NCBI RefSeq assembly: GCF_014349155.1
Contig: NZ_JACSIT010000153.1
Location: forward strand, 1 to 64,000
From: Neolewinella lacunae
Lineage (GTDB): Bacteria; Bacteroidota; Bacteroidia; Chitinophagales; Saprospiraceae
Direction: 5' to 3'
Length of the DNA stretch: 64,000 nt
Made by a program: the position numbers and the translations under genes. Positions 1 to 64,000 of this stretch are shown here, in pieces. Every line of letters starts with the position of its first letter. The first letter of the stretch is position 1. The notes under the pieces are model-generated. The model had not been told where the DNA came from, made no database searches, and saw nothing but the letters and a program-made list of their open reading frames with translations.

Positions 1-824
1 GCGGTGTATCAATAGTAATGGTGAGCCATCAAGTTTCGCTGCCAGAGGAAGTAGCCAATGGCCGCCACATGGTTCTCTAGCTTCTTCGAGAAAGCGACAC
101 TGCGCCGAACCAATCTACTTACCCTTGCTCTGACGCCCGTAAAATAACCTTCAATGAAAAAAGTAAGCGCCTTACTCGGATGATGCTGGTCACTTGGTAT
201 CGTCTGGTAGTATGCCTCCCAGTAATCGGTAGCAAACTGGCAGTGATCTCTTAACCGTTGCGGGAGCTTATCTAGCATTTTTTCGGCGTCCGCTTTGCCT
301 CGACCTCCAACATGAAAGGCCAAAACCTGCTTGATCGCTGGGCAATAGACTACCCAAATCCAACGCTTGTTTTTCTTGCAGCCGACGAAAGACCACATCT
401 CATCTAATTGAATTTCAACGGATTGTAGCTCTTCATCACTCAGATTCTCTAGGAGCTCGTAATCTACTCCCAAATTGTCCGGCGTTTGCTCCCAGATTGA
501 AGCCGCAAAGTTCATCAGCCAAGTCATGCTCACTTCCATGGAACGACAAATTCCACGTAAGCTTACCCTTTCGCTAAGCAGTCGCTCAATGTATCCACGT
601 TTCTCTTTGCTGATCAAGTGGCCATTATCTACGACAAACTGTCTGTTACAATCCTTACAACGAAAACGTTGCTTTTGGTGGTGAGTTTTGCCGTACATGA
701 TTATCTTGCAGCTCGTGCAGCTTGGGCAGGTAAGCATTCTTACTGAGTTTTGTCGCCACTAAGATAGTGAACTTGCCCAGCTGCCATCTTCCTTTACAGA
801 GTGCCATTACTAATGATACACCGC
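1..824 (-). mobile_element. IS1-family insertion sequence
   Basis: The sequence shows an imperfect terminal inverted repeat: bases 1-21 match the reverse complement of 804-824 with a single mismatch, and the outer 11 bases (GCGGTGTATCA) are perfect. A single transposase gene fills the interval and its stop codon lies inside the left repeat, as is common in compact IS elements. The size (about 0.82 kb) and the transposase type fit IS1. The left boundary may lie slightly outside the window, so the target duplication cannot be checked. The right end lies inside a metalloprotease gene, which it truncates. Confidence 0.85.
9..737 (-). CDS. IS1-family transposase (single-ORF InsA-InsB type)
   Basis: Predicted DDE transposase of 242 residues that would cut and rejoin the IS ends. 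The N-terminus has a zinc-ribbon pattern (CPSC near residues 4-7 and CKDC near 27-30) followed by a helix-turn-helix-like segment, corresponding to InsA. The C-terminal two thirds contain the InsB catalytic region, with the motif LDEMWSFVGCKKNKRWIWV near residues 111-129 and TDYWEAY near 169-175, and end in the usual basic tail. Unlike classical IS1, where InsA and InsB are joined by frameshifting, everything here is in one frame. It is the only gene of the element and appears intact. ATG at 737 is the only start that gives the full zinc ribbon. Confidence 0.88.
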   Translation of the reverse strand: MLTCPSCTSCKIIMYGKTHHQKQRFRCKDCNRQFVVDNGHLISKEKRGYIERLLSERVSLRGICRSMEVSMTWLMNFAASIWEQTPDNLGVDYELLENLSDEELQSVEIQLDEMWSFVGCKKNKRWIWVVYCPAIKQVLAFHVGGRGKADAEKMLDKLPQRLRDHCQFATDYWEAYYQTIPSDQHHPSKALTFFIEGYFTGVRARVSRLVRRSVAFSKKLENHVAAIGYFLWQRNLMAHHYY

Positions 825-1550
825 CAAATTATTAAGTGTCCAGTCAGAAGGAAACGAATAATGCATTATTGATTCAGGATCATATCTGGAGAAGTTAGTC
901 TGATCTCGATCCAAAACATTGAATATATTTCTATCAACATCTTCTCTTGACCATCTCTGATTAATTGGTAGATTAGCAAAATAGGCGTATACCTTTTCTC
1001 TATCCCATTCAATACCATTTTCTGGATGTTGGTGTTCATGTTTAAAACCAATTGCATGACCAAACTCATGCAATATGACTTGTTCTATCCTAAGTGAACT
1101 ACTAAATTGATTGAAGCTTAAATTCATTGTAGCTTCATCATTAGGAATCCCTAATGCATCTTTACCCACATAGGAATTATTTATATTTGAAGTATTAAAA
1201 TCTATACGAATATCACTTTCACCTTCTTGACTAAACGTGAAGCTAATATTTGCGTATTCAGACCACATAGGTGCTATAGATCTAACTTGATCACGTTGAA
1301 AGCTAGACCCAGATAAAAACTTAACTACAAGGTTTGCTCCATTTGGCCACTTCTATCCTCTTTGAACAACTAAGCTTATAGTAGGGGATACTTCCGCATC
1401 TGGATTAGGGTCAGTTACAGTCGTACAAATTGCAAAGGTGCCTTCAGCTATCGGCTCAACGGATTCATTCGGTTGAATATTTTCTTCTTTATTACATGAG
1501 ATTATCAGCAAAAATATCGCTGAGAAGAAAATTATTACTGCATGTTTCAT
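810..1550 (-). pseudogene. Broken astacin-like zinc metalloprotease lipoprotein (third integron-like cassette)
   Basis: Remnant of a secreted metallopeptidase. The first part (1550-1353) encodes a lipoprotein signal peptide with lipobox LIISC and then stops at an in-frame TAG (1353-1355). The reading frame continues through 28 codons (KWPNGANLVVKF...) into the catalytic part, which carries the zinc motif HEFGHAIGFKHEH and the Met-turn SIMHY. The two pieces are in the same frame, so a single point mutation could explain the stop. The 3' end is cut by the IS1-family element, which supplies the last codons (AVYH) and a new stop. Either lesion alone should abolish normal product. A truncated catalytic fragment starting at an internal ATG (1268) is possible but would lack an export signal. 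Confidence 0.8.
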
Positions 1551-1574
1551 ATTGATTTTTTTTTAATTTCACAC

Positions 1575-1632
1575 AACGGATGCGCACACGCAGCCGGCCT
1601 AAGCCGGTTGACGTGTGCGCAATGTTCCATGC
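1575..1632 (-). other. attC-like recombination site 2 (58 bp)
   Basis: On the minus strand the site opens with GCATGGAACATTGCGC and closes with CATCCGTTGTG. It folds into a hairpin: TGCGCACACG (1581-1590) pairs perfectly with CGTGTGCGCA (1612-1621), with a further GCCGGC/GCCGG pairing inside. The opening GCATGGAAC is the exact complement of GTTCCATGC that starts the cassette at 3127, as required if this site and that cassette start were once joined in a circle. It lies directly after the protease stop codon. AAC and GTT occupy the expected outer positions, although the full RYYYAAC/GTTRRRY consensus is not met. Confidence 0.7.
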
Positions 1633-1635
1633 ATG

Positions 1636-3045
1636 CTAATTATTAGGAAGATACAAGCTGCTTACTCCTATATTTAAAAGTCCCCAATTTTGATTTGTTG
1701 TGCCTTTTTTAAGCATAGCATTACTATTATCCAATACCACTGCCAAAATATCACCACTAGCATTTATATCAATTACGCCGTCTGCTATTTTGGTCCAATT
1801 ACTGTTTAGGCTACCTTCTTTCACCCATGCTGTGCGATCATTAATCATTGCGATAATCCTATTATTACTTAATTGTGATTCACTTACATTATCAGCAACA
1901 TGAACATATGTAGAGTTAATTGAACCTTCTTTTATCATCAATCGATTATCATTTAATAAAACTGCAATCCTATTTGATGTTAACTCTATCGATCTACAAT
2001 TATCAGCAACATGCACCCAATTAGAATTCAAAGCTCCTTCTTTTACTAAAGCTTTTCCATCTGATGATATGACTCCAACTCTATTAGCACTTAAGGAAAA
2101 ATTCACAGCGCCATCAAGTAATTTATCATAATTTGAATTTATACTTCCTTCTTTTACGTGCAAATTACCACTGATAATTACTCCGATTCTATTACCTGAT
2201 AATTGAATTTTGCTCGCATCATCAGCAACTTTAACCCAATCCGAATCAAGACCTCCTTCTTTTACCCAAGCTGTTTTATCTCTCTTTATAACTCCAATAC
2301 GATTATCGGATATAGAAGCTTGGGTTACACCATTCATCAATCTAGTCCATGAGTATGTATTCCCTTCAATTCCAAATAGGTTACCACCAATGATTGCTAC
2401 AACTCGATCTCCTTGCGGATTAAAAGGTCCATATACCTTTCGCAAACCTATCTTATCCCATTCGCTTAATTCCCCACCATTATTATAATTGGGATTACAA
2501 TAGTTCATAACAGATTCAATATCGCAAGGTGTAGCATACCAGTCGCCATCTGTTCCCTGTGGCTGTTCATGACATCCACAGTCAGATCTATTATGTTCAT
2601 GAGAAAAACCCAGTGCGTGGCCAAATTCATGAACAGCAATTATTTTTATACAATAATCATTGGAAAATGAACATCCATCCCAGTCGAAATTAAGAACCAT
2701 ACCTGCCTCCACGTGGTTTAGTTCTTTGCCTAAACCTTTAGTATGAGGATGTTCATTTGCAATTTTTATCCGTAACTCCGAACTTAAAATTCTTAAAGTG
2801 CCACACTTTTGCCACCCAGTAAATTGAATACTACTATATTTTTCCCAAGTATTTTTGACTGCATTTTCTACTAGTTTTCTTTCTCTGGTATTGGAGGGGT
2901 CTGGGTTCTCCCAACAAACTGTAATTTCAGCATCATCCCAAACAGCAGCCCGCAAAACATTGACATATTGTATGTCTTGAGCACAAATTGATTGGACAAA
3001 TACGGACAAAAAAAGTATGCCCAAAATTCTTCTTCGGAAAATCAT
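1636..3045 (-). CDS. Secreted zinc metalloprotease with seven short C-terminal repeats (cassette 2)
   Basis: Predicted extracellular zinc peptidase of about 469 residues. The chosen ATG at 3045 starts directly before a signal peptide (basic start, hydrophobic core, cleavage after SICAQ); an earlier ATG at 3096 would add 17 residues and spoil it. The catalytic domain has HEFGHALGFSHEHNRSD (three zinc His, catalytic Glu) and a Met-turn ESVMNY. The last ~250 residues are about seven repeats of 36-37 residues built on NRIGVI...VKEGSLNSNWVKVADN, which suggests a small-bladed propeller or lectin-like module. It fills the second integron-like cassette, its stop lying four bases from the attC-like site. 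The DNA is far more AT-rich than the chromosome, pointing to transfer. The substrate is unknown. Confidence 0.75.
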   Translation of the reverse strand: MIFRRRILGILFLSVFVQSICAQDIQYVNVLRAAVWDDAEITVCWENPDPSNTRERKLVENAVKNTWEKYSSIQFTGWQKCGTLRILSSELRIKIANEHPHTKGLGKELNHVEAGMVLNFDWDGCSFSNDYCIKIIAVHEFGHALGFSHEHNRSDCGCHEQPQGTDGDWYATPCDIESVMNYCNPNYNNGGELSEWDKIGLRKVYGPFNPQGDRVVAIIGGNLFGIEGNTYSWTRLMNGVTQASISDNRIGVIKRDKTAWVKEGGLDSDWVKVADDASKIQLSGNRIGVIISGNLHVKEGSINSNYDKLLDGAVNFSLSANRVGVISSDGKALVKEGALNSNWVHVADNCRSIELTSNRIAVLLNDNRLMIKEGSINSTYVHVADNVSESQLSNNRIIAMINDRTAWVKEGSLNSNWTKIADGVIDINASGDILAVVLDNSNAMLKKGTTNQNWGLLNIGVSSLYLPNN

Positions 3046-3124
3046 ATTTATAGTTTTATATATGGAAAATAATTTTATAAGATTTTCTAGCACCAAATAT
3101 ATCCTAATTTCATCACTTGCATGG

Positions 3125-3254
3125 AACGGTCTCGGCTATGAGCAGTTGGGGATTTTAAGCCCAAACTTTTCGGTTTAGCACCGAACCTTTAATTTATATT
3201 TGTAAGTTGCGTTAAACACTTACTCCCCAATTGCTTATAGCCAATGTTAGCTGC
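3125..3254 (-). other. attC-like recombination site 1 (~130 bp)
   Basis: On the minus strand the site runs from GCAGCTAACATTGG to GAGACCGTTCC. Its arms pair over 19 positions with two mismatches (3134-3152 against 3224-3242), and the loop contains smaller inverted repeats (for example TTCGGT/ACCGAA). The opening GCAGCTAAC is the exact complement of the cassette start GTTAGCTGC at 4544-4536. It shares with site 2 the outer pattern AACATTG ... CCGTT. Length and large structured loop are like long attC sites of chromosomal integrons. Confidence 0.72.
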
Positions 3255-3280
3255 TGGCATTTCTGGTTTGATTCAAAATG

Positions 3281-4489
3281 TTATTCCCTCATCCACATTG
3301 GTGGCCAGTCATATTCTTCCGAAACTGCTCTTACTATTTCGTGAATTAATGGAAATGCGTTGTCTGAATTTGTCATAATTACAACTCCTCGACCATTATT
3401 CGCAAAAGATACAGCGTAGCACTTAAAACCTGCATTTCCTCCAGTATGTCTGAATCGAAATGCATTACCTTCGCCATCAATTCCGATTCCAGTTGCACCA
3501 GCGTTTGGAACTCTTGTCATCATTTTTTTTGCTGATGATTGCTTTAAAATTGAGTTCTCCTCGCCTCTGTAAGACTTTCCTAATGCAATCATAAATTTGG
3601 CTAAATCGGTTGGATTAGACCAAAGTCCAGCAGCAGCCTTTTCTGGATATATGTGGTAACCACCTCTAATTTCATTTCCGCTCTCATCATAACCCATTGA
3701 AATATTATTTTCTATTTTTTCTGGAATTGGATAAGCAAATGTACTGTTCGTCATTCCTGCAGGATTCAACACCAGACTATCCATTAAATTCGGGAATTCT
3801 TGACCACTAACATCTTCCATTAGCATTTGAAGAACAGTCATACCTCCGCCAGAATACCTTTCGGATTCGCCAGGTATTTGAACTACACGAACTGGTTCTG
3901 AATTTGTTATGCTACTGCCTTCCAAAATCTGTTTTAATGTTGGAATTGAGTCCGTTATCTCATAGCCTTGGAATCCTGATGTACTTAATCCAGAAGTATG
4001 GCTCATAATTCTACTTGCGGTAACCTTTTCGTTAGTGGTGAATTCGTTTTCAGGAACTTGCCAACGTTTTAGTTTTAAATTTACATTTTCGTCAAGGTCA
4101 AATCTATTTTGTTCGATTAATTTAAAAGCACCCACGCTTGCAACTGGTTTGGATATTGATGCGGCTTGAAAAAGGGTGTTTTCAGTTACTTTTTCGCCAT
4201 TTTTTTTGTTGCTATATCCGTATCCCTTTGACCAGAGTATTTCATTGTTGTCAAAAACCGTAATACTAACTCCGATTACGTTCAATTCTTTCATACGCAA
4301 TTCCAGCGTAGTAGTAATGGAATCACTTTTGCCAGTATCGTCTATTCTTCTTATTCCATTTTCTACTAATTCTTGAGTTGATATTTTTTTGTCAGAACTC
4401 TGATTGTCTTCACTATTCTTTTTCGATTGACAAGCCAAGGTTGTCATCAAGAGAAGTCCGATTCCGATTCCTAGTTTGATTTTATTCAT
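3281..4489 (-). CDS. Serine beta-lactamase-like lipoprotein (cassette 1)
   Basis: 402-residue exported serine hydrolase of the class C beta-lactamase / D-alanyl-D-alanine carboxypeptidase / esterase superfamily (Pfam Beta-lactamase). The N-terminus is a lipoprotein signal peptide with lipobox LACQ (Cys near residue 20). The catalytic S-x-x-K is present as SISK near residue 115, a YSGGG motif takes the place of YxN, and HTGGN near residue 353 takes the place of the KTG box. Members range from esterases to peptidases, so beta-lactam resistance cannot be claimed. It is the only gene in the first integron-like cassette, directly downstream of the attI-like junction, and is AT-rich. No promoter of its own was identified, so read-through from the integrase gene is possible. 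Confidence 0.82.
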   Translation of the reverse strand: MNKIKLGIGIGLLLMTTLACQSKKNSEDNQSSDKKISTQELVENGIRRIDDTGKSDSITTTLELRMKELNVIGVSITVFDNNEILWSKGYGYSNKKNGEKVTENTLFQAASISKPVASVGAFKLIEQNRFDLDENVNLKLKRWQVPENEFTTNEKVTASRIMSHTSGLSTSGFQGYEITDSIPTLKQILEGSSITNSEPVRVVQIPGESERYSGGGMTVLQMLMEDVSGQEFPNLMDSLVLNPAGMTNSTFAYPIPEKIENNISMGYDESGNEIRGGYHIYPEKAAAGLWSNPTDLAKFMIALGKSYRGEENSILKQSSAKKMMTRVPNAGATGIGIDGEGNAFRFRHTGGNAGFKCYAVSFANNGRGVVIMTNSDNAFPLIHEIVRAVSEEYDWPPMWMRE

Positions 4490-4530
4490 AATTTCTATTG
4501 TTGGTTAATTCTGTTGGAATGTTTTGTTTA

Positions 4531-4560
4531 TGCTTGCAGCTAACTACCTTATACCCGCAA
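4531..4560 (-). other. attI-like junction between integrase and first cassette
   Basis: Twenty-eight bases after the integrase stop codon the minus strand reads GGTAGTTAGCTGCAAGC. GTTAGCTGC (4544-4536) is the exact complement of the GCAGCTAAC that begins attC-like site 1 more than 1.2 kb away, so crossover would fall after the G at 4544. The sequence to the integrase side is not complementary to any attC and has no large hairpin, as expected for attI rather than attC. The crossover point is inferred from this comparison. Confidence 0.6.
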
Positions 4561-4572
4561 CAATCCTGTATC

Positions 4573-6348
4573 TCACTTGCGCTTTTCGCCACCCAGGAGG
4601 TCATCCAGAGGGCTGACGATGCTGCGCAGGTGCTGATCGGATACGTGGGTGTAGAGCAGGGTGGTCTTGATGTCTTTGTGGCCGAGCAGCTCCTGGATGT
4701 AGCGCACGTCGGTACCGCGTTCAAGTAAGTGGGTGGCAAAGCAGTGGCATAAGGTGTGTGGCGTCACCTTGCGGTGGATGCCCGCACGCCGGGCGCAGGC
4801 ACGCACCACCGCCTGCACGCTGCGGGGAGAATAAGGGCTTTCCCCGTCCTGACCGTTGAACAACCATCCTTTGGGTTGGTAAGCCTCAAAATACTGTTGC
4901 AGCATGGCTTTGAGCTGTTGGCTCAACATCACTACCCGGTCTTTGCGGCCTTTGCCTTCCCGAACCAGCAGTTGGTTGCGCTCCCAATGCACGTCCGTCA
5001 GCCGTAGGGCCAGTAGCTCGGCCAGACGCAATCCAGAACTGTAAAGGGTGTAGAGGATGGTCAAATGCTTAAGGTTTTCGCTGGCGCGTAGGAGCCGGTC
5101 TATTTCTTGAATCGATAAAACCGACGGCAAAGTAAGGCTTTTTCTCGGACGCTGCACCCGCTCTAAAGAAAAATCTGGCCGGAAAATTACTTTATCGTAG
5201 TAAAATTTGCTGGCATTGGCGGCCTGGTGCAGTTGGCTATCCGAGGCTCCAGCCCCGGCAAGGCTGGACAGGTAAGCGTTGACGTGCTTTTCCGTGGCTT
5301 TCTCGGATGCTACCTTCCCCCCCAACCATTCCAGGTAGCGGGCGTACCAAGTTGTGTACTGCTTTATGGTACTCCTGCTGTAGTGCATCCGCAACAAGGC
5401 ATCCGTAAATGCCTTGAGTTGTGGGCGTAGCTGAAGGGAGAACTTACTCAGCAGATGGTCTTGCTCCCCTGGCTCAGCAGCCTTGCGGCGTTTGGTGGAA
5501 TGAGCGTTCTCAACACTGATCCGGTCAATGACCTGGTCTCCTCGCCTCTCGTAATACGTCTTGATCCGTTCCGCCAAACCAGGGCGCTTCGGTACCTGCC
5601 ACCGCTGGGCAGCTCGGTCGTACTGCCGGTCGGGCAAACTTTTCAGCCACGCCTGGTCTGCACCGTAGCCTTTGACCTTGATGAGTAAGTCGCCGGGAAA
5701 TTCAGGGCTCTCGTAAAGTGTAATGACGACGGGGTCTTCGCACTGCCGCAACAGCTCCAGCCAGGTCTGGTAGGTTTCGGCGGCGGGAACACCGTAACGT
5801 TCACGCAAGCAGGTAAGGATTGCCGGGCGAGCGGGAAGTACCCAAACTTTGTCCCCTTTATGCCACCAACTCTGTGGCAGAGAACGTAAAAAGGCAGCCT
5901 CCGTAGCGGAATAGGCCATGCGTACGCAGAGCCATTTTCCTTTACGCTCAATGTCAACTTCCGCTATTGGACGGTGCAAAGCACCTATGTCGCCTGACAT
6001 CGAAACCCCGGGGATGTCGGAGGGGGCGAATGCGACAGCCGCAGGGCTGCCTACGTCGGAGCTATCACCTTCTGGGCGGGGTTGCCCGGTGGTGCCGATT
6101 GGGAAGTTATCTATTTCAGGTAGCTCAGGAACTGGCCTTGCTGCAATCTGACCCGTCGTCAAATAGTTAATTAGCTGCAATTCGTGGAGCAGTGTGGAAT
6201 TCGATTCGGTCGCCGATACGCTCCAGCACCGCTCTTGGGCCTGCCACTTGGCTCCCGCCAGGCGCTTTACCCGAGCAATCAGGGACAGGTCGTAAGGGAT
6301 CGATAATTTCCAGTAAAGTGTTTCTTCATTTTGCGGCAGCTTTTGCAT
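4573..6348 (-). CDS. Tyrosine recombinase, integron-integrase-like, with three-module N-terminal extension; catalytic Arg II replaced
   Basis: 591-residue tyrosine recombinase related to XerD/IntI. The core-binding domain spans about 305-390 and the catalytic domain about 405-585. Catalytic residues seen are Arg441 (SSGLRLAE), Lys466, His531, His557 (LLGHKD) and Tyr566 (LLYTHVS); the end SPLDDLL resembles IntI. At position 534, where HxxR demands Arg, the codon is TGC (Cys), so strand cleavage is probably lost or strongly weakened. About 53 residues separate the Lys strand from HxxR, too few for the extra IntI domain. Residues 1-290 carry three copies of a module of the type FLRSLPQSWWHKGDKVWVLP (about 10-57, 131-187, 205-273). 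It lies directly upstream of, and co-oriented with, the cassettes, the reverse of class 1 integrons. Confidence 0.85.
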   Translation of the reverse strand: MQKLPQNEETLYWKLSIPYDLSLIARVKRLAGAKWQAQERCWSVSATESNSTLLHELQLINYLTTGQIAARPVPELPEIDNFPIGTTGQPRPEGDSSDVGSPAAVAFAPSDIPGVSMSGDIGALHRPIAEVDIERKGKWLCVRMAYSATEAAFLRSLPQSWWHKGDKVWVLPARPAILTCLRERYGVPAAETYQTWLELLRQCEDPVVITLYESPEFPGDLLIKVKGYGADQAWLKSLPDRQYDRAAQRWQVPKRPGLAERIKTYYERRGDQVIDRISVENAHSTKRRKAAEPGEQDHLLSKFSLQLRPQLKAFTDALLRMHYSRSTIKQYTTWYARYLEWLGGKVASEKATEKHVNAYLSSLAGAGASDSQLHQAANASKFYYDKVIFRPDFSLERVQRPRKSLTLPSVLSIQEIDRLLRASENLKHLTILYTLYSSGLRLAELLALRLTDVHWERNQLLVREGKGRKDRVVMLSQQLKAMLQQYFEAYQPKGWLFNGQDGESPYSPRSVQAVVRACARRAGIHRKVTPHTLCHCFATHLLERGTDVRYIQELLGHKDIKTTLLYTHVSDQHLRSIVSPLDDLLGGEKRK

Positions 6349-6906
6349 CCTTAACTATGGTTGTGGACCACAAAACTGCAGTGTCAACCAATAGATAGTT
6401 GCTATTTAAACGTTTACTTACGATTATACACAACTAAAGACGGCTGCGGCGCTGATATCCCTCCCCCCCAACACGGCTTCGCCGTCCATGCGTCGAAGCG
6501 GGTTTCGGGCAGGTGGTGCGGTGCGATAGGAAATAGGCGAAGGGTTTCACCGGGTGGAAGGTAGGGCGGTGGGGGGGATTTTGCAAGGGTGTAGTTCATA
6601 GTTCAGTAGTTCATAGTTCATAGTTCATAGTTCAGTAGTTCAGTAGTTCAGTAGTTCATAGAAGGCTGGGACCTTACCTGAGCAGAACTCCAAGCAACTC
6701 CATGCCAAACTCCATGCGACTTCATGGGCCAATAAGGACCTCTGGTCTGGTGGTCGGGCTGAAGCCGCGACAATACCTTGAGCGGAACTCCAAGCAACTC
6801 CATGCTGAACTCCATGCAACTCCATGGGCTAAACAGGGCCTTAAGTCTTGGTAGTCGGGCGGAAGCCGCGACGGTACTTGGGGGCTTCCCCTGCTCCTTG
6901 TCCATT
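6349..6906. repeat. Integrase upstream region with TAGTTCA and ACTCCATGCA repeats
   Basis: No gene is supported here. Bases 6593-6662 are a run of TAGTTCATAGTTCAG-type heptamers and octamers. Bases 6687-6728 and 6788-6832 each carry several ACTCCATGCA-type units followed by CATGGGC, and the two stretches resemble each other at about 100 bp spacing, including the later GGTCGGGCTGAAGCCGCGAC / AGTCGGGCGGAAGCCGCGAC. The same units recur at 9.06, 13.3 and 13.6-13.95 kb. Confidence 0.6.
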
Positions 6907-6951
6907 CTCCCCCCTTCGGGGGGTCGGGGGGGAGCACCTGCGGCCGCGCCC
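6907..6951. repeat. 45 bp GC-rich dispersed element, copy 1
   Basis: Starts with a CCCCCC-TTCG-GGGGGG hairpin and ends with GCACCTGCGGCCGCGCCC. The 45 bases are identical to 20178-20222 and nearly identical to 63461-63504. Confidence 0.75.
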
Positions 6952-7158
6952 AGCGTAAAACACTGCGCCGCAAAGTCCACCTATGCCCCGTTACAAAAAC
7001 CAGCTTACCCGCCGCTCCGTAAATCCCCCCAAAAGCGGCTCGAAAAAAAGCAGCCGCTACACAATACCCCCGCGCTGACCATCATTATTGTACATTCGGG
7101 ATCTCCGGGCCAACACCACCACCAAGCAGGCCCAGCCAAGACCAGAAAGCTGCCCAAA

Positions 7159-8871
7159 ATGATCGTTTCACGCCCCAGTTTCATCCTGTTTCTCGCCCTG
7201 CTCATCACTTCCACCGCCCTGAGCGCCCAGCGCCGCAAAGGGGGGGAAGAGGAAGTCGCCTGGCCCCCGGAGCGCGCTTACGGGCGGACGACCCTCGGCA
7301 ATGCCCTGCAGGGGGTGTTCCAGCGCCACTACGACTTTTGCGGCTTCACCAAGCCCAGCGGCAACCGCGACTATACGCCGCCCACCATCGACCGCTTTCT
7401 GGGCAACCGCTCGCTGCGCACCCGCGTGGAAAAGGCCGACATCAACGGCGGCAACCTCCTCAGCTACATTTTTACTGGCGAGGAAACCACTTTTCCGCTC
7501 GATATGATCCGCTACCGCGCCGATCAGCTGCTCTTTAACGCCGCCGACGGCGTGAACCTGCTGCCCGAGCCCCGGCCGGGCTTCGACGCTTTCCTGCTCA
7601 CCAAAAATTGCAGCGGCTACCTGAAGGCTTCGCTCGACGGCGGCTTCAAACCACCCTACCTCGCCTTTTCCGCCGCTCTGGATACCGACGCGCGCCGCAA
7701 CAGCACCGTTGTGGCCGTAGCCGGCAGCTTCGTGAGCCCCCTGGCCGAAATCCTGGCCGCCAACGATGCCCGCACCACCGAGCTGATGGCCCGCCTCTGG
7801 CGCTTTTACCAGGAGCACCCCGACTACCTCAACCGCGCCTATTACCTCACGCAGTTTGAAGGCGTGATGATCAAGCACCTGACGGAAGCCAACGAAATTG
7901 CCGCCACGGAACAGACCCTCGGCGTCAACGTCAGCATCCCCTTCGCCGGCAAACTCAACGCCGAAGCCGGCAAAGGACGCACCAACAGCAATTCCTTCAG
8001 CGGCACCGACTGGGAAACGATCGTTTACACCGATTTCGAAGGGCCCTACCAGCGCGACCGGCTTTTCGCCCCCCTGCCCACGCCGGCCGACATTGAGGCC
8101 TACTTCCGCAATACGCCCGTGGCCGCCCTGAACGGCGGCAACCCCCAGCCCCTGCGCGAAGGGGGTGCGCACCGCCACGCCATCAGCGTCCCGGGGCTGC
8201 CCGCCGCCCTGGCGGGCGCGGGCTGGCGACTGGACAACGTCCGCGGCGGCGCCTACCGCGGGGAGCCTTCGCTGCAAGTCACCTCCGGCACCTCCGGACT
8301 CTCTTTTTCCATCGGCGGCAACACTTCCCCCGATCTTTTCATACCCGAGCAGCCCGGGGCTATCGAAATGGTACCGCTGTACTATGAGCTGGTACTGCCC
8401 TCGCGGGGGAATTTGCCCGACCTGCGCATTCCCGTCTCCCAGCGCCTGCCCACCTCCACCCACCCCCTGGTGGAAATGACCGGCGCACGCTTCGAACTGC
8501 AACGCAAAAACAACGGCCAGTACGCCTTCCAGTGGCACCTGACGCTCAACGTTACCGATGCCGAAAACCCCCTGGATCCCCTCGGCCAAATTAACGTTAC
8601 CAACATCGCGGCGGGCTACGCCGAAAATCCCCTGGACCTCCGCCTGGTCCGCGCGGAACTCGACCAGCGCCGCGGCCTGATCAACGTCGTCCTGGAAAGC
8701 GAACGCACCTGGCCCCTCAAGGAAATCGACGACCGCAATATGATGACGCTGCCCGTCCGCGTGGAGGTCTGCCTGCCCGTCCGCGACGGCTACAGCATCT
8801 GCCGCCGCCCCATCAGCAGCCGTTTGGCGGTGCCGCGCATCCGCGTGGAAACGGTGGAGCGTTTGGATTAG
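7159..8871 (+). CDS. Secreted protein of unknown family
   Basis: 570 residues from ATG 7159, chosen because it is directly followed by a signal peptide (MIVSRPS, hydrophobic stretch, cleavage near LSAQ). The frame is open back to 6778, but that part translates repeat DNA and is not credible. The mature protein is soluble-looking, with no transmembrane segment, repeat or catalytic motif that I recognise. Its last 170 residues are rich in beta-type sequence (DAENPLDPLGQINVTNI). It has no operon partner: repeats lie on both sides and the next gene is convergent. Predicted location is the periplasm or exterior. I do not recognise the function. Confidence 0.7.
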   Translation: MIVSRPSFILFLALLITSTALSAQRRKGGEEEVAWPPERAYGRTTLGNALQGVFQRHYDFCGFTKPSGNRDYTPPTIDRFLGNRSLRTRVEKADINGGNLLSYIFTGEETTFPLDMIRYRADQLLFNAADGVNLLPEPRPGFDAFLLTKNCSGYLKASLDGGFKPPYLAFSAALDTDARRNSTVVAVAGSFVSPLAEILAANDARTTELMARLWRFYQEHPDYLNRAYYLTQFEGVMIKHLTEANEIAATEQTLGVNVSIPFAGKLNAEAGKGRTNSNSFSGTDWETIVYTDFEGPYQRDRLFAPLPTPADIEAYFRNTPVAALNGGNPQPLREGGAHRHAISVPGLPAALAGAGWRLDNVRGGAYRGEPSLQVTSGTSGLSFSIGGNTSPDLFIPEQPGAIEMVPLYYELVLPSRGNLPDLRIPVSQRLPTSTHPLVEMTGARFELQRKNNGQYAFQWHLTLNVTDAENPLDPLGQINVTNIAAGYAENPLDLRLVRAELDQRRGLINVVLESERTWPLKEIDDRNMMTLPVRVEVCLPVRDGYSICRRPISSRLAVPRIRVETVERLD

Positions 8872-8954
8872 GCGGGATATGGTTGCGGCGTTATACGCCG
8901 AATGATAGACAATATTTGATATTTGATTGGGCTCACGCGGCGCTGGTGATTTTT

Positions 8955-9146
8955 CGTGAGGTCGAGACGTTTCACGTCGACTGTCCACCCTGATGAAGGT
9001 ACTTTCCCCGGAGGTAAAATGATCCGCTGCGACGTAAAACGTCTTGACCTCAACTCCCAAAAAACTCCATGCAACTCCATGCAAAACTCCATGTCACTCC
9101 ATGGGCTAAAAACCAATGCACTGCGACGTAAAACGTCTTGACCTCA
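8955..9146. repeat. Inverted GAGGTC(A/G)AGACGTTTTACGTCG modules with ACTCCATGCA units
   Basis: GAGGTCGAGACGTTTCACGTCGAC (8958) faces its near complement GCGACGTAAAACGTCTTGACCTC (about 9029), and a second copy of the latter lies at about 9122, separated by ACTCCATGCA units and CATGGGCTA. The modules can form hairpins. They sit between the convergent 7159 gene and the S41 protease gene. Confidence 0.65.
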
Positions 9147-10784
9147 TCACCTCAACTTCCGCGCCGCCGCCAAAGGATCCTCATTATTGAGCAGCCGCAG
9201 CGTTTCCGCAACAATATCGTCCCGCATATTCAGCACCTGCCAGTAGGCCGAAGTATCGAACAACTGCCGCGCCAGGCGGGCGCGGAAATAATGCGCCAAC
9301 TCGGGCTTCAGCCGGGCGGGAATCGGCGCAAAATCGGCGTCGTACTCCGCCAGCGCCCGCTGCCGCAGGGCCGGTAGCACCTCGTCAATATTGATGCGGT
9401 AGTTGGCAATGAAGTCGTCGACCGTCTTGAATTTCTCCACCCAGGGATTCGTCTGGATGTAGCCGAACAGGTAAGCCGGAATTTGCTGCCGCAGCCGCAG
9501 AAAAGCTTCGTTGTTGAGGCTGGTATCGAGCGGCACGAAGTAGTCGGGCGTAATGCCCCCACCACCGTAAACGGGGAATCCGCTGGTGGTGTAAAAAGTG
9601 GCCGAGCTGTCTTGCGCCACCGTCGTATCGCCGGTAAGTTCGCCGCTGTCGAAGCGGCCGTTGATGTCGTTGCGGTACTCCGCTTCCCCGTTTTCGTAGG
9701 AACGCTGGATGCTGCGGCCCGAGGGCGTGTAGTAGCGCGCTACCGTCAGGCGGAGGGCCGAACCGTCGCTAAGGGGGTATTGCTCCTGGACGAGCCCCTT
9801 GCCAAAGGTACGCCGCCCCACCACGATGCCGCGGTCGTGGTCTTGCACCGCCCCGGCCACGATTTCGGAGGCGCTGGCCGAGCCTTCGTCCACCAGCACC
9901 GCCACGTCGCGGATGTTGTAAAAGGCCCGCCCGTTGGTGGTGTAGTCGATGCGACGGGAATTCCGCCCCTGGGTATAGACCAGGAGTTGGCCTTTTTCGG
10001 GGAAGAGCTGGCTGAGGATTTTGGTGGCTTGCTGGAGGTAGCCGCCGGGGTTGTCGCGCAAGTCAATGACCAGCCGTTCCGCCCCCCCGTTTTCCAGGTG
10101 GGTTTCGAGGGCTTTGACGAACTCGTCGTAAGTCGTCGCGCTGAAGCGGTTGATTTTTACGTAAGCTGTTTTGTCGTCGAGTTTATACGCCGCATCGACG
10201 CTGAAAACGGGAATGGGCGCGCGGGTGATGGAAAATTTGCGGAGTTCGCTTTCGCCCGGGCGGCGTACGGTGATGCCCACGGTGCTGTTGGCCACGCCGC
10301 GCATCAGGCTGGCGGGGTCGATGTTGCGCTCGTTCACGCCCGTCACCAGGCTGTCTTCTACCATGATGACCTGGTCGCCGGCGCGCACGCCCGCCAGATC
10401 GCTCGGGCCGCCGGGCAGGGCCGAAAGGACGGTAATGGTATCATCTACGACCAAAAATTCAATGCCGATGCCTTCAAAATTGCCCTCCATCGATTCGTTG
10501 AGGGCCTGCAATTCGTCGGCGGGAATGTAGCTGCTGTGGGGGTCCAGGCGTTCCAGCACGGCGTTAATGGCCGCCTCGTGCAGTTCGCTGCCGCTGGCGT
10601 CGTCTACGTACTTCGCATCGATGTAGCGCAGGATTTCTTCCACGCGGCCGCCACCGCCCAGGGCAGGTTCGCCGCTGATCACCAGGGGGGCAGTGCTTTG
10701 CAACCGGTACCCAATCAGCAAGCCCGCCGCCAGGGTGAGGGCAAAAAGCAAGGGGGCCCAGGTGTTGTTGCCTTTATTCATCAT
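9147..10784 (-). CDS. S41 C-terminal processing peptidase (CtpA/Prc type)
   Basis: 545-residue periplasmic serine protease that trims protein C-termini. An N-terminal hydrophobic segment (about residues 9-26) serves as signal or anchor. A PDZ domain covers about 100-180 (GIGIEF...GVRAGDQVIMVED) and presents the substrate tail. The S41 core holds DLRDNPGGYL near 241-250, the nucleophile Ser304 in DEGSASASE, and the general base Lys329 in RTFGKG. The length and order match bacterial CTPs. ATG 10784 is followed by a second ATG, either could be used. It stands alone, convergent with the 7159 gene; a divergent S46 peptidase gene begins 289 bp upstream, so the two proteases flank a common promoter region. 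Confidence 0.93.
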   Translation of the reverse strand: MMNKGNNTWAPLLFALTLAAGLLIGYRLQSTAPLVISGEPALGGGGRVEEILRYIDAKYVDDASGSELHEAAINAVLERLDPHSSYIPADELQALNESMEGNFEGIGIEFLVVDDTITVLSALPGGPSDLAGVRAGDQVIMVEDSLVTGVNERNIDPASLMRGVANSTVGITVRRPGESELRKFSITRAPIPVFSVDAAYKLDDKTAYVKINRFSATTYDEFVKALETHLENGGAERLVIDLRDNPGGYLQQATKILSQLFPEKGQLLVYTQGRNSRRIDYTTNGRAFYNIRDVAVLVDEGSASASEIVAGAVQDHDRGIVVGRRTFGKGLVQEQYPLSDGSALRLTVARYYTPSGRSIQRSYENGEAEYRNDINGRFDSGELTGDTTVAQDSSATFYTTSGFPVYGGGGITPDYFVPLDTSLNNEAFLRLRQQIPAYLFGYIQTNPWVEKFKTVDDFIANYRINIDEVLPALRQRALAEYDADFAPIPARLKPELAHYFRARLARQLFDTSAYWQVLNMRDDIVAETLRLLNNEDPLAAARKLR

Positions 10785-11073
10785 ACCAAATCGTCAAATC
10801 CAAAAGGAGGTGCGGCGAAGTTACGGGGGGGACCAACAATAACCTAACCGCTAGGGAAATGCGGCACGGGGCCGCCTGGTTGCGCGTCCGCCACCGCATT
10901 TTTCCCGCGCATCCCCCCAAAGTACCCTTATTTTGGGCGCGGACGCAGGTGCCGGGACAGAACTCCCCCCAACCCCCAAAGGGGGAGAGCAAGGGAAGTC
11001 CGCCAGTACCCTGAACCAAACCAATCCCTCCCAACGTTAACATCCCCTACCCAAAGCTGTAAACCAATCGCCG
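10785..11073. other. Divergent promoter region between two peptidase genes, with GC-rich repeat
   Basis: Lies between the start codons of the S41 and S46 peptidase genes. It holds one copy of the dispersed core GGGCGCGGACGCAGGTGC (10935-10952) followed by the hairpin CCCCCCAACCCCCAAAGGGGG (about 10968-10988). No promoter could be assigned with confidence. Confidence 0.5.
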
Positions 11074-13227
11074 ATGTTCCGTAAAGCACTCCTCCTTCTC
11101 CTCCCCTTTCTACTCCCCCTTTTCGTCACAGCCGGTGGCGGCATGTGGCTCCCCCTGCTCCTGGAAAACCTCAACGAGGCGGAGATGAAGGAGATGGGGA
11201 TGAAAATCTCGGCCAAAGACATCTACGACATCAACAACGGCAGCCTCAAGGATGCCATCGTCCACTTCGGCGGCTTCTGTACCGGCGAGGTGATCAGCAG
11301 TAAAGGCCTCGTCTTAACCAACCACCACTGTGGCTTCACGGCCATCCAGTCGCACTCCACGCTCGAAAACAATTACCTCGAAGACGGCTTCTGGGCCGCC
11401 AACCACGCCCAGGAAATCCCCAACCCCGGGCTCTTCGTTACCTTCATCGACCGCATCGAAGACGTCACCCCCCGGGTCCTCGACGGCGTGTATGCGGATA
11501 CACCCGAAGCCGAACGCGCGCGCCTGGTTGCCGAAAACCTCCGCCAGCTCCGCGAAAAATACCCCCTCAAAGAACACGAGGAACTGCTCGTCAAACCCTT
11601 CTACGACGGCAATCAGTACTTCGCCTTCGTGACCAAAAAGTACACCGACATCCGCCTGGTCGGTGCCCCACCCTCCTCCATCGGCAAGTTCGGTGCCGAC
11701 ACCGACAACTGGGAATGGCCCCGGCACACGGGAGACTTCAGCCTCTTCCGCATCTACGCCGCCCCCGACGGTAGCCCCGCCGCCTACAGCTCCGACAATG
11801 TCCCCTACACCCCCAAAAAACACCTCGAGATCAGCCTCCAGGGCCTCCAGCCCGGCGACTTCTCCATGGTCTTCGGCTTCCCCGGCACGACCGATCAGTA
11901 CCTGCCCGCTTCGGCCATGCAGCAGCGTACAGAAGTCCTCAACCCCATCCGCATCGGCATGCGCGACCTGAGCCTGGCCGTCATCGACAGCGCCATGCGC
12001 GCCAGTGCTCAGGTAAAAATCGACTACGCCAGCAAGCAGGCCCGCATTGCCAACGCCTGGAAAAAGTGGCGCGGCGAAAGTGAGGGCGTCGCTGCCGTCA
12101 ACGCCATCGCTCAACGCCAGGACCTCGAAAAAGAATTTCTCCGCCGCCTCCAGGCTAAACCCGCCGAAGCCGAAATCTACGCCCCCCTCCTGCCCGAACT
12201 CAATGCCCTGGTTGTCCGCCAGGAAGCCGTCGCCAAAACCCGCGCCTACGTCGGCGAAATGAATTACAATATCGACCTCTTCCGCGTAGCCAGTTTCCTC
12301 AGCGGGCAGCTGAAAATCGCTCAGAGCAATGGCCTGGCGGCTTTCCGCGAAAGGGTCCCCGGCATCGTGGCTTTTCTCGAAGAGTTTTACACCGGTTACC
12401 ACCCCGGGATCGACCAGCGCGTTGCCCAGGCCCTCATTCCCGTGTACCTCGATGAGGTGCCCGAAAACCACCAGAGCTTTTACGTGCGCGACCAGGTCGA
12501 ATTCGCCGGCTCCCGCCAAAAATTGATCAACGACCTCTTCGAACGCAGTTACCTCACCCGCGGCGCGCGCCTGATCAAGCTCCTGCAGGACAACCCCGAT
12601 GTCGCCGTAGACGTAATCAACGGAGACCCCGCTTACCAGTTCGTCCTCCAGCTCAACCGCTTCAACGAAAAGGAAGTCGGCGAGCCCTACAACGAAATCG
12701 CCCAGCGCATGGCCCCCCTCCAGCGCAAGTACCTGGCCGGATTGATGACCTTTTTCCCTGAGCGCCGCTTCTACCCCGACGCCAACAGCACCCTGCGCGT
12801 CAGCTACGGCAAGTTCGAAGGCTTCACGGGCCTGGACGGCAAAACCTTCGACTTCATGACCGACCTCGACGGAGTGATCGCCAAATACATCCCCGGCAAT
12901 TACGAATTCGACGTACCCGCCCGCCTGCGGGAGCTACACGCCGCCAAAGATTACGGCCGCTACGCCACCGCCGATGGCAAACTGCCCGTCTGCATCCTGG
13001 GTTCCAACCACACCACGGGCGGCAACAGCGGCAGCCCCGCCCTCGACGCCAACGGACGCCTGGTGGGCCTCAACTTCGACCGCACCTGGCAAAGCACCAT
13101 GAGCGACGTGCACTACGACCCCAGCATCTGCCGCAACATCATGGTGGACATCCGCTACGTCCTTTTCCTCATCGATAAATTCGGCGGCGCCCCCCACCTC
13201 GTCGAAGAAATGACTTTGGTGAATTAG
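11074..13227 (+). CDS. S46 family dipeptidyl peptidase (DPP11-like)
   Basis: 717-residue periplasmic serine exopeptidase that removes dipeptides from oligopeptide N-termini, supporting amino-acid nutrition. A signal peptide precedes TAGGG. The trypsin-like triad is visible: His85 in TNHHCGF, Asp222 in HTGDFSLFR, Ser652 in GGNSGSP. Arg670 in FDRTW lies 18 residues after the Ser; the same spacing in Porphyromonas DPP11 (Ser655, Arg673) places an Arg in the S1 pocket that selects Asp or Glu at P1, whereas DPP7 has Gly there. I therefore infer acidic specificity. Full family length. Its neighbour in the divergent direction is an S41 protease; repeats follow the stop codon immediately. Confidence 0.94.
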   Translation: MFRKALLLLLPFLLPLFVTAGGGMWLPLLLENLNEAEMKEMGMKISAKDIYDINNGSLKDAIVHFGGFCTGEVISSKGLVLTNHHCGFTAIQSHSTLENNYLEDGFWAANHAQEIPNPGLFVTFIDRIEDVTPRVLDGVYADTPEAERARLVAENLRQLREKYPLKEHEELLVKPFYDGNQYFAFVTKKYTDIRLVGAPPSSIGKFGADTDNWEWPRHTGDFSLFRIYAAPDGSPAAYSSDNVPYTPKKHLEISLQGLQPGDFSMVFGFPGTTDQYLPASAMQQRTEVLNPIRIGMRDLSLAVIDSAMRASAQVKIDYASKQARIANAWKKWRGESEGVAAVNAIAQRQDLEKEFLRRLQAKPAEAEIYAPLLPELNALVVRQEAVAKTRAYVGEMNYNIDLFRVASFLSGQLKIAQSNGLAAFRERVPGIVAFLEEFYTGYHPGIDQRVAQALIPVYLDEVPENHQSFYVRDQVEFAGSRQKLINDLFERSYLTRGARLIKLLQDNPDVAVDVINGDPAYQFVLQLNRFNEKEVGEPYNEIAQRMAPLQRKYLAGLMTFFPERRFYPDANSTLRVSYGKFEGFTGLDGKTFDFMTDLDGVIAKYIPGNYEFDVPARLRELHAAKDYGRYATADGKLPVCILGSNHTTGGNSGSPALDANGRLVGLNFDRTWQSTMSDVHYDPSICRNIMVDIRYVLFLIDKFGGAPHLVEEMTLVN

Positions 13228-13609
13228 TGAGGTCAAGACGTTTTACGTCGCAGCAGACCGGTTCGGGACCTCCGGTCCGGCTTTTTTAGCCCATGGAGTG
13301 ACATGGAGTTGCATGGAGTTTTTCGCGGAGGTCGCAGGGTGAGGTCAAGACGTTTTACGTCGCAGGAATGCCCTTTCCCCGTAGCGAAAAATCCCCGGGG
13401 TCGCGCAAGCCCAATCAAATATCCAATATCAAGTATCGTCTATCTCCGCGAGGTCAAGACGTTTTAAGTGCCTGTGATGGTTGAGCCGTTGTACGGCGAA
13501 GGGTTAGCTGGGTTAAACCCCAGGGAAGCATCCTCCAACAGGGTTTACAGTCGACGTGAAACGTCTCCACCTCACTCGAGGTAAGCATCCATACCAAGGT
13601 GGGCAGTCG
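13228..13609. repeat. Cluster of GAGGTCAAGACGTTTTACGTCG modules downstream of S46 peptidase
   Basis: The module occurs at 13228-13252, 13341-13365 and, diverged, at about 13450. The complementary form CGACGTGAAACGTCTCCACCTCA begins at about 13553. ACTCCATG units (in reverse orientation, CATGGAGTTGCATGGAGTT) lie at 13293-13322. The first module starts on the base after the S46 stop codon. No gene is supported. Confidence 0.65.
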
Positions 13610-13953
13610 ACGTGAAACGTCTCCACCTCACGTGAAACGTCTCCACCTCACAAACTCCATGCAACTCCATGCCTAACTCCAAGCAACTCCATGGGCTAGA
13701 AAGCGCGAAGCGGTCGACGTGAAACTTCTCCACCTCACGTGAAACGTCTCCACCTCACAAACTCCATGCAACTCCATGCCTAACTCCAAGCAACTCCATG
13801 GGCTAGAAAGCGCGAAGCGGTCGACGTGAAACTTCTCCACCTCACGTGAAACGTCTCCACCTCACAAACTCCATGCAACTCCATGCCTAACTCCAAGCAA
13901 CTCCATGGGCTAGAAAGCGCGAAGCGGTCGACGTGAAACGTCTCCACCTCACC
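13610..13953. repeat. 107 bp tandem repeat, three copies
   Basis: The landmark ATGGGCTAGA starts at 13691, 13798 and 13905, giving an exact period of 107 bases. Each unit contains CACGTGAAACGTCTCCACCT, four ACTCCATGC/ACTCCAAGC units, CATGGGCTAGAAAGCGCGAAG and CGGTCGACGTGAAAC. The three copies are almost identical; a difference is CTTCTCC in the first two junctions and CGTCTCC at the end. The last unit abuts the stop codon of the phosphoribosyltransferase gene. Confidence 0.85.
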
Positions 13954-14447
13954 TACTCCAGCACCGCCGCATCTCCCTCCGGCCCGTCGAAGCTCACGAG
14001 GACGTTATCGCCCAGCGTGGTGGAAAGGTCCATGCCCCGGTAGGTGACGTAAACGGGCCAGGATTTGTGCCGGCGGTCTACCAGCACGGCCACTTCAATT
14101 TTTTTGGGCAGAATGGCCTGGAGCGGGCGCAGGGCGTAGAATAGGGTGCGGCCCGTATTGGCTACGTCGTCCACCACCAATACGGCCTTACCCACCAGTT
14201 CCCGGGCGTCCCCTTCCAAAACTGGCCCCGGGTCCAGCGGCGAGGCGGGGTTGATGCGGAGGTGCCAAAGGTGAAAGGGAGCGGAAGAGATCGTCCGCAG
14301 CCCCGCCACCAGGCGCTGGGCGAGCTCCATGCCCCGGTTGTTGATGCCGAGGATGTACAGCTCGTGCTCCTCGGTGTTTCTTTCGAGGATTTCCATGGCC
14401 AAGCGGGTAACCTTGCTGGCAATCTGGGCGTGATTGAGGAGTTGCAT
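13953..14447 (-). CDS. PyrR-like phosphoribosyltransferase
   Basis: 164-residue type I phosphoribosyltransferase-fold protein. The PRPP-binding loop is LVVDDVANTGRTL near residues 92-104, and a GINNRGMELAQRL loop lies near 34-46. The layout resembles bifunctional PyrR (uracil phosphoribosyltransferase and pyr attenuation regulator), but no pyrimidine gene is nearby, so a general purine/pyrimidine transferase or orphan regulator is equally possible. ATG 14447 starts the domain; upstream codons to 14588 form an unlikely, Cys-rich extension. Single gene: the 3' end touches the 107 bp tandem repeat and the upstream neighbour is divergent. Confidence 0.82.
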   Translation of the reverse strand: MQLLNHAQIASKVTRLAMEILERNTEEHELYILGINNRGMELAQRLVAGLRTISSAPFHLWHLRINPASPLDPGPVLEGDARELVGKAVLVVDDVANTGRTLFYALRPLQAILPKKIEVAVLVDRRHKSWPVYVTYRGMDLSTTLGDNVLVSFDGPEGDAAVLE

Positions 14448-14595
14448 GCCGCGAAGGTAGGCAATGGGCCCAGCATCCCGCAAGTGCAGCCCCGCCACCG
14501 CCCTGCCTTTTTTTAAAACGCTCCGGCAGCAGAAGTACGCCGTTTGCGGTAAACGCCAGGTAACAGCCAGCGCACACCAACCGTCCAAAACAAAA

Positions 14596-14640
14596 TGAGG
14601 GTCCAGCCACTACGGCTGGACCCTCCTAGAAAAACACCTA
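14596..14640 (-). terminator. Strong hairpin with U-rich tail on the minus strand
   Basis: GGGTCCAGCC and GGCTGGACCC form a perfect 10 bp stem around ACTAC (about 14599-14623). Read on the minus strand it is followed by TCATTTTGTTTTGG, as in an intrinsic terminator. It lies between divergent genes, so no recognised coding gene uses it; transcription from 15.0 kb leftwards would be needed. Confidence 0.5.
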
Positions 14641-15070
14641 AAACCCATATTCATATCATGAAAAACCTGTCTCTTGTCTTGCTCCGATGCTCCACGGTCA
14701 GTGACCCTGGCAACCGAAACACGCCAATTCTGACGGAAGGCCCTTCATTTGGTAACATCAGGATTGCTTTACCAAAGTGTTAAGGTTGAGGGCTTTTCTG
14801 ACTAATGCACTCATTGTCCGTGGTTTATTCGGTTCTGCCTCCCTTTTCGAGGAATGATTTGGCAGCAGGCTCCGTCCACGGAAAGAAAAAAATTCAACTT
14901 TTTTGAAAGACCGCAGCAGATGTCCCTCCGGAGAATAGCAAAGAGGCTTCTGCTGCTATTAACTTACGCAGGTATTGGCTCACTGGGTTTTGGGCTACGC
15001 CCGCTTTTTGTCTTTTCACTGCACCTGCGCCCGCGCCCCTTGCCAAGTGAAGCGCTTACCTTAGCTGCCT
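14641..15070. other. Non-coding stretch between divergent genes
   Basis: No convincing coding sequence. Short open frames exist (for example from ATG 14658) but have no recognisable product or codon pattern. It may hold the promoter of the 15071 gene and possibly a small leftward RNA ending at the 14.6 kb hairpin; nothing specific can be named. Confidence 0.4.
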
Positions 15071-16060
15071 ATGCGAAGCATGTTCCTATTCTGCGGGCTG
15101 TTGATTGCCGGCTGCTGCCTTGGCCAACCCTCCTTGTTTGACCACCTCCACGCCAACGCCGCCTGCGGCATCCGGCTGACCCTGGGTACCGATCTGGGCG
15201 AGTTGCGACGCAGTAAAGCCGAAAAAGCCTACCTCCCCAGCACCTTTCAACTCCAGGTCAGCAACACCCTCCAGCTGGAACTGCCCGGGCAGGTACGCAC
15301 CCGCGGCAACGTACGCCTGCAGGTGTGCGACAACCCTTCCCTCAAAGTAAAGTTCAAAAAAGCCGCACTGCGGGCCGCTGGCTTCAGCGACCTCAACGAA
15401 TGGAAGATCGTCTTACAGTGCAGCGACAACAAAGTCGGCGCGGGCTACCTCCGCCGCGAGCGCTTCGTCTACGAGCTCCATGCCCTTTACAGCAGTTATC
15501 ACCACCGCACGGTGCCCGTTACCCTGGTTTTTGGGCCAGACACCACCAAGGTATTGGAAGCATTTCTGGTCGAAGACGAAGAGCAACTGGCCCACCGCTA
15601 CCAAAGCAATATTCTCAACGCCCAACGCGTCAGCACCCAGGGCATTCACCGCCCCAGCTACGTCAACCTCTGCTTGTTCAACTACCTGATCCTGAACACC
15701 GACTGGCACATCTCCAACCTCCATAATGTCGAGGTCATCAATCCCAGGGGCACCAACGACCTGGTTCCCATCCCGTACGATTTCGATTATGCCGGCTTCG
15801 TAGGCACCAGCTACGCCGTCCCCCGCGAATCCCTCGGCATAAGGTCCATTTACGACCCCAAGTGGCTGGGGAAAAACATCAGCAACGAAGAACTGCTGCC
15901 CGCCATCGCCCACTTCGAAGCCGTGCGCCCTTTAGCCACCGAACTCATCAACCGCTCGCCTGACCTGGAAGACCGCGACCGGCAGCGGATGCTCAAGCGG
16001 CTCGACGCCTTCCACAAAGTACTGGCCAGCGAAGACCCCCTGCGGCTGCTGGAAAAGTAA
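15071..16060 (+). CDS. Exported protein, possibly CotH-kinase-like
   Basis: 329 residues. The start has a signal peptide with possible lipobox (FCGLLIAGCC); ATG 15071 or ATG 15080 are both possible. The body has RTRGNVRLQVCDNPSLKVKF near residues 77-96, then LNTDWHISNLHNVEV near 212-226 and VPIPYDFDYAG near 235-245. The order Arg-rich motif, N-D/HxxN, then DFD resembles the CotH group of atypical secreted kinases, where the Asp residues bind magnesium. I regard this as a weak structural guess; a plain conserved Bacteroidota exported protein is the safe reading. Convergent with the DUF4159 gene. Confidence 0.6.
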   Translation: MRSMFLFCGLLIAGCCLGQPSLFDHLHANAACGIRLTLGTDLGELRRSKAEKAYLPSTFQLQVSNTLQLELPGQVRTRGNVRLQVCDNPSLKVKFKKAALRAAGFSDLNEWKIVLQCSDNKVGAGYLRRERFVYELHALYSSYHHRTVPVTLVFGPDTTKVLEAFLVEDEEQLAHRYQSNILNAQRVSTQGIHRPSYVNLCLFNYLILNTDWHISNLHNVEVINPRGTNDLVPIPYDFDYAGFVGTSYAVPRESLGIRSIYDPKWLGKNISNEELLPAIAHFEAVRPLATELINRSPDLEDRDRQRMLKRLDAFHKVLASEDPLRLLEK

Positions 16061-16087
16061 TCCTGCGCCTGGCCAATCCGCGCTTTT

Positions 16088-16753
16088 CTACTGTTCAAAG
16101 GCGTACTCAATCAGATTGGCCCCCATGCGCAGGGCAGCCTGACGGACTTCCGGCGGATCGTTATGGACGGCTTCGTCTTCCCAGCCGTCCCCCAGGTCGC
16201 ACTGGAAACTGTAAAAGACCACCATGCGGTTTTCGTAGAACAACCCGTATCCCACCGGTGCTTCCCCGTCGTGTTCGTGGATTTTCGGCAGGCCACCCTT
16301 GAATTCGAAAGTCTGGTGGTACACCGGGTGATCAAACGGCACCTCAACAAGCTTCAGCTCGGGAAATACCTGTTCCAAGGCCAACCGCACGTAGGGGTCC
16401 ATGCCGTAATTGTCGTCGATGTGCAAAAAACCGCCACCGATGAGGTAGTTGCGCAGGTTCTCGGCCTCCAATGAACTGAACACCACGTTGCCGTGGCCCG
16501 TCATGTGCACCCAGGGGTAGTTGTACAGTTCAGCACTGCCTACTTCCACCGTACCGTAGTCCAGGGCAAAGCGCGTACCCAGCTGATCATTGCAAAAAGC
16601 CGCCAGGTTGGGCAGGGCCGTGGGGTTGGAATACCAGTCTCCCCCCCCGTTGTACTTCAGCAGGCCCAGCCGCAGCTCGGCCGGGGGAGCCGGTGGGCGC
16701 GACATGCCCGCGAACGCGGAAACTAAAAGGACAAGGGACAAAATTCGCAGCAT
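16088..16753 (-). CDS. DUF4159 domain exported protein
   Basis: 221 residues with an N-terminal signal peptide (cleavage near SAFAGM). The rest is one DUF4159 domain: LGLLKYNGGGDWYSNPTALP near 30-49, MTGHGNVVFSSLE near 84-96, GGFLHIDDNYGMD near 106-118 and MVVFYSFQCDLGDGWED near 175-191. The domain resembles a class-I glutamine-amidotransferase-like fold found next to MoxR/von Willebrand systems, but its biochemical role is not known. It is followed 5 bp upstream by the RsmE gene, so the two are probably co-transcribed with the NifU-domain gene. Confidence 0.85.
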   Translation of the reverse strand: MLRILSLVLLVSAFAGMSRPPAPPAELRLGLLKYNGGGDWYSNPTALPNLAAFCNDQLGTRFALDYGTVEVGSAELYNYPWVHMTGHGNVVFSSLEAENLRNYLIGGGFLHIDDNYGMDPYVRLALEQVFPELKLVEVPFDHPVYHQTFEFKGGLPKIHEHDGEAPVGYGLFYENRMVVFYSFQCDLGDGWEDEAVHNDPPEVRQAALRMGANLIEYAFEQ

Positions 16754-16758
16754 AGGGC

Positions 16759-17463
16759 TTACCAGTTTAACTGTTCAATGGTATGGACGGCGGCAATGGC
16801 CGCAGTTTCGGTACGTAATCGTTGTGGGCCCAGGCTTACCCACTGGTAACCCAACTCCCGGGCCAGGGCCGCTTCGGCGGGGCTAAAGCCGCCTTCCGGA
16901 CCAATCACCACCCTAACGTCTCTGCCCGCTTGCGTGGTATCCCTCAGCAGGGGCACCGCCGTTGCGCCGAGGTAGGCAAAGCAGCCCTGCTCCTCCGCTT
17001 CGCGCTGGGCCAGGGCCTCCCCCAAGGGCAGCATTTCTTCCAGTTGAGGCAGCCAGGCCCGCAGGCTCTGCTTCATGGCTGATTCCAGGATCCGCTCCAG
17101 GCGGTCCGCCCGCAGTTGCTTGCGTTCCGAGTGCTCCGTCAGAATGGGCTGGATGCGGTCGATGCCGATCTCGGTGGCCTTTTCCAGTATCCACTCGAAA
17201 CGGTCGATGTTCTTGGTGGGGGCCACCAGCAGCGTCAAACGGTGTTTGGTACGGGAACTTTCCCGACGCACTTCTGCTACATCCAGCAGCCCTTCCCGTT
17301 TGGTGAGGGAAACGACCGTACCCCGGTACCAACCGCCCCGGCCATCCACCAGGTCAATGGCATCGCCCTTTTGCTTGCGCAGTACCTGAAAGGCGTGGCG
17401 CGCGTCTTCATCGCGCAAAGTGTGGATACCGGCCTTAAGTTCTGGATCGTAAAAAAGCTGCAC
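16759..17463 (-). CDS. rsmE: 16S rRNA (uracil-1498-N3)-methyltransferase RsmE
   Basis: 234-residue SPOUT-class methyltransferase that modifies U1498 of 16S rRNA. The N-terminal PUA-like domain is visible (DARHAFQVLRKQKGDAIDLV), and the C-terminal knotted domain contains ATEIGIDRIQPILTEHSERK near 92-111, VVIGPEGGFSPAEAALA near 180-196 and the family ending LGPQRLRTETAAIAA near 206-220. Length is typical. It lies in a leftward group with the NifU-domain gene (17 bp gap) and DUF4159. Confidence 0.95.
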   Translation of the reverse strand: MQLFYDPELKAGIHTLRDEDARHAFQVLRKQKGDAIDLVDGRGGWYRGTVVSLTKREGLLDVAEVRRESSRTKHRLTLLVAPTKNIDRFEWILEKATEIGIDRIQPILTEHSERKQLRADRLERILESAMKQSLRAWLPQLEEMLPLGEALAQREAEEQGCFAYLGATAVPLLRDTTQAGRDVRVVIGPEGGFSPAEAALARELGYQWVSLGPQRLRTETAAIAAVHTIEQLNW

Positions 17464-17479
17464 GGGCGGGCTCGGGACT

Positions 17480-17728
17480 TTAGTTCACGGCCACCACGCC
17501 CGCAATTTCGGGCATCCGCCGCCGCAGGGTTTCTTCCACGCCGGCTTTCATCGTCATGGCCGTCATCGAGCAGCCATTGCAGGCACCCAACCACTTGATT
17601 TCAACGATGTTGGCGTCCGAAACATCTACCACTTCGATGTTGCCACCGTCGACGGCCAGGTGCGGGCGCACGTCGTCCAAAGCGCTGTCTACGCGCGCAA
17701 TCAGGGAAATTTTTTCGTCCGGCGTCAT
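17480..17728 (-). CDS. NifU C-terminal-domain Fe-S scaffold protein
   Basis: 82 residues consisting of a single Nfu domain that carries or transfers iron-sulfur clusters. The paired cysteines are in LGACNGCSMTAMTMKAGVE near 48-66, and the first part has VRPHLAVDGGNIEVVDV. This is the small stand-alone NifU-like type common in Bacteroidota. It begins the leftward group NifU-RsmE-DUF4159. Confidence 0.93.
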   Translation of the reverse strand: MTPDEKISLIARVDSALDDVRPHLAVDGGNIEVVDVSDANIVEIKWLGACNGCSMTAMTMKAGVEETLRRRMPEIAGVVAVN

Positions 17729-17798
17729 TTTATGGTTTTATGCTGCAAAGCTAACACCTTCGGCACGAATCGGGTTGTATCGCCCATTTTCCGCCCCC

Positions 17799-18569
17799 CT
17801 ACTCCACCACAAAACGGTAACCGACACCGCGCAGGGTCAGGATCCGGACCCGGGGGTCGGGCTCCAGCAGGGTGCGGAGTTTGCGCACGTACACGTCGAG
17901 GTTGCGGCTGTTGAAAAAGCCGTCGTCGTGCCAGAGTTCCAGCAGAATTTTGCGCCGATCAATAACTTCCTGCCCTTCGCTGCGCACAAAAAGGCGCAGC
18001 AATTCGGCCTCGCGGTGGCTCAGCGCGGTGGTATTAGCCGCGCCGCCCGGCGGCTGGTGGTGCAGCCGCAGTTGGGCGTAATCGAAGGCAAAGTGGCCAA
18101 AGCGGTAAATCTCGGCCCCGGCGTTGCTGCTTTGGGCGCTGAACGCAGGTGCCGGGGAAGGTCCTTCCAGGAGCGATGCAGGGCCAGGCGAGGCAGACGA
18201 TCGCATCGCCACCAGGTTCTGCATCCGCACCAGCAGTTCTTCCATGCTGAAGGGCTTGCGGACGTAGTCGTTGCCGCCCGCCTCAAAGCCCGTCAGTACG
18301 TCCTTTGCCTGCACCCGCGCGGTGAGGTAGAGGATGGGCAGGTTGGGGCAGTGGCGGCGCAGCTTCTGCCCGATGCTGAAGCCATCCTCGCCGGGAAGTT
18401 GAACATCCAGCACCGCAATGTCGTACTCCGCCGGATTGGCCAGGGCCGCCGCCGCCTGCCGTGCATCGGTGTACCAATCGATGCTGCAACCCCGGCTTTC
18501 CAGGCTCTCCTTAACGATGCGCCCCAGCAGGTTCTCGTCTTCCAGGTACAGGACTTTCAGGTCGGGCAT
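17799..18569 (-). CDS. OmpR-family response regulator
   Basis: 256 residues from ATG 18569; an ATG at 18593 would add eight residues without homology. The receiver domain (1-120) has the acidic pair Glu10-Asp11, phospho-acceptor Asp55 in VLDVQLPGEDG, and Lys near 104 in YVRKPF. A proline/serine-rich linker of unusual length (about 122-150) precedes the winged-helix DNA-binding domain, which ends VRILTLRGVGYRFVVE. It lies 44 bp after the histidine kinase stop and is its likely partner. Part of the linker is encoded by a diverged copy of the GC-rich dispersed element (about 18136-18154). Confidence 0.93.
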   Translation of the reverse strand: MPDLKVLYLEDENLLGRIVKESLESRGCSIDWYTDARQAAAALANPAEYDIAVLDVQLPGEDGFSIGQKLRRHCPNLPILYLTARVQAKDVLTGFEAGGNDYVRKPFSMEELLVRMQNLVAMRSSASPGPASLLEGPSPAPAFSAQSSNAGAEIYRFGHFAFDYAQLRLHHQPPGGAANTTALSHREAELLRLFVRSEGQEVIDRRKILLELWHDDGFFNSRNLDVYVRKLRTLLEPDPRVRILTLRGVGYRFVVE

Positions 18570-18613
18570 GCCGTTTGATTTTCGGTGTTGCAAAGGTAGC
18601 GCTTGGGGAGCCC

Positions 18614-19975
18614 TCAGGCCAGGCTCGTCCGGGCGGGGATCTTGACGGTAAAGCGGGCTCCGCCGTCGCGGCCGTTGTCCACCTCTACCGTACCGCCGTG
18701 GGCCAGGACGACCTGCCGGACAAAACTGAGCCCCAGGCCATGCCCCTTTACCGTGTGGCCTTCGCCCGGACGGTAAATGCGGTAGAACCGTTCGAAGATG
18801 TTCTCCCGCTCTTCGGTGGGGATGCCGCAGCCGTTGTCCGCCACCGTCAGTACCGTTTCGTGGGCGTGGCCCGCCACGTTGACTTCAATGCGCAGGGGAC
18901 GACCGCCGTACTTACAGGCGTTGTCCAGGAGGTTATAGACCAGGTGGTACCAGTAGTGCGGATCAGCGGAGGTGTGGGTGTCGCCGTAGGTCGTCAGCTG
19001 CAAAGCTTCCGGGGCGAGTTGGTAGCGCAGGGCCAGGCCCCGCCAGGCTTCCGATACGGCGGCGGCGAGGTCGGTGTGCTGCCACTGCAGGCGCTGGCTG
19101 AGGGCCCCGTCCTGAAGGGAGTCAATGGCCCGGTCGGCCATGTGGTCGAGCCGCTTGAGTTCGGCCTGGCCAATGGCGAGGTATTCCTGGCGGCGCACGG
19201 GGTCGGCATCCGCGCCAAAGACGTTTAGGGCTTCGAGCGCGACGCCCACCGTGGCAATCGGGGTTTTCAACTCGTGGGCCACGTTGGCCACCAGGGCATC
19301 TTTTTGCCGCAGCTGCTGGTCTTGCTCGTAGAGGTTGCGGTAGGCCGAGGAAAAGGCAAAGCCCGTGGCCCCAAACAGCACCAGGCCAAACAAAAACTCC
19401 GGCAGCAAGCCCAGCAAAAGACCGGGAAGGTGCTGGGTGATGATGAAGGTTGTGCCGCTGAAAGTTCTGCCCCCCTTTACCTGATCGATGGTGACCAGCA
19501 GCGGGCTTTCCGGTTGGTCTCCCGCCGGAAAAAATACCTGCTGCAGGTTGATGCCGAATTTGCGCTGGATGCTGTCGCGCACCGTGGCTGGCAACTCCTC
19601 CACGGTAATTTTTCGATCCTCAAAAAAGAAGTGGGAAGTGACCCTTTCCCCGCCGTCTACCCTCACGGTAACGCTCGCTGCCTCAGCAGCTCCTTCGCCG
19701 CTGGCTTCGATCCGTTCAACGCGGAGGCGGCTGGCCGAAGGGAAGCGATGAGAAGAACTGCCCGGCACTTCCTTGTACTTCCATAGCCCATCTTCCACGA
19801 GAATGGCCTGGAGGGTTCCGAAAACGAAGTCTTCCGTCACCATCCGGTTGATCTCCCCTTCCACCTGGTCGCGCAGGCTGGCGAGGTCTTTGTTGTAAGA
19901 CTGTACCCACCAGATGGCCAGAAATCCGCCCAGCAGGCAGAGGATGAAAGCGAAAGTAAAAATGAGTCTTTTCAT
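18614..19975 (-). CDS. Membrane sensor histidine kinase
   Basis: 453 residues. Transmembrane segments at about 3-25 and 184-206 enclose a ~155-residue periplasmic sensor domain of no recognised fold. The cytoplasmic part has the H-box VAHELKTPI with His234, an N-box DNACKYGG near 327-334, G1 box DNGCGIPTEERENIF and G2 GHGLGLSFVRQ. It should phosphorylate the downstream OmpR-type regulator; the layout resembles RprX/RprY of Bacteroides, but the signal cannot be read from sequence. Start ATG 19975 directly precedes the first membrane segment. Confidence 0.94.
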   Translation of the reverse strand: MKRLIFTFAFILCLLGGFLAIWWVQSYNKDLASLRDQVEGEINRMVTEDFVFGTLQAILVEDGLWKYKEVPGSSSHRFPSASRLRVERIEASGEGAAEAASVTVRVDGGERVTSHFFFEDRKITVEELPATVRDSIQRKFGINLQQVFFPAGDQPESPLLVTIDQVKGGRTFSGTTFIITQHLPGLLLGLLPEFLFGLVLFGATGFAFSSAYRNLYEQDQQLRQKDALVANVAHELKTPIATVGVALEALNVFGADADPVRRQEYLAIGQAELKRLDHMADRAIDSLQDGALSQRLQWQHTDLAAAVSEAWRGLALRYQLAPEALQLTTYGDTHTSADPHYWYHLVYNLLDNACKYGGRPLRIEVNVAGHAHETVLTVADNGCGIPTEERENIFERFYRIYRPGEGHTVKGHGLGLSFVRQVVLAHGGTVEVDNGRDGGARFTVKIPARTSLA

Positions 19976-20298
19976 GGTTCAGCGCAATTGCAGGCTCAGC
20001 TTCAAAGGATTATACGGACAAAGTACGGGCTCCAAGCCGCTGATAACAAGCGAATTAACGCTAATTAACCTTGTTTGGCCGGGGTTAAGGCACCACGGAG
20101 GTTTGGGCAATTACTTTTGCTGCGGGTTCAACGGACGGGCCTTGCTCTCCCCCTTTGGGGGTCGGGGGGCCAACCAACTCCCCCCTTCGGGGGGTCGGGG
20201 GGGAGCACCTGCGGCCGCGCCCATTTTAACAAAACAGCGGCGCGCTACACCAAAAAGCGCTACAAAATCATCTTGGCAACCAAATTCACCCACCACCA
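19976..20298. repeat. Intergenic region with GC-rich hairpins and 45 bp element copy 2
   Basis: Between divergent histidine kinase and GLPGLI genes. Bases 20147-20170 hold CCCCCTTTGGGGG with a GTCGGGGGG tail, and 20178-20222 is identical over 45 bases to 6907-6951 (hairpin CCCCCC-TTCG-GGGGGG, then GCACCTGCGGCCGCGCCC). Promoters for both genes should lie here but were not identified. Confidence 0.7.
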
Positions 20299-21063
20299 AT
20301 GAAATACCTCTTTACTTTTCTCCTTTCCTGCCTGGCGGGCTACTTACTGGCCCAGGTGCAGCACGGAACGATTACCTACCTGCGCACTACCGAAGTGTCT
20401 TTGACTATGGACAATGATGACCCCGGTGCCGACAAAGTAATGCAGGAAATGATGGCCCAGATGAGCGCTTCCGGGGCCTTCAACAAAACCTTCAACGCCC
20501 ATTTCTCGCCCACCGAGTTCAGCTGTGAGGAAGAATACAAAAAGCCCACCGAAATCAAGAGTGAACTCAGCGGCGGCCGCGTGGTGGTGATGATGACCGG
20601 CGATTCGGACCCGGCGCATTACCATACCAATACCCAAACGGGGGAGGTGACCAACAAGGATTTCATCCTCGACAAATCCTTTTTAGTAAGCGGAAAAAAG
20701 CCGGTGGTGGAATGGAAACTGACTGGCGAGAAAATTGCCCCCAGCGAACAGACTGCCGGCCTCGACCTCCTGGTGGCCACGGGCATCAGTGCGGAGGGCG
20801 ATACCCTGATTGCGGGCTACGCCCCGAGCCTGCCGGTGCAGGTGGGGCCCCTGAACTACTACGGTTTGCCGGGGGCCATCATCACCCTGCGCATCCCCCG
20901 CAACGGCCAGGAAACGGTCTACCGCGCCACCACGCTCAGCGTAAGTCCCGAGCCGCTGGAGATCAAAAAACCGACGGAGGGCAAGCCCATCAGCTACGAT
21001 AAATTCCTGAAAGAACGCGAAAAACGCCAACCCAAGGTGACGCGGGTAGACAGGAGCAACTAA
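20299..21063 (+). CDS. GLPGLI family protein (first of two)
   Basis: 254 residues with an N-terminal signal peptide (cleavage near LLAQVQ). The family signature is LNYYGLPGAIITLRI near 191-205, preceded by the typical DTLIAGYAPSLPVQVGP. GLPGLI proteins are exported Bacteroidota proteins of unknown biochemical role, often encoded next to outer-membrane barrel proteins, as here. It starts a rightward group of two GLPGLI genes and a TonB-receptor-like gene (gaps of about 190 and 171 bp). Not an obvious pseudogene; length is normal. Confidence 0.9.
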   Translation: MKYLFTFLLSCLAGYLLAQVQHGTITYLRTTEVSLTMDNDDPGADKVMQEMMAQMSASGAFNKTFNAHFSPTEFSCEEEYKKPTEIKSELSGGRVVVMMTGDSDPAHYHTNTQTGEVTNKDFILDKSFLVSGKKPVVEWKLTGEKIAPSEQTAGLDLLVATGISAEGDTLIAGYAPSLPVQVGPLNYYGLPGAIITLRIPRNGQETVYRATTLSVSPEPLEIKKPTEGKPISYDKFLKEREKRQPKVTRVDRSN

Positions 21064-21253
21064 TGGTTTCCTGAGCGTTGCGCGGCCCCTCCACAGCCGG
21101 AAACCCGGAAAAGCGGATGGCATTCAGTCGATAAGAAAGGCCAATCCATCGATAAGTCTGGGTTAAAAGCCGATTGCCGTAAAACAATTGTCGTAGAAGC
21201 CCGATTCTTGTAGTTGAAACAAGCTTCAGCCCCCGTTTTAAAGTTGACGAATA

Positions 21254-22000
21254 ATGACCAGACTTTTGCCCTACGCCCTTTTCCTCTCCTTGCTGCTGGC
21301 CGCCGTACCACTGGATGCCCAGATCAAGAGTGGAACGATTGACTACAACGAACGCTTCTTCTTCGAGTTGGGCGACTGGATGCCGGCCGACCGTAAGAAA
21401 GAGATGGAAGCCCGGATGGCCAACGGTGATTTTGACCGCAAGGGTCGCCTGCAATTTACGACCGACGCCTTCAGCTACTCTCAATTACAGGAAGAGCCCA
21501 AACCCGGGCAGGAACGCAATTTCTGGATGCGCAACCAGGAAAACCCCGACATCTTCTTCACCAGCGTCAAAGACTCCATGGTGACTGACCGGCGGCGGGT
21601 GCTGGACCGTGCCTTCATCATGGAAGACAAGTGGGTGGCACCGAAATGGAACATTGCCGCCCGCAAAATCGGCATGAAGGAAATTCCCCTGCCCAACCAA
21701 CTCGCCACCGCCATCAGCATCGAGGGCGATACCCTGACGGCCTACTTTACCGAAAGTATTCCCCTCGGCATCGGGCCCCGCGGCTACGGCGGCCTCCCCG
21801 GAGCCATCGTCTACCTGAAAGTGCAAAAAGACGGCCGTTCCACCGAATACAAAATGATCGGGATGCAACCCAATGCCCCGAACCTGGACATGACCAAGCC
21901 AGCGGACGAAGAAATCATCACCCGCGAGGAATTTGAAAAGCACATGAAGCGCGCCACCGAAATGATGGAGCGCCGCCGCCGGGGTTGGGAACGTGGCTGA
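21254..22000 (+). CDS. GLPGLI family protein (second of two)
   Basis: 248 residues with signal peptide (cleavage near PLDAQ). It shares with its upstream neighbour the opening KSGTIDYNE / HGTITYL, an EGDTLTAYF strand and the signature GYGGLPGAIVYLKV near 177-190. It ends in a basic, Arg-rich tail (MERRRRGWERG). The two proteins are clearly diverged and not a recent duplication. The gene lies between the first GLPGLI gene and the outer-membrane barrel gene, suggesting a shared envelope role. Confidence 0.9.
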   Translation: MTRLLPYALFLSLLLAAVPLDAQIKSGTIDYNERFFFELGDWMPADRKKEMEARMANGDFDRKGRLQFTTDAFSYSQLQEEPKPGQERNFWMRNQENPDIFFTSVKDSMVTDRRRVLDRAFIMEDKWVAPKWNIAARKIGMKEIPLPNQLATAISIEGDTLTAYFTESIPLGIGPRGYGGLPGAIVYLKVQKDGRSTEYKMIGMQPNAPNLDMTKPADEEIITREEFEKHMKRATEMMERRRRGWERG

Positions 22001-22171
22001 TCTGCCCGCTTCCCTGCCTGACCTACACTGACACCCAAGCCGGTACTCCGCGCCAGCGATGTACCTACGAATCTGCTTTACTGAATTGTACGTTTTACCG
22101 CATTTTATTTATGGGGACTAGGTTCAAGCCGTTGCCTAAGTTCTCGCACTCCCAGTAACCTCCCCCCCAAG

Positions 22172-24850
22172 ATGAAACACATTTTTACCCTCCTGTTGCT
22201 CGCCTGTTCGGGCTATATCCTTGCGCAAGCTGAAATCAATGGTACGGTGATGGATACCACCGGTACCACGCTGCCCGGTGCCAATGCAGTCTTGCTGCGC
22301 TCCAGCGACAGCCTCCTGACTGCTTTTGCCACCACGGACAACAACGGTGTCTTCCGGATGGAGAACGTTCCGGTGGGCGATTACCTGCTGCGGGTCACCT
22401 TCCTGGGCTACGAGCGGCCCGACCAACAGTTAAAAGTGACGACTGACGACCAGTATTTTGGCCTCGGAGACATCAAGCTCTACCCCGCCGGTTTTTTCCT
22501 GAACGGCGTTGAGGTTACTGCCGACCGCATCCCCATCCGCATGAAAGGGGATACGATGATGTACGACGCCGACGCCTTTGCCGTCGGGGAAAACGCCGTG
22601 GTGGAAGACCTGCTGCGCCGCCTGCCCGGGATGGCCGTGGACGCCAGCGGGCAGATCACCTGGCGGGGCAAACCCATCAGTGAGGTCATGATCAATGGCA
22701 AGCCCTTCTTCGCGGGCAACTCCACCCTCCTCACGCAAAACCTGGACGCCAAAGCCATCAAAAACGTAGAAGTCTACGACCAGAAGAGCGACGCCGAAGA
22801 AGTCAGTGGCCTCGACGACGGTACAGAAAATATGACGGTAAACCTCGACATGAAAGAGGACTTCAAGGCCAAGGTCTTCGGCGAAATTTACGGCGGCTAC
22901 GGTACGGAGGAGCGTTACCAGGCTGGGGGCAAGACCTTCCGCATCAGCGACGCCACCCAGATTGGGGTACTCGGTACGGTGAACAACGTCAATAAAGTAG
23001 GATTTTCCGGCGACGAAATTGCGGGCTTCAACGGCAGTTCCGGCCGGGGACAGATGATCCGCTTCGGCGGCGACGGCCCCGAAGGCCTGCCCTTCGACAG
23101 TGGCAACGCCACGGGCCAGAACCGGAGCATTGCCGCCGGCGTCAATTTCGGCCGCTCCATCGGTAAAGACGGACAGCTTACGATGGACTACGCCCTCTTT
23201 GATCGCAACCAGGCCCAGCAAAGCACCAGCCTGCAAGCCTTCAACCGCGCCAACGACCGGCGCATTACCGAAACCATGGAAGGCAGCAGCGCCGACAGCT
23301 ACAGCCACCGCCTGGGTTTTGAGTTCCGGCAAAAACTCGACTCCTTCGCCCGCATCCGCGTTGAAGGTGCCCTCAACCTGTCGGGTGGCGATAACCTCTC
23401 GGCCGCCAATACCATCATCCGCAACGACGAGACGCTGGTGGACGATTATTCGGTCCGGGACTTCAGCGAAGTGGACCAACCCCGCGGCAACTTATCCTTG
23501 GACTACAACCGCCGCATCGGCCGCGACGAAGGGCGCACCTTCCGGGCGGGCATCAACGGCAGCTACCAAAAGAACCAGAACGACATCGACGTGCTCACCG
23601 ACGGCCTCAATGAAGGCCTGGCAATCCCCGGAGCCCTCGTCAACGGCCAACAGATCCAGAACCGCCTGACCAACTCAACCAACCTGGGCGCGAGCGTAAA
23701 CTTCACCAATCCCCTTTCCGATAAGTGGCGGATTTCGGCGCGGGGCGAGGCCAGTTACGACAAAGACGAGGGCGACTACCGCTTCCGCGTCGGCGAAGAA
23801 TCGACGATCAACCTGCTGGACCGTACCTGGACGGTCTACACCGCAGGGACCGGCCTGATTTACGAATTCGGCAAGGGAGGAAACCTTTCTTTCGGAGCCG
23901 ACTACGCCGCCCCCACCCTCGACCTGGCGGGCGACCAGGTACAAAGCACCAACTATGGCTTCCTGCTGCCCTACACCCGCCTGCGCCTGCGGATGAAGAA
24001 GGGCTTTTTCAGCGCCAACATCAACTCCGACGCCCGGGCTCCGGCCATCAGCCAGCTCCAGACCATCGCCCAGCCGGGCACCAGCGGCCGCGTCACGGTG
24101 GGCAACCCCAACCTGACGCCTGCGGTAAATACGCGCTTCAACAGCTTCATCTGGTTCAACGACCAATTCCGCGCCATCAGCGCCAACGCCAACGTTTCGG
24201 CAACGTATACGGATAATGCCTTCGGCAATGCAGTGACCTTCACCGACGGGCAGCAGATTTACCAGACCATCAACGTGGGACACGCCTGGTCGGGCAACAT
24301 CTACCTGGGTACCACCATTGGCATGAACTTCATCAACGGGGAACTCCGCATTGACGGTGGGCTCAACGGCAGCCGCGGTGAAGGCTTCGTAGACGGCGTC
24401 AGCCGGGTCAATACAACCGTCAGCAGCAACGCCGGGGCCAACGTGACCACGGAATTAAACGAAGACAGCTTCATCAAAGTGGGCTACAGCTTCAACCGCT
24501 TCAGCAACAGCTTCCAGGGGGATGAATCGCCTACCACGACCCAGTTGACCCACAATCTGCTGGGTCAGTTCGAACTGGAGGTAAGCCCCAAGTGGCGCTT
24601 CGAAAGCCGCTTCATGTACAGCATCTTCGCCGCCAGCCAGTTTGCCGCCCAGCAGAACATTCCCGACCTGCGCCTGAGCCTGGAACTGCGCCCCTTCCGC
24701 AAAAAAGGGCACTTCCTGCGCATCTCCGCCTCCGATTTGTTCAACCAGAATACCATCGTCAACCGCTCGGTCAACCCCTTCGTAACGACGGAAACCACCG
24801 CCGATGGCTTGGGGCGCTACTTCCTGGCAACGTTCCATTACAAGCTATAA
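22172..24850 (+). CDS. TonB-dependent-receptor-like outer membrane beta-barrel protein
   Basis: 892 residues. Signal peptide (1-19, ending LAQA); a carboxypeptidase-regulatory-like domain at about 20-105 (INGTVMDTTGTTLPGANAVL ... LRVTFLGYE); a plug-like domain at about 115-215 (VVEDLLRRLPGMAVDASGQI and INGKPFFAGNSTLL); and a long beta-barrel ending FLATFHYKL with a terminal aromatic-type strand. No TonB box was located and no SusD partner follows, so this is the SusC-unlike group usually linked to GLPGLI genes, not a classic polysaccharide locus. The transported substrate is unknown. Last gene of the GLPGLI group. Confidence 0.9.
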   Translation: MKHIFTLLLLACSGYILAQAEINGTVMDTTGTTLPGANAVLLRSSDSLLTAFATTDNNGVFRMENVPVGDYLLRVTFLGYERPDQQLKVTTDDQYFGLGDIKLYPAGFFLNGVEVTADRIPIRMKGDTMMYDADAFAVGENAVVEDLLRRLPGMAVDASGQITWRGKPISEVMINGKPFFAGNSTLLTQNLDAKAIKNVEVYDQKSDAEEVSGLDDGTENMTVNLDMKEDFKAKVFGEIYGGYGTEERYQAGGKTFRISDATQIGVLGTVNNVNKVGFSGDEIAGFNGSSGRGQMIRFGGDGPEGLPFDSGNATGQNRSIAAGVNFGRSIGKDGQLTMDYALFDRNQAQQSTSLQAFNRANDRRITETMEGSSADSYSHRLGFEFRQKLDSFARIRVEGALNLSGGDNLSAANTIIRNDETLVDDYSVRDFSEVDQPRGNLSLDYNRRIGRDEGRTFRAGINGSYQKNQNDIDVLTDGLNEGLAIPGALVNGQQIQNRLTNSTNLGASVNFTNPLSDKWRISARGEASYDKDEGDYRFRVGEESTINLLDRTWTVYTAGTGLIYEFGKGGNLSFGADYAAPTLDLAGDQVQSTNYGFLLPYTRLRLRMKKGFFSANINSDARAPAISQLQTIAQPGTSGRVTVGNPNLTPAVNTRFNSFIWFNDQFRAISANANVSATYTDNAFGNAVTFTDGQQIYQTINVGHAWSGNIYLGTTIGMNFINGELRIDGGLNGSRGEGFVDGVSRVNTTVSSNAGANVTTELNEDSFIKVGYSFNRFSNSFQGDESPTTTQLTHNLLGQFELEVSPKWRFESRFMYSIFAASQFAAQQNIPDLRLSLELRPFRKKGHFLRISASDLFNQNTIVNRSVNPFVTTETTADGLGRYFLATFHYKL

Positions 24851-24853
24851 AGC

Positions 24854-25068
24854 AACGTCAGGTTGGGGGTAGGCAACGTAGCTATTCGCTGATTTTCAAG
24901 TGCTTAGATCGCAATCGCTTTTTAGTTCGGTAGTTTTATAGTTCGGTGGTGGAGTATTGTCCACTACCGAACTACAGAACTACAATAATACAGAACTACA
25001 GCGCTGCCAACAACAGGCAATTGAATACCAATTGCTTTTGATTATTGCCAGGGCTCAACCTCCCGTTA
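24854..25068. repeat. MITE-like dispersed element, copy A
   Basis: Left end AACGTCAGGTTGGGGG and right end, read in reverse, AACGGGAGGTTGAGCCC form short imperfect terminal inverted repeats. The interior holds TAGTTCGGTAGTTTTATAGTTCGG facing CTACCGAACTACAGAACTAC, a potential cruciform. Related to 35973-36083 and 49110-49304. Confidence 0.65.
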
Positions 25069-25070
25069 GT

Positions 25071-25874
25071 TTAGGCCTCCCGTACCAGATCACCTACCAC
25101 AACTGGCCCCGTTCCGCCTTCCCAGCAGGCGTCCATCCCAAAAAGGACTTTGTTGCCGAACTTCCGGAATTTGGCCAGCTCGGCCAGCACCTTCAGGTCG
25201 CTTTCTCCCGATCCGGGCCGTTGGGAAACCATGCTGCAACGGGCGCAGGGCTTCGGAACCCGGAAGTGGTGTTCGCCAATGTGCAGCGCCCGCCAGTGGT
25301 CTTCGCTGAACGCTTCGTCGGTATCCACCACGATGTTGGGCCGGAAGCGGAGAATGGATAAGTCGGGCGTGCCCAGGCGTTCGGCCAGGACCCGGAGGCT
25401 GGCGGTGGTAATGAGGTGGTAGGGAAAGCCGTCGGCGAAGGAAACTTCGTCGCCCGGAGCGGCGTAGCGGACGTCAACGGGCCGAATATCGGCCGGGCCC
25501 ATGTACACCAGGCGGGCACCAGGAATGCCGAGGGTAGCGGTGAGTTGCTCCAGCCCGGGAAAATCAATCAGCGTCGCCCGGAATTGGTCGTCCCAAACCG
25601 TCACGGCAATGCTCTTTGTCCCGTTCCGGGCACCTGCGACCGCGCCCACGGTTTCCCCATCGGAGGCGCGCACGAAATGCAAGTCATCTCCGTGCACCTC
25701 GGCGGCGAAACGGGCCAGGGAAGGAGCGGAGCGGCGGGAAATGAACTTGCCATTGGGCAAGACAAACATCCAGCGGCGATCATCCTGAAAGCCGCGCACG
25801 GCGGGCTCCAGGGAGGGTAAGGATTGCCCTTCCAGGCTCTTGACGGGGTAACGGTAGAGGCTGTGGATCTGCAT
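25071..25874 (-). CDS. MOSC domain protein (molybdenum-cofactor-binding-like, YcbX/mARC type)
   Basis: 267 residues from ATG 25874. An N-terminal MOSC beta-barrel (IHSLYRYPVKSLEGQSLPSL; DRRWMFV) leads into the MOSC domain with FADGFPYHLITTASLRVLAE near 138-157, FRPNIVVDT near 173-181 and the conserved Cys motif KPCARCSMVSQRPGSGE near 207-223. Family members bind molybdenum cofactor through the Cys and catalyse reductions of N-hydroxylated compounds, or carry sulfur; the substrate here is unknown. The start is two bases after the lysA stop codon, so both genes are probably translated from one message. Codons at 25630-25647 coincide with a copy of the GC-rich repeat core. Confidence 0.88.
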   Translation of the reverse strand: MQIHSLYRYPVKSLEGQSLPSLEPAVRGFQDDRRWMFVLPNGKFISRRSAPSLARFAAEVHGDDLHFVRASDGETVGAVAGARNGTKSIAVTVWDDQFRATLIDFPGLEQLTATLGIPGARLVYMGPADIRPVDVRYAAPGDEVSFADGFPYHLITTASLRVLAERLGTPDLSILRFRPNIVVDTDEAFSEDHWRALHIGEHHFRVPKPCARCSMVSQRPGSGESDLKVLAELAKFRKFGNKVLFGMDACWEGGTGPVVVGDLVREA

Positions 25875-25875
25875 G

Positions 25876-27135
25876 TCAGACGGGGGTGGAAGCCGATTTA
25901 AGCACATCCAGTTCTACCTGCGTGCCCAGGATGTCGCGCATCGTTTCCCGCCGGCGAATGAGGTGGGCCTGCCCTTCGTGAACGAGCACTTCGGCCGGGC
26001 GGTAGCGGCTGTTGTAGTTGCTGGCCATCATAAAGCAGTAGGCACCGGCGTTGGCCAGAGCCAGAATGTCGCCCTCGCGCACCTCGCTCAGTTGCCGGTT
26101 GATGCCGAAGGTGTCGGTTTCGCAGATGTAGCCCACGACGTTGTAAATCCGGAGCTTGCCCTCGGGATTGGAAATATTGGTGATGTGGTGGTAAGCATCG
26201 TAAAACATGGGGCGGATGAGGTGGTTGAGGCCGCTATCCACGCCGGCAAATACGGAGGCAGTGGTGGTTTTTACGACGTTGGTCCGCACCAGAAAGTGTC
26301 CCGCCTCGCTTACCAGGAATTTCCCTGGCTCGAACATCAGTTCCAGATCCCGTCCGTAACTCTCGCAAAAGGCGTTGAAGCGGGCACCGAGGCGTTCGCC
26401 CAACTCCTCAATGTCGGTCGCAATGCCGCCTTCCTGGTAGGGCACCTTGAAGCCGGAGCCGAAGTCGAGGTAATCCAGATCGGGGAAATCCGCAGCGGCG
26501 CGGAGCAGAATTTCGACGGCCTGGAGGAATACCTGGGCGTCGTAAATGTCGGACCCGGTGTGCATGTGCAGGCCTTCAATTTTGAGGCCGAGGGCGCTGA
26601 CGACCTTCAGCACGTGGGGAACCTGGTGGATGCTGATGCCGAACTTGGAATCGATGTGCCCGACGCTGATCTTGCTGTTGCCGCCCGCCATGATGTGGGG
26701 GTTGATGCGGATGCAGATCGGGATTTCGGGGTGAATGGCCCCGAATTGTTCGAGGATGGAGATGTTGTCAATGTTGATGCGCACGCCCAGCGCGGTGGCT
26801 TCCAGCACCTCATCCAGGCCCACGCAGTTGGGGGTGTAGATGATGTCGTGGGGCGCAAACCCGGCCAGCAGGCCCGTTTCCACTTCCTGGACGGACACCG
26901 TATCGAGGCCGCAGCCCCAGCGTTGGAAAAGGCGGAGGACGTTGACGTTGGTCAGTGCCTTGCACGCGTAGTTGATGCGCAGACGTTTAACGCTGTCGAA
27001 GGCCTTGGTAATCCGCTGGTACTGCCGCAGCATCGTGGCAGAGTCGTACACGTACAAAGGGGCTTGAAATTGCTCTACCAGTTGGAGGGCATCCACGCCG
27101 CCAATCTGGTAGCGGCCTTCGGAAAAAATCATCAT
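25876..27135 (-). CDS. lysA: Diaminopimelate decarboxylase
   Basis: PLP-dependent enzyme that converts meso-diaminopimelate to lysine, last step of lysine synthesis. 419 residues from ATG 27135 (a second ATG follows). The PLP lysine lies in RINYACKALTNVNVL near 51-65; other family motifs are HTGSDI (H-x-GS) near 191-196, EPGKFLVSEAG near 266-276, CETDTFGINRQL near 331-342 and NAGAYCFMMASNYNSR near 352-367. Upstream codons to 27213 are unlikely. It is followed at once by the MOSC gene. Confidence 0.95.
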   Translation of the reverse strand: MMIFSEGRYQIGGVDALQLVEQFQAPLYVYDSATMLRQYQRITKAFDSVKRLRINYACKALTNVNVLRLFQRWGCGLDTVSVQEVETGLLAGFAPHDIIYTPNCVGLDEVLEATALGVRINIDNISILEQFGAIHPEIPICIRINPHIMAGGNSKISVGHIDSKFGISIHQVPHVLKVVSALGLKIEGLHMHTGSDIYDAQVFLQAVEILLRAAADFPDLDYLDFGSGFKVPYQEGGIATDIEELGERLGARFNAFCESYGRDLELMFEPGKFLVSEAGHFLVRTNVVKTTTASVFAGVDSGLNHLIRPMFYDAYHHITNISNPEGKLRIYNVVGYICETDTFGINRQLSEVREGDILALANAGAYCFMMASNYNSRYRPAEVLVHEGQAHLIRRRETMRDILGTQVELDVLKSASTPV

Positions 27136-28082
27136 GTAGCGTAATCGTTTAAAAGTCTTTTGGGGGAAACGCAATGGCAAGGGCCGGGGTTGCCTGACGC
27201 GGGCCGTACCCACCCGGGGGGCTTGTTAGGAGGCGGGGCGCGGCCGCAGGTGCAAAGTTAGGCCTTAGGAAGCAAGGGAAGGAGCCCAAGAGCCATTCCA
27301 GGCGCACCAGGCCCATTTCTGGACAAGAATAAGCAAACGAGGTGCCCAGAAAGCAGCAATCCCGACCAAAAAGTTGACCAGGATTGCCGCTGATATGTGT
27401 ATGAGAGACGAAAAAATGAAATTCAATCCGAAAACTCCAGTCGCAAAAAGCAAGGCCGCGTAGCGCCTACCCCGCGAATTGGAATAGAGAGCATGGGAAA
27501 AAACAGGAAGGATAGAAAAGGGACGACTTTCCGGAAGAAGAAAGTCTGGGTCCTTGAGCACCAGCCACGAGGCCGGAGGGATTTGCCAGGGTGACACCGT
27601 ACCAAGAGTCTGACAGGCCCGCCAAAACGGACCATAACGCTCCCCTACCCCTGCCAGAGCAGACCAAAATACCGGTAAGGCCGGCAGAAGCTGTGGGTGT
27701 ATTGCTTTTCAAGAAAGACGTGTGGTAAATGAACAAATGGTTCTACCGCCCGGGGGGGCGTTGGTACGGGATGACCTACACGTTGTTGTAAAGCTCTTAC
27801 AGGGAGCAAGGCATTTCAGCGAAAGGCAGAGACCTTAGAATGAGTACTTACTTGCTGTCCTGCGCAGGAGGCGACGCTCCTCTACAGGTCTTTATTTTTC
27901 ATGTTTGACGTATCCGCTTAAAACCGCTGTAAAGTTAAACAAATGTCAGAAGGTTGCAAGTGTTTTTTAGCAGGGCAATGGATTTTTTGGCTTCTAAATC
28001 CACTTTTTTACGGTCCAAAGTTGGATGGTTTCTGAGGGGCAGGAACCAGTCCCAGCAGCACTTCAGCCTGATGCGCGGTTGT
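27136..28082. other. Large intergenic region, no confident gene
   Basis: Contains one GC-rich repeat core (27235-27253). A leftward frame at 27597-27265 would encode 110 residues with a hydrophobic stretch (VFGLNFIFSSLIHISAAILV) typical of membrane helices, but the frame lacks a credible start context, and another frame at 27736-27467 overlaps it; a decayed membrane-protein gene is possible. The segment 27780-27960 contains AGGAGGCGACGCTCCT and CCTGCGCAGG palindromes but matches no RNA family I recognise. Confidence 0.4.
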
Positions 28083-29732
28083 TTAGCGCCAGTTTTTGAA
28101 GGCATTGATTAATCCGTTGGTACTGCTGTCGTGGCTGGAAACCGGCGTTTCGTCACCTAATTCCGGCAGAATAGCCTTAGCCAGCTGTTTACCCAATTCT
28201 ACCCCCCACTGGTCGAAACTGTAGATGTTCCAGATGATGCCTTGGGTGAAGATTTTGTGTTCGTAGAGGGCGATCAGCTGGCCCAGGACGTAGGGAGAAA
28301 TTTTCTTTGCGAGGATAGAATTGGTTGGTCGGTTGCCATCGAAGACCTTGAAAGGCATCAGTTTGCGGATCTCCTGCTCGCTTTTGCCCTCCTTTTTCAG
28401 TTCTTTGGTCACCTGGGCGGCCGTCTTGCCGTTCATCAGGGCTTCGGTTTGGGCGAAGAAGTTGCTGAGGAGGATGGCGTGGTGCTCGCCGATGGGGTTG
28501 TGAGAGATGGCAGGGGCGATAAAATCGCAGGGGATGAGGCGCGTGCCCTGGTGAATGAGCTGGTAGAAGGCATGTTGGCCATTAGTGCCGGGCTCGCCCC
28601 AGATGATGGGTCCCGTGGCGTAATCGACGGGGTTGCCCGCCCGGTCCACGCTCTTGCCGTTGCTTTCCATGTTGCCTTGCTGGAAGTAGGCCGGGAAGCG
28701 ATGCAGGTACTGATCGTAGGGCAAGATCGCCTCCGTCTCAGCCCCGAAGAAATTGGTGTACCAGATGCCGATGAGGGCGAGTTTTACGGGGAGGTTTTCG
28801 GAGAAAGGCGCGGTGCGGAAGTGCTGGTCCATGCTGTACATCCCCTCGAGCAAGCCAGCGAAGTGTTCGTAGCCTACCGTCAGGGCAATGCTGAGGCCAA
28901 TGGCGCTGGAGAGGGAGTAGCGTCCGCCGACCCAATCCCAGAAACCAAACATATTGGCTTCGTCGATGCCGAATTCCGTGACGGCCTCCGCGTTGGTGCT
29001 CAGGGCCACGAAGTGCTTGGCGACGTCCGCCGCCGATCCGCCATTGTCATAAAACCACTGCCGGGCGCTGCGCGCGTTGGTCATGGTTTCCTGGGTGGTG
29101 AAGGTCTTCGAGGCGATGAGGAACAGGGTGGTTTCGGGGTCCACCTTCCTGAGGACTTCGGCCAGGTGGCTGCCGTCGATGTTGCTGACGAAGTATACTT
29201 CCCGGCCAGCAATCCAGTAAGGCTTCAATGCTTCGGTGACCATCACGGGCCCCAGGTCGGAGCCCCCGATGCCGATGTTGACCACCTGGGTGAGGGGCTT
29301 ACCGGTATAGCCGAGGTGCTGCCCGCTGTGAATTTTCTGGCAGAACTTTTCCATCTGGTCCAGGACGCCGCGCACGGCTGGCATCACGTCTTCGCCAGCT
29401 ACCTTAATGGCCGCATCGCCCCGGTTGCGCAGGGCAACGTGGAGTACGGAGCGGCCCTCGGTGCCATTGATGACCTTACCGGTGAACATGGCTTCGGTGG
29501 CTTCCCGCAGGCCACACTCCTCCGCCAGGCGGTAAAGCACGTCCAGAACATCCGGCGTGAGGAGATTCTTGGAGTAGTCCACCAGAATGTCTTCGAAAGT
29601 CTGGCTGAAATGGGCAAACCGGTCGGGGTCTTGCGCGAAAAGATCCTTCAAATGCCGCCCCTCCATTTCGTGGGCCAGCATTTCAAGTTCTTTCCAGGCG
29701 AGGGTGTAGGTGGGGTCGATGGAAGGCAGCAT
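28083..29732 (-). CDS. pgi: Glucose-6-phosphate isomerase
   Basis: 549-residue cytosolic enzyme interconverting glucose-6-phosphate and fructose-6-phosphate in glycolysis and gluconeogenesis. Sequence signs are [16 protein letters not shown] near 156-171, [13 protein letters not shown] near 209-221, the PGI signature around [14 protein letters not shown] near 270-283, and [10 protein letters not shown] with the ring-opening His near 389-398. Length is as in the E. coli enzyme. ATG 29732 matches the usual N-terminus (the 54 codons above it overlap the upstream promoter region). Single gene; the next gene is divergent. Confidence 0.96.
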
Positions 29733-29917
29733 ACGGATTCTTTTGGGGACTTGAAGGCCAGTCAGCGGGGGCGAAAATAAGACCAAGGCGACCGCACCGC
29801 CGCTTTTAATGCCGAAAATTATGAACCTTCCTTTTCTTGTTCCGTTGGAGAGGGCGTGGGATCCAGGGCAGATTGCCGGAATCACCCACCGCAATTAGTA
29901 AACCAAACCAACTCAAA

Positions 29918-31048
29918 ATGAAACGTATCTTTTTATCCTTGCTCACCCTCGTGAGCCTGTCCTTCTTTGTGCCTGCCACTATCGCAGCACAAGACATGAG
30001 CGACAAAAACATCGTTGAAATCGCCGCCGGAAACGACGATTTCTCCACCCTCGTTACCGCTGTTAAGGCTGCTGGCCTGGCAGAAACCCTCATGGGCGAA
30101 GGCCCCTTCACCGTCTTTGCACCGACGAACGCCGCCTTTGACGCCCTGCCCGCAGGACTCGTCGAAGCCCTGGTAAAGCCCGAAAACAAAGCCACGCTCC
30201 AGAAAATCCTCACCTACCACGTAGTGGCTGGTAAACTTCCCGCTACCGACGTAGTTGCGGGCATTAAAAGCAACGGTGGCACCCTGAGCGCCACCACCGT
30301 ATCCGGCGGAGGCTTCTCCGTCATGCAAGACATGAACGCCGTGAAAATCAAAGACGGGAAAGGCAGTGTAGCAACGGTTGTGACTACTGACATCATGGCC
30401 AGCAATGGTGTCATTCACGTGATCGACAAAGTGCTCATCCCCGCCGACGTGGACCCCGCCGCGCTCCTGAAAAAGAAGATGGGTGCGATGGAAGACAAAA
30501 TGGGCACGATGGATGACCAAAAAATGGAAGAAGGCAAAATGATGACCACCAGGATGGAGGCTAAGTCTGGCCAATCCAAGATGATGACCTCCAATGACGG
30601 TCCTACGATCGTTGCCGCTGCCAAGTCAAACAACGATTTCTCTACCCTGACGACCGCCATCGGTGCGGCTGGCCTGGTGGAGACCTTCGAAGGCGCTGGT
30701 GAGTACACCGTATTTGCCCCCACCAACAAGGCATTCGATGCGCTGCCCGAAGGAACGGTGAACAACCTGGTAACCAATGATAAGGAAACCCTTAAGGGCA
30801 TCCTGGCCTACCACGTAGTTCCCGCCCGTCTCACGGCAGGCCAACTGACCGCCGCCATCAAAGCCAACAAAAACTACTACGTGATGCAGACCCTCGGTGG
30901 CCAGAGCATCGTTGCGACGATCAAAGATGGCAAGGTACAGATCATCGACGGCAACGGCAACCGTTCTACGGTAGTTACGACCGACGTCAACGCCAGCAAC
31001 GGAGTAATCCACGCCATTGACACGGTCATTATGCCCAAGTCTAAGTAA
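29918..31048 (+). CDS. Secreted protein with two fasciclin domains
   Basis: 376 residues. Signal peptide ends near TIAAQ (residue 24). Two FAS1 domains at about 30-167 and 225-375 each show the paired motifs: GPFTVFAPTNAAFDALPAG with YHVVAGKL, and GEYTVFAPTNKAFDALPEG with YHVVPARL. They are joined by a Met/Lys-rich linker (MGAMEDKMGTMDDQKMEEGK, about 186-205), unusual in composition. FAS1 domains mediate adhesion or ligand binding at the cell surface. A strong intrinsic terminator follows. ATG 29918 directly precedes the signal peptide. Confidence 0.93.
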   Translation: MKRIFLSLLTLVSLSFFVPATIAAQDMSDKNIVEIAAGNDDFSTLVTAVKAAGLAETLMGEGPFTVFAPTNAAFDALPAGLVEALVKPENKATLQKILTYHVVAGKLPATDVVAGIKSNGGTLSATTVSGGGFSVMQDMNAVKIKDGKGSVATVVTTDIMASNGVIHVIDKVLIPADVDPAALLKKKMGAMEDKMGTMDDQKMEEGKMMTTRMEAKSGQSKMMTSNDGPTIVAAAKSNNDFSTLTTAIGAAGLVETFEGAGEYTVFAPTNKAFDALPEGTVNNLVTNDKETLKGILAYHVVPARLTAGQLTAAIKANKNYYVMQTLGGQSIVATIKDGKVQIIDGNGNRSTVVTTDVNASNGVIHAIDTVIMPKSK

Positions 31049-31089
31049 ACTTCGAAGAGGCAGGAACCTCCCGCTTCCTTCGTCGACAC

Positions 31090-31125
31090 GGCGCTTCCCT
31101 CCCCCGGGGAAGCGCCATTTTTTTT
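31090..31125 (+). terminator. Intrinsic terminator after the fasciclin gene
   Basis: GGCGCTTCCC (31090-31099) pairs with GGGAAGCGCC (31107-31116) around TCCCCCG, followed by ATTTTTTTT. It is 41 bp after the stop codon and separates this gene from gldA. Confidence 0.9.
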
Positions 31126-31176
31126 GTGGTGCAAGGGGTCCTCGGCGGGGCCCCTCTCTACTCCTTCCGATTTTTT

Positions 31177-31184
31177 TACTTTTG
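31177..31184 (+). promoter_or_regulatory. Bacteroidota -7 box upstream of gldA
   Basis: TACTTTTG matches the Bacteroidota -7 consensus TAnnTTTG exactly and lies about 75 bp before the likely gldA start, after the preceding terminator. No clear -33 TTG was found at the ideal distance, so confidence is moderate. Confidence 0.5.
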
Positions 31185-31258
31185 CGGGAGCAAAAACGGG
31201 GCTGGCGGCACGTTTACCCTCCGCAACTTCTCCGCAGCCCTCCTTCAATCTCCTGCCT

Positions 31259-32179
31259 TTGTCCGTTACCGTCAACAACCTCAGCAAAATCTACGGCGAG
31301 CAGCGTGCGCTCGATGCCATCTCCTTTTCCGCCGAACCGGGCAGTATTCTCGGCTTCCTCGGGCCCAACGGCGCTGGCAAGACCACGACGATGAAAATCC
31401 TCACCTGTTACCTGAGCCAGAGCAGTGGAACGGCCACGGTGTGCGGTCATGACGTAGAGAAGGATAGCCTGGCCGTCCGGCGGGAAGTCGGCTACCTGCC
31501 GGAGCACAATCCATTGTACAAGGACATGTACGTGCGGGAGTACCTGGGTTTTGCTGCAAGGGCCAACGGGGTATCCAAACCGGGGTCCCGCATTGAAGAA
31601 ATGATCGAGATGACGGGCTTGGGCCGCGAAAGCCACAAGCTCATCGGTGCCCTTTCGAAAGGATACCGGCAGCGGGTGGGGCTGGCCCAGGCGATGCTCC
31701 ACGATCCGAAGGTGCTCATTCTCGATGAGCCCACCAGCGGACTCGACCCCAACCAGCTGGCGGAAATCCGTGACCTGATCATCCGCCTGGGTAAAGAAAA
31801 GACGGTGATTTTGAGCACCCACATTATGCAGGAAGTACAGGTGATGTGCGACCGGGTGATCATCATCGATCGCGGAAAGCTGGTGGCGGACGACCCCATC
31901 GACCGGCTGCGCCAACGGATGGCGGGCAGCAGTTCCTTGCTGGTGACCTTTAACAAACGGCCGGAGGAACACCTGCTGGCCAAAATCTCTGGCGTGGCGC
32001 GGGTGGAAGCCAACCCCAACGGCACGGGGTACCGTCTTTACCTCAAGCCAGGTGCTGACCCCCGGGAGGAGGTTTTCCGCTTTGCCGTCGCCCAGCAACT
32101 GGTCTTGTTGGGCATGCAACGGGAAGACTTGAGCGTGGAAGACGTCTTCCGGGCCCTCACGAAATCCTCCGCCGCCTAA
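31259..32179 (+). CDS. gldA: GldA-type ABC transporter ATP-binding protein
   Basis: 306-residue ATPase that would power the GldFG membrane part, required for gliding motility in Flavobacterium. TTG 31259 is preferred as start because family members begin at this point (LSVTVNNLSKIYGEQRALD); ATG 31124 lies within the terminator T-tract. Walker A is GPNGAGKTTTM near 34-44, Q-loop region EVGYLPEHNPLYKDMYVREY, signature LSKGYRQRVGLAQA, Walker B VLILDEPTSGLDPNQ, and switch His in LSTHIMQEVQ. It heads the group gldA-hypothetical-gldF. Confidence 0.88.
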   Translation: MSVTVNNLSKIYGEQRALDAISFSAEPGSILGFLGPNGAGKTTTMKILTCYLSQSSGTATVCGHDVEKDSLAVRREVGYLPEHNPLYKDMYVREYLGFAARANGVSKPGSRIEEMIEMTGLGRESHKLIGALSKGYRQRVGLAQAMLHDPKVLILDEPTSGLDPNQLAEIRDLIIRLGKEKTVILSTHIMQEVQVMCDRVIIIDRGKLVADDPIDRLRQRMAGSSSLLVTFNKRPEEHLLAKISGVARVEANPNGTGYRLYLKPGADPREEVFRFAVAQQLVLLGMQREDLSVEDVFRALTKSSAA

Positions 32180-32189
32180 ATCTTGCCCG

Positions 32190-32846
32190 ATGCTCCGCTT
32201 TTTACTCTTTTTCCTGCTGGCGAGCCCTTGTTGGGGGCAGGCAGATTCGCTGCCTTTCAATGCCGATTACCGTTTCCCCGACGGAGTGTACCTCAGCCAC
32301 GCGGCCCTGCTGGCCAACCAACCCGACCTGGGCTGGGAGTTCATCGACGGGGAGATGGTGCAGTTGCCCGAGGATTACCGCGTACAAATTGCCAACTACG
32401 GCTACAAGGACGTGCGAATTGACCAAAATATCCTGCCTTACGCCATCAGCCTGGACGGCATGCCCTACCTGTTCGTCCGTAAAAATGAGCGCCGCGACTA
32501 TTACGAGTTCGCCGGCCTGCGCATTATGGGCACCCTCTCCACCCTCCGCTACGATACGACGGTCCACACCCGGCAGCTCATGAAAGCCTATAACCCGGTC
32601 AATGGCCAACCTTTTCGGGAGGCCTGGGTAGAGCGGGACAAAACCTTGCCGGTCAACAAAATACTGCACCTGCGCTCCGGCGCCCTCCTTCCCTTCACGC
32701 GGCAAAACCTGCTGCGGCTCTGCGCGGATGACCGCGAGCTGGCCGAAGCCCTCGGTAAGCTTTCCGACGGTCAGCAAGACCTGCTGCTGCGGGCGCTGCG
32801 TTTGTATGACGACCGCCACCCCGTATATTTGCCGATTCGCCCGTAG
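32190..32846 (+). CDS. Exported protein of unknown function between gldA and gldF
   Basis: 218 residues with signal peptide (cleavage near CWGQ). I recognise no domain. Features are DLGWEFIDGEMVQLPEDY near 46-63, then a charged middle part and a helical Leu-rich C-terminus (LRLCADDRELAEALGKL). The gene starts 10 bp after gldA and ends 30 bp before gldF, so it is almost certainly co-transcribed with the gliding ABC genes; a periplasmic role in that system or simple hitchhiking are both possible. Confidence 0.75.
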   Translation: MLRFLLFFLLASPCWGQADSLPFNADYRFPDGVYLSHAALLANQPDLGWEFIDGEMVQLPEDYRVQIANYGYKDVRIDQNILPYAISLDGMPYLFVRKNERRDYYEFAGLRIMGTLSTLRYDTTVHTRQLMKAYNPVNGQPFREAWVERDKTLPVNKILHLRSGALLPFTRQNLLRLCADDRELAEALGKLSDGQQDLLLRALRLYDDRHPVYLPIRP

Positions 32847-32876
32847 GACGGGCGGCACCGCGCCGAAACAATATCC

Positions 32877-33608
32877 ATGATAGCTATTTTCCGCAAGGAG
32901 ATCAACGCCTTTTTCAGTAGCCTCATCGGTTACCTCGTCATTGCCGTCTTTCTGCTGGTGATGGGCCTTTTTCTTTTCGTCTTCCCCGAAACCAGCCTGC
33001 TGGACTTCGGCTACGCCAGCCTGGGGCCCTTTTTCACCCTCGCTCCGAACGTGCTTACCTTCATCATCCCGGCCATCTGTATGCGGGCCTTTGCGGAGGA
33101 ACGGCAAACGGGGGCCATCGAACTGCTCGTCACGCGCCCGCTGCGCGACGTTGACATCGTCTTAGGGAAATTCCTGGCCTGCCTCACCTTAGTGGTCATT
33201 GCACTGCTTCCAACGGCCCTCTACTATTACACCATCTACCAATTGGGGGCTCCGGTGGGGAACATCGATGCCGGGGGAACCATTGGCAGCTACCTCGGCC
33301 TGCTGTTTTTGGCCATGGCGTTTGTGTCCATCGGGCTGTTTGCTAGTTCTTTGACGAGTAACCAAATCGTCAGTTTTCTGCTGGCGCTGGCCCTGACCTT
33401 TTGGTGCTATTTTGGCTTCGATCTGCTGGCCAGCCTGCCGGTCTTCTACCTCAATGGCGAGTCTTTTATAGCGTCGTTGGGAATGCAGGACCATTTCCGC
33501 AGCCTGGGCCGGGGTCTGATTGACAGTCGGGATGTGGTCTATTTCCTGAGCGTAACGGCCTTCTTCCTGCTGCTGACGGTGATCAGTCTGGAACGGCGGA
33601 AGTGGTAG
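32877..33608 (+). CDS. gldF: GldF-type ABC transporter permease
   Basis: 243 residues, with six predicted membrane spans of the ABC-2 permease type. The start IFRKEINAFFSSLIGYLVIA and the segment PFFTLAPNVLTFIIPAICMR followed by RQTGAIELLVTRPLRDVDIV (about 81-100) are characteristic of GldF. It should pair with GldA and normally with GldG, but no gldG follows: the next gene is convergent, its stop one base away. Third gene of the gldA group. Confidence 0.92.
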   Translation: MIAIFRKEINAFFSSLIGYLVIAVFLLVMGLFLFVFPETSLLDFGYASLGPFFTLAPNVLTFIIPAICMRAFAEERQTGAIELLVTRPLRDVDIVLGKFLACLTLVVIALLPTALYYYTIYQLGAPVGNIDAGGTIGSYLGLLFLAMAFVSIGLFASSLTSNQIVSFLLALALTFWCYFGFDLLASLPVFYLNGESFIASLGMQDHFRSLGRGLIDSRDVVYFLSVTAFFLLLTVISLERRKW

Positions 33609-33609
33609 G

Positions 33610-35568
33610 TTAAGCCTTGCTACTTTCTTTCTCCCACAGCCCGCGCCAGAAAATGCGCCAATCATCGGCCAGGCGGTAATCGCGGGCGTAGAGAAAATCG
33701 AGGTGTTGGAGGGTTTCGGCGTCACTGACGGACGTACCGCTGCCGGGGTGAAATACGCCGGTTTTCAGGCGGGGCAAGACGCTGGGCTGGGGGTCTGCCG
33801 CAGCGTACCCTACCCAGTGTTGGTGGCCCGCCAATACGCGCAGTGCCGCAGTTGCCCGTCTTCCGGCACTGGGCAAAAACCAGGACAGGAAGGGGGAGAG
33901 GAGCAACAGGAGCAGGGCCAGGCCTTTATCGAGCAACCATTTGGCCCGACGATTGGCGGGGTCGTCAATGCGGTATTTCACGTCGATGGTGTACAGGGTC
34001 CCCCGCTGGTCGGAGCGCTGGCTGCCGATGATGCTGGCGCTCGCTTCGGGCAAGATGCGGTACTGTAGTTCGGGGCCAATGCTGCTCATCCAGCGCTGGA
34101 TGGCCTCGTTGCTGAGGTTGGCCGAACAAAAGATGATTTCCTCGGCCCGGTAGAGGTGTACCAGCTTATGGAGTTGTTCGGCCCGCCCGATGCTCTGCTC
34201 CCCGGCGTCGTCGCCGGGCGGAACGATGCGGCCCAGGTAATTGCGGCGGGCACCGGCCCGTTGCAGGAGTTGCAGGGATCGCTCAGCCTCGGCGTTGCTG
34301 CCCACCACCAGCAGCCGTTGATCGGAGGGGACGCCCCAACGAAGGTTGCCGAAGCGGAACAGGTGGAGCAGGCTGCGCAGGGAAAGCGTCCAGGCCCCCG
34401 CCCAGGCCGCGCCCAGCAGCAACAAGGCCCGGCTGGGGCGCAGGGCTTCGGGCAGGAGGCCGTAGACGGCAAAGAGGAGCAAGGTGCCCACGCCCATGCT
34501 CCGCAGCAGGCGGCCGCCTTCCGCCGGACGATCGTAGCCCCCGCCCAGGAAAATACAGCCTACCCACAGCAGGGTATAGGCCGGCAGGTGGAGGTAGTTG
34601 AGGTGCTCCGCAAAGTAGTTGGGGTTGCCAAAGTGGTAGTTGGCCCAGACCGATTTCAGTACGCGCAGGCCCAGGTAAATGCCCGTGGCATCAAGCACGG
34701 GGTAACGCAGGTGCTTCCAGGCGTTGGCCAGGAGGGTGAGGGCGGCACGGACGTAAATGGCGGCCTGCATGAGCCACACCAGCGCCCGGGCCTGGGAACC
34801 CGCGTAGTGCTTGCGGGCGAAGATGATCATGGCCTGGTAGAAAACGCGGACGTAGTTCAGGCTCCCGCGCCGGGTGCTTTCTCCCTTGTAATGGATGATG
34901 GTGGTGGTGGGCAGGTAGTAGTTCTGGTAGCCGCCCAGGAGGATGCGGTAGGAGAGGTCGATGTCCTCGCCGTACATGAAAAATGCTTCGTCCAGCAAGC
35001 CCACTTCGTCCAGGGTTTTGCGGCGCATCCACATGTAGGCACCGGAGAGGACTTCCACGGCGTGGGTCTCATTTTGCGGCAAGTAGCCCAGGTGGTAGTG
35101 GTTGAAGCGACGGGAGCGGGGGAAAAGCCGCGCCAGACCAAAAGCCTTGGTGAAAGCCACCCAGGGCGTGGGCAGTCCGCGCTTGCTTTCGGGCAAAAAC
35201 CGGCCGGTTCCGTCGATCATTCGCACCCCCAGTCCACCCGCTGCGGGGTGGGCTTCCATGAAGTCAAAACACCGGCGAAAGGTGTCTTCTTCCACTACCG
35301 TATCAGGGTTGAGCAGCAGCACGTAACGGCCGCTGCTTTGGCGGATGGCCTGATTGTTGGCCACCGAGAAGCCGGGATTGTGGTGGTTGGCAATCAGCCT
35401 TACCCAGGGAAAACGCTCGCGCACGAGCTCCACCGAGCCGTCGGCGGAGTGGTTATCAACGACCCAGACCTCGACCTCCAGGCCCCGCACGGCACGCTCC
35501 ACGCTCAGCAGGGCTTGCTCCAGAAAGTAGCGGACGTTGTAGCTGACGATGACGACGGATAAATCCAT
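33610..35568 (-). CDS. Fused family 2 glycosyltransferase, membrane helices and nucleotide-binding-like domain
   Basis: 652 residues from ATG 35568. Residues 1-235 are a GT-A glycosyltransferase family 2: SVVIVSYNV, VVDNHSADGS, LLLNPDTVVEE (DxD-like), MYGEDIDLSYR. This part resembles rhamnosyl/N-acetylglucosaminyl transferases of O-antigen synthesis. After amphipathic segments about four membrane helices follow (about 320-415). From about 425 comes a Rossmann-like part, LLVVGSNAEAERSLQLLQ...RNYLGRIVPPGDD, as in the N-terminal half of WcaJ-type initiating transferases, ending without their sugar-phosphate transferase domain. The fusion is unusual. Likely role is surface polysaccharide synthesis at the inner membrane. 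Confidence 0.85.
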   Translation of the reverse strand: MDLSVVIVSYNVRYFLEQALLSVERAVRGLEVEVWVVDNHSADGSVELVRERFPWVRLIANHHNPGFSVANNQAIRQSSGRYVLLLNPDTVVEEDTFRRCFDFMEAHPAAGGLGVRMIDGTGRFLPESKRGLPTPWVAFTKAFGLARLFPRSRRFNHYHLGYLPQNETHAVEVLSGAYMWMRRKTLDEVGLLDEAFFMYGEDIDLSYRILLGGYQNYYLPTTTIIHYKGESTRRGSLNYVRVFYQAMIIFARKHYAGSQARALVWLMQAAIYVRAALTLLANAWKHLRYPVLDATGIYLGLRVLKSVWANYHFGNPNYFAEHLNYLHLPAYTLLWVGCIFLGGGYDRPAEGGRLLRSMGVGTLLLFAVYGLLPEALRPSRALLLLGAAWAGAWTLSLRSLLHLFRFGNLRWGVPSDQRLLVVGSNAEAERSLQLLQRAGARRNYLGRIVPPGDDAGEQSIGRAEQLHKLVHLYRAEEIIFCSANLSNEAIQRWMSSIGPELQYRILPEASASIIGSQRSDQRGTLYTIDVKYRIDDPANRRAKWLLDKGLALLLLLLSPFLSWFLPSAGRRATAALRVLAGHQHWVGYAAADPQPSVLPRLKTGVFHPGSGTSVSDAETLQHLDFLYARDYRLADDWRIFWRGLWEKESSKA

Positions 35569-35713
35569 GACCAGCAAAGGTAGTAGTACCGGGCCACACC
35601 CCACGCAGGGCGCGGTCGCAGGTGCTGGGCAAAGCTCCCCAGGGGAGGAGCCGGGGAAGGCCAACACCAGGTCAGAAGTCCCCGAAAGCCAACCCTCACC
35701 GCTTTAGAGTTGT

Positions 35714-35721
35714 TACCTTTG
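35714..35721 (+). promoter_or_regulatory. Bacteroidota -7 box upstream of small Cys protein
   Basis: TACCTTTG fits TAnnTTTG and lies 23 bp before the ATG at 35744. A clear -33 element is not visible. Confidence 0.5.
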
Positions 35722-35743
35722 CACCCCCAATCCCGCAAGCCCC

Positions 35744-35959
35744 ATGAGCCAATTCCTCTATCTCTTCCTCGTTATTTTCGCCGTCTTTGCCGTCAGCTTT
35801 GTGCTGCTCAACCTACGCCACGTAGTTACGGGCAACGAATTCCGGGGCACCTGCGCCAGCAATAACCCCATGCTTAAGAACAAAGTGGGCAGCTGTGAGG
35901 TCTGCGGAAAATCCCCCGACGAAGACTGCAAAATGCCGGATCTTCCCCAGGTGAAATAA
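35744..35959 (+). CDS. Small membrane-anchored Cys-rich protein
   Basis: 71 residues. One N-terminal membrane helix (about 4-23) is followed by a short domain with four cysteines: FRGTCASNNPM near 33-43, CEVCGKSPDEDC near 51-62. The motif C..NNP....G.C..CG..P.EDC occurs in short Bacteroidota proteins and resembles NqrM (DUF539), which helps deliver Fe to Na+-NQR; no nqr genes are nearby, so this stays a guess. The codon pattern, a -7 box and a good start support a real gene. Confidence 0.75.
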   Translation: MSQFLYLFLVIFAVFAVSFVLLNLRHVVTGNEFRGTCASNNPMLKNKVGSCEVCGKSPDEDCKMPDLPQVK

Positions 35960-35972
35960 CCTTCCCTAGTAT

Positions 35973-36083
35973 AACGTAAGGTATTGTAGTTCTGTAGTTC
36001 TGTAGTTTTGTAGTACAGAACTATTGTGGTCTGCGCATCTGAAAATCATCGGGTAACTACGTTGGATACCCCAACCTAACGTT
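35973..36083. repeat. MITE-like dispersed element, copy B
   Basis: In reverse orientation to copy A: it ends CCCCAACCTAACGTT, matching AACGTCAGGTTGGGG at 24854, and shares the neighbouring GATGATTTTCAGATGCGC with copy C. Interior TAGTTCTGTAGTTCTGTAGTT faces TACAGAACTA. Confidence 0.6.
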
Positions 36084-36148
36084 AGGGTAAGTCCTCCCCC
36101 GCTCCTTCACTTCTCCCGGCATCCTGCGGCCGCGCCCAGCTGCCTCGT

Positions 36149-36748
36149 CTACTGGATCTCTTTGCTCTTGGCTTCCAACTCGCGCAGTACCTCCTCGTCG
36201 CTTTTGCCGAGGTTTTCGATCAGCATCGTAGCGTCGTCGGCAAAATCATTGTTAGGGTAACGCTCCAGAAAAAGCTGGTAAGTGGCTTTGGCGCGGTCGA
36301 GGTCGCGCAGTTCTTCGTCGTAGGTGAACGCCAGCATGAAGAGGGCTTCGGGAGCTTTGCTGAAGTTCGGGTATTCCTGGTGGACGCGGGCGTAGATCTG
36401 CGCGGTGCGCTCCGAGTTGCCCATGGCCCGCACTACCTCGGCGGCCCGGTAGAGCGGCAATGCTGCGAGGGTGTCTCCGGGGTATTTACCGGCGAGGGCT
36501 TCGGCCAGCCCAACGTACTGTTCGCTGGCGGCCATGTTTAGTGCACCCGTGGCGGGGTCGCTGAGGCGCGAAAAATTGTCCGCCAGCAACCTGGCTACCC
36601 GCCCGGCACCTTCGTCCGCCGCAAGTGCCGCCGCCGCATCCGCAAAGACATCCGTCTGAGCGGAAGCCGTTGCGTCTCCCGACCCGGAATTGCCCCCACA
36701 GGCAGTAAAGAACAGGAGAAACGACAAAGCGGCGATGAGACTACGCAT
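36149..36748 (-). CDS. TPR-type lipoprotein
   Basis: 199 residues. Lipoprotein signal with lipobox FTAC (Cys near 17), then a Gly/Ser/Ala-rich spacer. The rest is helical with three tetratricopeptide-like units, the clearest being ERTAQIYARVHQEYPNFSKA and DRAKATYQLFLERYPNNDFA, similar to YbgF/BamD-type tetratricopeptides. It probably works as an envelope scaffold. Last gene of the long leftward lipid A operon, 21 bp after the arginyltransferase-like gene. Confidence 0.85.
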   Translation of the reverse strand: MRSLIAALSFLLFFTACGGNSGSGDATASAQTDVFADAAAALAADEGAGRVARLLADNFSRLSDPATGALNMAASEQYVGLAEALAGKYPGDTLAALPLYRAAEVVRAMGNSERTAQIYARVHQEYPNFSKAPEALFMLAFTYDEELRDLDRAKATYQLFLERYPNNDFADDATMLIENLGKSDEEVLRELEAKSKEIQ

Positions 36749-36769
36749 GGCAGGATAATTTTCGAGCGA

Positions 36770-37864
36770 TTAGGAAGTTTGGGCTAAAATGGCCGCAGCG
36801 GTGCGGGAGATGATGGTGAAATTATCGGTCCGGAACAGCTCCGTGCGCACTACGAGCAGGTCAGTAAAGTACTTTTGCCCGTCCCGTTGCTTCAGTGCGC
36901 GGGTATTGAAGAGCAACTGGGTTTGCTCCATCAGGTCGCACTGCAAAACCAGGTATTGCCGGTCTTTGGGGTCGAAGGCGATGATGATGAGGTTGCCCGC
37001 CGAGTCTTCTCCCAGGGAAAAGAAATAGGGATAGGGCACGTAATCGTCGTTCCAGAGGTCGTACAGGCCCGCCTCAAAGAAGGGGTAGATCGAAAGGTTG
37101 GCGGCGGGGTAAACCGCGCGTGTGGCCTCGGTGAGTTGTTGCAGTTTGCTGACCTGAATTTCCGCCGGGCCGTACTGGGCGATGTAGGCATGGTCGTAAG
37201 CCCGCCAGGTTTCGGAGTGTACATCGAAGAACTGGCTTTCCCCCAGCCGCAGTTTGTAGTCAAAGCGGGGATAACCCGGCACGACGTAGCCCGGGTAGTA
37301 ATAGCGAAAACCCTGGGCCAGGCAATGCTCGATTTCCAGCAGCATCGTGTAGTAGCCAAGGCTGAAAGTGGCCAGGGTCGGGTCGTAAAAACCGAGGATG
37401 GAAGCCGCCGCGCTCTCGCCCACGTCGAAGTAACTGGCGGCCACCAGTTTGCCGCTGCTTTTCTCCCGCACCGTGGTTTCGTAGGTATTAAAGATCGACT
37501 CCCCGTCGTAGTCCTCCAGGCTGTCGGAAATGGATGGCGAAAGCCGGCCATCAAAGTTGGCGGCGTAAGTGCGGTAGAGGGTGTTCCTTTCCTGATCGAT
37601 CACCCGTTTGCCGCAGCCCAGGGTGAAAATTTCGGCGTTGCGGCGCATCAGTTTCCTTTGCCGCTTGGAGAAGGCGAAGCCCTGAAGGTCGATGCGAATC
37701 CAGATGGCCGAAAAAGGCCGGTCCTGAAAATAGAGGAAATGGGTGGTAAAAATATTGGCCCCCATGCGGTACCAACCCTTACCAAGGTACCAGTCCAGAC
37801 TTTCCGGACTCAGAACAAAGGGCGTATTCTTTTCGGCGTATTTAAAGAGCATATCCGGGGACAA
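36770..37864 (-). CDS. Arginyl-tRNA-protein transferase-like (GNAT-fold) protein
   Basis: 364 residues. The middle part matches the C-terminal domain of arginyl/leucyl-tRNA-protein transferases: KRQRKLMRRNAE near 67-78, AASYFDVGESAAASILGFYD near 141-160, SLGYYTMLLEIEHCLAQGF near 167-185 and YYPGYVVPGYPRFDYKLRLG near 188-207. The typical N-terminal Cys-rich region is absent and a ~150-residue C-terminal part is extra. Family enzymes add amino acids to protein N-termini for degradation; whether this one does is unknown. Translation is tightly coupled: 6 bp after the ABC ATPase gene in the lipid A operon. Confidence 0.72.
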   Translation of the reverse strand: MSPDMLFKYAEKNTPFVLSPESLDWYLGKGWYRMGANIFTTHFLYFQDRPFSAIWIRIDLQGFAFSKRQRKLMRRNAEIFTLGCGKRVIDQERNTLYRTYAANFDGRLSPSISDSLEDYDGESIFNTYETTVREKSSGKLVAASYFDVGESAAASILGFYDPTLATFSLGYYTMLLEIEHCLAQGFRYYYPGYVVPGYPRFDYKLRLGESQFFDVHSETWRAYDHAYIAQYGPAEIQVSKLQQLTEATRAVYPAANLSIYPFFEAGLYDLWNDDYVPYPYFFSLGEDSAGNLIIIAFDPKDRQYLVLQCDLMEQTQLLFNTRALKQRDGQKYFTDLLVVRTELFRTDNFTIISRTAAAILAQTS

Positions 37865-37870
37865 ATATCC

Positions 37871-38488
37871 CTAATTCGTTGAATTTAACGCGACAATTCG
37901 TCCGCAATGTCGCAAATCCTCCGGATCGTTGCTGGCCAGGAGGACGAGTCGGCCCGCGCGGCAGGCGTCCAGTTCGGCGTAAAACCAGGCTTTGGCCTTT
38001 TCATCCAGCGTGACGGTTGGCTCGTCGAGCAGTACCAGGGGCGTACTGGCGTACAAGGCCGTTGCCAGCAGTACCCGCTGCCGCATGCCGGAGGAACAGT
38101 CGCTGAGTTTGCGGTTTTTCGCGAAGCCCAGTTCCAGGCGTTCGAGCATTTTGGCGGGGTCCAGGCCGGGCAGGGCGGGTTTGAGGGCAAAGTGAAAGTG
38201 GAGCAGTTCCTGAACGGTCAGTTCCTCGACCAGTTCCAGGTAGGGGCCGGTCCAGCTCAGGTAGCGGTAACAGTCTTCGACCTTTATTTCCTGGCCCCGG
38301 TATTCGCGGCGGACCTCTCCCCGGCTCGGCGTCAACTGACCGCCGATGATCCGCAGGAGGGTCGATTTGCCCGAGCCGTTTTGGCCGGCGATGCCGATGA
38401 GGTCAGGGGCGTTGAAGTCCCCGTCCAGGTCCTGTAAAATCCAGGTGCGGTTAAAGCGTTTACCCAGGCCACGGAGGGAGATGTTCAC
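37871..38488 (-). CDS. ABC transporter ATP-binding protein (CcmA-like)
   Basis: 205-residue single ATPase domain. Walker A GQNGSGKSTL near 34-43, signature LSDCSSGMRQRVLLATAL near 127-144 (SSGMR in place of LSGGQ), Walker B LVLLDEPTVTLDE near 150-162. It lacks the usual switch His (SNDPEDLRHC). No permease gene is beside it, so its partner is elsewhere or it acts alone. It lies 6 bp after lpxA; the resemblance to CcmA of cytochrome c maturation is only in size and motifs. Confidence 0.88.
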   Translation of the reverse strand: MNISLRGLGKRFNRTWILQDLDGDFNAPDLIGIAGQNGSGKSTLLRIIGGQLTPSRGEVRREYRGQEIKVEDCYRYLSWTGPYLELVEELTVQELLHFHFALKPALPGLDPAKMLERLELGFAKNRKLSDCSSGMRQRVLLATALYASTPLVLLDEPTVTLDEKAKAWFYAELDACRAGRLVLLASNDPEDLRHCGRIVALNSTN

Positions 38489-38494
38489 GCCTAG

Positions 38495-39289
38495 TTATTC
38501 TTCCAGCCCACGGAAACTACGGACGATGCCCGTCCGCTCCGTTTGTTCGATGAACTGGATAACGTCATCCCGCTCGTCGCACACCGGCACCGAGGCTTCG
38601 ATTTCGGTCAGGGCATTGGTGATGTTGAGGCCGCGGACGAAGAGGATGCGGTAGATTTCATGAATGCGGTTGATCTGCTCGATGGAGAAGCCCCGACGTT
38701 GCAGGCCGATGCGGTTCACGCCGATGTAGCTCAGGGGTTCGCGGGCGGCCCGGATGTAGGGAGGGACGCTTTTGCGCACGAGGCTGCCGCCAGCGATGAA
38801 GCTGTGCTGGCCGATGCGGACAAACTGCTGCACCCCCACTTGTCCTTCGATGATGACGTAATCGTCGAGGATGACGTGCCCGGCGAGGTTGACGTTGTTG
38901 GCAATGACGATGTTGTTGCCCAGGATGCAGTCGTGGGCAATGTGGGCGTAGGCCATCAGCAGGCAGTTTTTGCCCACTACGGTTTTGCCCGCCGCAGCGG
39001 TGCCCCTGTTGACGGTGACGTATTCCCGTACGGTGGTGTGGTCCCCGATTTCGGCGGTCGTGTATTCGCCGGCGAACTTCAGGTCCTGGGGTTCCCCGCC
39101 TATGACGGCACCGGGGTAGACCTTGACGTTTTTGCCCAGGCGGCTGCCGGCGTAAATGGTCACGTTAGGCCCGATGCTGGATCCTTCGCCGATTTCTACG
39201 TCGTCCTCGATGTAACTGAAGGGGCCGATCTCCACCCCGGAATGAATTTTGGCGTTGGGGTGTACAACGCTGAGGGAATGTATCGACAT
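38495..39289 (-). CDS. lpxA: UDP-N-acetylglucosamine acyltransferase
   Basis: 264-residue cytosolic enzyme for the first step of lipid A synthesis, moving a hydroxyacyl chain from ACP to the 3-OH of UDP-GlcNAc. The left-handed beta-helix is obvious from hexapeptide repeats (IHSGVEIGPFSYIEDDVEIG), the catalytic His lies in AYAHIAHDCILGNN near 123-136, and GVNRIGLQRRGFS near 200-212 leads into the C-terminal helices. It starts two bases after the lpxC-fabZ stop. Confidence 0.96.
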   Translation of the reverse strand: MSIHSLSVVHPNAKIHSGVEIGPFSYIEDDVEIGEGSSIGPNVTIYAGSRLGKNVKVYPGAVIGGEPQDLKFAGEYTTAEIGDHTTVREYVTVNRGTAAAGKTVVGKNCLLMAYAHIAHDCILGNNIVIANNVNLAGHVILDDYVIIEGQVGVQQFVRIGQHSFIAGGSLVRKSVPPYIRAAREPLSYIGVNRIGLQRRGFSIEQINRIHEIYRILFVRGLNITNALTEIEASVPVCDERDDVIQFIEQTERTGIVRSFRGLEE

Positions 39290-39291
39290 GC

Positions 39292-40680
39292 TTAAGGGCG
39301 CTTTACGATCTGGGCTACCAGTTCTGCTTCTGAAACGATGCGGTTACCGACGTAGGCTGTCCCCACCATCTGGCAAATGCCCCGGCGCACCGGTGCAATC
39401 AGTTCCATTTTAAAAATAACAGTGTCTCCGGGAACCACGAAGCTCTTGAACTTGGCGTTTTCCACTTTGAGGAAGTAAGTATCCCAGCCGTAGGGATCAT
39501 CTTGTTGGGTCAGTACCAGCAGGCCACCCGTCTGGGCCATGGCCTCAATCTGGAGTACGCCGGGCATGACGGGGTTGCCGGGGAAGTGCCCCTGGAAAAA
39601 TTCTTCGTTGCCCGTCATGTTCTTCACGCCCACGATGTGGTTTTCACCCTTTTCGATGATCTTATCGATCAACAGAAAGGGGTAGCGGTGGGGCATGATG
39701 GACTGGATCTGCACCAGGTTATATACGGGCTCGTCGTTGGGGTTGTAGTGGGGGCGGCCTTTGGTGCGTTTCTGTTCCAGGTAGGCCCGTTTGAGCAGCT
39801 TGGTAAAGGCTACGTTGGCCCCGTGGCCCGGTTTGGTGGCCAGGATGCGGCCGCGGATCGGGACGCCGAGCAGGGCGATATCTCCCATCACGTCCAGCAG
39901 CTTATGGCGGGCCGGCTCGTTGTGGAATTTGAGATCGAGGGTATTGAGGATGCCTTTTTTGGTGACTTCCACCGTTTCCTTACCCATCCGGCGGGCCAGC
40001 TTATCGAGCCGCTCCTGGGGAACGTGGCGGTCGGCGATGACGATGGCGTTGGTCAGGTCTCCCCCCTTGATCAGGTCGTGCTCAAAAAGCGCTTCGAGCT
40101 CGTGGAGGAAGACGAAAGTCCGGCACGGGGCAATGTCCTCTACGTAGTCTTCGTAGCGCTTGAGGGTAGCGTATTGCTGGCCCAGTACGGGGCTATCAAA
40201 GTCAATCATCGAAACCACTTCGAAGCCATCGTAGGGCAGGGCCACGATTTCGGAGCCGGAAGCCTCGTCGCGGTAGGTGATGGGTTCTTCGACGATGAAA
40301 AAGTCGCGCGACAAGTCCTGCTCCACAAATCCGGCGGCCAGGAGTGGCTCCACAAAGGGGCTGGCGCTGCCGTCGAGGATGGGAATTTCCGGGCCGTTGA
40401 TTTCCACCAACAGGTTGTCCAGTTGAACGCCCGAGACGGCCGAAAGCAGGTGCTCGACGGTCGAAACGCTGGCCTCGCTCGTGCCAATCGTAGTGGAGCG
40501 ATCCGTACTGATGACCCGGTTTACATCGGCGGCAATCAAAGGGTGCTCCGCCAAATCGACACGCTGAAACTTGATGCCGTGCCCGGCGGGTGCGGGCTTA
40601 AAGACAAGTTCTACTTCCGCGCCGGTATGGAGCCCGACGCCCCGCAGGGTAAAGGAATTGGCAAGAGTACGTTGGTTCAT
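39292..40680 (-). CDS. lpxC/fabZ: Bifunctional LpxC deacetylase / FabZ dehydratase
   Basis: 462-residue fusion typical of Bacteroidota. Residues 1-300 are LpxC, the zinc deacetylase that commits UDP-3-O-acyl-GlcNAc to lipid A: zinc ligands in STVEHLLSA near 73-81 and HKLLDVMGDIAL near 236-247. Residues 315-462 are FabZ, the 3-hydroxyacyl-ACP dehydratase: IMPHRYPFLLIDKI near 328-341 and the active-site helix FFQGHFPGNPVMPGVLQIE near 361-379. The fusion couples lipid A and fatty-acid synthesis. It lies between lpxD and lpxA. Confidence 0.97.
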   Translation of the reverse strand: MNQRTLANSFTLRGVGLHTGAEVELVFKPAPAGHGIKFQRVDLAEHPLIAADVNRVISTDRSTTIGTSEASVSTVEHLLSAVSGVQLDNLLVEINGPEIPILDGSASPFVEPLLAAGFVEQDLSRDFFIVEEPITYRDEASGSEIVALPYDGFEVVSMIDFDSPVLGQQYATLKRYEDYVEDIAPCRTFVFLHELEALFEHDLIKGGDLTNAIVIADRHVPQERLDKLARRMGKETVEVTKKGILNTLDLKFHNEPARHKLLDVMGDIALLGVPIRGRILATKPGHGANVAFTKLLKRAYLEQKRTKGRPHYNPNDEPVYNLVQIQSIMPHRYPFLLIDKIIEKGENHIVGVKNMTGNEEFFQGHFPGNPVMPGVLQIEAMAQTGGLLVLTQQDDPYGWDTYFLKVENAKFKSFVVPGDTVIFKMELIAPVRRGICQMVGTAYVGNRIVSEAELVAQIVKRP

Positions 40681-40813
40681 ATCAGTGGCTAGAGAAATAA
40701 CAACAAAAAATGGGGCCCCTCATTTCGGGCCGCAAAGATAGGGCTTTCGGAATTAGGGGGCCCGCAGTAAGCCATCCCTTACCGCAAAGGTTCCGGTTCT
40801 GGCCGCAACGCCC

Positions 40814-41848
40814 CTACCCTTCCAGGGCTTTGAGGCGCTTACGGATGTCTTCCAGCAGCCCCGGCAGGCGCTTAAACACGGCGTAGCTGCGCAGGTAATC
40901 GGGATAGTGCATGTGGGGAGACCCGCCCAGTTTAGCATCGGGTCCTTTGACGCTGGCGATGACGCCCGACTGGGCCTGGACCTGCGTCCCCTCGGCAATG
41001 GTGCAGTGGCCAGCAATGCCTACCTGCCCCCCAATGCGGCAGTTGGCCCCGATCTTGGCGGAGCCCGCAACCCCCGTCAGGGCGGCAATGACCGTATTTT
41101 CTCCGATCTCGACGTTGTGGGCAATCTGAATAAGGTTATCCAGTTTCACCCCGGCCTGGATGATGGTGGAGCCCAGCGTAGCCCGGTCGATGGTCGTACA
41201 GGAGCCCACCTCGACGTGGTCTTTGAGAATGACGTTGCCTACCTGGGGGACTTTCTGGTAAACCCCCGTTTCAGCGTCGGGGGCGAAGCCGAAGCCGTCG
41301 CCGCCAATCACCACGTTGGGGTGCAGGATGCAGTGATTGCCCACCACGCAGTCGCGCAGGATCCGGACGCCGGGATAAATCGTGCAGTTGGCCCCAACCC
41401 GCGCATTCGGGCCGATGTAGACCTGATCGAGGATGACGGTGTTGTCTCCCACGCTGGCCCCGTCTTCCACCACGGCAAATTTGCCGATCCTTACGTTGTT
41501 GCCCAGCCGGGCGGTGGGTTCCACTACGGCGTAGGAAGACACCGCCCGGCGGGTTTGGTCGGCCTCATTTTTCTGGTAGATGGCCAGGAGCTGGCCTACC
41601 GTGCCGTAGACGTCGTCTACCCGCAACAAGGTGGGCTGCACCTTCGTACGGGGTTTAAATTCCTGGCTCACCAGCACCACCGAAGCCTGAGTGGAGTAGA
41701 GAAAATGCTCGTAACTCAGGTTGGCCAGGAAGGTGATCGTTCCGGGGCCAGCCTCCTCAATTTTTGCTGGTGCGGTGATGATCACGTCGGGGTCCCCCTC
41801 AATGCGGGCGTTGATCATTTCCGCTAGTTGGGCGGCAGTAATTTGCAT
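40814..41848 (-). CDS. lpxD: UDP-3-O-acylglucosamine N-acyltransferase
   Basis: 344-residue third enzyme of lipid A synthesis, adding the N-linked acyl chain. The N-terminal uridine-binding domain (1-100) is followed by hexapeptide repeats with IGGDGFGFAPDAETGVYQKV near 186-205, IDRATLGSTIIQ near 222-233 and the catalytic His in IQIAHNVEIGENTVIA near 242-257. The C-terminal helix YLRSYAVFKRLPGLLEDIRK closes the trimer. The 133 bp gap to lpxC-fabZ is the largest in the operon. Confidence 0.96.
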   Translation of the reverse strand: MQITAAQLAEMINARIEGDPDVIITAPAKIEEAGPGTITFLANLSYEHFLYSTQASVVLVSQEFKPRTKVQPTLLRVDDVYGTVGQLLAIYQKNEADQTRRAVSSYAVVEPTARLGNNVRIGKFAVVEDGASVGDNTVILDQVYIGPNARVGANCTIYPGVRILRDCVVGNHCILHPNVVIGGDGFGFAPDAETGVYQKVPQVGNVILKDHVEVGSCTTIDRATLGSTIIQAGVKLDNLIQIAHNVEIGENTVIAALTGVAGSAKIGANCRIGGQVGIAGHCTIAEGTQVQAQSGVIASVKGPDAKLGGSPHMHYPDYLRSYAVFKRLPGLLEDIRKRLKALEG

Positions 41849-41867
41849 GTGCTTTGGTTAAGGTAGC

Positions 41868-42146
41868 TCAGATGATCTCAGGAAAATCGGCGGCAGCATC
41901 CGCTTCCGCGCCGGGCAAAAGGCGGGCCTGCATCCGCTGCATGGCCGTAAACTGGACCAAAACCTCCCGCAGGAAATCATCATCCAGCAGGCTGCGGAGG
42001 TCGTCCAGCCCCCGAAGCTGCTCACTTTGCCGAAACCGGTAAATCTGCGCCTGTCCGCCCAACTCGAACTGCACGGGAAAGCGCCCGTCAGTCGCAAAGA
42101 CGGAAATCTGCATCAGGGGGTGTGGAATCCGGCCGATGATCCGCAT
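41868..42146 (-). CDS. Small conserved protein at head of the lipid A operon
   Basis: 92 residues from ATG 42146 (MRIIGRIPHPLMQISVF); codons further up to 42185 lie in the promoter area. Short proteins starting MRIIGRIPHP and containing KFE/QFELG...YRFR are conserved next to lpxD in Bacteroidota, which supports a real gene, but no function is known. The first half is beta-type, the second a helical segment (LDDDFLREVLVQFTAMQRMQ). It lies 19 bp before lpxD. Confidence 0.72.
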   Translation of the reverse strand: MRIIGRIPHPLMQISVFATDGRFPVQFELGGQAQIYRFRQSEQLRGLDDLRSLLDDDFLREVLVQFTAMQRMQARLLPGAEADAAADFPEII

Positions 42147-42185
42147 AAACAAAATTTTGGCAAAAGTATGCCCTAAAGCAGCCAC

Positions 42186-42447
42186 AAGGTAGCTTTTCCC
42201 GCGATACTTTTGGTCTCCTACCCCGGCGGCGCTTAGCGGATGGCGCGGCCGCAGGTGCAGGGTAAAGGCTTCAAAGAGCAGAGGAGGGGCGGGCCTCCAC
42301 AGGGGGTCGGGCTGAAGCCCGATAGGTTGGGGGTCGGGCTAAAGTCGCAACAATACAAGGGAGGTCGGGGCACCTTCGGCCCAGACCTCCCCCGCTGCTC
42401 CAGCATTGCCCGGCACCTGCGGCCGCGCAAGAAGGAAGATTAAAATT
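42186..42447. repeat. Intergenic region with two GC-rich repeat cores
   Basis: GGCGCGGCCGCAGGTGC at 42242-42258 and its reverse form GCACCTGCGGCCGCGC at 42413-42428 face each other around about 150 bases containing GGTCGGGCTGAAGCCCGA and GGTCGGGCTAAAGTCGC, phrases also seen near 6.75-6.87 kb. No gene is supported. Confidence 0.6.
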
Positions 42448-45400
42448 TTAGCGCACGAACTTGAGTGTTTCAAAGCGGCCATTGGGCAAACGCACCGCCA
42501 GGAAATAGACGCCCGCCGGCAAAGTGTCCACCCCAATGCGCGTGGCCTCCGCCGTAACGAAGTCGCTGCCCAACACTGCTCCCGCCGCATCGGAAAGCAG
42601 GAAGCGGGAACCCACGGGTGCACCACTAAGCTGGAAGGCACCGCCCGGCATACGATCCAGGCGCAGGCCCTCGCCCCCTGCCAGTTGGAGGTTGATGATG
42701 TTGGAGTAGGCAAAACTGCCGTCGGTATCGACCATGCGCAGGCGGTAGCTGTTGGGGCCCGCCAGGGGCGTGACGTCAGTGAAGGTGTACTCAAGCATCG
42801 CGCCCGAATCACCCGCCGCGCGCACGCTGCCGATGGCCACAAAATCGCCCGCACTGCCGCGGCGCTCGATCTCAAAACGGTCGGTGCCCCGCTCGCTGAG
42901 GCTGCGCCATTCCAGGACCACTTCTTTACCTGCTACCCGACCTTCAAAAGCGGCCAGCTCTACGGGCAAGGAACTGCCGAGGTCCAGACCAACGACGATG
43001 GGGTCGTGGTCGCTGAAGCGGTAAAAGTCGCGGTTGTACAGCGCGGGGTTGTTGAATTCCGTGTCGTAATCCAGGGCCGTGGGCTCGCTGGAGTTCACGT
43101 CCCAGGGTGTGGCACCGGTCACTTTGCTGGCCAGGCTGGCGCTGGCCAGGGCGTGGTCCAGGCTGCCCCATTCGCCCATGAAGACGTAGCTCGGGACGCT
43201 GCCGCAAGGGAAGCTGCCCGCTCCCGCCTGGTCACGTACCGTATTGACGAAGCCTGCGTTGAGCATCGTCTGGATGGGGGGCTCCTGGCTGTAGGCGTTC
43301 AGGTCGCCGATGATCAGTTGGTCGGTTTCACCCGTGCCGGTAGGGTCGCTGGCCAGCCAATCCCGGATGGCTTCGGCGGCGGCCACGCGGGTACCGTTGC
43401 AGTTGCCCGCACCGCCGTTGTCGTCGTCGCCCGAACCACAGGAGCTGCCTTTGCTCTTCCAGTGGTTGACGCAAACGGTGATTTCCTGGCCGAAGTTGGG
43501 GTGGCCCGCCTGGATGACCTCGAAGGTCTGGGCCAGCGGAACGCGGTTGCCGCCCTGGCCGAATACGGGAGCAGGAACGGCAAGGGATGCCGCCGTGCCG
43601 GACTGCGCCACCACGGCACTCTTATAGATGAGGGCCACCTGGATCTGGTCTGAGCCCGAATTGGGGGCAACAACCCAGGTGTAGGTTTTGCCGCATTCGG
43701 CGGAGACGGCGTTGATCAGGGTTCGCAGGGCGCTGCCCGGACCGTAGCCGTTGTTTTCGATTTCGATCAGACCGATGATGTCGGCGTCGAGTTCACAGAT
43801 GGCAAGGACGATTTTGTCCTGCTGGCGCTGCAGTTCGGCGGCGTTGTCTGCCCCCCGGCTGCCGAGGGTCGTGAAGTAGTTGAGGACGTTCATGCCCACC
43901 ACTTTGAGTTCGCCGCCCACTGGGGGTGCGGCGGCCGGCCGCTCGTTTTCGGCGGAGCGGATGAAGTCCGTGGCCTGCATCCGGTAGCTGCCGAAGCGTT
44001 GGTCGATCACGCCCGTCAGGCCGGTCAGGACCGTACCCGAACGCAGGGAATTGGTGGCGGAGACTTCGCTGCCGTCGCCGAGGATGATGGGGTAGTTGTT
44101 GTCGCCACTGCGGCCGTCATCAACGATGAGGCGACGCAGGCTTTGGGTGGCGTTGTAGGCGGCGAGTCCTGCGGGGTCCGGGTCGTTGCACTCGGTGAAC
44201 TGGATGAGGCGCTCACCTTCAGAAACGACAAACTCACCAAAGCGGGCAATGCCGAAGGTTTCCGTAATGGAAACGTCGTCGAGCACCAGGGTGCGCATGC
44301 CTTCGAAGGCTTCGTAGTCATTGGTGTTGGCTACGGGCAGGTCGAGGCTGGCGGCGGAGGGTAAAGTGGAAGTCGTACCATTGACGATGACGGAAGCGCC
44401 GGCGCCGGTAACGTTGATCTGGGTCAGGTTGGAAGCTTCGCCCACTACGCCGGTTACGGTTACTACGTCGCCGACGGCTACGGCCGTGGATCCCGGCAGG
44501 CTGCTGTCAAAAACCCAGACGCCTTCGGAGGTCAGGGGGTTGCCGTCGGCATCCACGTCTTCTTCCTGCACGAAGAAACCGCCGAGGCCAACGCCGCTAC
44601 CGCCCTGAAAATCACCGACTACCACGCCCTGGATGGTGACCGTCTGGCCAATCAACGGACTGCTGGCACCACTGCCCTGCACGGCGCTGATGAGCGTGGC
44701 TGGCGGTGCCTCATTGTCGGTAATGCTGACGGTTGCCCCGTTGCCAAGGGAAAAGGTGGGGTCGCTGATGGCAACGAAACTGAGGATGATGGTCTCGACT
44801 TGCTCGGAGACCAGGTCATCGATCACTTCCAGGTTGATGGGCGCGGAGAGGAAGCCAGCGGGAATGGAGACGGTACCACCCGCCAGGTCGTTATAGTCCG
44901 CGCCCGCCGTTGCCGTGCCGCCCAAGGTATAGGTTACGGTGACGGGAACGCTGGCCGTTTGGCTGAGGCTGATGCTGAACCCACCGTCGGTAGTGGGCTC
45001 GGCCAGGTTGCCCGCCGCAATGGCGTTCACCGAGGGGCCTGCAGGGGTGCGGGAGTAGGTGCCGAAGGGAACAGCGGCGGCAATTTGGGGGTAGCTGAGG
45101 CCGTCAAGTACATCGTTCATCCCTACGTTTTGCCAGTTGGCAGCCACCCAGCCACCGTCGGGACCCGTGTTGTCGTTGCGGTAGATGTAGCTGTCGAGGT
45201 AGATGTTTACGTCGGAGTTTCCTCCGGTTTGGTCAATGACGGCACTGTTGCTGATTTGCACCAGGCGAAAGCGGTCGTTGCCGTTGCCACTGACGAAGCT
45301 GTTGTCAAGAATGCGGTTGCCAAAATCCCCACTGCTGCCGAAAGTGGCCGTGAAACCTGCATCATTATTGATGAGGTAAACGAACGCATCCGTGTACGTC

Positions 45401-45615
45401 CCGGAAAGGTTCAGGGTCGCGTCGGGGAAGCTGTTGGCATTCGCCGCCCGCTCGATCCGGAAGCCGCTCAAATCCACGGTTCCATCGACGTAGAGTTCAA
45501 TGGCCCTGGGGGTCTGATTGGTCTGGGTGCCGTCCACAATACCAGTAATAATTACCTGTTGGGCGGATAGTGTTAGTGTCAGCAACAAAGCTAACGTGGA
45601 GAAGATAAAACGCAT
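42448..45615 (-). CDS. Extracellular nuclease (ExeM/NucH-like) with type IX secretion C-terminal domain
   Basis: 1055 residues. Signal peptide (LTLTLSAQQ); a lamin-tail-like domain at about 20-190; a Calx-beta repeat near 215-300 (TLGGTATAGADYNDLAGGTV); an OB-like region near 310-420; then an endonuclease/exonuclease/phosphatase domain near 575-880 with VVGMNVLNYFTT, DIIGLIEIENNG, LIIGDLNAYSQEPP and SDHDPIVVGLD (metal and catalytic residues). The last 75 residues, after a fibronectin-like part (PVELAAFEGRVAGKEVVLEW), form a T9SS sorting domain ending YFLAVRLPNGRFETLKFVR. Expected to digest extracellular DNA for phosphate or nucleotides. Confidence 0.92.
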   Translation of the reverse strand: MRFIFSTLALLLTLTLSAQQVIITGIVDGTQTNQTPRAIELYVDGTVDLSGFRIERAANANSFPDATLNLSGTYTDAFVYLINNDAGFTATFGSSGDFGNRILDNSFVSGNGNDRFRLVQISNSAVIDQTGGNSDVNIYLDSYIYRNDNTGPDGGWVAANWQNVGMNDVLDGLSYPQIAAAVPFGTYSRTPAGPSVNAIAAGNLAEPTTDGGFSISLSQTASVPVTVTYTLGGTATAGADYNDLAGGTVSIPAGFLSAPINLEVIDDLVSEQVETIILSFVAISDPTFSLGNGATVSITDNEAPPATLISAVQGSGASSPLIGQTVTIQGVVVGDFQGGSGVGLGGFFVQEEDVDADGNPLTSEGVWVFDSSLPGSTAVAVGDVVTVTGVVGEASNLTQINVTGAGASVIVNGTTSTLPSAASLDLPVANTNDYEAFEGMRTLVLDDVSITETFGIARFGEFVVSEGERLIQFTECNDPDPAGLAAYNATQSLRRLIVDDGRSGDNNYPIILGDGSEVSATNSLRSGTVLTGLTGVIDQRFGSYRMQATDFIRSAENERPAAAPPVGGELKVVGMNVLNYFTTLGSRGADNAAELQRQQDKIVLAICELDADIIGLIEIENNGYGPGSALRTLINAVSAECGKTYTWVVAPNSGSDQIQVALIYKSAVVAQSGTAASLAVPAPVFGQGGNRVPLAQTFEVIQAGHPNFGQEITVCVNHWKSKGSSCGSGDDDNGGAGNCNGTRVAAAEAIRDWLASDPTGTGETDQLIIGDLNAYSQEPPIQTMLNAGFVNTVRDQAGAGSFPCGSVPSYVFMGEWGSLDHALASASLASKVTGATPWDVNSSEPTALDYDTEFNNPALYNRDFYRFSDHDPIVVGLDLGSSLPVELAAFEGRVAGKEVVLEWRSLSERGTDRFEIERRGSAGDFVAIGSVRAAGDSGAMLEYTFTDVTPLAGPNSYRLRMVDTDGSFAYSNIINLQLAGGEGLRLDRMPGGAFQLSGAPVGSRFLLSDAAGAVLGSDFVTAEATRIGVDTLPAGVYFLAVRLPNGRFETLKFVR

Positions 45616-45719
45616 TGGAGTAGGTTGAATTTGGTCCCGCGGGGATTAATGAATCGGATTGGGGAGGCAAAAATACGGCCCGTCTTGGGCTTTCGCGCCA
45701 AAATGAAGTAAAGACAAGA

Positions 45720-46586
45720 TTAATTCATGGGGGCCGCCAGCGTCCCGGTGCTGTCCGGTCGGGCCACCTCCCCGGCCGGCTTTTCCGCAGGGCTTTCGTA
45801 GTTGTTGTAGCCCGATAACACGCCAATCGAAAATTGCAGGCTCATGGCCAGCACCAAAGTAAATACCAGCCAGGACATCGCTGCGCGCCAAACGCGGCCC
45901 GCCCGGGTATAGGTACTGGAACTGCTCAACTGCCAAAACAACCAGAGATCGTAGGCCAGTACCAGCAGCGACAAGATTTGAACGGCATTTTTGTACAGAC
46001 CATAATCCATGGGGAATAACCCAATGATCCCGTTTGCCAGGCCCGTCAGCGTGTTCAAGGACAAGACGAAAGTGACGATCACACAGTGCTCCAAAAAGTT
46101 GTAGCCCAGCCGTTTCAGGATCAGCCGGTGAAGCAAAGCAGTAAGCGGTACGACGATCAGGAAAATCAGTTTTTGGTTGCGGAGGACTTCCTCTACGTCC
46201 TCCACCGTCAGGGGGACAAAATTTTTGGAATTTTGCAGGCTGGCGCCCAGGCTTTCCTGCATCACTGCCGCAACGGAGTTGTAGCCCAAAGACGATAAGA
46301 GCGCCTCAATGGCCAGCAAGATCAACAGGAGTCCCAGGAAGTTAAAGTAGCGCTTGCGCTTGCCCGCCAGGTAATCCGCCACCAGGTAGCCCGGCCGGGT
46401 GAGGAGTTCTTTGACCGTCCGCAGAAAACCCCGGTCGAAGTTGAAGGTCTCCTCCAGGAAGTCGCGCGAAAAGAGGTAGCCCGCCGTGAAGCGCCGGGTG
46501 TTGGCGCGCTGCCCGCAGGCGGGGCAGAATTCGCCCCGGAAGGTGGTACCGCAGTTAAGGCAATGGACTTCGTTTTCGGGCTGCAT
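45720..46586 (-). CDS. DUF3667 membrane protein
   Basis: 288 residues. The N-terminus is a zinc-ribbon (CLNCGTTFRGEFCPACGQR near 9-27), followed by the DUF3667 signature FLEETFNFDRGFLRTVKELL near 43-62 and RPGYLVADYLAGKRKRYFNF near 64-83. Four or so membrane helices follow (about 83-105, 143-165, 172-192, 235-258). DUF3667 proteins are common in Bacteroidota and their role is unknown. It lies just downstream of the 3-hydroxyacyl-CoA dehydrogenase gene (14 bp gap in the reverse order: dehydrogenase first). Confidence 0.88.
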   Translation of the reverse strand: MQPENEVHCLNCGTTFRGEFCPACGQRANTRRFTAGYLFSRDFLEETFNFDRGFLRTVKELLTRPGYLVADYLAGKRKRYFNFLGLLLILLAIEALLSSLGYNSVAAVMQESLGASLQNSKNFVPLTVEDVEEVLRNQKLIFLIVVPLTALLHRLILKRLGYNFLEHCVIVTFVLSLNTLTGLANGIIGLFPMDYGLYKNAVQILSLLVLAYDLWLFWQLSSSSTYTRAGRVWRAAMSWLVFTLVLAMSLQFSIGVLSGYNNYESPAEKPAGEVARPDSTGTLAAPMN

Positions 46587-46600
46587 CGTTGGCGGAGTGG

Positions 46601-47485
46601 TTATTGAAAGGCGGCACTGACCACCAGGTCTTTGCCGCCGCCGGAGTAGTTGTAGAAGCCTTCGCCGGATTTACGACCCAGTTTGCCGGCCGTTACCATG
46701 TTGACCAGCAGGGGGCAAGCCTGGTAGTGCGCGCGGCCAAAGCCTTCCTTCATCACATTGAGGATGGCCAGGCAGGTATCCAGGCCAATGTAATCGGCCA
46801 GCTGCAGCGGCCCCATCGGGTGGGCCATTCCCAGCTTCATTACCGTATCGATTTCCGCTACGCCGCCTACTCCTTCCCAGAGGGCGTACATCGCTTCGTT
46901 GAGCATCGGCATCAGGATGCGGTTGGCCACGAAACCGGGGTAATCGTTGACTTCCACCGGGGTTTTCCCCAGCGACCGGCTCAGGTCCATCACCATTTTG
47001 CAGGTGGCGTCGTCGGTGGCGTAGCCCCGGATGACTTCCACGAGTTGCATCACGGGCACGGGGTTCATAAAGTGCATACCGATCACCTTGGCCGGCCGGT
47101 CGGTGGCCGCCGCGATGCGGGTGATGCTGATGCTGGAGGTATTGGTGGCTAAGGGCGCGGCCGCAGGTGCCAGGGAAGACAATTGAGCAAAGATTTTCAA
47201 CTTCAGTTCGCTGTTTTCCGTGGCCGCCTCAATGACCAGATCGGCGGATTTCACCCCGTCTCCCAGGTCCGTATGCGTAGTGATGCGCTCCAGGGTGCTC
47301 GTGCGCTCCGCCTCGGTGAGGCTACCCTTCCGGACGATCCGCTCCAGGCTGCCGTCAATGCTTTTCACCCCCCGCGCCAAAGATTCCTGGCTGATGTCTA
47401 CCAAACTAACCTGGTGCCCCGCTGCGGCAAAGACCTGGGCAATACCCGCCCCCATTTGCCCCGCACCAATCACCGAAATATTCAT
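46601..47485 (-). CDS. 3-hydroxyacyl-CoA (3-hydroxybutyryl-CoA) dehydrogenase
   Basis: 294-residue NAD-dependent dehydrogenase of fatty acid or butanoate metabolism. The Rossmann loop is ISVIGAGQMGAGIAQVFAAA near 3-22, then VIEAATENSELKLKIF near 88-103, LATNTSSISIT near 117-127, and the catalytic His in GMHFMNPVPVMQLVEVI near 141-157; C-terminal domain with KLGRKSGEGFYNYS. ATG 47485 is right before the Rossmann strand. Codons 47153-47170 coincide exactly with the dispersed GC-rich core and encode the unusual stretch LAPAAAPLA where relatives have Cys-Pro-x-His. Activity should persist because the catalytic parts are intact. Confidence 0.94.
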   Translation of the reverse strand: MNISVIGAGQMGAGIAQVFAAAGHQVSLVDISQESLARGVKSIDGSLERIVRKGSLTEAERTSTLERITTHTDLGDGVKSADLVIEAATENSELKLKIFAQLSSLAPAAAPLATNTSSISITRIAAATDRPAKVIGMHFMNPVPVMQLVEVIRGYATDDATCKMVMDLSRSLGKTPVEVNDYPGFVANRILMPMLNEAMYALWEGVGGVAEIDTVMKLGMAHPMGPLQLADYIGLDTCLAILNVMKEGFGRAHYQACPLLVNMVTAGKLGRKSGEGFYNYSGGGKDLVVSAAFQ

Positions 47486-47526
47486 AAAAATATATTTTGA
47501 TCGCTTTTTGCTTACGTTGTTAAGGA

Positions 47527-48060
47527 TCAGCTGATCCACTTGATTTCCTCCACCCCCGCAAGGCGGGCCAGGTGGCGCGAAAGGACGAAGAAGTAGTCGC
47601 TCAGTCGGTTGAGGTAGATGACCAGGCTGCTGTCCAGTTCCACCGCCTCGGCCAGTTCCACCGTCCGGCGTTCGGCGCGGCGGCAGACCGTCCGGCAAAG
47701 ATGGGCATAACTGACGACAGGTGCGCCGCCCGGCAGGATGAAATGCGTCATGCGGGGCAAATGTGCGTCCATGGCATCCATGGCGTTTTCCAGGGCGGAG
47801 CTGGCGTCCGGGGGCAACTGGTAGGCCTGGCCTGGCCGGTCATCCGCCAGTGCTGCGCCGAGGGCAAAGAGGTGCTGCTGTTGGGTGAGCAACTCGGCAC
47901 GGACGGCCTGGTCCGTCACGTGGTCACGCAGCAGCCCGATGCAGGCGTTAAGCTCGTCGATGGTGCCGTAGGTTTCTACCCGCGGGTGGTATTTGGCGAC
48001 CCGGGTGCCGGAATAGAGGCCCGTTTCCCCCCGGTCGCCCGTCTTGGTATAGATCTTCAT
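47527..48060 (-). CDS. Cob(I)alamin adenosyltransferase (PduO type)
   Basis: 177 residues. Converts cob(I)alamin with ATP to adenosylcobalamin. ATP-binding N-terminus KIYTKTGDRGETGLYSGTR near 2-20, ETYGTIDELNACIGLLR near 28-44, ILPGGAPVVSYAHLCRTVCR near 112-131 and YLNRLSDYFFVLSRH near 149-163 are the family motifs, all present. ATG 48060 is the natural start. It precedes the dehydrogenase gene in the same direction by 41 bp; no cobalamin riboswitch was found upstream. Confidence 0.95.
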   Translation of the reverse strand: MKIYTKTGDRGETGLYSGTRVAKYHPRVETYGTIDELNACIGLLRDHVTDQAVRAELLTQQQHLFALGAALADDRPGQAYQLPPDASSALENAMDAMDAHLPRMTHFILPGGAPVVSYAHLCRTVCRRAERRTVELAEAVELDSSLVIYLNRLSDYFFVLSRHLARLAGVEEIKWIS

Positions 48061-48147
48061 GTCGACGAAACGTGGAAGGGGCGCGGGTGGTTGACGGAGG
48101 AAAAGCTTCTTGCCTGGTGAGGAAAAGGACCGAACAAACCCCACCCG

Positions 48148-49101
48148 ATGGCTTGTTTCACCGGTAAAAGCCCGACTTTGGCCGCCCGCAACATTTTCCG
48201 CAAGATCTTCGATTTTACTAAAGAGTTATTCAACGAATACCTGAAAGACGACGCCTTTAACCTGGGTGCCGCGCTGGCATACTACACCGTGTTCAGCTTT
48301 GCCCCCTTGCTGGTGGTGGCCACGTCAGTAGCCAGCTACTTTATTGGCGACGAAGCCGCGAATGGCCGCCTGTACCGGGAATTGGAGAGCCTCCTGGGCC
48401 CGGAGGCCGCAAACAGCCTGCAAGAGATTGTCAAAAATGCCTACCTCTCGGGAGACTCTACCTGGGCGGCCGTCATTGGCGTAGGCACGCTGCTTTTTGC
48501 CGCCACGGGGGTTTTCAATAACCTCCAGATCAGCCTCAACAAAATCTGGCAGATTAAACCAAAACCTACCAATGGCATCCTGGCTTTCATCATGACGCGG
48601 CTGCTCAGCTTCAGTTTTGTGGTGGGTATGGGCTTTCTCCTGATGATTACCCTGGTGGTGAATGCCCTCATCATTGGCTTTATGGACCAGGTGGCCGATT
48701 TCCTCCCAGGTACCGAACCCTTCATTCTGGCGGCCACCAGTTGGGTGCTGACCACCCTCATTACGGCCCTGATCTTCGCCTTGCTCTTCCGCTTTTTGCC
48801 CGACGCCCGGGCCCGCTGGCGCGACATCTGGGCGGGGGCCATCTTTACCGCTTTGCTTTTCGGGCTCGGCCGTTTCCTGATCGGCTACTACATCGGCAAC
48901 AGCGACTTCTCCTCTACCTACGGCGCCGCCGCCGCCCTCATCACGTTGCTGGTGTGGACCTACTTCAACAGCCAGATTCTTTTCCTCGGAGCGGAATTTA
49001 CGGCCACCTGGGCCAGATGGCACGGTAACCCTATTGTCCCCACCAAGCACGCCGTGAAAATCCGGACGGAAGAGGTCCAGATCAGCCCGAACTCCAAGTA
49101 G
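48148..49101 (+). CDS. YihY/virulence factor BrkB family membrane protein
   Basis: 317 residues with about six membrane helices. Family signs are FNLGAALAYYTVFSFAPLLVVATS near the first helix, ATGVFNNLQISLNKIWQI near 126-143, and a last helix after FSSTYGAAAALITLLVWTYF. Often wrongly named ribonuclease BN; actual function unknown, perhaps transport. Divergent from the cobalamin adenosyltransferase gene, whose start is 87 bp away. Followed by a MITE-like repeat. Confidence 0.93.
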   Translation: MACFTGKSPTLAARNIFRKIFDFTKELFNEYLKDDAFNLGAALAYYTVFSFAPLLVVATSVASYFIGDEAANGRLYRELESLLGPEAANSLQEIVKNAYLSGDSTWAAVIGVGTLLFAATGVFNNLQISLNKIWQIKPKPTNGILAFIMTRLLSFSFVVGMGFLLMITLVVNALIIGFMDQVADFLPGTEPFILAATSWVLTTLITALIFALLFRFLPDARARWRDIWAGAIFTALLFGLGRFLIGYYIGNSDFSSTYGAAAALITLLVWTYFNSQILFLGAEFTATWARWHGNPIVPTKHAVKIRTEEVQISPNSK

Positions 49102-49109
49102 CCTGAAAT

Positions 49110-49304
49110 AACTTCAGGTAGGGTGGATACAACCCGGATATTTGATGATTCTCAGATGCGAGCGCACTGATTTTGTAGTTTGGTAGTGGACATTGCCCTA
49201 CTACCGAACTACAAAACTAAAGTACTACAGAACTACCGAACTACCTCCTAAAAGCCGTTGAAGACCAATCAGTGGTGGTTATGGCAAGGGCTCAACCTAA
49301 GGTT
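49110..49304. repeat. MITE-like dispersed element, copy C
   Basis: Left AACTTCAGGTAGGGTGG and right GGCAAGGGCTCAACCTAAGGTT correspond to the ends of copy A. It shares GATGATTCTCAGATGCG with copy B. The interior TAGTTTGGTAGTGG faces CTACCGAACTACAAAACTA. Confidence 0.65.
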
Positions 49305-49310
49305 AAAAAA

Positions 49311-49925
49311 CTACTCCGTCTTGACCTTCCCGTTAGCGTATACGAAGCGCAGTTGCTCCATGTCCTTACGGATGACTTCGAAGGCGGTGGGGCCGTTCTG
49401 GAATTTTACTTCCGTTTCCTGACCTTTCTTTTGCAGGTTTTCGAAGCACACTTCAAACAACTTCGTGCCGTCGGGCAGTGTGGCTGCGCTAAGGTTGAAG
49501 TCGGTCCACAGGGTCGATAAGTAGCCCCTGTCGGCGAAGCGGACCCCGAAGTTTTCCACCCGGTAGCCGGGCAGGGAGAGTTCGCGGACGGATTGAAACT
49601 TCAGCGCAGCACTGTCGAAGCGTACGGTGAATTGAAAGCCGATCAGTTCTTTGAAGCCGGTAGCTTCCACGGGCAGGCAGACTTTAGCACCGGGGGCGGC
49701 CACTGCACTGCCCATGCGGAGGATGAGGGCATCTACTGGGCGGTCGCGGTCGTCGGCCTCCTGCCGCAGGGGGACGGTGGGGTCAACCTTGCCTACTGCC
49801 GTCTCCGCCGTCTGGGCGCTGGCCGAGCCTCCCTGGCAGCTCCAGGCCAACCCGAAGCAAAAGAAGAGTACCGGAAATTTAAGCAAATGGAAACCGAGGG
49901 GTAAGGCAATCGATGCGTTGGGCAC
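49311..49925 (-). CDS. Cohesin-domain lipoprotein
   Basis: 204 residues. Signal with lipobox WSCQ (Cys near 30) makes it a surface or periplasmic lipoprotein. Residues about 66-200 form a cohesin-like domain: GAKVCLPVEATGFKELIGFQ, then FTVRFDSAALKFQSV and LFEVCFENLQKKGQE. Cohesins bind dockerins in cellulosomes, but Bacteroidota carry isolated cohesin-like domains with no known partner. No dockerin was recognised in this window, although a GH9 cellulase gene lies 8 kb away. Convergent with YihY. Confidence 0.78.
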   Translation of the reverse strand: MPNASIALPLGFHLLKFPVLFFCFGLAWSCQGGSASAQTAETAVGKVDPTVPLRQEADDRDRPVDALILRMGSAVAAPGAKVCLPVEATGFKELIGFQFTVRFDSAALKFQSVRELSLPGYRVENFGVRFADRGYLSTLWTDFNLSAATLPDGTKLFEVCFENLQKKGQETEVKFQNGPTAFEVIRKDMEQLRFVYANGKVKTE

Positions 49926-50137
49926 GGGCGGAGGATTTAGAACGGTGCAAACATCGGTGATTTATCCTACTTTTAGGCATCCGGCCGGCAAGACTGCGTT
50001 GGAGCGCCACCGTTTTTGCCGCCCGTCCGCCCGCTGCGGAGCAAGCCTGGAGGCTAAGGCGAATTTATTTGCCGTGGCGAATTTCATCCGCCAACGCCGC
50101 GTTCAATACCTTTACCACCAACAACCAACTGCTGCCC

Positions 50138-51118
50138 ATGAAGACATTGCCCCTCACCCTGCTCTTAACCACCCTGCTTTGCTCCTGCGTTCCGCGCACC
50201 CAGTACGAAGCATTGGTTACGGAAAGAAATTACTACCGCAACCAGGCCACCACGGCCGATAGCCTGGCCGATCAGCGGGCGATCAGTACCTACGACGAGG
50301 TGGAACTGACCGGGGGTGAGCTCGACCAGCGCATCCGCCAGGTGGAGGCCCTGACGGCGACCAACGTGGCCCTGAACCAGAGTTACCAGGCGCTGCAAGC
50401 CCGCTACGAAGAGCTGCTCACCCAGAGCCAGCAGATGCTTTCCACCTCCGGCGAGCAGGTCACGGGCCTCCAGCAGTCCCTGGCCGCCCGCACCACCCAG
50501 GTGGCTGCACGCGAAGAGCAACTGCGCAAGCTGGAACTCGACCTGCGGGCCAGGGAAGAGGCCATCGCGCGGGTGGAAGGCGACTACGCACCCGCCGGCG
50601 GCGGCGACCCGACGGTCTACGGCACGGTGGCCAGCAACGGCGGCCGGCCTCCCCTGAGCGGAGCCCAAAACGCCGCCCTCAAACTCAATACCATCCAAAA
50701 CGACGTCAGCCAGCTCCTCGCCTACCTGCCCGCCAACAGCTACGTCCTGAGCCTTGCGGGCAACAACCGCCTGCACCTGCAACTCTCCGAAAGCATTCTG
50801 TCCACCGACGGCTTCAACGTCAGCCCCAACGGACAACAACTGCTGCGCCGACTGGCCGCCACCCTGCGCAACTACCCTGGGACGGAATACACGGTTGTGG
50901 GCCACGCCGACGGGGCCAACCCCAACGCCATGCGCGCCTACGAAGACAGCACGGATAAGGCCATCAAAGTAGCCCAGCAACTGATCACCTTCGGGCTCGA
51001 CCCTGCCTCCATCACGGCCGGCGGCAAAGGTTTTTATGATCCCGTTGGCGATAACACTACGGCCGCCGGCCAGGAAGCCAACCGTCGCACGGACCTCTAC
51101 ATTACCGTTCCCGAGTAA
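50138..51118 (+). CDS. OmpA-family lipoprotein
   Basis: 326 residues from ATG 50138. Lipobox LLCSC (Cys near 15). A long coiled-coil (about 30-150, QQSLAARTTQVAAREEQLRK) leads to a C-terminal OmpA peptidoglycan-binding domain: ILSTDGFNVSPNGQQLLRRL near 226-245, YTVVGHADGANPNAMRAYED near 256-275, and NRRTDLYITV at the end. It should tether the outer membrane to the wall. Eight bases separate it from the next lipoprotein gene, forming a pair. Confidence 0.93.
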   Translation: MKTLPLTLLLTTLLCSCVPRTQYEALVTERNYYRNQATTADSLADQRAISTYDEVELTGGELDQRIRQVEALTATNVALNQSYQALQARYEELLTQSQQMLSTSGEQVTGLQQSLAARTTQVAAREEQLRKLELDLRAREEAIARVEGDYAPAGGGDPTVYGTVASNGGRPPLSGAQNAALKLNTIQNDVSQLLAYLPANSYVLSLAGNNRLHLQLSESILSTDGFNVSPNGQQLLRRLAATLRNYPGTEYTVVGHADGANPNAMRAYEDSTDKAIKVAQQLITFGLDPASITAGGKGFYDPVGDNTTAAGQEANRRTDLYITVPE

Positions 51119-51125
51119 ACCGACT

Positions 51126-51917
51126 ATGCGTCCACTACCCTACCACTTCCTCCGTCCGCTCCGCCTCACGGCGCGTTGCGGCCTGCTGGGCTTAGGGCTT
51201 ACCCTGCTCCTCTTCACGGCCTGCGACCCTGCCCTGCTGCTGGGCCCCCAGGCCAGCAACGTGAGCAAATACCAGCTCCGTGCCAGCTATTACCGCGGGG
51301 CCTGCTACGGCCGCTGTGAGGTGTTCCGGCTCGATGTATACGATAATGGTCTCCTCCTTTTCAAAGGCGAGCGCTTCACCGAGCGCCCCGGCCTTTGGCA
51401 GAAAAACGTGGACCGCCGGCGGGTGACGGGCCTGCTGGACAGTATGGAGCGGGCCGACTTCGAAAACTACCCCCGCGCTTTCGTCAGCCAGATTGCGGAC
51501 GCGCCCGCTACCGAAGTGACTTACTACGACGCCGCAGGGCGGGCCTACCAGACCTCCTTTAAGGAGAACGCTCCGGCAGAACTGGAGGCCATCGGTGACG
51601 CCCTGCGCCGGCTGGCGGAGTTGCCCGGCTACCGCCAGGTATCGGACTCCATCCCTGGCCTTCAGTTGCTGCCCCAGGCCAACCAGGCCCGGGAGGAGAT
51701 CATTGTCCAGCTCCGCGAAGGGGTGGATGCCGCCGCCTGGGTCATCGCCTACGGCAAGCAGAACGTTGAGCTTAAACAGCGGCTGGCCCCCAACAGCCCC
51801 TACTACCTCCTCACCGCCGACCCCAACATCATGGGTACCGAAGAACTGCTGACTTTTCTGCGCCAAGACCAGGCCGTTCTCAGCGCCCAGAAAAACCAGT
51901 CGGTGGGCCCGCGGTAG
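51126..51917 (+). CDS. DUF6438-like lipoprotein
   Basis: 263 residues from ATG 51126; lipobox FTAC (Cys near 32). Residues about 48-165 resemble DUF6438, with YYRGACYGRCEVFRLDVYDN (two conserved Cys) and EVTYYDAAGRAYQTSF. The C-terminal 90 residues are unassigned (QLREGVDAAAWVIAYGKQNV). Function unknown; the paired gene upstream suggests an envelope role. Confidence 0.75.
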   Translation: MRPLPYHFLRPLRLTARCGLLGLGLTLLLFTACDPALLLGPQASNVSKYQLRASYYRGACYGRCEVFRLDVYDNGLLLFKGERFTERPGLWQKNVDRRRVTGLLDSMERADFENYPRAFVSQIADAPATEVTYYDAAGRAYQTSFKENAPAELEAIGDALRRLAELPGYRQVSDSIPGLQLLPQANQAREEIIVQLREGVDAAAWVIAYGKQNVELKQRLAPNSPYYLLTADPNIMGTEELLTFLRQDQAVLSAQKNQSVGPR

Positions 51918-52020
51918 CCCCCTCGCCCGCTCCGTTAACAAGCAATTGACACCCCGGGCTGAACCCATTCCTGCCGGGCGTGTAGTACCTTCGTCCTGCT
52001 GTAAAAAACCGGATTGAATT

Positions 52021-53376
52021 ATGACGCTGACCACACTGCTTACCTACATCACCATCGCTGCACTGGCCCTGACGGGGGTTTCCTTCGTCCTGCTGAAGAA
52101 AAAAAGCAGTCTGCTGGTCAGTTTCCTCCAGAATTTCTGCGGTGCCCTGTTCCTCTTCTCCGGCTACGTCAAAGCCGTTGATCCCCTGGGCACGGCCTAC
52201 AAAATGGAGCAGTACTTCGGGGAGTTTCAGGGAACCTTCGCTGATACAGCCTTTTCATTCCTCGCCCCCCTCTTTCCTGCCCTGGCGGAATACAGCGTAG
52301 GCTTTTCGGTGTTCATGATCGTGCTGGAAATAGCCCTGGGGCTGATGCTCATCCTGGGTGCCTGGCCACGGCTGACGGCCTGGCTGTTTTTTGCCATTGT
52401 GGGCTTCTTTACGGTCCTGACGGGGTTTACTTACCTGACGGGCTACGTCCCCTCGGGCGTCAATTTCTTCAGCTTCGGCCAGTGGGGTGCTTACGCAGAG
52501 ACGAACATGAAGGTAACGGACTGCGGTTGCTTCGGGGATTTCCTGAAGCTGGAGCCGAAGACGAGCTTCCTTAAAGACGTTTTCCTGCTCATTCCCGCGC
52601 TCGTTTTCCTTTTTCAGACCAAAAAAATGCACCAGGTCTTTAGCGGAACCACCCGGAGCCTGGCCGTGGGCCTGCTCTCCGTGGCCACACTGGTGTACTG
52701 CCTGAGCAACTACGCCTGGGATTTGCCCGGACAAGACTTCCGGCCCTTCAAAATCGGCGTAGACGTTGCCGCCACGAAAGAAGCGGAAGAAAACGCCGCC
52801 GCCAGCGTAACTACCCTGGGCTACGTATTAACCAACAAAAGCAGCGGCGAGCGCGTGGAACTGACCACCGCCCAATTCCTTGAGCAGTACAAAAACTACC
52901 CCGAGGCCGACTGGAACTACGACCAAATCGTCTCCGAGCCCGCCATCGAACCCACCAAAATCAGCGACTTCGAGCTCAGCGACGCCGAAGGCTACGATCC
53001 CGTCCCCGAATTACTCGAAGACCCCGCCTACACCTTCCTCATCGTAGCCTACAAGTTCAAAGGCCAGGCCGGTGCCTGGGACGAAAACTACCTCGACAAG
53101 TGGAAGACAGACATCCAACCCCTGGCCGAAAAAGCCCTCGCGGCGGGCCACAAGGTGGCGGCAATGACCAAATTTGACGAAGACGCCACCATCGAAAACT
53201 TCAAGCAAGCCATTGGCGCAGATTACCCCTTCTGGCGCGGTGACGACATCATGCTCAAGACCATCATCCGCTCCAATCCCGGCGTAGTGCTGATGCGCGA
53301 TGGAAAGATCATCAACAAATGGCACCACAAACAGCTCCCCGGTTTTGAGGAAATTGCGGCAGGGCTAGTGCAGTAG
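52021..53376 (+). CDS. DoxX / BT_3928 family membrane protein
   Basis: 451 residues. Residues 1-245 hold about seven membrane helices of DoxX/MauE type, with FLQNFCGALFLFSGYVKAVD near 35-54 and VTDCGCFGDFLKLEPKTSFL near 164-183, the Cys motif of the BT_3928 group. The C-terminal soluble part (about 255-451) looks like a thioredoxin-fold remnant without a CxxC motif, ending VLMRDGKIINKWHHKQLPGF. The family is thought to act in redox or disulfide chemistry at the membrane; not tested here. Stands alone between a lipoprotein gene and a repeat cluster. Confidence 0.85.
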   Translation: MTLTTLLTYITIAALALTGVSFVLLKKKSSLLVSFLQNFCGALFLFSGYVKAVDPLGTAYKMEQYFGEFQGTFADTAFSFLAPLFPALAEYSVGFSVFMIVLEIALGLMLILGAWPRLTAWLFFAIVGFFTVLTGFTYLTGYVPSGVNFFSFGQWGAYAETNMKVTDCGCFGDFLKLEPKTSFLKDVFLLIPALVFLFQTKKMHQVFSGTTRSLAVGLLSVATLVYCLSNYAWDLPGQDFRPFKIGVDVAATKEAEENAAASVTTLGYVLTNKSSGERVELTTAQFLEQYKNYPEADWNYDQIVSEPAIEPTKISDFELSDAEGYDPVPELLEDPAYTFLIVAYKFKGQAGAWDENYLDKWKTDIQPLAEKALAAGHKVAAMTKFDEDATIENFKQAIGADYPFWRGDDIMLKTIIRSNPGVVLMRDGKIINKWHHKQLPGFEEIAAGLVQ

Positions 53377-53640
53377 TTCAGTAGTCGATAGTTTAGTAGT
53401 AGGCTGTCTAATTAGCCAGGCCGCAGCCGTACTCACTTTGGCCAACCGGGGAGGCTCAAGCGCTTAATAGGTCGAGACCCTCTGGGTCGTAGGAGAATAC
53501 GCCAATGTACTTAGCTGGATCGACACAGAGGGTCTCAACCTAGGGGGGCACCGTGATTAGCTGGATCGACCCAGAGGGTCTCAACCTAGGCGGTCCAGGC
53601 CCTTAAAGCGCGCACGGGTTAAACCCATTAGATTAGACAG
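53377..53640. repeat. Palindromic intergenic element with CAGAGGGTCTCAACCTAGG units
   Basis: TAGGCTGTCTAAT (about 53400) faces ATTAGACAGCCTA (about 53624-53636), enclosing the element. Inside, GGTCGAGACCCTCTGGGTCG (about 53470-53489) is the complement of CGACCCAGAGGGTCTCAACC (about 53570-53589), and a third copy CGACACAGAGGGTCTCAACC lies between. Confidence 0.65.
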
Positions 53641-53760
53641 CCTAAGTTTAGTAGTTCATAGTTGGGAGTTCGCCAGCGATCAACACTATGAACTATGAAC
53701 TATGAACTATGAACTATGAACTATGAACTATGAACTATGAACTATGAACTATGAACTACT
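53641..53760. repeat. Heptamer array (ACTATGA)10
   Basis: Ten head-to-tail copies of ACTATGA occupy 53685-53754, preceded by the inverted TAGTTCATAGTT (about 53650-53661), so a cruciform is possible. Similar TAGTTCATAGTTCAG runs lie at 6593-6662. Confidence 0.85.
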
Positions 53761-53847
53761 AAACTACTTGCACCTGCCCATATTTTTTCGTTGCTTTGCA
53801 CCCGGCGGAAATGCCACCCGCGCGAATCTTTGAAAATACGCCCCCTT

Positions 53848-54756
53848 ATGCTGAGTCGTCGCAATGTCCGAATCAAGATTATGCAGGTTCTGTACGCTGC
53901 GCAACGCCAGGAACTGACCAGCCCCAAGGCCTTTGACTCCATGTTGATGTCGATGGCCCGCAACACCTTCAAGTTTTACCTCCAGAACCTGCTCATCATC
54001 CAGCGGGTAGCCGAATACGCCAAGCACGACCTGGCCACGCGCAAGGCCAAGCTCCGCCCTACGGAAGAAGACAAAGCCTTTCGTGCCATTCTGGCCGATA
54101 ACGCGGCCCTGAAATCGCTCTCCGACAATACGACCCTCTCGCGCGTGTACGAGGAGTACGGATTGCGGGCCATGATCGATGCCGACCACATCCAGAAGCT
54201 CTACCGCGACTTTTTGAAGACCGACGACTGGCAGTGGTACCACACGCTTGAGGCACCGGCGCTGGCCGACAACATCAGCATCCTCCTCCGCCTCTTCAAG
54301 TGGCTGCAGGCCCAGGAACTCTACCTGAACATGATCGAGGACCACTTCCCCCTTTGGAAAGAAGACAAAAGCCTCGTCGTCGGAGCCGTCAAAAAGACGC
54401 TCAAGGCCATGCCGCTGGAGGAAGATTTCTACCGCGTGTACCAGGAAAACGGCGAAGCCATCGATGATTTTGGCCGCCCTTTGCTCAAGTTCGTCGTCGA
54501 AGCCGATGCCCAGTTACTGGCGCGCATCAAAACCGTTTTGCAGAACTGGGACGCCGAACGCGTGGCCATCGTCGACATGATACTGATCAAAATGGCGATG
54601 GGCGAATTCACCCAGTTCCCCGCCATCGCCGCCGAAGTCACCATCAACGAATACGTCGACATCTCCAAGAGCTACTCCACCGATAAGAGCCGGGAATTCA
54701 TCAACGGTGTGCTCGATAACCTCCGCAAGGCCTTCGAAAAAGAGGGCCTCGTTTAG
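53848..54756 (+). CDS. nusB: Transcription antitermination factor NusB (long Bacteroidota form)
   Basis: 302 residues. N-terminus MLSRRNVRIKIMQVLYAAQR and C-terminus QNWDAERVAIVDMILIKMAM with FPAIAAEVTINEYVDISKSY are the two ends of the NusB helical bundle. The ~150-residue insertion between them is typical of Bacteroidota NusB, which are twice the E. coli length. It binds boxA RNA with NusE during rRNA transcription. Start ATG 53848 matches the family; the preceding heptamer array ends 90 bp upstream. Confidence 0.92.
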   Translation: MLSRRNVRIKIMQVLYAAQRQELTSPKAFDSMLMSMARNTFKFYLQNLLIIQRVAEYAKHDLATRKAKLRPTEEDKAFRAILADNAALKSLSDNTTLSRVYEEYGLRAMIDADHIQKLYRDFLKTDDWQWYHTLEAPALADNISILLRLFKWLQAQELYLNMIEDHFPLWKEDKSLVVGAVKKTLKAMPLEEDFYRVYQENGEAIDDFGRPLLKFVVEADAQLLARIKTVLQNWDAERVAIVDMILIKMAMGEFTQFPAIAAEVTINEYVDISKSYSTDKSREFINGVLDNLRKAFEKEGLV

Positions 54757-54850
54757 CCAAATTCCCGCCAGAGGCTCCTCGGGATGGGGGCGCGGCCGCA
54801 GGGGCAGGGAAAGGTTGAAGGAGCAAAGCACGAAGCCCCCCCAGCAGCAC

Positions 54851-55789
54851 TCATACCCCCAAAACCGTCCCTTCCCCGATCGTAGTGCCGTTAAGGAACT
54901 CTTCGCTGCTCATCCGCTTGCGCCCGGCCAGTTGCAGGCTGAGGATGTGGACAAAGCCGCCGGGGCAGGCCACTTTCAGCGTTGACCTTCCTTCGGCCAA
55001 CAGGGTACCCGCCGGAAACTGGTGCACGGCGGGGGTGCAATGGGTGCGGATGATCTTCAGTTGCTCGCCCCCCAGCAAGGTCCAGGCCGCCGGCCAGGGA
55101 CTGAGCCCCCGGATGAAATTGTGGACCTGGATGGCGGGCTGGGTGAAATCAATGCGGGTATTTTCCCGGTGCAGTTTGGGGGCTGGCGTGGCCGCTGCGT
55201 CGTTTTGCTTACTGGGCTGGTAGTTGCCGCTTTCGATTAGGGCAACGGTTTGCAAAACCAATTCTGCCCCGTGCAGCATCATGCGGTCGTGCACCTCCCC
55301 CGCCGTTTCGTCGGGCCCGATGGCAATCCGCCGCTGGAGCAACACATCCCCCGTATCGATTTCGTGTTGCAGAAAGAAGGTGGTACAGCCCGTCTCTTCC
55401 TCACCCTGAATGACCGCCCAGTTGATGGGAGCCGCCCCGCGGTATTTCGGCAAGAGCGAGCCGTGGAGGTTGAAAGTGCCCAGCCTGGGCATCTCCCAAA
55501 CTGCAGCGGGCAACATCCGGAAAGCGACAACAATCTGTAGCTCGGCTTCCAGACCCCGGAGTTCGGCGTGAAAACCTTCGTCCTTCAAATTGCGGGGTTG
55601 CAACACCGGAATGCCGTGCCGCACGGCGCACTTTTTGACGGCCGACTCCAGCAAGGTCTTGTTGCCGCGCCCGCCCAGCTTATCGGTAGCCGTGATGACG
55701 CCGACGACGGGGTAGCCGGCCGCCAGGAGGATTTCCAGGCTGGGAACCGCAAACTCCGGCGTCCCCATAAATACAATTCGTGGCTTCAT
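54851..55789 (-). CDS. fmt: Methionyl-tRNA formyltransferase
   Basis: 312-residue enzyme that formylates initiator Met-tRNA. Motifs IVFMGTPEFAVPSLEILL near 5-22, VVAFRMLPAAVW near 88-99, FNLHGSLLPKYRGAAPINWA near 107-126 (catalytic His and HxSLLP) and HEIDTGDVLLQRRIAI near 144-159; the C-terminal tRNA-binding domain follows. ATG 55789 is the family start; the frame above it crosses the divergent promoter. Confidence 0.96.
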   Translation of the reverse strand: MKPRIVFMGTPEFAVPSLEILLAAGYPVVGVITATDKLGGRGNKTLLESAVKKCAVRHGIPVLQPRNLKDEGFHAELRGLEAELQIVVAFRMLPAAVWEMPRLGTFNLHGSLLPKYRGAAPINWAVIQGEEETGCTTFFLQHEIDTGDVLLQRRIAIGPDETAGEVHDRMMLHGAELVLQTVALIESGNYQPSKQNDAAATPAPKLHRENTRIDFTQPAIQVHNFIRGLSPWPAAWTLLGGEQLKIIRTHCTPAVHQFPAGTLLAEGRSTLKVACPGGFVHILSLQLAGRKRMSSEEFLNGTTIGEGTVLGV

Positions 55790-55984
55790 GGGGCAAAGTT
55801 GGGGATTTCCCACTGAAATTGCCCGGTCTAAAACCACTTCAGAAGTTCCTTTTGCCCTACTTTGCGACAAATAAAGGTTCCCGCACCTGACTACTGAATG
55901 ATTTGGCAAGCGTGGAGAAGTCCCCACGCCCCCCCTTTTGCCTTCCCACCCCTCCCAAAACCCGTCGTTTCAATCACTTCAAGC

Positions 55985-56848
55985 ATGATGCAAGCAGCCC
56001 AAGAATTCCACTGGCACAACGAAAATGGCAACCGCATCTACGCCGTAGACTGGCCCGTAGCCGAGGCACGCGCGGTTATCGGTCTGGTACACGGCGTAGG
56101 CGAGCACTGCCGGAGGTACGACGACATGGTCGATTGGTTCCGGGCCCGGGGCATTGCCTGCGTAGGCTACGATCGCCAGGGCTACGGACAGAGCGAGGGC
56201 CGCCGGGGCTACGCGAAAAACTACAAAGAGTTCGTCGACGAAATTGCCACCCTGACCGTAGAGTGCGAACGACGCTATAAGGATACCCCCGTCTTTTTGT
56301 ACGGCCACAGCATGGGCGGGCACCTTTTGCTGCGCTACCTGATCCGCCGGCATCCGCGTATCTCCGGAGCCATTCTCTCCGCCCCGCATATTCAACTCGC
56401 CTTTCAACCCAATCCCCTCCTCGTTGGCCTGGGGAAGGCCTTTCGGACCATCTTCCCCACTTTTACCCAGTCCAGCGCCTTAGACCTCAGCCAACTCAGT
56501 CGTAGCCCGGAAGTACAGGCAAAATACGAGCAAGACCCCTTCGTCCACGACCGCCTGACCAGCCGAACCGGCATCGATATCCTCGAAAATGCCGACGCCC
56601 TGAACGCTTGGACGGGTGAACTCCCCGTCCCCTCGCTGCTGATGCACGGTAGTGCCGACGGACTGACCAGCTTCGACGCCAGTGCCGCCTTCGCCGCACG
56701 CAACCCCACCAACCTGACCTGGAAAGAATGGCCCGGCCTTTACCACGAGCTGCACCACGAACCCGAACGGGAAGAAGTATTTGCCTACGTACTGGCCTGG
56801 ATGGAAGAACGGATGGACAACGTACACCGCTCACCAAAATCCGTGTAA
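55985..56848 (+). CDS. Alpha/beta hydrolase, monoacylglycerol-lipase-like
   Basis: 287 residues, no signal peptide. Nucleophile elbow GHSMGG near 101-106, oxyanion loop VHGVGEHCRRY near 39-49, Asp in LLMHGSADGLTS near 218-229 and His in WPGLYHELHHE near 247-257 complete the triad; the pattern fits Pfam Hydrolase_4. Likely substrates are monoacylglycerols or lysolipids. Two ATGs in a row at 55985/55988. Divergent from fmt. Confidence 0.9.
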   Translation: MMQAAQEFHWHNENGNRIYAVDWPVAEARAVIGLVHGVGEHCRRYDDMVDWFRARGIACVGYDRQGYGQSEGRRGYAKNYKEFVDEIATLTVECERRYKDTPVFLYGHSMGGHLLLRYLIRRHPRISGAILSAPHIQLAFQPNPLLVGLGKAFRTIFPTFTQSSALDLSQLSRSPEVQAKYEQDPFVHDRLTSRTGIDILENADALNAWTGELPVPSLLMHGSADGLTSFDASAAFAARNPTNLTWKEWPGLYHELHHEPEREEVFAYVLAWMEERMDNVHRSPKSV

Positions 56849-56966
56849 TTACGACCCGTACCAGAACACGTTCCACTTAATAATGGGACATACACCAGTA
56901 TTATTCAGGTCCGGTTGATGGCTCAGCAGAAAACATGCCTCTACCCACCGATTCACCCAACCCGTT

Positions 56967-57887
56967 ATGAAAAAAGAATTCCTCCTTTCTATCCTCATCA
57001 GCCTGACCTTTCTCACCCTGGGCTTCCTGCTCCTGCATTACGAAATGATTGGTTATGGTTTTTCCTTTTTTGTCTTTCTCCCCTTCGTTTTGGGGTACGT
57101 TCTTGGTAATTCAACCATTAAGGCGATCAGTATATGGGGCCTTCTGCTCTCTCTTGCCGTATTCTTTATTTTATTGCTGGCCGGCGGGCTCGAAGGGATG
57201 GTCTGTATTTTAATGGCGATGCCCCTGGTTCTCGTAGCCATTGGGTTGGGGATATTGGTAAAATACCTGGTCAACCGCAACAAAAAACCCGCTAATCCCG
57301 AGGATTTATTCCAAAGCTCCATCATCCCCCTTTGCCTCTTCCTTACTTTTAGTTTCATCGAAACAGCACTGACCCAAAACGAGCAGTTTGTAGTAGAGGT
57401 AGCATCAGCCATCACCCTCCCCTATTCCCCCATGGAAGTTTACGACGCTATAAAATCAGTGGACACCCTCGATGCAGAAAAGCCCTTTTTGATGCGGTTG
57501 GATTTGCCCATCCCCCAAAAATGTGTTTTGGAAGAAGAAAAAGTGGGCGGCCTCCGGACTTGCTATTTTGAGGGCGGCCAGATCGTTGAAAGAATAACGG
57601 AACTGGAAAAGGGCAAAATCCTGAAGATGGACGTAATTGACTACCAACTGACCGGGAGAAAATGGCTCGGATTTAAGGAAGCCATTTACCTCTTCGATGA
57701 ACTCGAGGACGGACAAACGAAAATGACCAGAATCACCACCTATACCTCAGAACTTTACCCAAGGTTTTACTGGCGCCCCCTGGAAAAAATCGGCATCGAG
57801 CAGGAGCACGAATACGTTTTCCGCAACCTGGCAAAGGATTTGCGGGCCAAATACCCCGGGGACTCCGGGAACCCCACTAGCGATTAA
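56967..57887 (+). CDS. Membrane protein with SRPBCC-like C-terminal domain
   Basis: 306 residues. Four membrane helices lie within about 5-110, followed by another near 112-128. The soluble C-terminus (about 135-295) looks like a polyketide-cyclase/START (SRPBCC) fold: VEVASAITLPYSPMEVYDAI near 142-161, VGGLRTCYFEGGQIVERITE near 192-211 and FKEAIYLFDELEDG. It probably binds a hydrophobic ligand at the membrane. The 3' end overlaps the convergent GH9 gene by 11 bases. Somewhat more AT-rich than neighbours. Confidence 0.75.
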   Translation: MKKEFLLSILISLTFLTLGFLLLHYEMIGYGFSFFVFLPFVLGYVLGNSTIKAISIWGLLLSLAVFFILLLAGGLEGMVCILMAMPLVLVAIGLGILVKYLVNRNKKPANPEDLFQSSIIPLCLFLTFSFIETALTQNEQFVVEVASAITLPYSPMEVYDAIKSVDTLDAEKPFLMRLDLPIPQKCVLEEEKVGGLRTCYFEGGQIVERITELEKGKILKMDVIDYQLTGRKWLGFKEAIYLFDELEDGQTKMTRITTYTSELYPRFYWRPLEKIGIEQEHEYVFRNLAKDLRAKYPGDSGNPTSD

Positions 57888-59574
57888 CTTGTACCCAAGC
57901 TAAAATATAGCTGAGCGGGGCATTCCAGTTCAGGGCAATTTCGTTGCTGGCGTAGCTGGCCTGTTGGTCCACCCAACTTTTCATTGGGGCGACATCCGGT
58001 GGATACTGTGCCTGTTGCCGGTCTTGTTGTCCACTGTTGGGCCCGCCCGAAAGGAGGCCAGGCACCGGCTCGGCAATACCATCCGCCGCACTCTGCCGGT
58101 GGTGGATAAACATGGGGCTGCGCGAACCAAAACCCGTAAGAAAACTGTAGCCCGTCGGGTTTTTCCCCAGCACATAATCCACCACGTCCGTAATGTGCTG
58201 CAAATAGCGTTGTTCAGGGCTCAACTGGTACGCTGCCGCCGTCACCATTGCGGCGTTGAGCAGATCACTGTTGCTGCCCCAGGCAAATTTTGTCATCGGC
58301 AGGCGATAAGGATGCTCTAAGCTGGTGGCGGCAATACTATCGGCCACTTCCAGGCAGCGCATCCGGATGGGTGCATAAATTTCGGCGGGCACTTTTTCGG
58401 GGTGGCGCAGCAGACTAAAACAACCCAGTAAACCCATAAAACTCGTCCAGCTCCCACCCTTAAAATGCAGTGGTGCAGGGTGGCTCCGGAGGTAGGCCAG
58501 GTAAGGTGCCTTGCCCGTGGTGACGAAAAGTTCAGCGCCGGCCCAGTACCACTCATCAGTAAAATTCTTGTCGCCGTATTCACCGGTTTTAATATCCGCA
58601 GGGTTGGTATATGCTACTGCGGGATGGAGTAATGCCCAGGCCCAGGCCATTTCGGCCCGGCGGACCAAATCCGCAGCGTATACGGAATCAATATCCGCAA
58701 AAATACGCGCACCCTGGGCCGCCGCAGCAGCAAAATTGAGGGTGGCGGCCGTTCCCTTCCCCACCACGTACCGCTGCCGCCTGGCTTCGTGCGGCATTAC
58801 CATGGCTTCAAATTCTTTCGTGGTAAGCTTATGAAAGAGGCCGCCATCGTCATCCTGCATAGTCAGTAGCCAATCCATTTCCCACCGCATTTCGTCCAGA
58901 TAATCACTCACCCCGTTATCACTTTCGGGAATATTGAGTTGTCCATCCGGAACGGGATCACCAATATCTTCATAAAGCGCAAAATACTGACCCAGCGGAA
59001 ACGCACCATTTACAACGTATTTATTGTAATCACCAGCGTCATACCACCCCTTGGGGGAATCAAGCGTACCCTTCTCTTTTCCGCTGGATGGATGGTACAG
59101 GGCAGCGGTATCGGGGTGGCCGAGCGGCCGCTGCCATTTTCCTGCGTAGCGTTCTGGCAGCGCCGTACTGGCCCGTTGGTAATACAATGCTTTTACGCTG
59201 GCCAGAAATGGGTCCTGATATACCGCATCACCCACCGCAAAAGGCGCGGAATAACCCAGACCTGGCACCAGGAAACGGTAGTGACCGGCGGCACGGGGCG
59301 CGGTAATTTCCTGTGGCCAAACCGTTTGCCCGGCCGACGGCCATACCAGGCTATCCAGGGCCAGGGGCAGCGTGGCCAGTCGGGCCGCTCCACTGCTGTC
59401 CATCAGATAAAATTCCCCGCCTTCTGGCCGTTGCGTAAGGATGATTTGCGCGCTCGCCCCCGGCAAATAGCCCACCTGATTTACCAGAATATGCTCACTC
59501 CTGCCCTCCGGAAGAACAGGCTTTCCCGTTCCACAGCCCCCCAGGAAAAGGCCCCCCAGCAACAGGGCAATCAT
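57877..59574 (-). CDS. Glycoside hydrolase family 9 lipoprotein (endoglucanase type)
   Basis: 565 residues from ATG 59574, which gives a lipoprotein signal with lipobox LGGC; ATG 59625 would add 17 residues. An N-terminal Ig-like CelD_N domain (about 25-110, VNQVGYLPGASAQIILTQ) precedes the GH9 (alpha/alpha)6 barrel: GWYDAGDYNKYVVNG near 173-187 (catalytic Asp pair) and YASNEIALNWNAPLSYILAW near 541-560 with the catalytic Glu. It should cut beta-1,4-glucans or related oligosaccharides at the cell surface. No cellulose-binding or dockerin domain is seen. Confidence 0.93.
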   Translation of the reverse strand: MIALLLGGLFLGGCGTGKPVLPEGRSEHILVNQVGYLPGASAQIILTQRPEGGEFYLMDSSGAARLATLPLALDSLVWPSAGQTVWPQEITAPRAAGHYRFLVPGLGYSAPFAVGDAVYQDPFLASVKALYYQRASTALPERYAGKWQRPLGHPDTAALYHPSSGKEKGTLDSPKGWYDAGDYNKYVVNGAFPLGQYFALYEDIGDPVPDGQLNIPESDNGVSDYLDEMRWEMDWLLTMQDDDGGLFHKLTTKEFEAMVMPHEARRQRYVVGKGTAATLNFAAAAAQGARIFADIDSVYAADLVRRAEMAWAWALLHPAVAYTNPADIKTGEYGDKNFTDEWYWAGAELFVTTGKAPYLAYLRSHPAPLHFKGGSWTSFMGLLGCFSLLRHPEKVPAEIYAPIRMRCLEVADSIAATSLEHPYRLPMTKFAWGSNSDLLNAAMVTAAAYQLSPEQRYLQHITDVVDYVLGKNPTGYSFLTGFGSRSPMFIHHRQSAADGIAEPVPGLLSGGPNSGQQDRQQAQYPPDVAPMKSWVDQQASYASNEIALNWNAPLSYILAWVQVNR

Positions 59575-59784
59575 CCGGCATTTCGTCGTAGCGCCGGAAG
59601 TATCCCGGAAATTGATCAGTAACATTGCAGCAGCGTTGAGGCGCTGAAGGTAAGGCTTCCGCCCGATCCGCCAAGCAGGCGCACATTTTCCTGCGCGGCC
59701 CCATTCGCGCCCCACCATCTGGCCACTATGGCAAAGGGCGCGGCCGCAGGTGCCGGCAACGCCCTTTTAAAGCAAAGAAGGACC

Positions 59785-61029
59785 TCAGCCCGCGGGCCCG
59801 TCCGTGCGCAGGCGGACCCGCCCTTTTTCCAGCCTCAGGTCTACTGCGCCCTCCTTGATTTGTGCCGGGTCGGTGATGAGGTGTCCATCCTGACTGACTA
59901 ATCCATAGCCTCGGGCCAGGGTGGTGGCGGGATGCAGGGCCTTGAGCAGGCGGGTAAGGTGGCCCAGCCGTTCCTGCTCCGCTGTGGTGGCCCGGTCGGC
60001 CAGGCGGGGGATTTCCCTGCCCACCTGGTTGAGCAGCTGTTGGGCCTGCGCCAGGGCATGGTGTGCCGCCTGGAAAGTCAATTCCTGGGTGCGCTGGAGC
60101 ATACCCTCCTGCCGCTGCCGGATGCGCTCTCCGCTCCCGTGAATGTCCCGCGCCAACTGCAAGACACGGTATTCCGCCCGGGCCAGGCAATCCACCAGAA
60201 AAACCGCGGTTGCAGTGGGAGTCTTCAAGCTGCGGTGGGCAACGCGGTCCAGTACGGTGTCATCGGTTTCATGACCGATACCCACGAGCACGGGAAGGGG
60301 AAATTCGGCCACGGCCACGGCCAGATCCTCGGCATCGAAAGCCGCCAAATCCGTCTTTCCCCCGCCGCCGCGGACAATCACTACCGCATCAAAAGCACCA
60401 GCCCAGCCCGCAATTTGCCGCAGCCGGCTGAGGATTTCCGGGCTGGCCTGGCTTCCCTGCATGGCCGCCGTAAAGAGCTGGGTACGGAAGCAGTAGCCGT
60501 AAGGATTGGCGTTCAGCTGCTGACGGAAATCGGCCAGGCCCGCCGCCGCATCGCTGGAAATGACCGCCAGGCGCTGGGGAGCCAATGGCAGCGGCAATTG
60601 GGCATTCCGGTCGAGCAAGCCAGCCGCGGAGAGCTTCGCCAGCGTTTCCTGCCGCCGCATCTCCAGCAAGCCCACGGTATAGGCCGGGTCAATGTCTTCG
60701 ACCACCAACTTCAAACCGTAGCGGGGGTGGAATGACGTGGTTACCTTGAGCCGGACGGACATCCCTTCCTGGAACAAATCCCGGACAATTTTTGGGCCGT
60801 GGATCCGCTGAATTTCCCGCCACTGGCCTTGCCACACCACGCCGTCCAACTGGGCCTGGATGGTAGCCTCTTCGGGCGCTTTTTGCACCAGCGTAAAGTA
60901 GCAGTGCCCGCGGGAACTGTTGACCTGGGCCAACTCGGCGGCCACCCACACCGCCTGCGGCAGGTTGAGGGCGAAGACCCGACGAATAAAGTCCGTCAGC
61001 TCGTGCAGTTGGTAAGTCACCGTAGCCAT
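59785..61029 (-). CDS. xseA: Exodeoxyribonuclease VII large subunit
   Basis: 414 residues. N-terminal OB-fold (VWVAAELAQVNSSRGHCYFT near 27-46), then the nuclease domain with LAVISSDAAAGLADF near 154-168, VVIVRGGGGKTDLAAFDAED near 216-235 and VGIGHETDDTVLDRVAHRSL near 248-267, and a coiled-coil C-terminus that binds the small subunit. Degrades single-stranded DNA. xseB is not adjacent in the window; a GC-rich repeat core (59736-59753) follows the stop codon. It starts 10 bp after the glgX stop, so it is co-transcribed with glgX. Confidence 0.94.
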   Translation of the reverse strand: MATVTYQLHELTDFIRRVFALNLPQAVWVAAELAQVNSSRGHCYFTLVQKAPEEATIQAQLDGVVWQGQWREIQRIHGPKIVRDLFQEGMSVRLKVTTSFHPRYGLKLVVEDIDPAYTVGLLEMRRQETLAKLSAAGLLDRNAQLPLPLAPQRLAVISSDAAAGLADFRQQLNANPYGYCFRTQLFTAAMQGSQASPEILSRLRQIAGWAGAFDAVVIVRGGGGKTDLAAFDAEDLAVAVAEFPLPVLVGIGHETDDTVLDRVAHRSLKTPTATAVFLVDCLARAEYRVLQLARDIHGSGERIRQRQEGMLQRTQELTFQAAHHALAQAQQLLNQVGREIPRLADRATTAEQERLGHLTRLLKALHPATTLARGYGLVSQDGHLITDPAQIKEGAVDLRLEKGRVRLRTDGPAG

Positions 61030-61038
61030 CGCCGGGGC

Positions 61039-63315
61039 TTATTCCTGAATCATGTCCCAAAGGCGGCGAACCTGGTCGACGATATTGACGCGCCGCTTGC
61101 CCTCCGGCGTCCGGTTTGCCAAGCGGGTCTTGAGCCGGAACAGGGTCAACGACCGGGGCCCGAGCGTGAAGGGCGTGTTGGCTAAGACGTCCTTATCGGT
61201 CGGGATGGCGTCCGTCTCCGTATCTACCAGCTGCTCCCATCGGGTAAATTCCTGCACCCCGGGTAAGGTAAAGGGCACTTCTTCCCAGTAGGCGTTGAGC
61301 AGCAGGAGGAAAATATCGTCCTTGATGCGGCGGCCGCGCTCGTCAAATTCCACCATGGCTTCCCCATTGAGGATCATGCCGAGGGTACGGACGTGGGGAC
61401 TGGCCCAATCGTTGGCACTCATCTCGTGGCCAGCGGGGTTGATCCACAGGATGTCCCCGAGTTGGGAGTCTTCCATCGTCCGGCCGTTGAAGAAACGCCG
61501 GCGGTGAAAAATGGGGTTGTCCTTGCGCAACTGAATCAGGCCACGGGTGAAGGAATGCAGGCTGCGTTGTTCAGCCGTCCATTTCCAATCGAACCAGCTG
61601 ATTTCGTTGTCCTGGCAGTAAGCATTGTTATTGCCCTGCTGGGTGCGGCCGTATTCGTCGCCCATCGTCAGCATGGGTACGCCCTGGCTGAGGAACAGGG
61701 TACTGAGCAAATTGCGCTGCATGCGTTGTCGCAGGGCATTGATGGCCGGATCTTCGGTAGGCCCCTCCACACCGCAGTTCCAGCTCAGGTTGTGGCTTTC
61801 GCCGTCGCGGTTGTCTTCCCCGTTGGCTTCGTTGTGTTTTTCGTTGTAGGAATAGAGGTCACGGAGGGTGAATCCGTCGTGGGCCGTAACAAAATTGATG
61901 CTGGCTGACGGGCGGCGGCCGCCAATTTCGTAGAGATCCGAAGAACCGCTTAACCGGTAAGCCAACTCAGCCACCCCAACATCGTCGCCCCGCCAGAAAG
62001 CCCGCACGTTATCGCGGTACTTGCCATTCCACTCAGACCATAACACGGGGAAGTTGCCCACCTGGTAGCCGCCGGGACCGACATCCCAGGGCTCCGCAAT
62101 GAGTTTCACCTGGCTGATGATGGGATCCTGGTGGATGGTATCCAGGAAAGTGCTCAGGCGGCCCACCTCGAAGAGCCCCCTCGCCAGGGCACTGGCCAGG
62201 TCAAAGCGGAAACCATCAACGTGCATTTCAGTAACCCAGTAGCGGAGGCTGTCCATAACTACCTGCAGGGTCCGCGGATTGGTCAGGTTGAGGGTATTAC
62301 CCGTCCCCGTGTAATCCATGTAAAATTGCTTCTGGTCATCGACCAGGCGGTAGTAGTTGGCATTATCAAGGCCTTTCATGCCCAACATGGGCCCGAAGTG
62401 GTTGCCCTCCGCAGTGTGGTTGTACACTACGTCAAGAATTACCTCCAGTCCTGCTTTGTGGAGCTTTTTGACCATTTCTTTAAACTCCCGCACCTGCCCG
62501 CCGGCACTGCCGGTAGATCCGTATTCAGCGTGGGGGGCAAAGAAACTCAGGCTATTGTAGCCCCAGTAATTGCTCAATCCCATTTGCACCAGACGGTCGT
62601 CGTGGACAAAGTGATGGATGGGCATTAGTTCCACGGCGGTTACGCCCAGGTTTTTCAGGTAGTCGATGACGGAGGGATGGGCCAGGCCGGCGTAGGTCCC
62701 CCGCTCCTGCTCCGGCACATCGGGGTGAAGAGCAGTAAGGCCTTTGACGTGGGCTTCGTAAATGATGGTGGAGTGCATCGGGTGGTTGGGCAGCACATCG
62801 CCTTCCCAATCAAACTCCGTGTTGATGATCACCCCCTTAGTGATGTAAGGAGCCGAATCACGCCCATCCTTAATCAGGTGCCGATCGGGCGAAGGATGAT
62901 CAATGGGATAGGGATAGACGTCGCTGGTCCACTTGATCTGCCCGTCGATGGCTTTGGTGTAGGGATCGATCAGGAGCTTTTCCGGGTTAAAGCGTCGGCC
63001 ATTTCGGGGGTCCCATTCGCCGTGGGCGCGGAACCCGTAGCGCCAGCCTTCCGGCAGCTTGGGGATGTAGCAGTGCCAGACCAGGTCCGTCTGTTCCATC
63101 ATGCGGATGCGGTAGACTTCCTTGGAGGGGTCCGCTTTAGCAAACAGGCACAAGTCAACGCGCGTGGCGTGCTCGCTGAAGACCGCGAAGTTTACGCCTT
63201 CGCGGGTCCAGGTGGCGCCCAGGGGGTAAGGACTGCCGGGCCAAACTTCAATGTCACCAAATTGCCCGTAGGCAGTAATTTCCTGCTGATCGCAGATGTT
63301 CGAGGCTTTCGTCAT
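61039..63315 (-). CDS. glgX: Glycogen debranching enzyme
   Basis: 758 residues from ATG 63315 (an ATG 18 bases earlier is also possible). CBM48 domain at about 25-125 (GSPYPLGATWTREGVNFAVF); GH13 barrel with VILDVVYNHTAEGNHFG near 283-299, nucleophile Asp in FRFDLASALAR near 366-376, acid Glu in KLIAEPWDVGPGG near 403-415 and FVTAHDGFTLRDLYSYNEK near 461-479. Hydrolyses alpha-1,6 branches of limit dextrins during glycogen breakdown. The upstream open frame to 63993 runs through other sequence and is not part of the gene. Forms a pair with xseA. Confidence 0.95.
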   Translation of the reverse strand: MTKASNICDQQEITAYGQFGDIEVWPGSPYPLGATWTREGVNFAVFSEHATRVDLCLFAKADPSKEVYRIRMMEQTDLVWHCYIPKLPEGWRYGFRAHGEWDPRNGRRFNPEKLLIDPYTKAIDGQIKWTSDVYPYPIDHPSPDRHLIKDGRDSAPYITKGVIINTEFDWEGDVLPNHPMHSTIIYEAHVKGLTALHPDVPEQERGTYAGLAHPSVIDYLKNLGVTAVELMPIHHFVHDDRLVQMGLSNYWGYNSLSFFAPHAEYGSTGSAGGQVREFKEMVKKLHKAGLEVILDVVYNHTAEGNHFGPMLGMKGLDNANYYRLVDDQKQFYMDYTGTGNTLNLTNPRTLQVVMDSLRYWVTEMHVDGFRFDLASALARGLFEVGRLSTFLDTIHQDPIISQVKLIAEPWDVGPGGYQVGNFPVLWSEWNGKYRDNVRAFWRGDDVGVAELAYRLSGSSDLYEIGGRRPSASINFVTAHDGFTLRDLYSYNEKHNEANGEDNRDGESHNLSWNCGVEGPTEDPAINALRQRMQRNLLSTLFLSQGVPMLTMGDEYGRTQQGNNNAYCQDNEISWFDWKWTAEQRSLHSFTRGLIQLRKDNPIFHRRRFFNGRTMEDSQLGDILWINPAGHEMSANDWASPHVRTLGMILNGEAMVEFDERGRRIKDDIFLLLLNAYWEEVPFTLPGVQEFTRWEQLVDTETDAIPTDKDVLANTPFTLGPRSLTLFRLKTRLANRTPEGKRRVNIVDQVRRLWDMIQE

Positions 63316-63431
63316 AGGTAAATGACAAACCATTGGAGGGAGGGGAAGGTTCAGGGCAGCCAGCGTCCCTTTGCGGCAAAAAACGGCCTCCTGCGCTGGC
63401 AATTTTCCGGTAGGGCCTGAAGGACAATCCT

Positions 63432-64000
63432 TTATGTCTTGCCTTGCTCTTTTGTCCTGACTCCCCCCTTCGGGGGGTCGGGGGGGAGCACCTGCGTACG
63501 CGCCCAAATTTGCCCGGAATGGCGCGCCAGGGCAAAGGCGAGCGGAATGAGGACGTGGGGCAGGCGCAAGACCACTTCGGGAAGCCACTGCCGCAGCAAG
63601 GTCCCCATCCCCACCAGCCAGCCATAACTCCAAAGGCGCGCTGCCGTAGTGAGCAGCGCCCAGGGCAACAGCCAGCAAAGCGCCAGCCAGTGTGCGCGGC
63701 GGAATGGCAGCACGAGGAACAACGCCGCCAGGAAATCCAAAATCCCCACCCCGAAGAGCAGCTGCCGCGCCAGCGCCTCCCCTACCCCCAAGCCCGCTTG
63801 GGTCATCAGCACGAAATTGGCGGGCACGGGATGAAAACCGACCGCATACAAACCATGTCCAACGAAGGTGGCGGCCACCACCCAACGCACCCAACGCCAG
63901 TAGACTTCCCCCCCGGGACCCCTGCGGTAGGCATACCAGATCAGGGGCGCGCCAGTTTGCAGCCCCAGCTCCAGCACTTGCCCGATCTGCCAAAAGGCTT
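63432..64000 (-). CDS. Membrane protein, 5' end beyond the window
   Basis: At least 189 residues; the frame is open to the right edge (AFWQIGQVLELG), so the start is missing. Five or so membrane helices are seen (for example LIWYAYR; WVRWVVAATFVGHGLYAVGF; LLFGVGILDFLAALFLVLPF; LALCWLLPWALLTTAARLW). The family is not recognised. The C-terminal 20 residues (VLPPDPPKGG...) are encoded by the 45 bp GC-rich repeat, so the natural end may have been replaced or extended by the element. Confidence 0.65.
   Translation of the reverse strand, partial: AFWQIGQVLELGLQTGAPLIWYAYRRGPGGEVYWRWVRWVVAATFVGHGLYAVGFHPVPANFVLMTQAGLGVGEALARQLLFGVGILDFLAALFLVLPFRRAHWLALCWLLPWALLTTAARLWSYGWLVGMGTLLRQWLPEVVLRLPHVLIPLAFALARHSGQIWARTQVLPPDPPKGGVRTKEQGKT
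63461..63504. repeat. 45 bp GC-rich dispersed element, copy 3
   Basis: Same hairpin CCCCCC-TTCG-GGGGGG and GGGAGCACCTGCG as copies 1 and 2, with GTACGCGCCC instead of GCCGCGCCC at the end. It overlaps the 3' end of the membrane protein gene. Confidence 0.75.

Follow-up and report, generated by a model that had tools for sequence, protein, structure and literature searches.

The integrases nearest to the one described here are the canonical integron integrases (IntI; profile TIGR02249, structure 2a3v), tyrosine recombinases that carry an additional I2 patch. A 2008 survey and an archaeal study both pick IntI by this additional domain (PMC2426708, PMC9668308), and the accessible text of Smyshlyaev et al. 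2021, who have an integron-like subgroup, calls the insertion essential for integron function and links no array to members without it (PMC8138268). IntI is reported to be generally reverse-oriented in typical Spirochaetota, the setting of the Treponema integrons (PMC9668308). Bacteroidota are listed as an integron-bearing phylum in reviews (PMC8618304, PMC9668308), and the IntegronFinder 2.0 paper names a single complete integron in Bacteroidetes proper, that of Salinibacter ruber (PMC9024848). How the handling of single-stranded attC arose has been approached by directed evolution of IntI1, with "the lack of intermediates" noted (PMC7790495). A more distant point of comparison is MrpR, which combines a recombinase fold with missing catalytic residues, as does the integrase below, but is a prophage repressor with several such residues replaced and, in the accessible part of its description, no cassette array (PMC10516654).

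The window, by which we mean the whole 64,000-nucleotide stretch of Neolewinella lacunae DNA analysed here (contig NZ_JACSIT010000153.1), carries an integrase gene followed by a cassette array (Table 1). A sequence-only reading had reported a TGC codon, and thus Cys, at the Arg II place of this integrase, and the assembly bears this out: the plus strand reads GCA at 4747-4749, so that the coding strand of the minus-strand ORF at 4573-6348 has TGC, and residue 534 is Cys within TPHTLCHCFATHLLERG. R441, K466, H531, H557, and Y566 are present, as that reading also stated, which leaves five of the six catalytic residues of the R-K-H-R-H/W-Y set intact. The catalytic domain scores 125.2 bits against PF00589, above the curated cut-off of 27.1. 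The Arg II lesion is real at the level of the assembly; taken alone, R534C is an ordinary kind of event, and its interest sits in the branch to which the protein belongs. Upstream of the gene lie short tandem repeats of the TAGTTCA type (6592-6658).

Table 1. Features of the integrase gene and of the array that it heads (window positions)
Feature	Positions	Strand	Basis or remark
IS1-family insertion sequence with terminal inverted repeats; contig end	1..824	-	
Cassette 3 start, astacin-like ORF, interrupted by the insertion sequence	825..1576	-	
attC-like hairpin, cassette 2	1569..1632	-	
Cassette 2	1577..3126	-	ORF 1636-3096, astacin/matrixin-like metalloprotease
attC-like hairpin, cassette 1	3119..3254	-	
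Cassette 1	3127..4543	-	ORF 3281-4489, beta-lactamase-family/serine hydrolase
attI-like site just beyond the integrase stop	4536..4572	-	Crossover G|TT between 4544 and 4543; R'/R'' 9/9
Integrase gene	4573..6348	-	591 aa ORF, product P0001; no other copy found in the genome is full-length
Catalytic domain (aa 411-573), lacking the I2 patch of IntI	4630..5118	-	
TGC codon of Cys534, in the place of catalytic Arg II in the HxxR box	4747..4749	-	
Core-binding (SAM-like) domain, aa 311-388	5185..5418	-	PF13495
HARP-like module 3, aa 218-270	5539..5697	-	Secondary structure and sequence pattern only; missed by own profile
HARP-like module 2, aa 130-191	5776..5961	-	Own profile E 2.6e-4; model
HARP-like module 1, aa 8-58	6175..6327	-	Pfam HARP E 7.9e-4, under cut-off; own profile E 1.9e-10; beta-alpha-beta-beta-alpha in model

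Integron cassettes are characterized by the pairing of their two ends across a G|TT crossover. In the window, the junction bases GTTAGCTGC beside the integrase gene have their counterpart in GCAGCTAAC, which stands at a hairpin foot 1.29 kb downstream; the ends of both cassettes match at 6/6 positions beyond AAC/GTT. When ten genomic 3' ends of the integrase and its remnants are aligned, the likeness continues about 30 bases past the stop to GTAGTT in seven (the motif is missing in C96, C49a, and C52b), and beyond this junction the sequences diverge save for a short A-rich start common to several. Among the seven genomic copies tested, the R'' match of the first cassette is found at 9/9 in C135, C72, C87, and C117 and at 8/9 in C49b, a count to be read with the one-mismatch decoys that C87 also has at 3.5 kb and C117 at 6.5 kb; there is none in the 3.9 and 1.0 kb of contig left in C101 and C123, respectively. 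In C72 the hairpin is followed by GCT and not by GTT. Judged by this sequence anatomy, the array is genuine, as the sequence-only reading had supposed. The product of cassette 1 is a putative beta-lactamase-family protein (PF00144), named by family only. Our attC scan, a home-made hairpin score and not IntegronFinder, gave two sites in the other 57 kb of the window, with scores of 28.0 and 24.5. Elsewhere in the genome, at locus L056 (G000:C96), different genes are separated by copies of an element of about 250 nt (e.g., 4720-4975 and 12319-12574), 4 to 7 in number by repeat families; the element starts like a cassette (GTTAGCCACC) and is perhaps an ORF-less spacer or promoter cassette.

What the sequence-only reading missed is that this enzyme is not a canonical IntI. 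The spacing from Lys466 to His531 is 65 residues; the corresponding Lys-HxxR spacing is 64-65 in all 29 relatives fetched from a search of 60 genomes and, in a collection of named genomes, 62-71 in 63 loci without the I2 patch (hereafter patch-less) versus 106-107 in 17 canonical IntI loci. TIGR02249 aligns with the window integrase below cut-off and in two blocks, 2-179 and 240-315, skipping about 180-239. None of the 60 genomes, the window's own included, yielded a match above this cut-off of 265 bits; as a positive control, six canonical IntI reached 423-483 bits, and the range for three patch-less relatives, including one partial protein, was 162-216. The best NCBIfam match of the window protein is NF040815 (recomb_XerA_Arch) at 218.2 bits, just under the equivalog cut-off of 220, which the relatives L088 (235.5) and L094 (227.3) pass; its label, "site-specific tyrosine recombinase/integron integrase", says nothing of an array or of HARP-like modules. 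In a FastTree tree of 70 proteins, all 17 canonical IntI group together (support 1.0), and their neighbour is a clade of 46 patch-less proteins (0.88). Support for the node that unites the two is 0.70, and a few patch-less proteins fall outside; the window protein groups with L164, L165, L166, and L021 (0.996).

Canonical IntI and the window integrase, members of neighbouring clades, have in common the tyrosine recombinase fold, a C-terminal SPLD motif, a cassette array, attI, attC-like hairpins, and the G|TT crossover. They differ in that the window integrase has no I2 patch, carries HARP-like modules, has its array on the 3' side of the gene, and has lost Arg II; the first three of these traits set it, as a protein and locus sequence, apart from canonical IntI. 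One fetched locus combines features of both: L150 (Treponema sp.), the single Treponema IntI among them, has a HARP-like module (aa 18-90) like the window integrase but retains the I2 patch, with a spacing of 106 and a TIGR02249 score of 422.7 bits.

In the N-terminal half of the protein, HARP-like modules precede the core-binding domain. Pfam HARP (PF07443) matches the window protein weakly, at 19.4 bits against a curated cut-off of 25. At E <= 0.1 it finds 16 of the 25 long forms, the strongest hit having an E of 7.6e-9; in a second set of proteins the yield is 5 of 28, with 5.7e-6 as the lowest E, and the window protein belongs to both sets. With a profile of our own, built from 19 N-terminal modules, two modules are recognized in the window protein and at least one in 40 of 55 family- or order-level loci, the other 15 giving none; among the 26 loci of a search of family genomes, 18 have three modules, seven have two, and one has one. 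An AlphaFold2 model of the window integrase (mean pLDDT 77, pTM 0.50) contains three beta-alpha-beta-beta-alpha units, at about residues 11-56, 139-185, and 220-268. A Foldseek search returned tyrosine recombinases, with no HARP among the best 50 of 181 matches. HARP domains fused to other SNF2 proteins confer annealing-helicase activity (PMC4035279), and the modules may here read the folded attC in place of I2. Among the patch-less loci of the named genomes, attC-like sites lie on the 3' side in 17 of 32 with a HARP-like module versus 2 of 31 without (p 7e-5), a link weakened by the relatedness of the loci, by contig ends, by the seeding of the profile with 19 loci of the same set, and by the fact that the loci without HARP are mostly of other lineages.

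Patch-less relatives have attC-like sites on the 3' side of the integrase gene. Around 43 family- or order-level loci, 39 attC-like sites were scored in 130.3 kb of 3' sequence versus one in 122.7 kb of 5' sequence; 17 of these loci have a 3'-side site, 22 of the 26 that have none offer at most 1.3 kb of 3' sequence, and L068, L071, L080, and L196 have none despite 4.8 to 8 kb. The 63 patch-less loci of named genomes gave 43 sites in 275.6 kb on the 3' side versus 16 in 372.9 kb on the 5' side, and the 17 canonical IntI show the opposite bias (9 in 103.9 kb versus 13 in 46.6 kb), as expected from the usual IntI orientation. The pairing of cassette ends was examined across 107 patch-less loci, the window included: on the 3' side, 25 of 76 adjacent pairs, in 14 loci, match at 6/6 positions, as compared with 3 of 124 within single sites and 0.14% of random pairs, and none of eight pairs on the 5' side does so. 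On the 5' side of canonical IntI, 8 of 13 pairs match at 6/6 and the other five at 5/6. The 51 patch-less pairs short of a full match reflect missed or false sites or a real absence of pairing. We also observed that in 23 of 55 loci (L021-L049, L164-L189) the contig continues for less than 400 bp beyond the integrase match on the 3' side, as against 1 of 55 on the 5' side; repeats or a variety of cassettes at attI would explain this.

The near-invariance of Arg II, which the sequence-only reading had stated, held in every examined relative that covers the position: Arg is present in 29 of 29 loci from the 60-genome search and in 80 of 80 from the named genomes (the best 80 of at least 588). 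A search of 298 family genomes added 26 loci; one of these, L186, stops before the HxxR box, and the other 25 all have Arg. Species may be shared among the three sets. Close relatives were found neither in viral contigs nor in a single-protein scan of genome contigs, a scan from which the window's own and very near genomes may have been absent, and the best 5000 plasmid records matched were all below 60% identity. Two side observations concern the same active site: Cys536, next but one to Cys534, is frequent in the long-form subfamily (HCFATH), and in the patch-less relative L046 Trp stands in place of Arg I, another possible natural loss. It is conceivable that the Cys534 enzyme is active, another group having replaced Arg II, much as Arg I occupies an alternative place in CTnDOT-type integrases (PMC8138268). 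We regard this as extremely improbable, however, as residues 404-591 contain no new Arg or other private change and the relatives examined have nothing but Arg II.

The remaining genome of N. lacunae (154 contigs, estimated 99.36% complete) offers a second line of comparison, for it contains further copies and remnants of the integrase, all 5'-truncated. Four copies can be aligned over residues 404-591, the window copy and three truncated paralogues, while residues 1-403 have no full-length paralogue with which to be compared. Over the aligned part, six base changes are private to the window copy. Five of them are silent, and since R534C is the only private replacement there, no compensating change accompanies it. 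Five of the six changes are C-to-T on the coding strand (4573-5139). The paralogues, up to 95% alike to the window copy, have lesions of their own: C72 is truncated and has H557Y, C101 has R534H, C87 has a frameshift with R441H and H531P, the latter beside an indel, and the short copy C117 has His534 and a stop. Each of the other genomic copies long enough to judge is thus truncated and lacks a catalytic residue, the other remnants being too short or decayed for judging. Several remnants consist of the last 40-60 integrase codons scattered in the genome (L054, L055, L056, L058, and L059, on C49, C96, C52, and C123), and two short ones (C49b and C123) end at the attI point, recalling the delta-attI sites described elsewhere (PMC12901181).

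These copies bear on whether the Cys codon is an error of sequencing or assembly, the true codon being Arg and the integrase functional. The assembly is a draft, a paralogue of up to 95% likeness might confuse it, and the predominance of C-to-T among the private changes could point the same way; however, the other four copies that include the codon all have C and none T at its first base, which rules out a chimera of these, and the recurrence of catalytic losses in other copies makes decay a theme of the family. We therefore consider such an error very unlikely. CpG decay as a general pattern proved weak, with each copy showing 0 to 4 CpG transitions in either direction and with a CpG observed/expected ratio of 0.98 in the window and 0.90 in the integrase gene.

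The same survey speaks to whether the array is still moved in trans, as the sequence-only reading had allowed in suggesting a dependence on another recombinase. That suggestion fared poorly: no intact integron-type integrase is among the matches in the assembly, the only two other full-length tyrosine recombinases among them (C16 and C33) are both Xer-like, and a TIGR02249 search of the genome gave nothing at or above cut-off. An intact integrase could lie in an assembly gap between the 154 contigs or on a mobile element, considering how often the contigs of relatives are cut near the integrase 3' end (the 23 of 55 loci above). Given the estimated completeness of the assembly, the defects in the copies found, and a window contig that runs unbroken through attI, we judge this distinctly unlikely.

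A further possibility is that the loss of catalysis was itself selected, an active integrase being costly or the protein now serving as a DNA-binding repressor of recombination or transcription like MrpR, which supplies the precedent (PMC10516654). The four long copies have 22 private replacements between them, five of which fall on the six catalytic positions (0.7 expected; p 5.5e-4), or 4 of 21 when H531P is left out (p 0.004), a clustering that hints at selection for inactivation but is a post hoc count in which CGN Arg codons are prone to transitions and H531P adjoins an indel. As truncated copies would also be unable to bind like the full protein, we view selected loss as unlikely.

We therefore return to lost catalysis and a frozen array, which the sequence-only reading had already put forward as one of two options and which we hold to be probable: a recent C-to-T change would have replaced Arg II by Cys in a patch-less, HARP-module integrase of the branch beside canonical IntI, abolishing cleavage in all likelihood and freezing the array. 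The intact relatives presumably recombine cassettes at G|TT between an attI site just past the 3' end of the integrase gene and folded attC hairpins, an anatomy of attI, attC, and cassettes that can be read directly from the DNA. In this strain, the loss of Arg II would stop this reaction. In Cre and Flp, mutants that lack Arg II, the residue in contact with the scissile phosphate, were rescued by charge-neutral substrates (PMC4499138); because of this contact, and since residues 404-591 hold no other private change, R534C most likely kills the window integrase. With a catalytic residue missing from every judgeable truncated copy as well, the genome's whole integrase family looks dead, from its sequences. 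Integrons are commonly frozen through loss of the integrase; pseudogenes made up nearly a third of the intI genes of one survey (PMC2426708), and active IntI1 is costly and lost through mutation (PMC3510236). On the other side, all 591 codons form an uninterrupted reading frame, and five silent changes to one replacement are as expected under selection until recently; moreover, Cys has a polar side chain, and His535 next to it could stand in to some degree.

Finally, it is worth considering what the branch may represent. We are evenly divided on the broader proposal that there is a widespread, mainly Bacteroidota integron branch without the I2 helix, in which the folded single-stranded attC is recognized instead by N-terminal HARP-like modules, kin to SMARCAL1's fork-annealing domain, the array grows from an attI where the integrase gene has its 3' end, and the window holds a naturally killed member. 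In the open-licence literature, searched by titles and the beginnings of abstracts, we found nothing on attC arrays headed by integrases without the patch; with preprints and the bulk of subscription papers lying outside that scope, this is no proof of novelty. The Cys534 copy would be a natural, catalytically damaged variant and, judging from its sequence, an example of how an array may be frozen through a single change. If patch-less HARP-type integrases do move cassettes, an integron reservoir would have been overlooked by design, and the question of how the handling of single-stranded attC originated would gain natural enzymes for testing.
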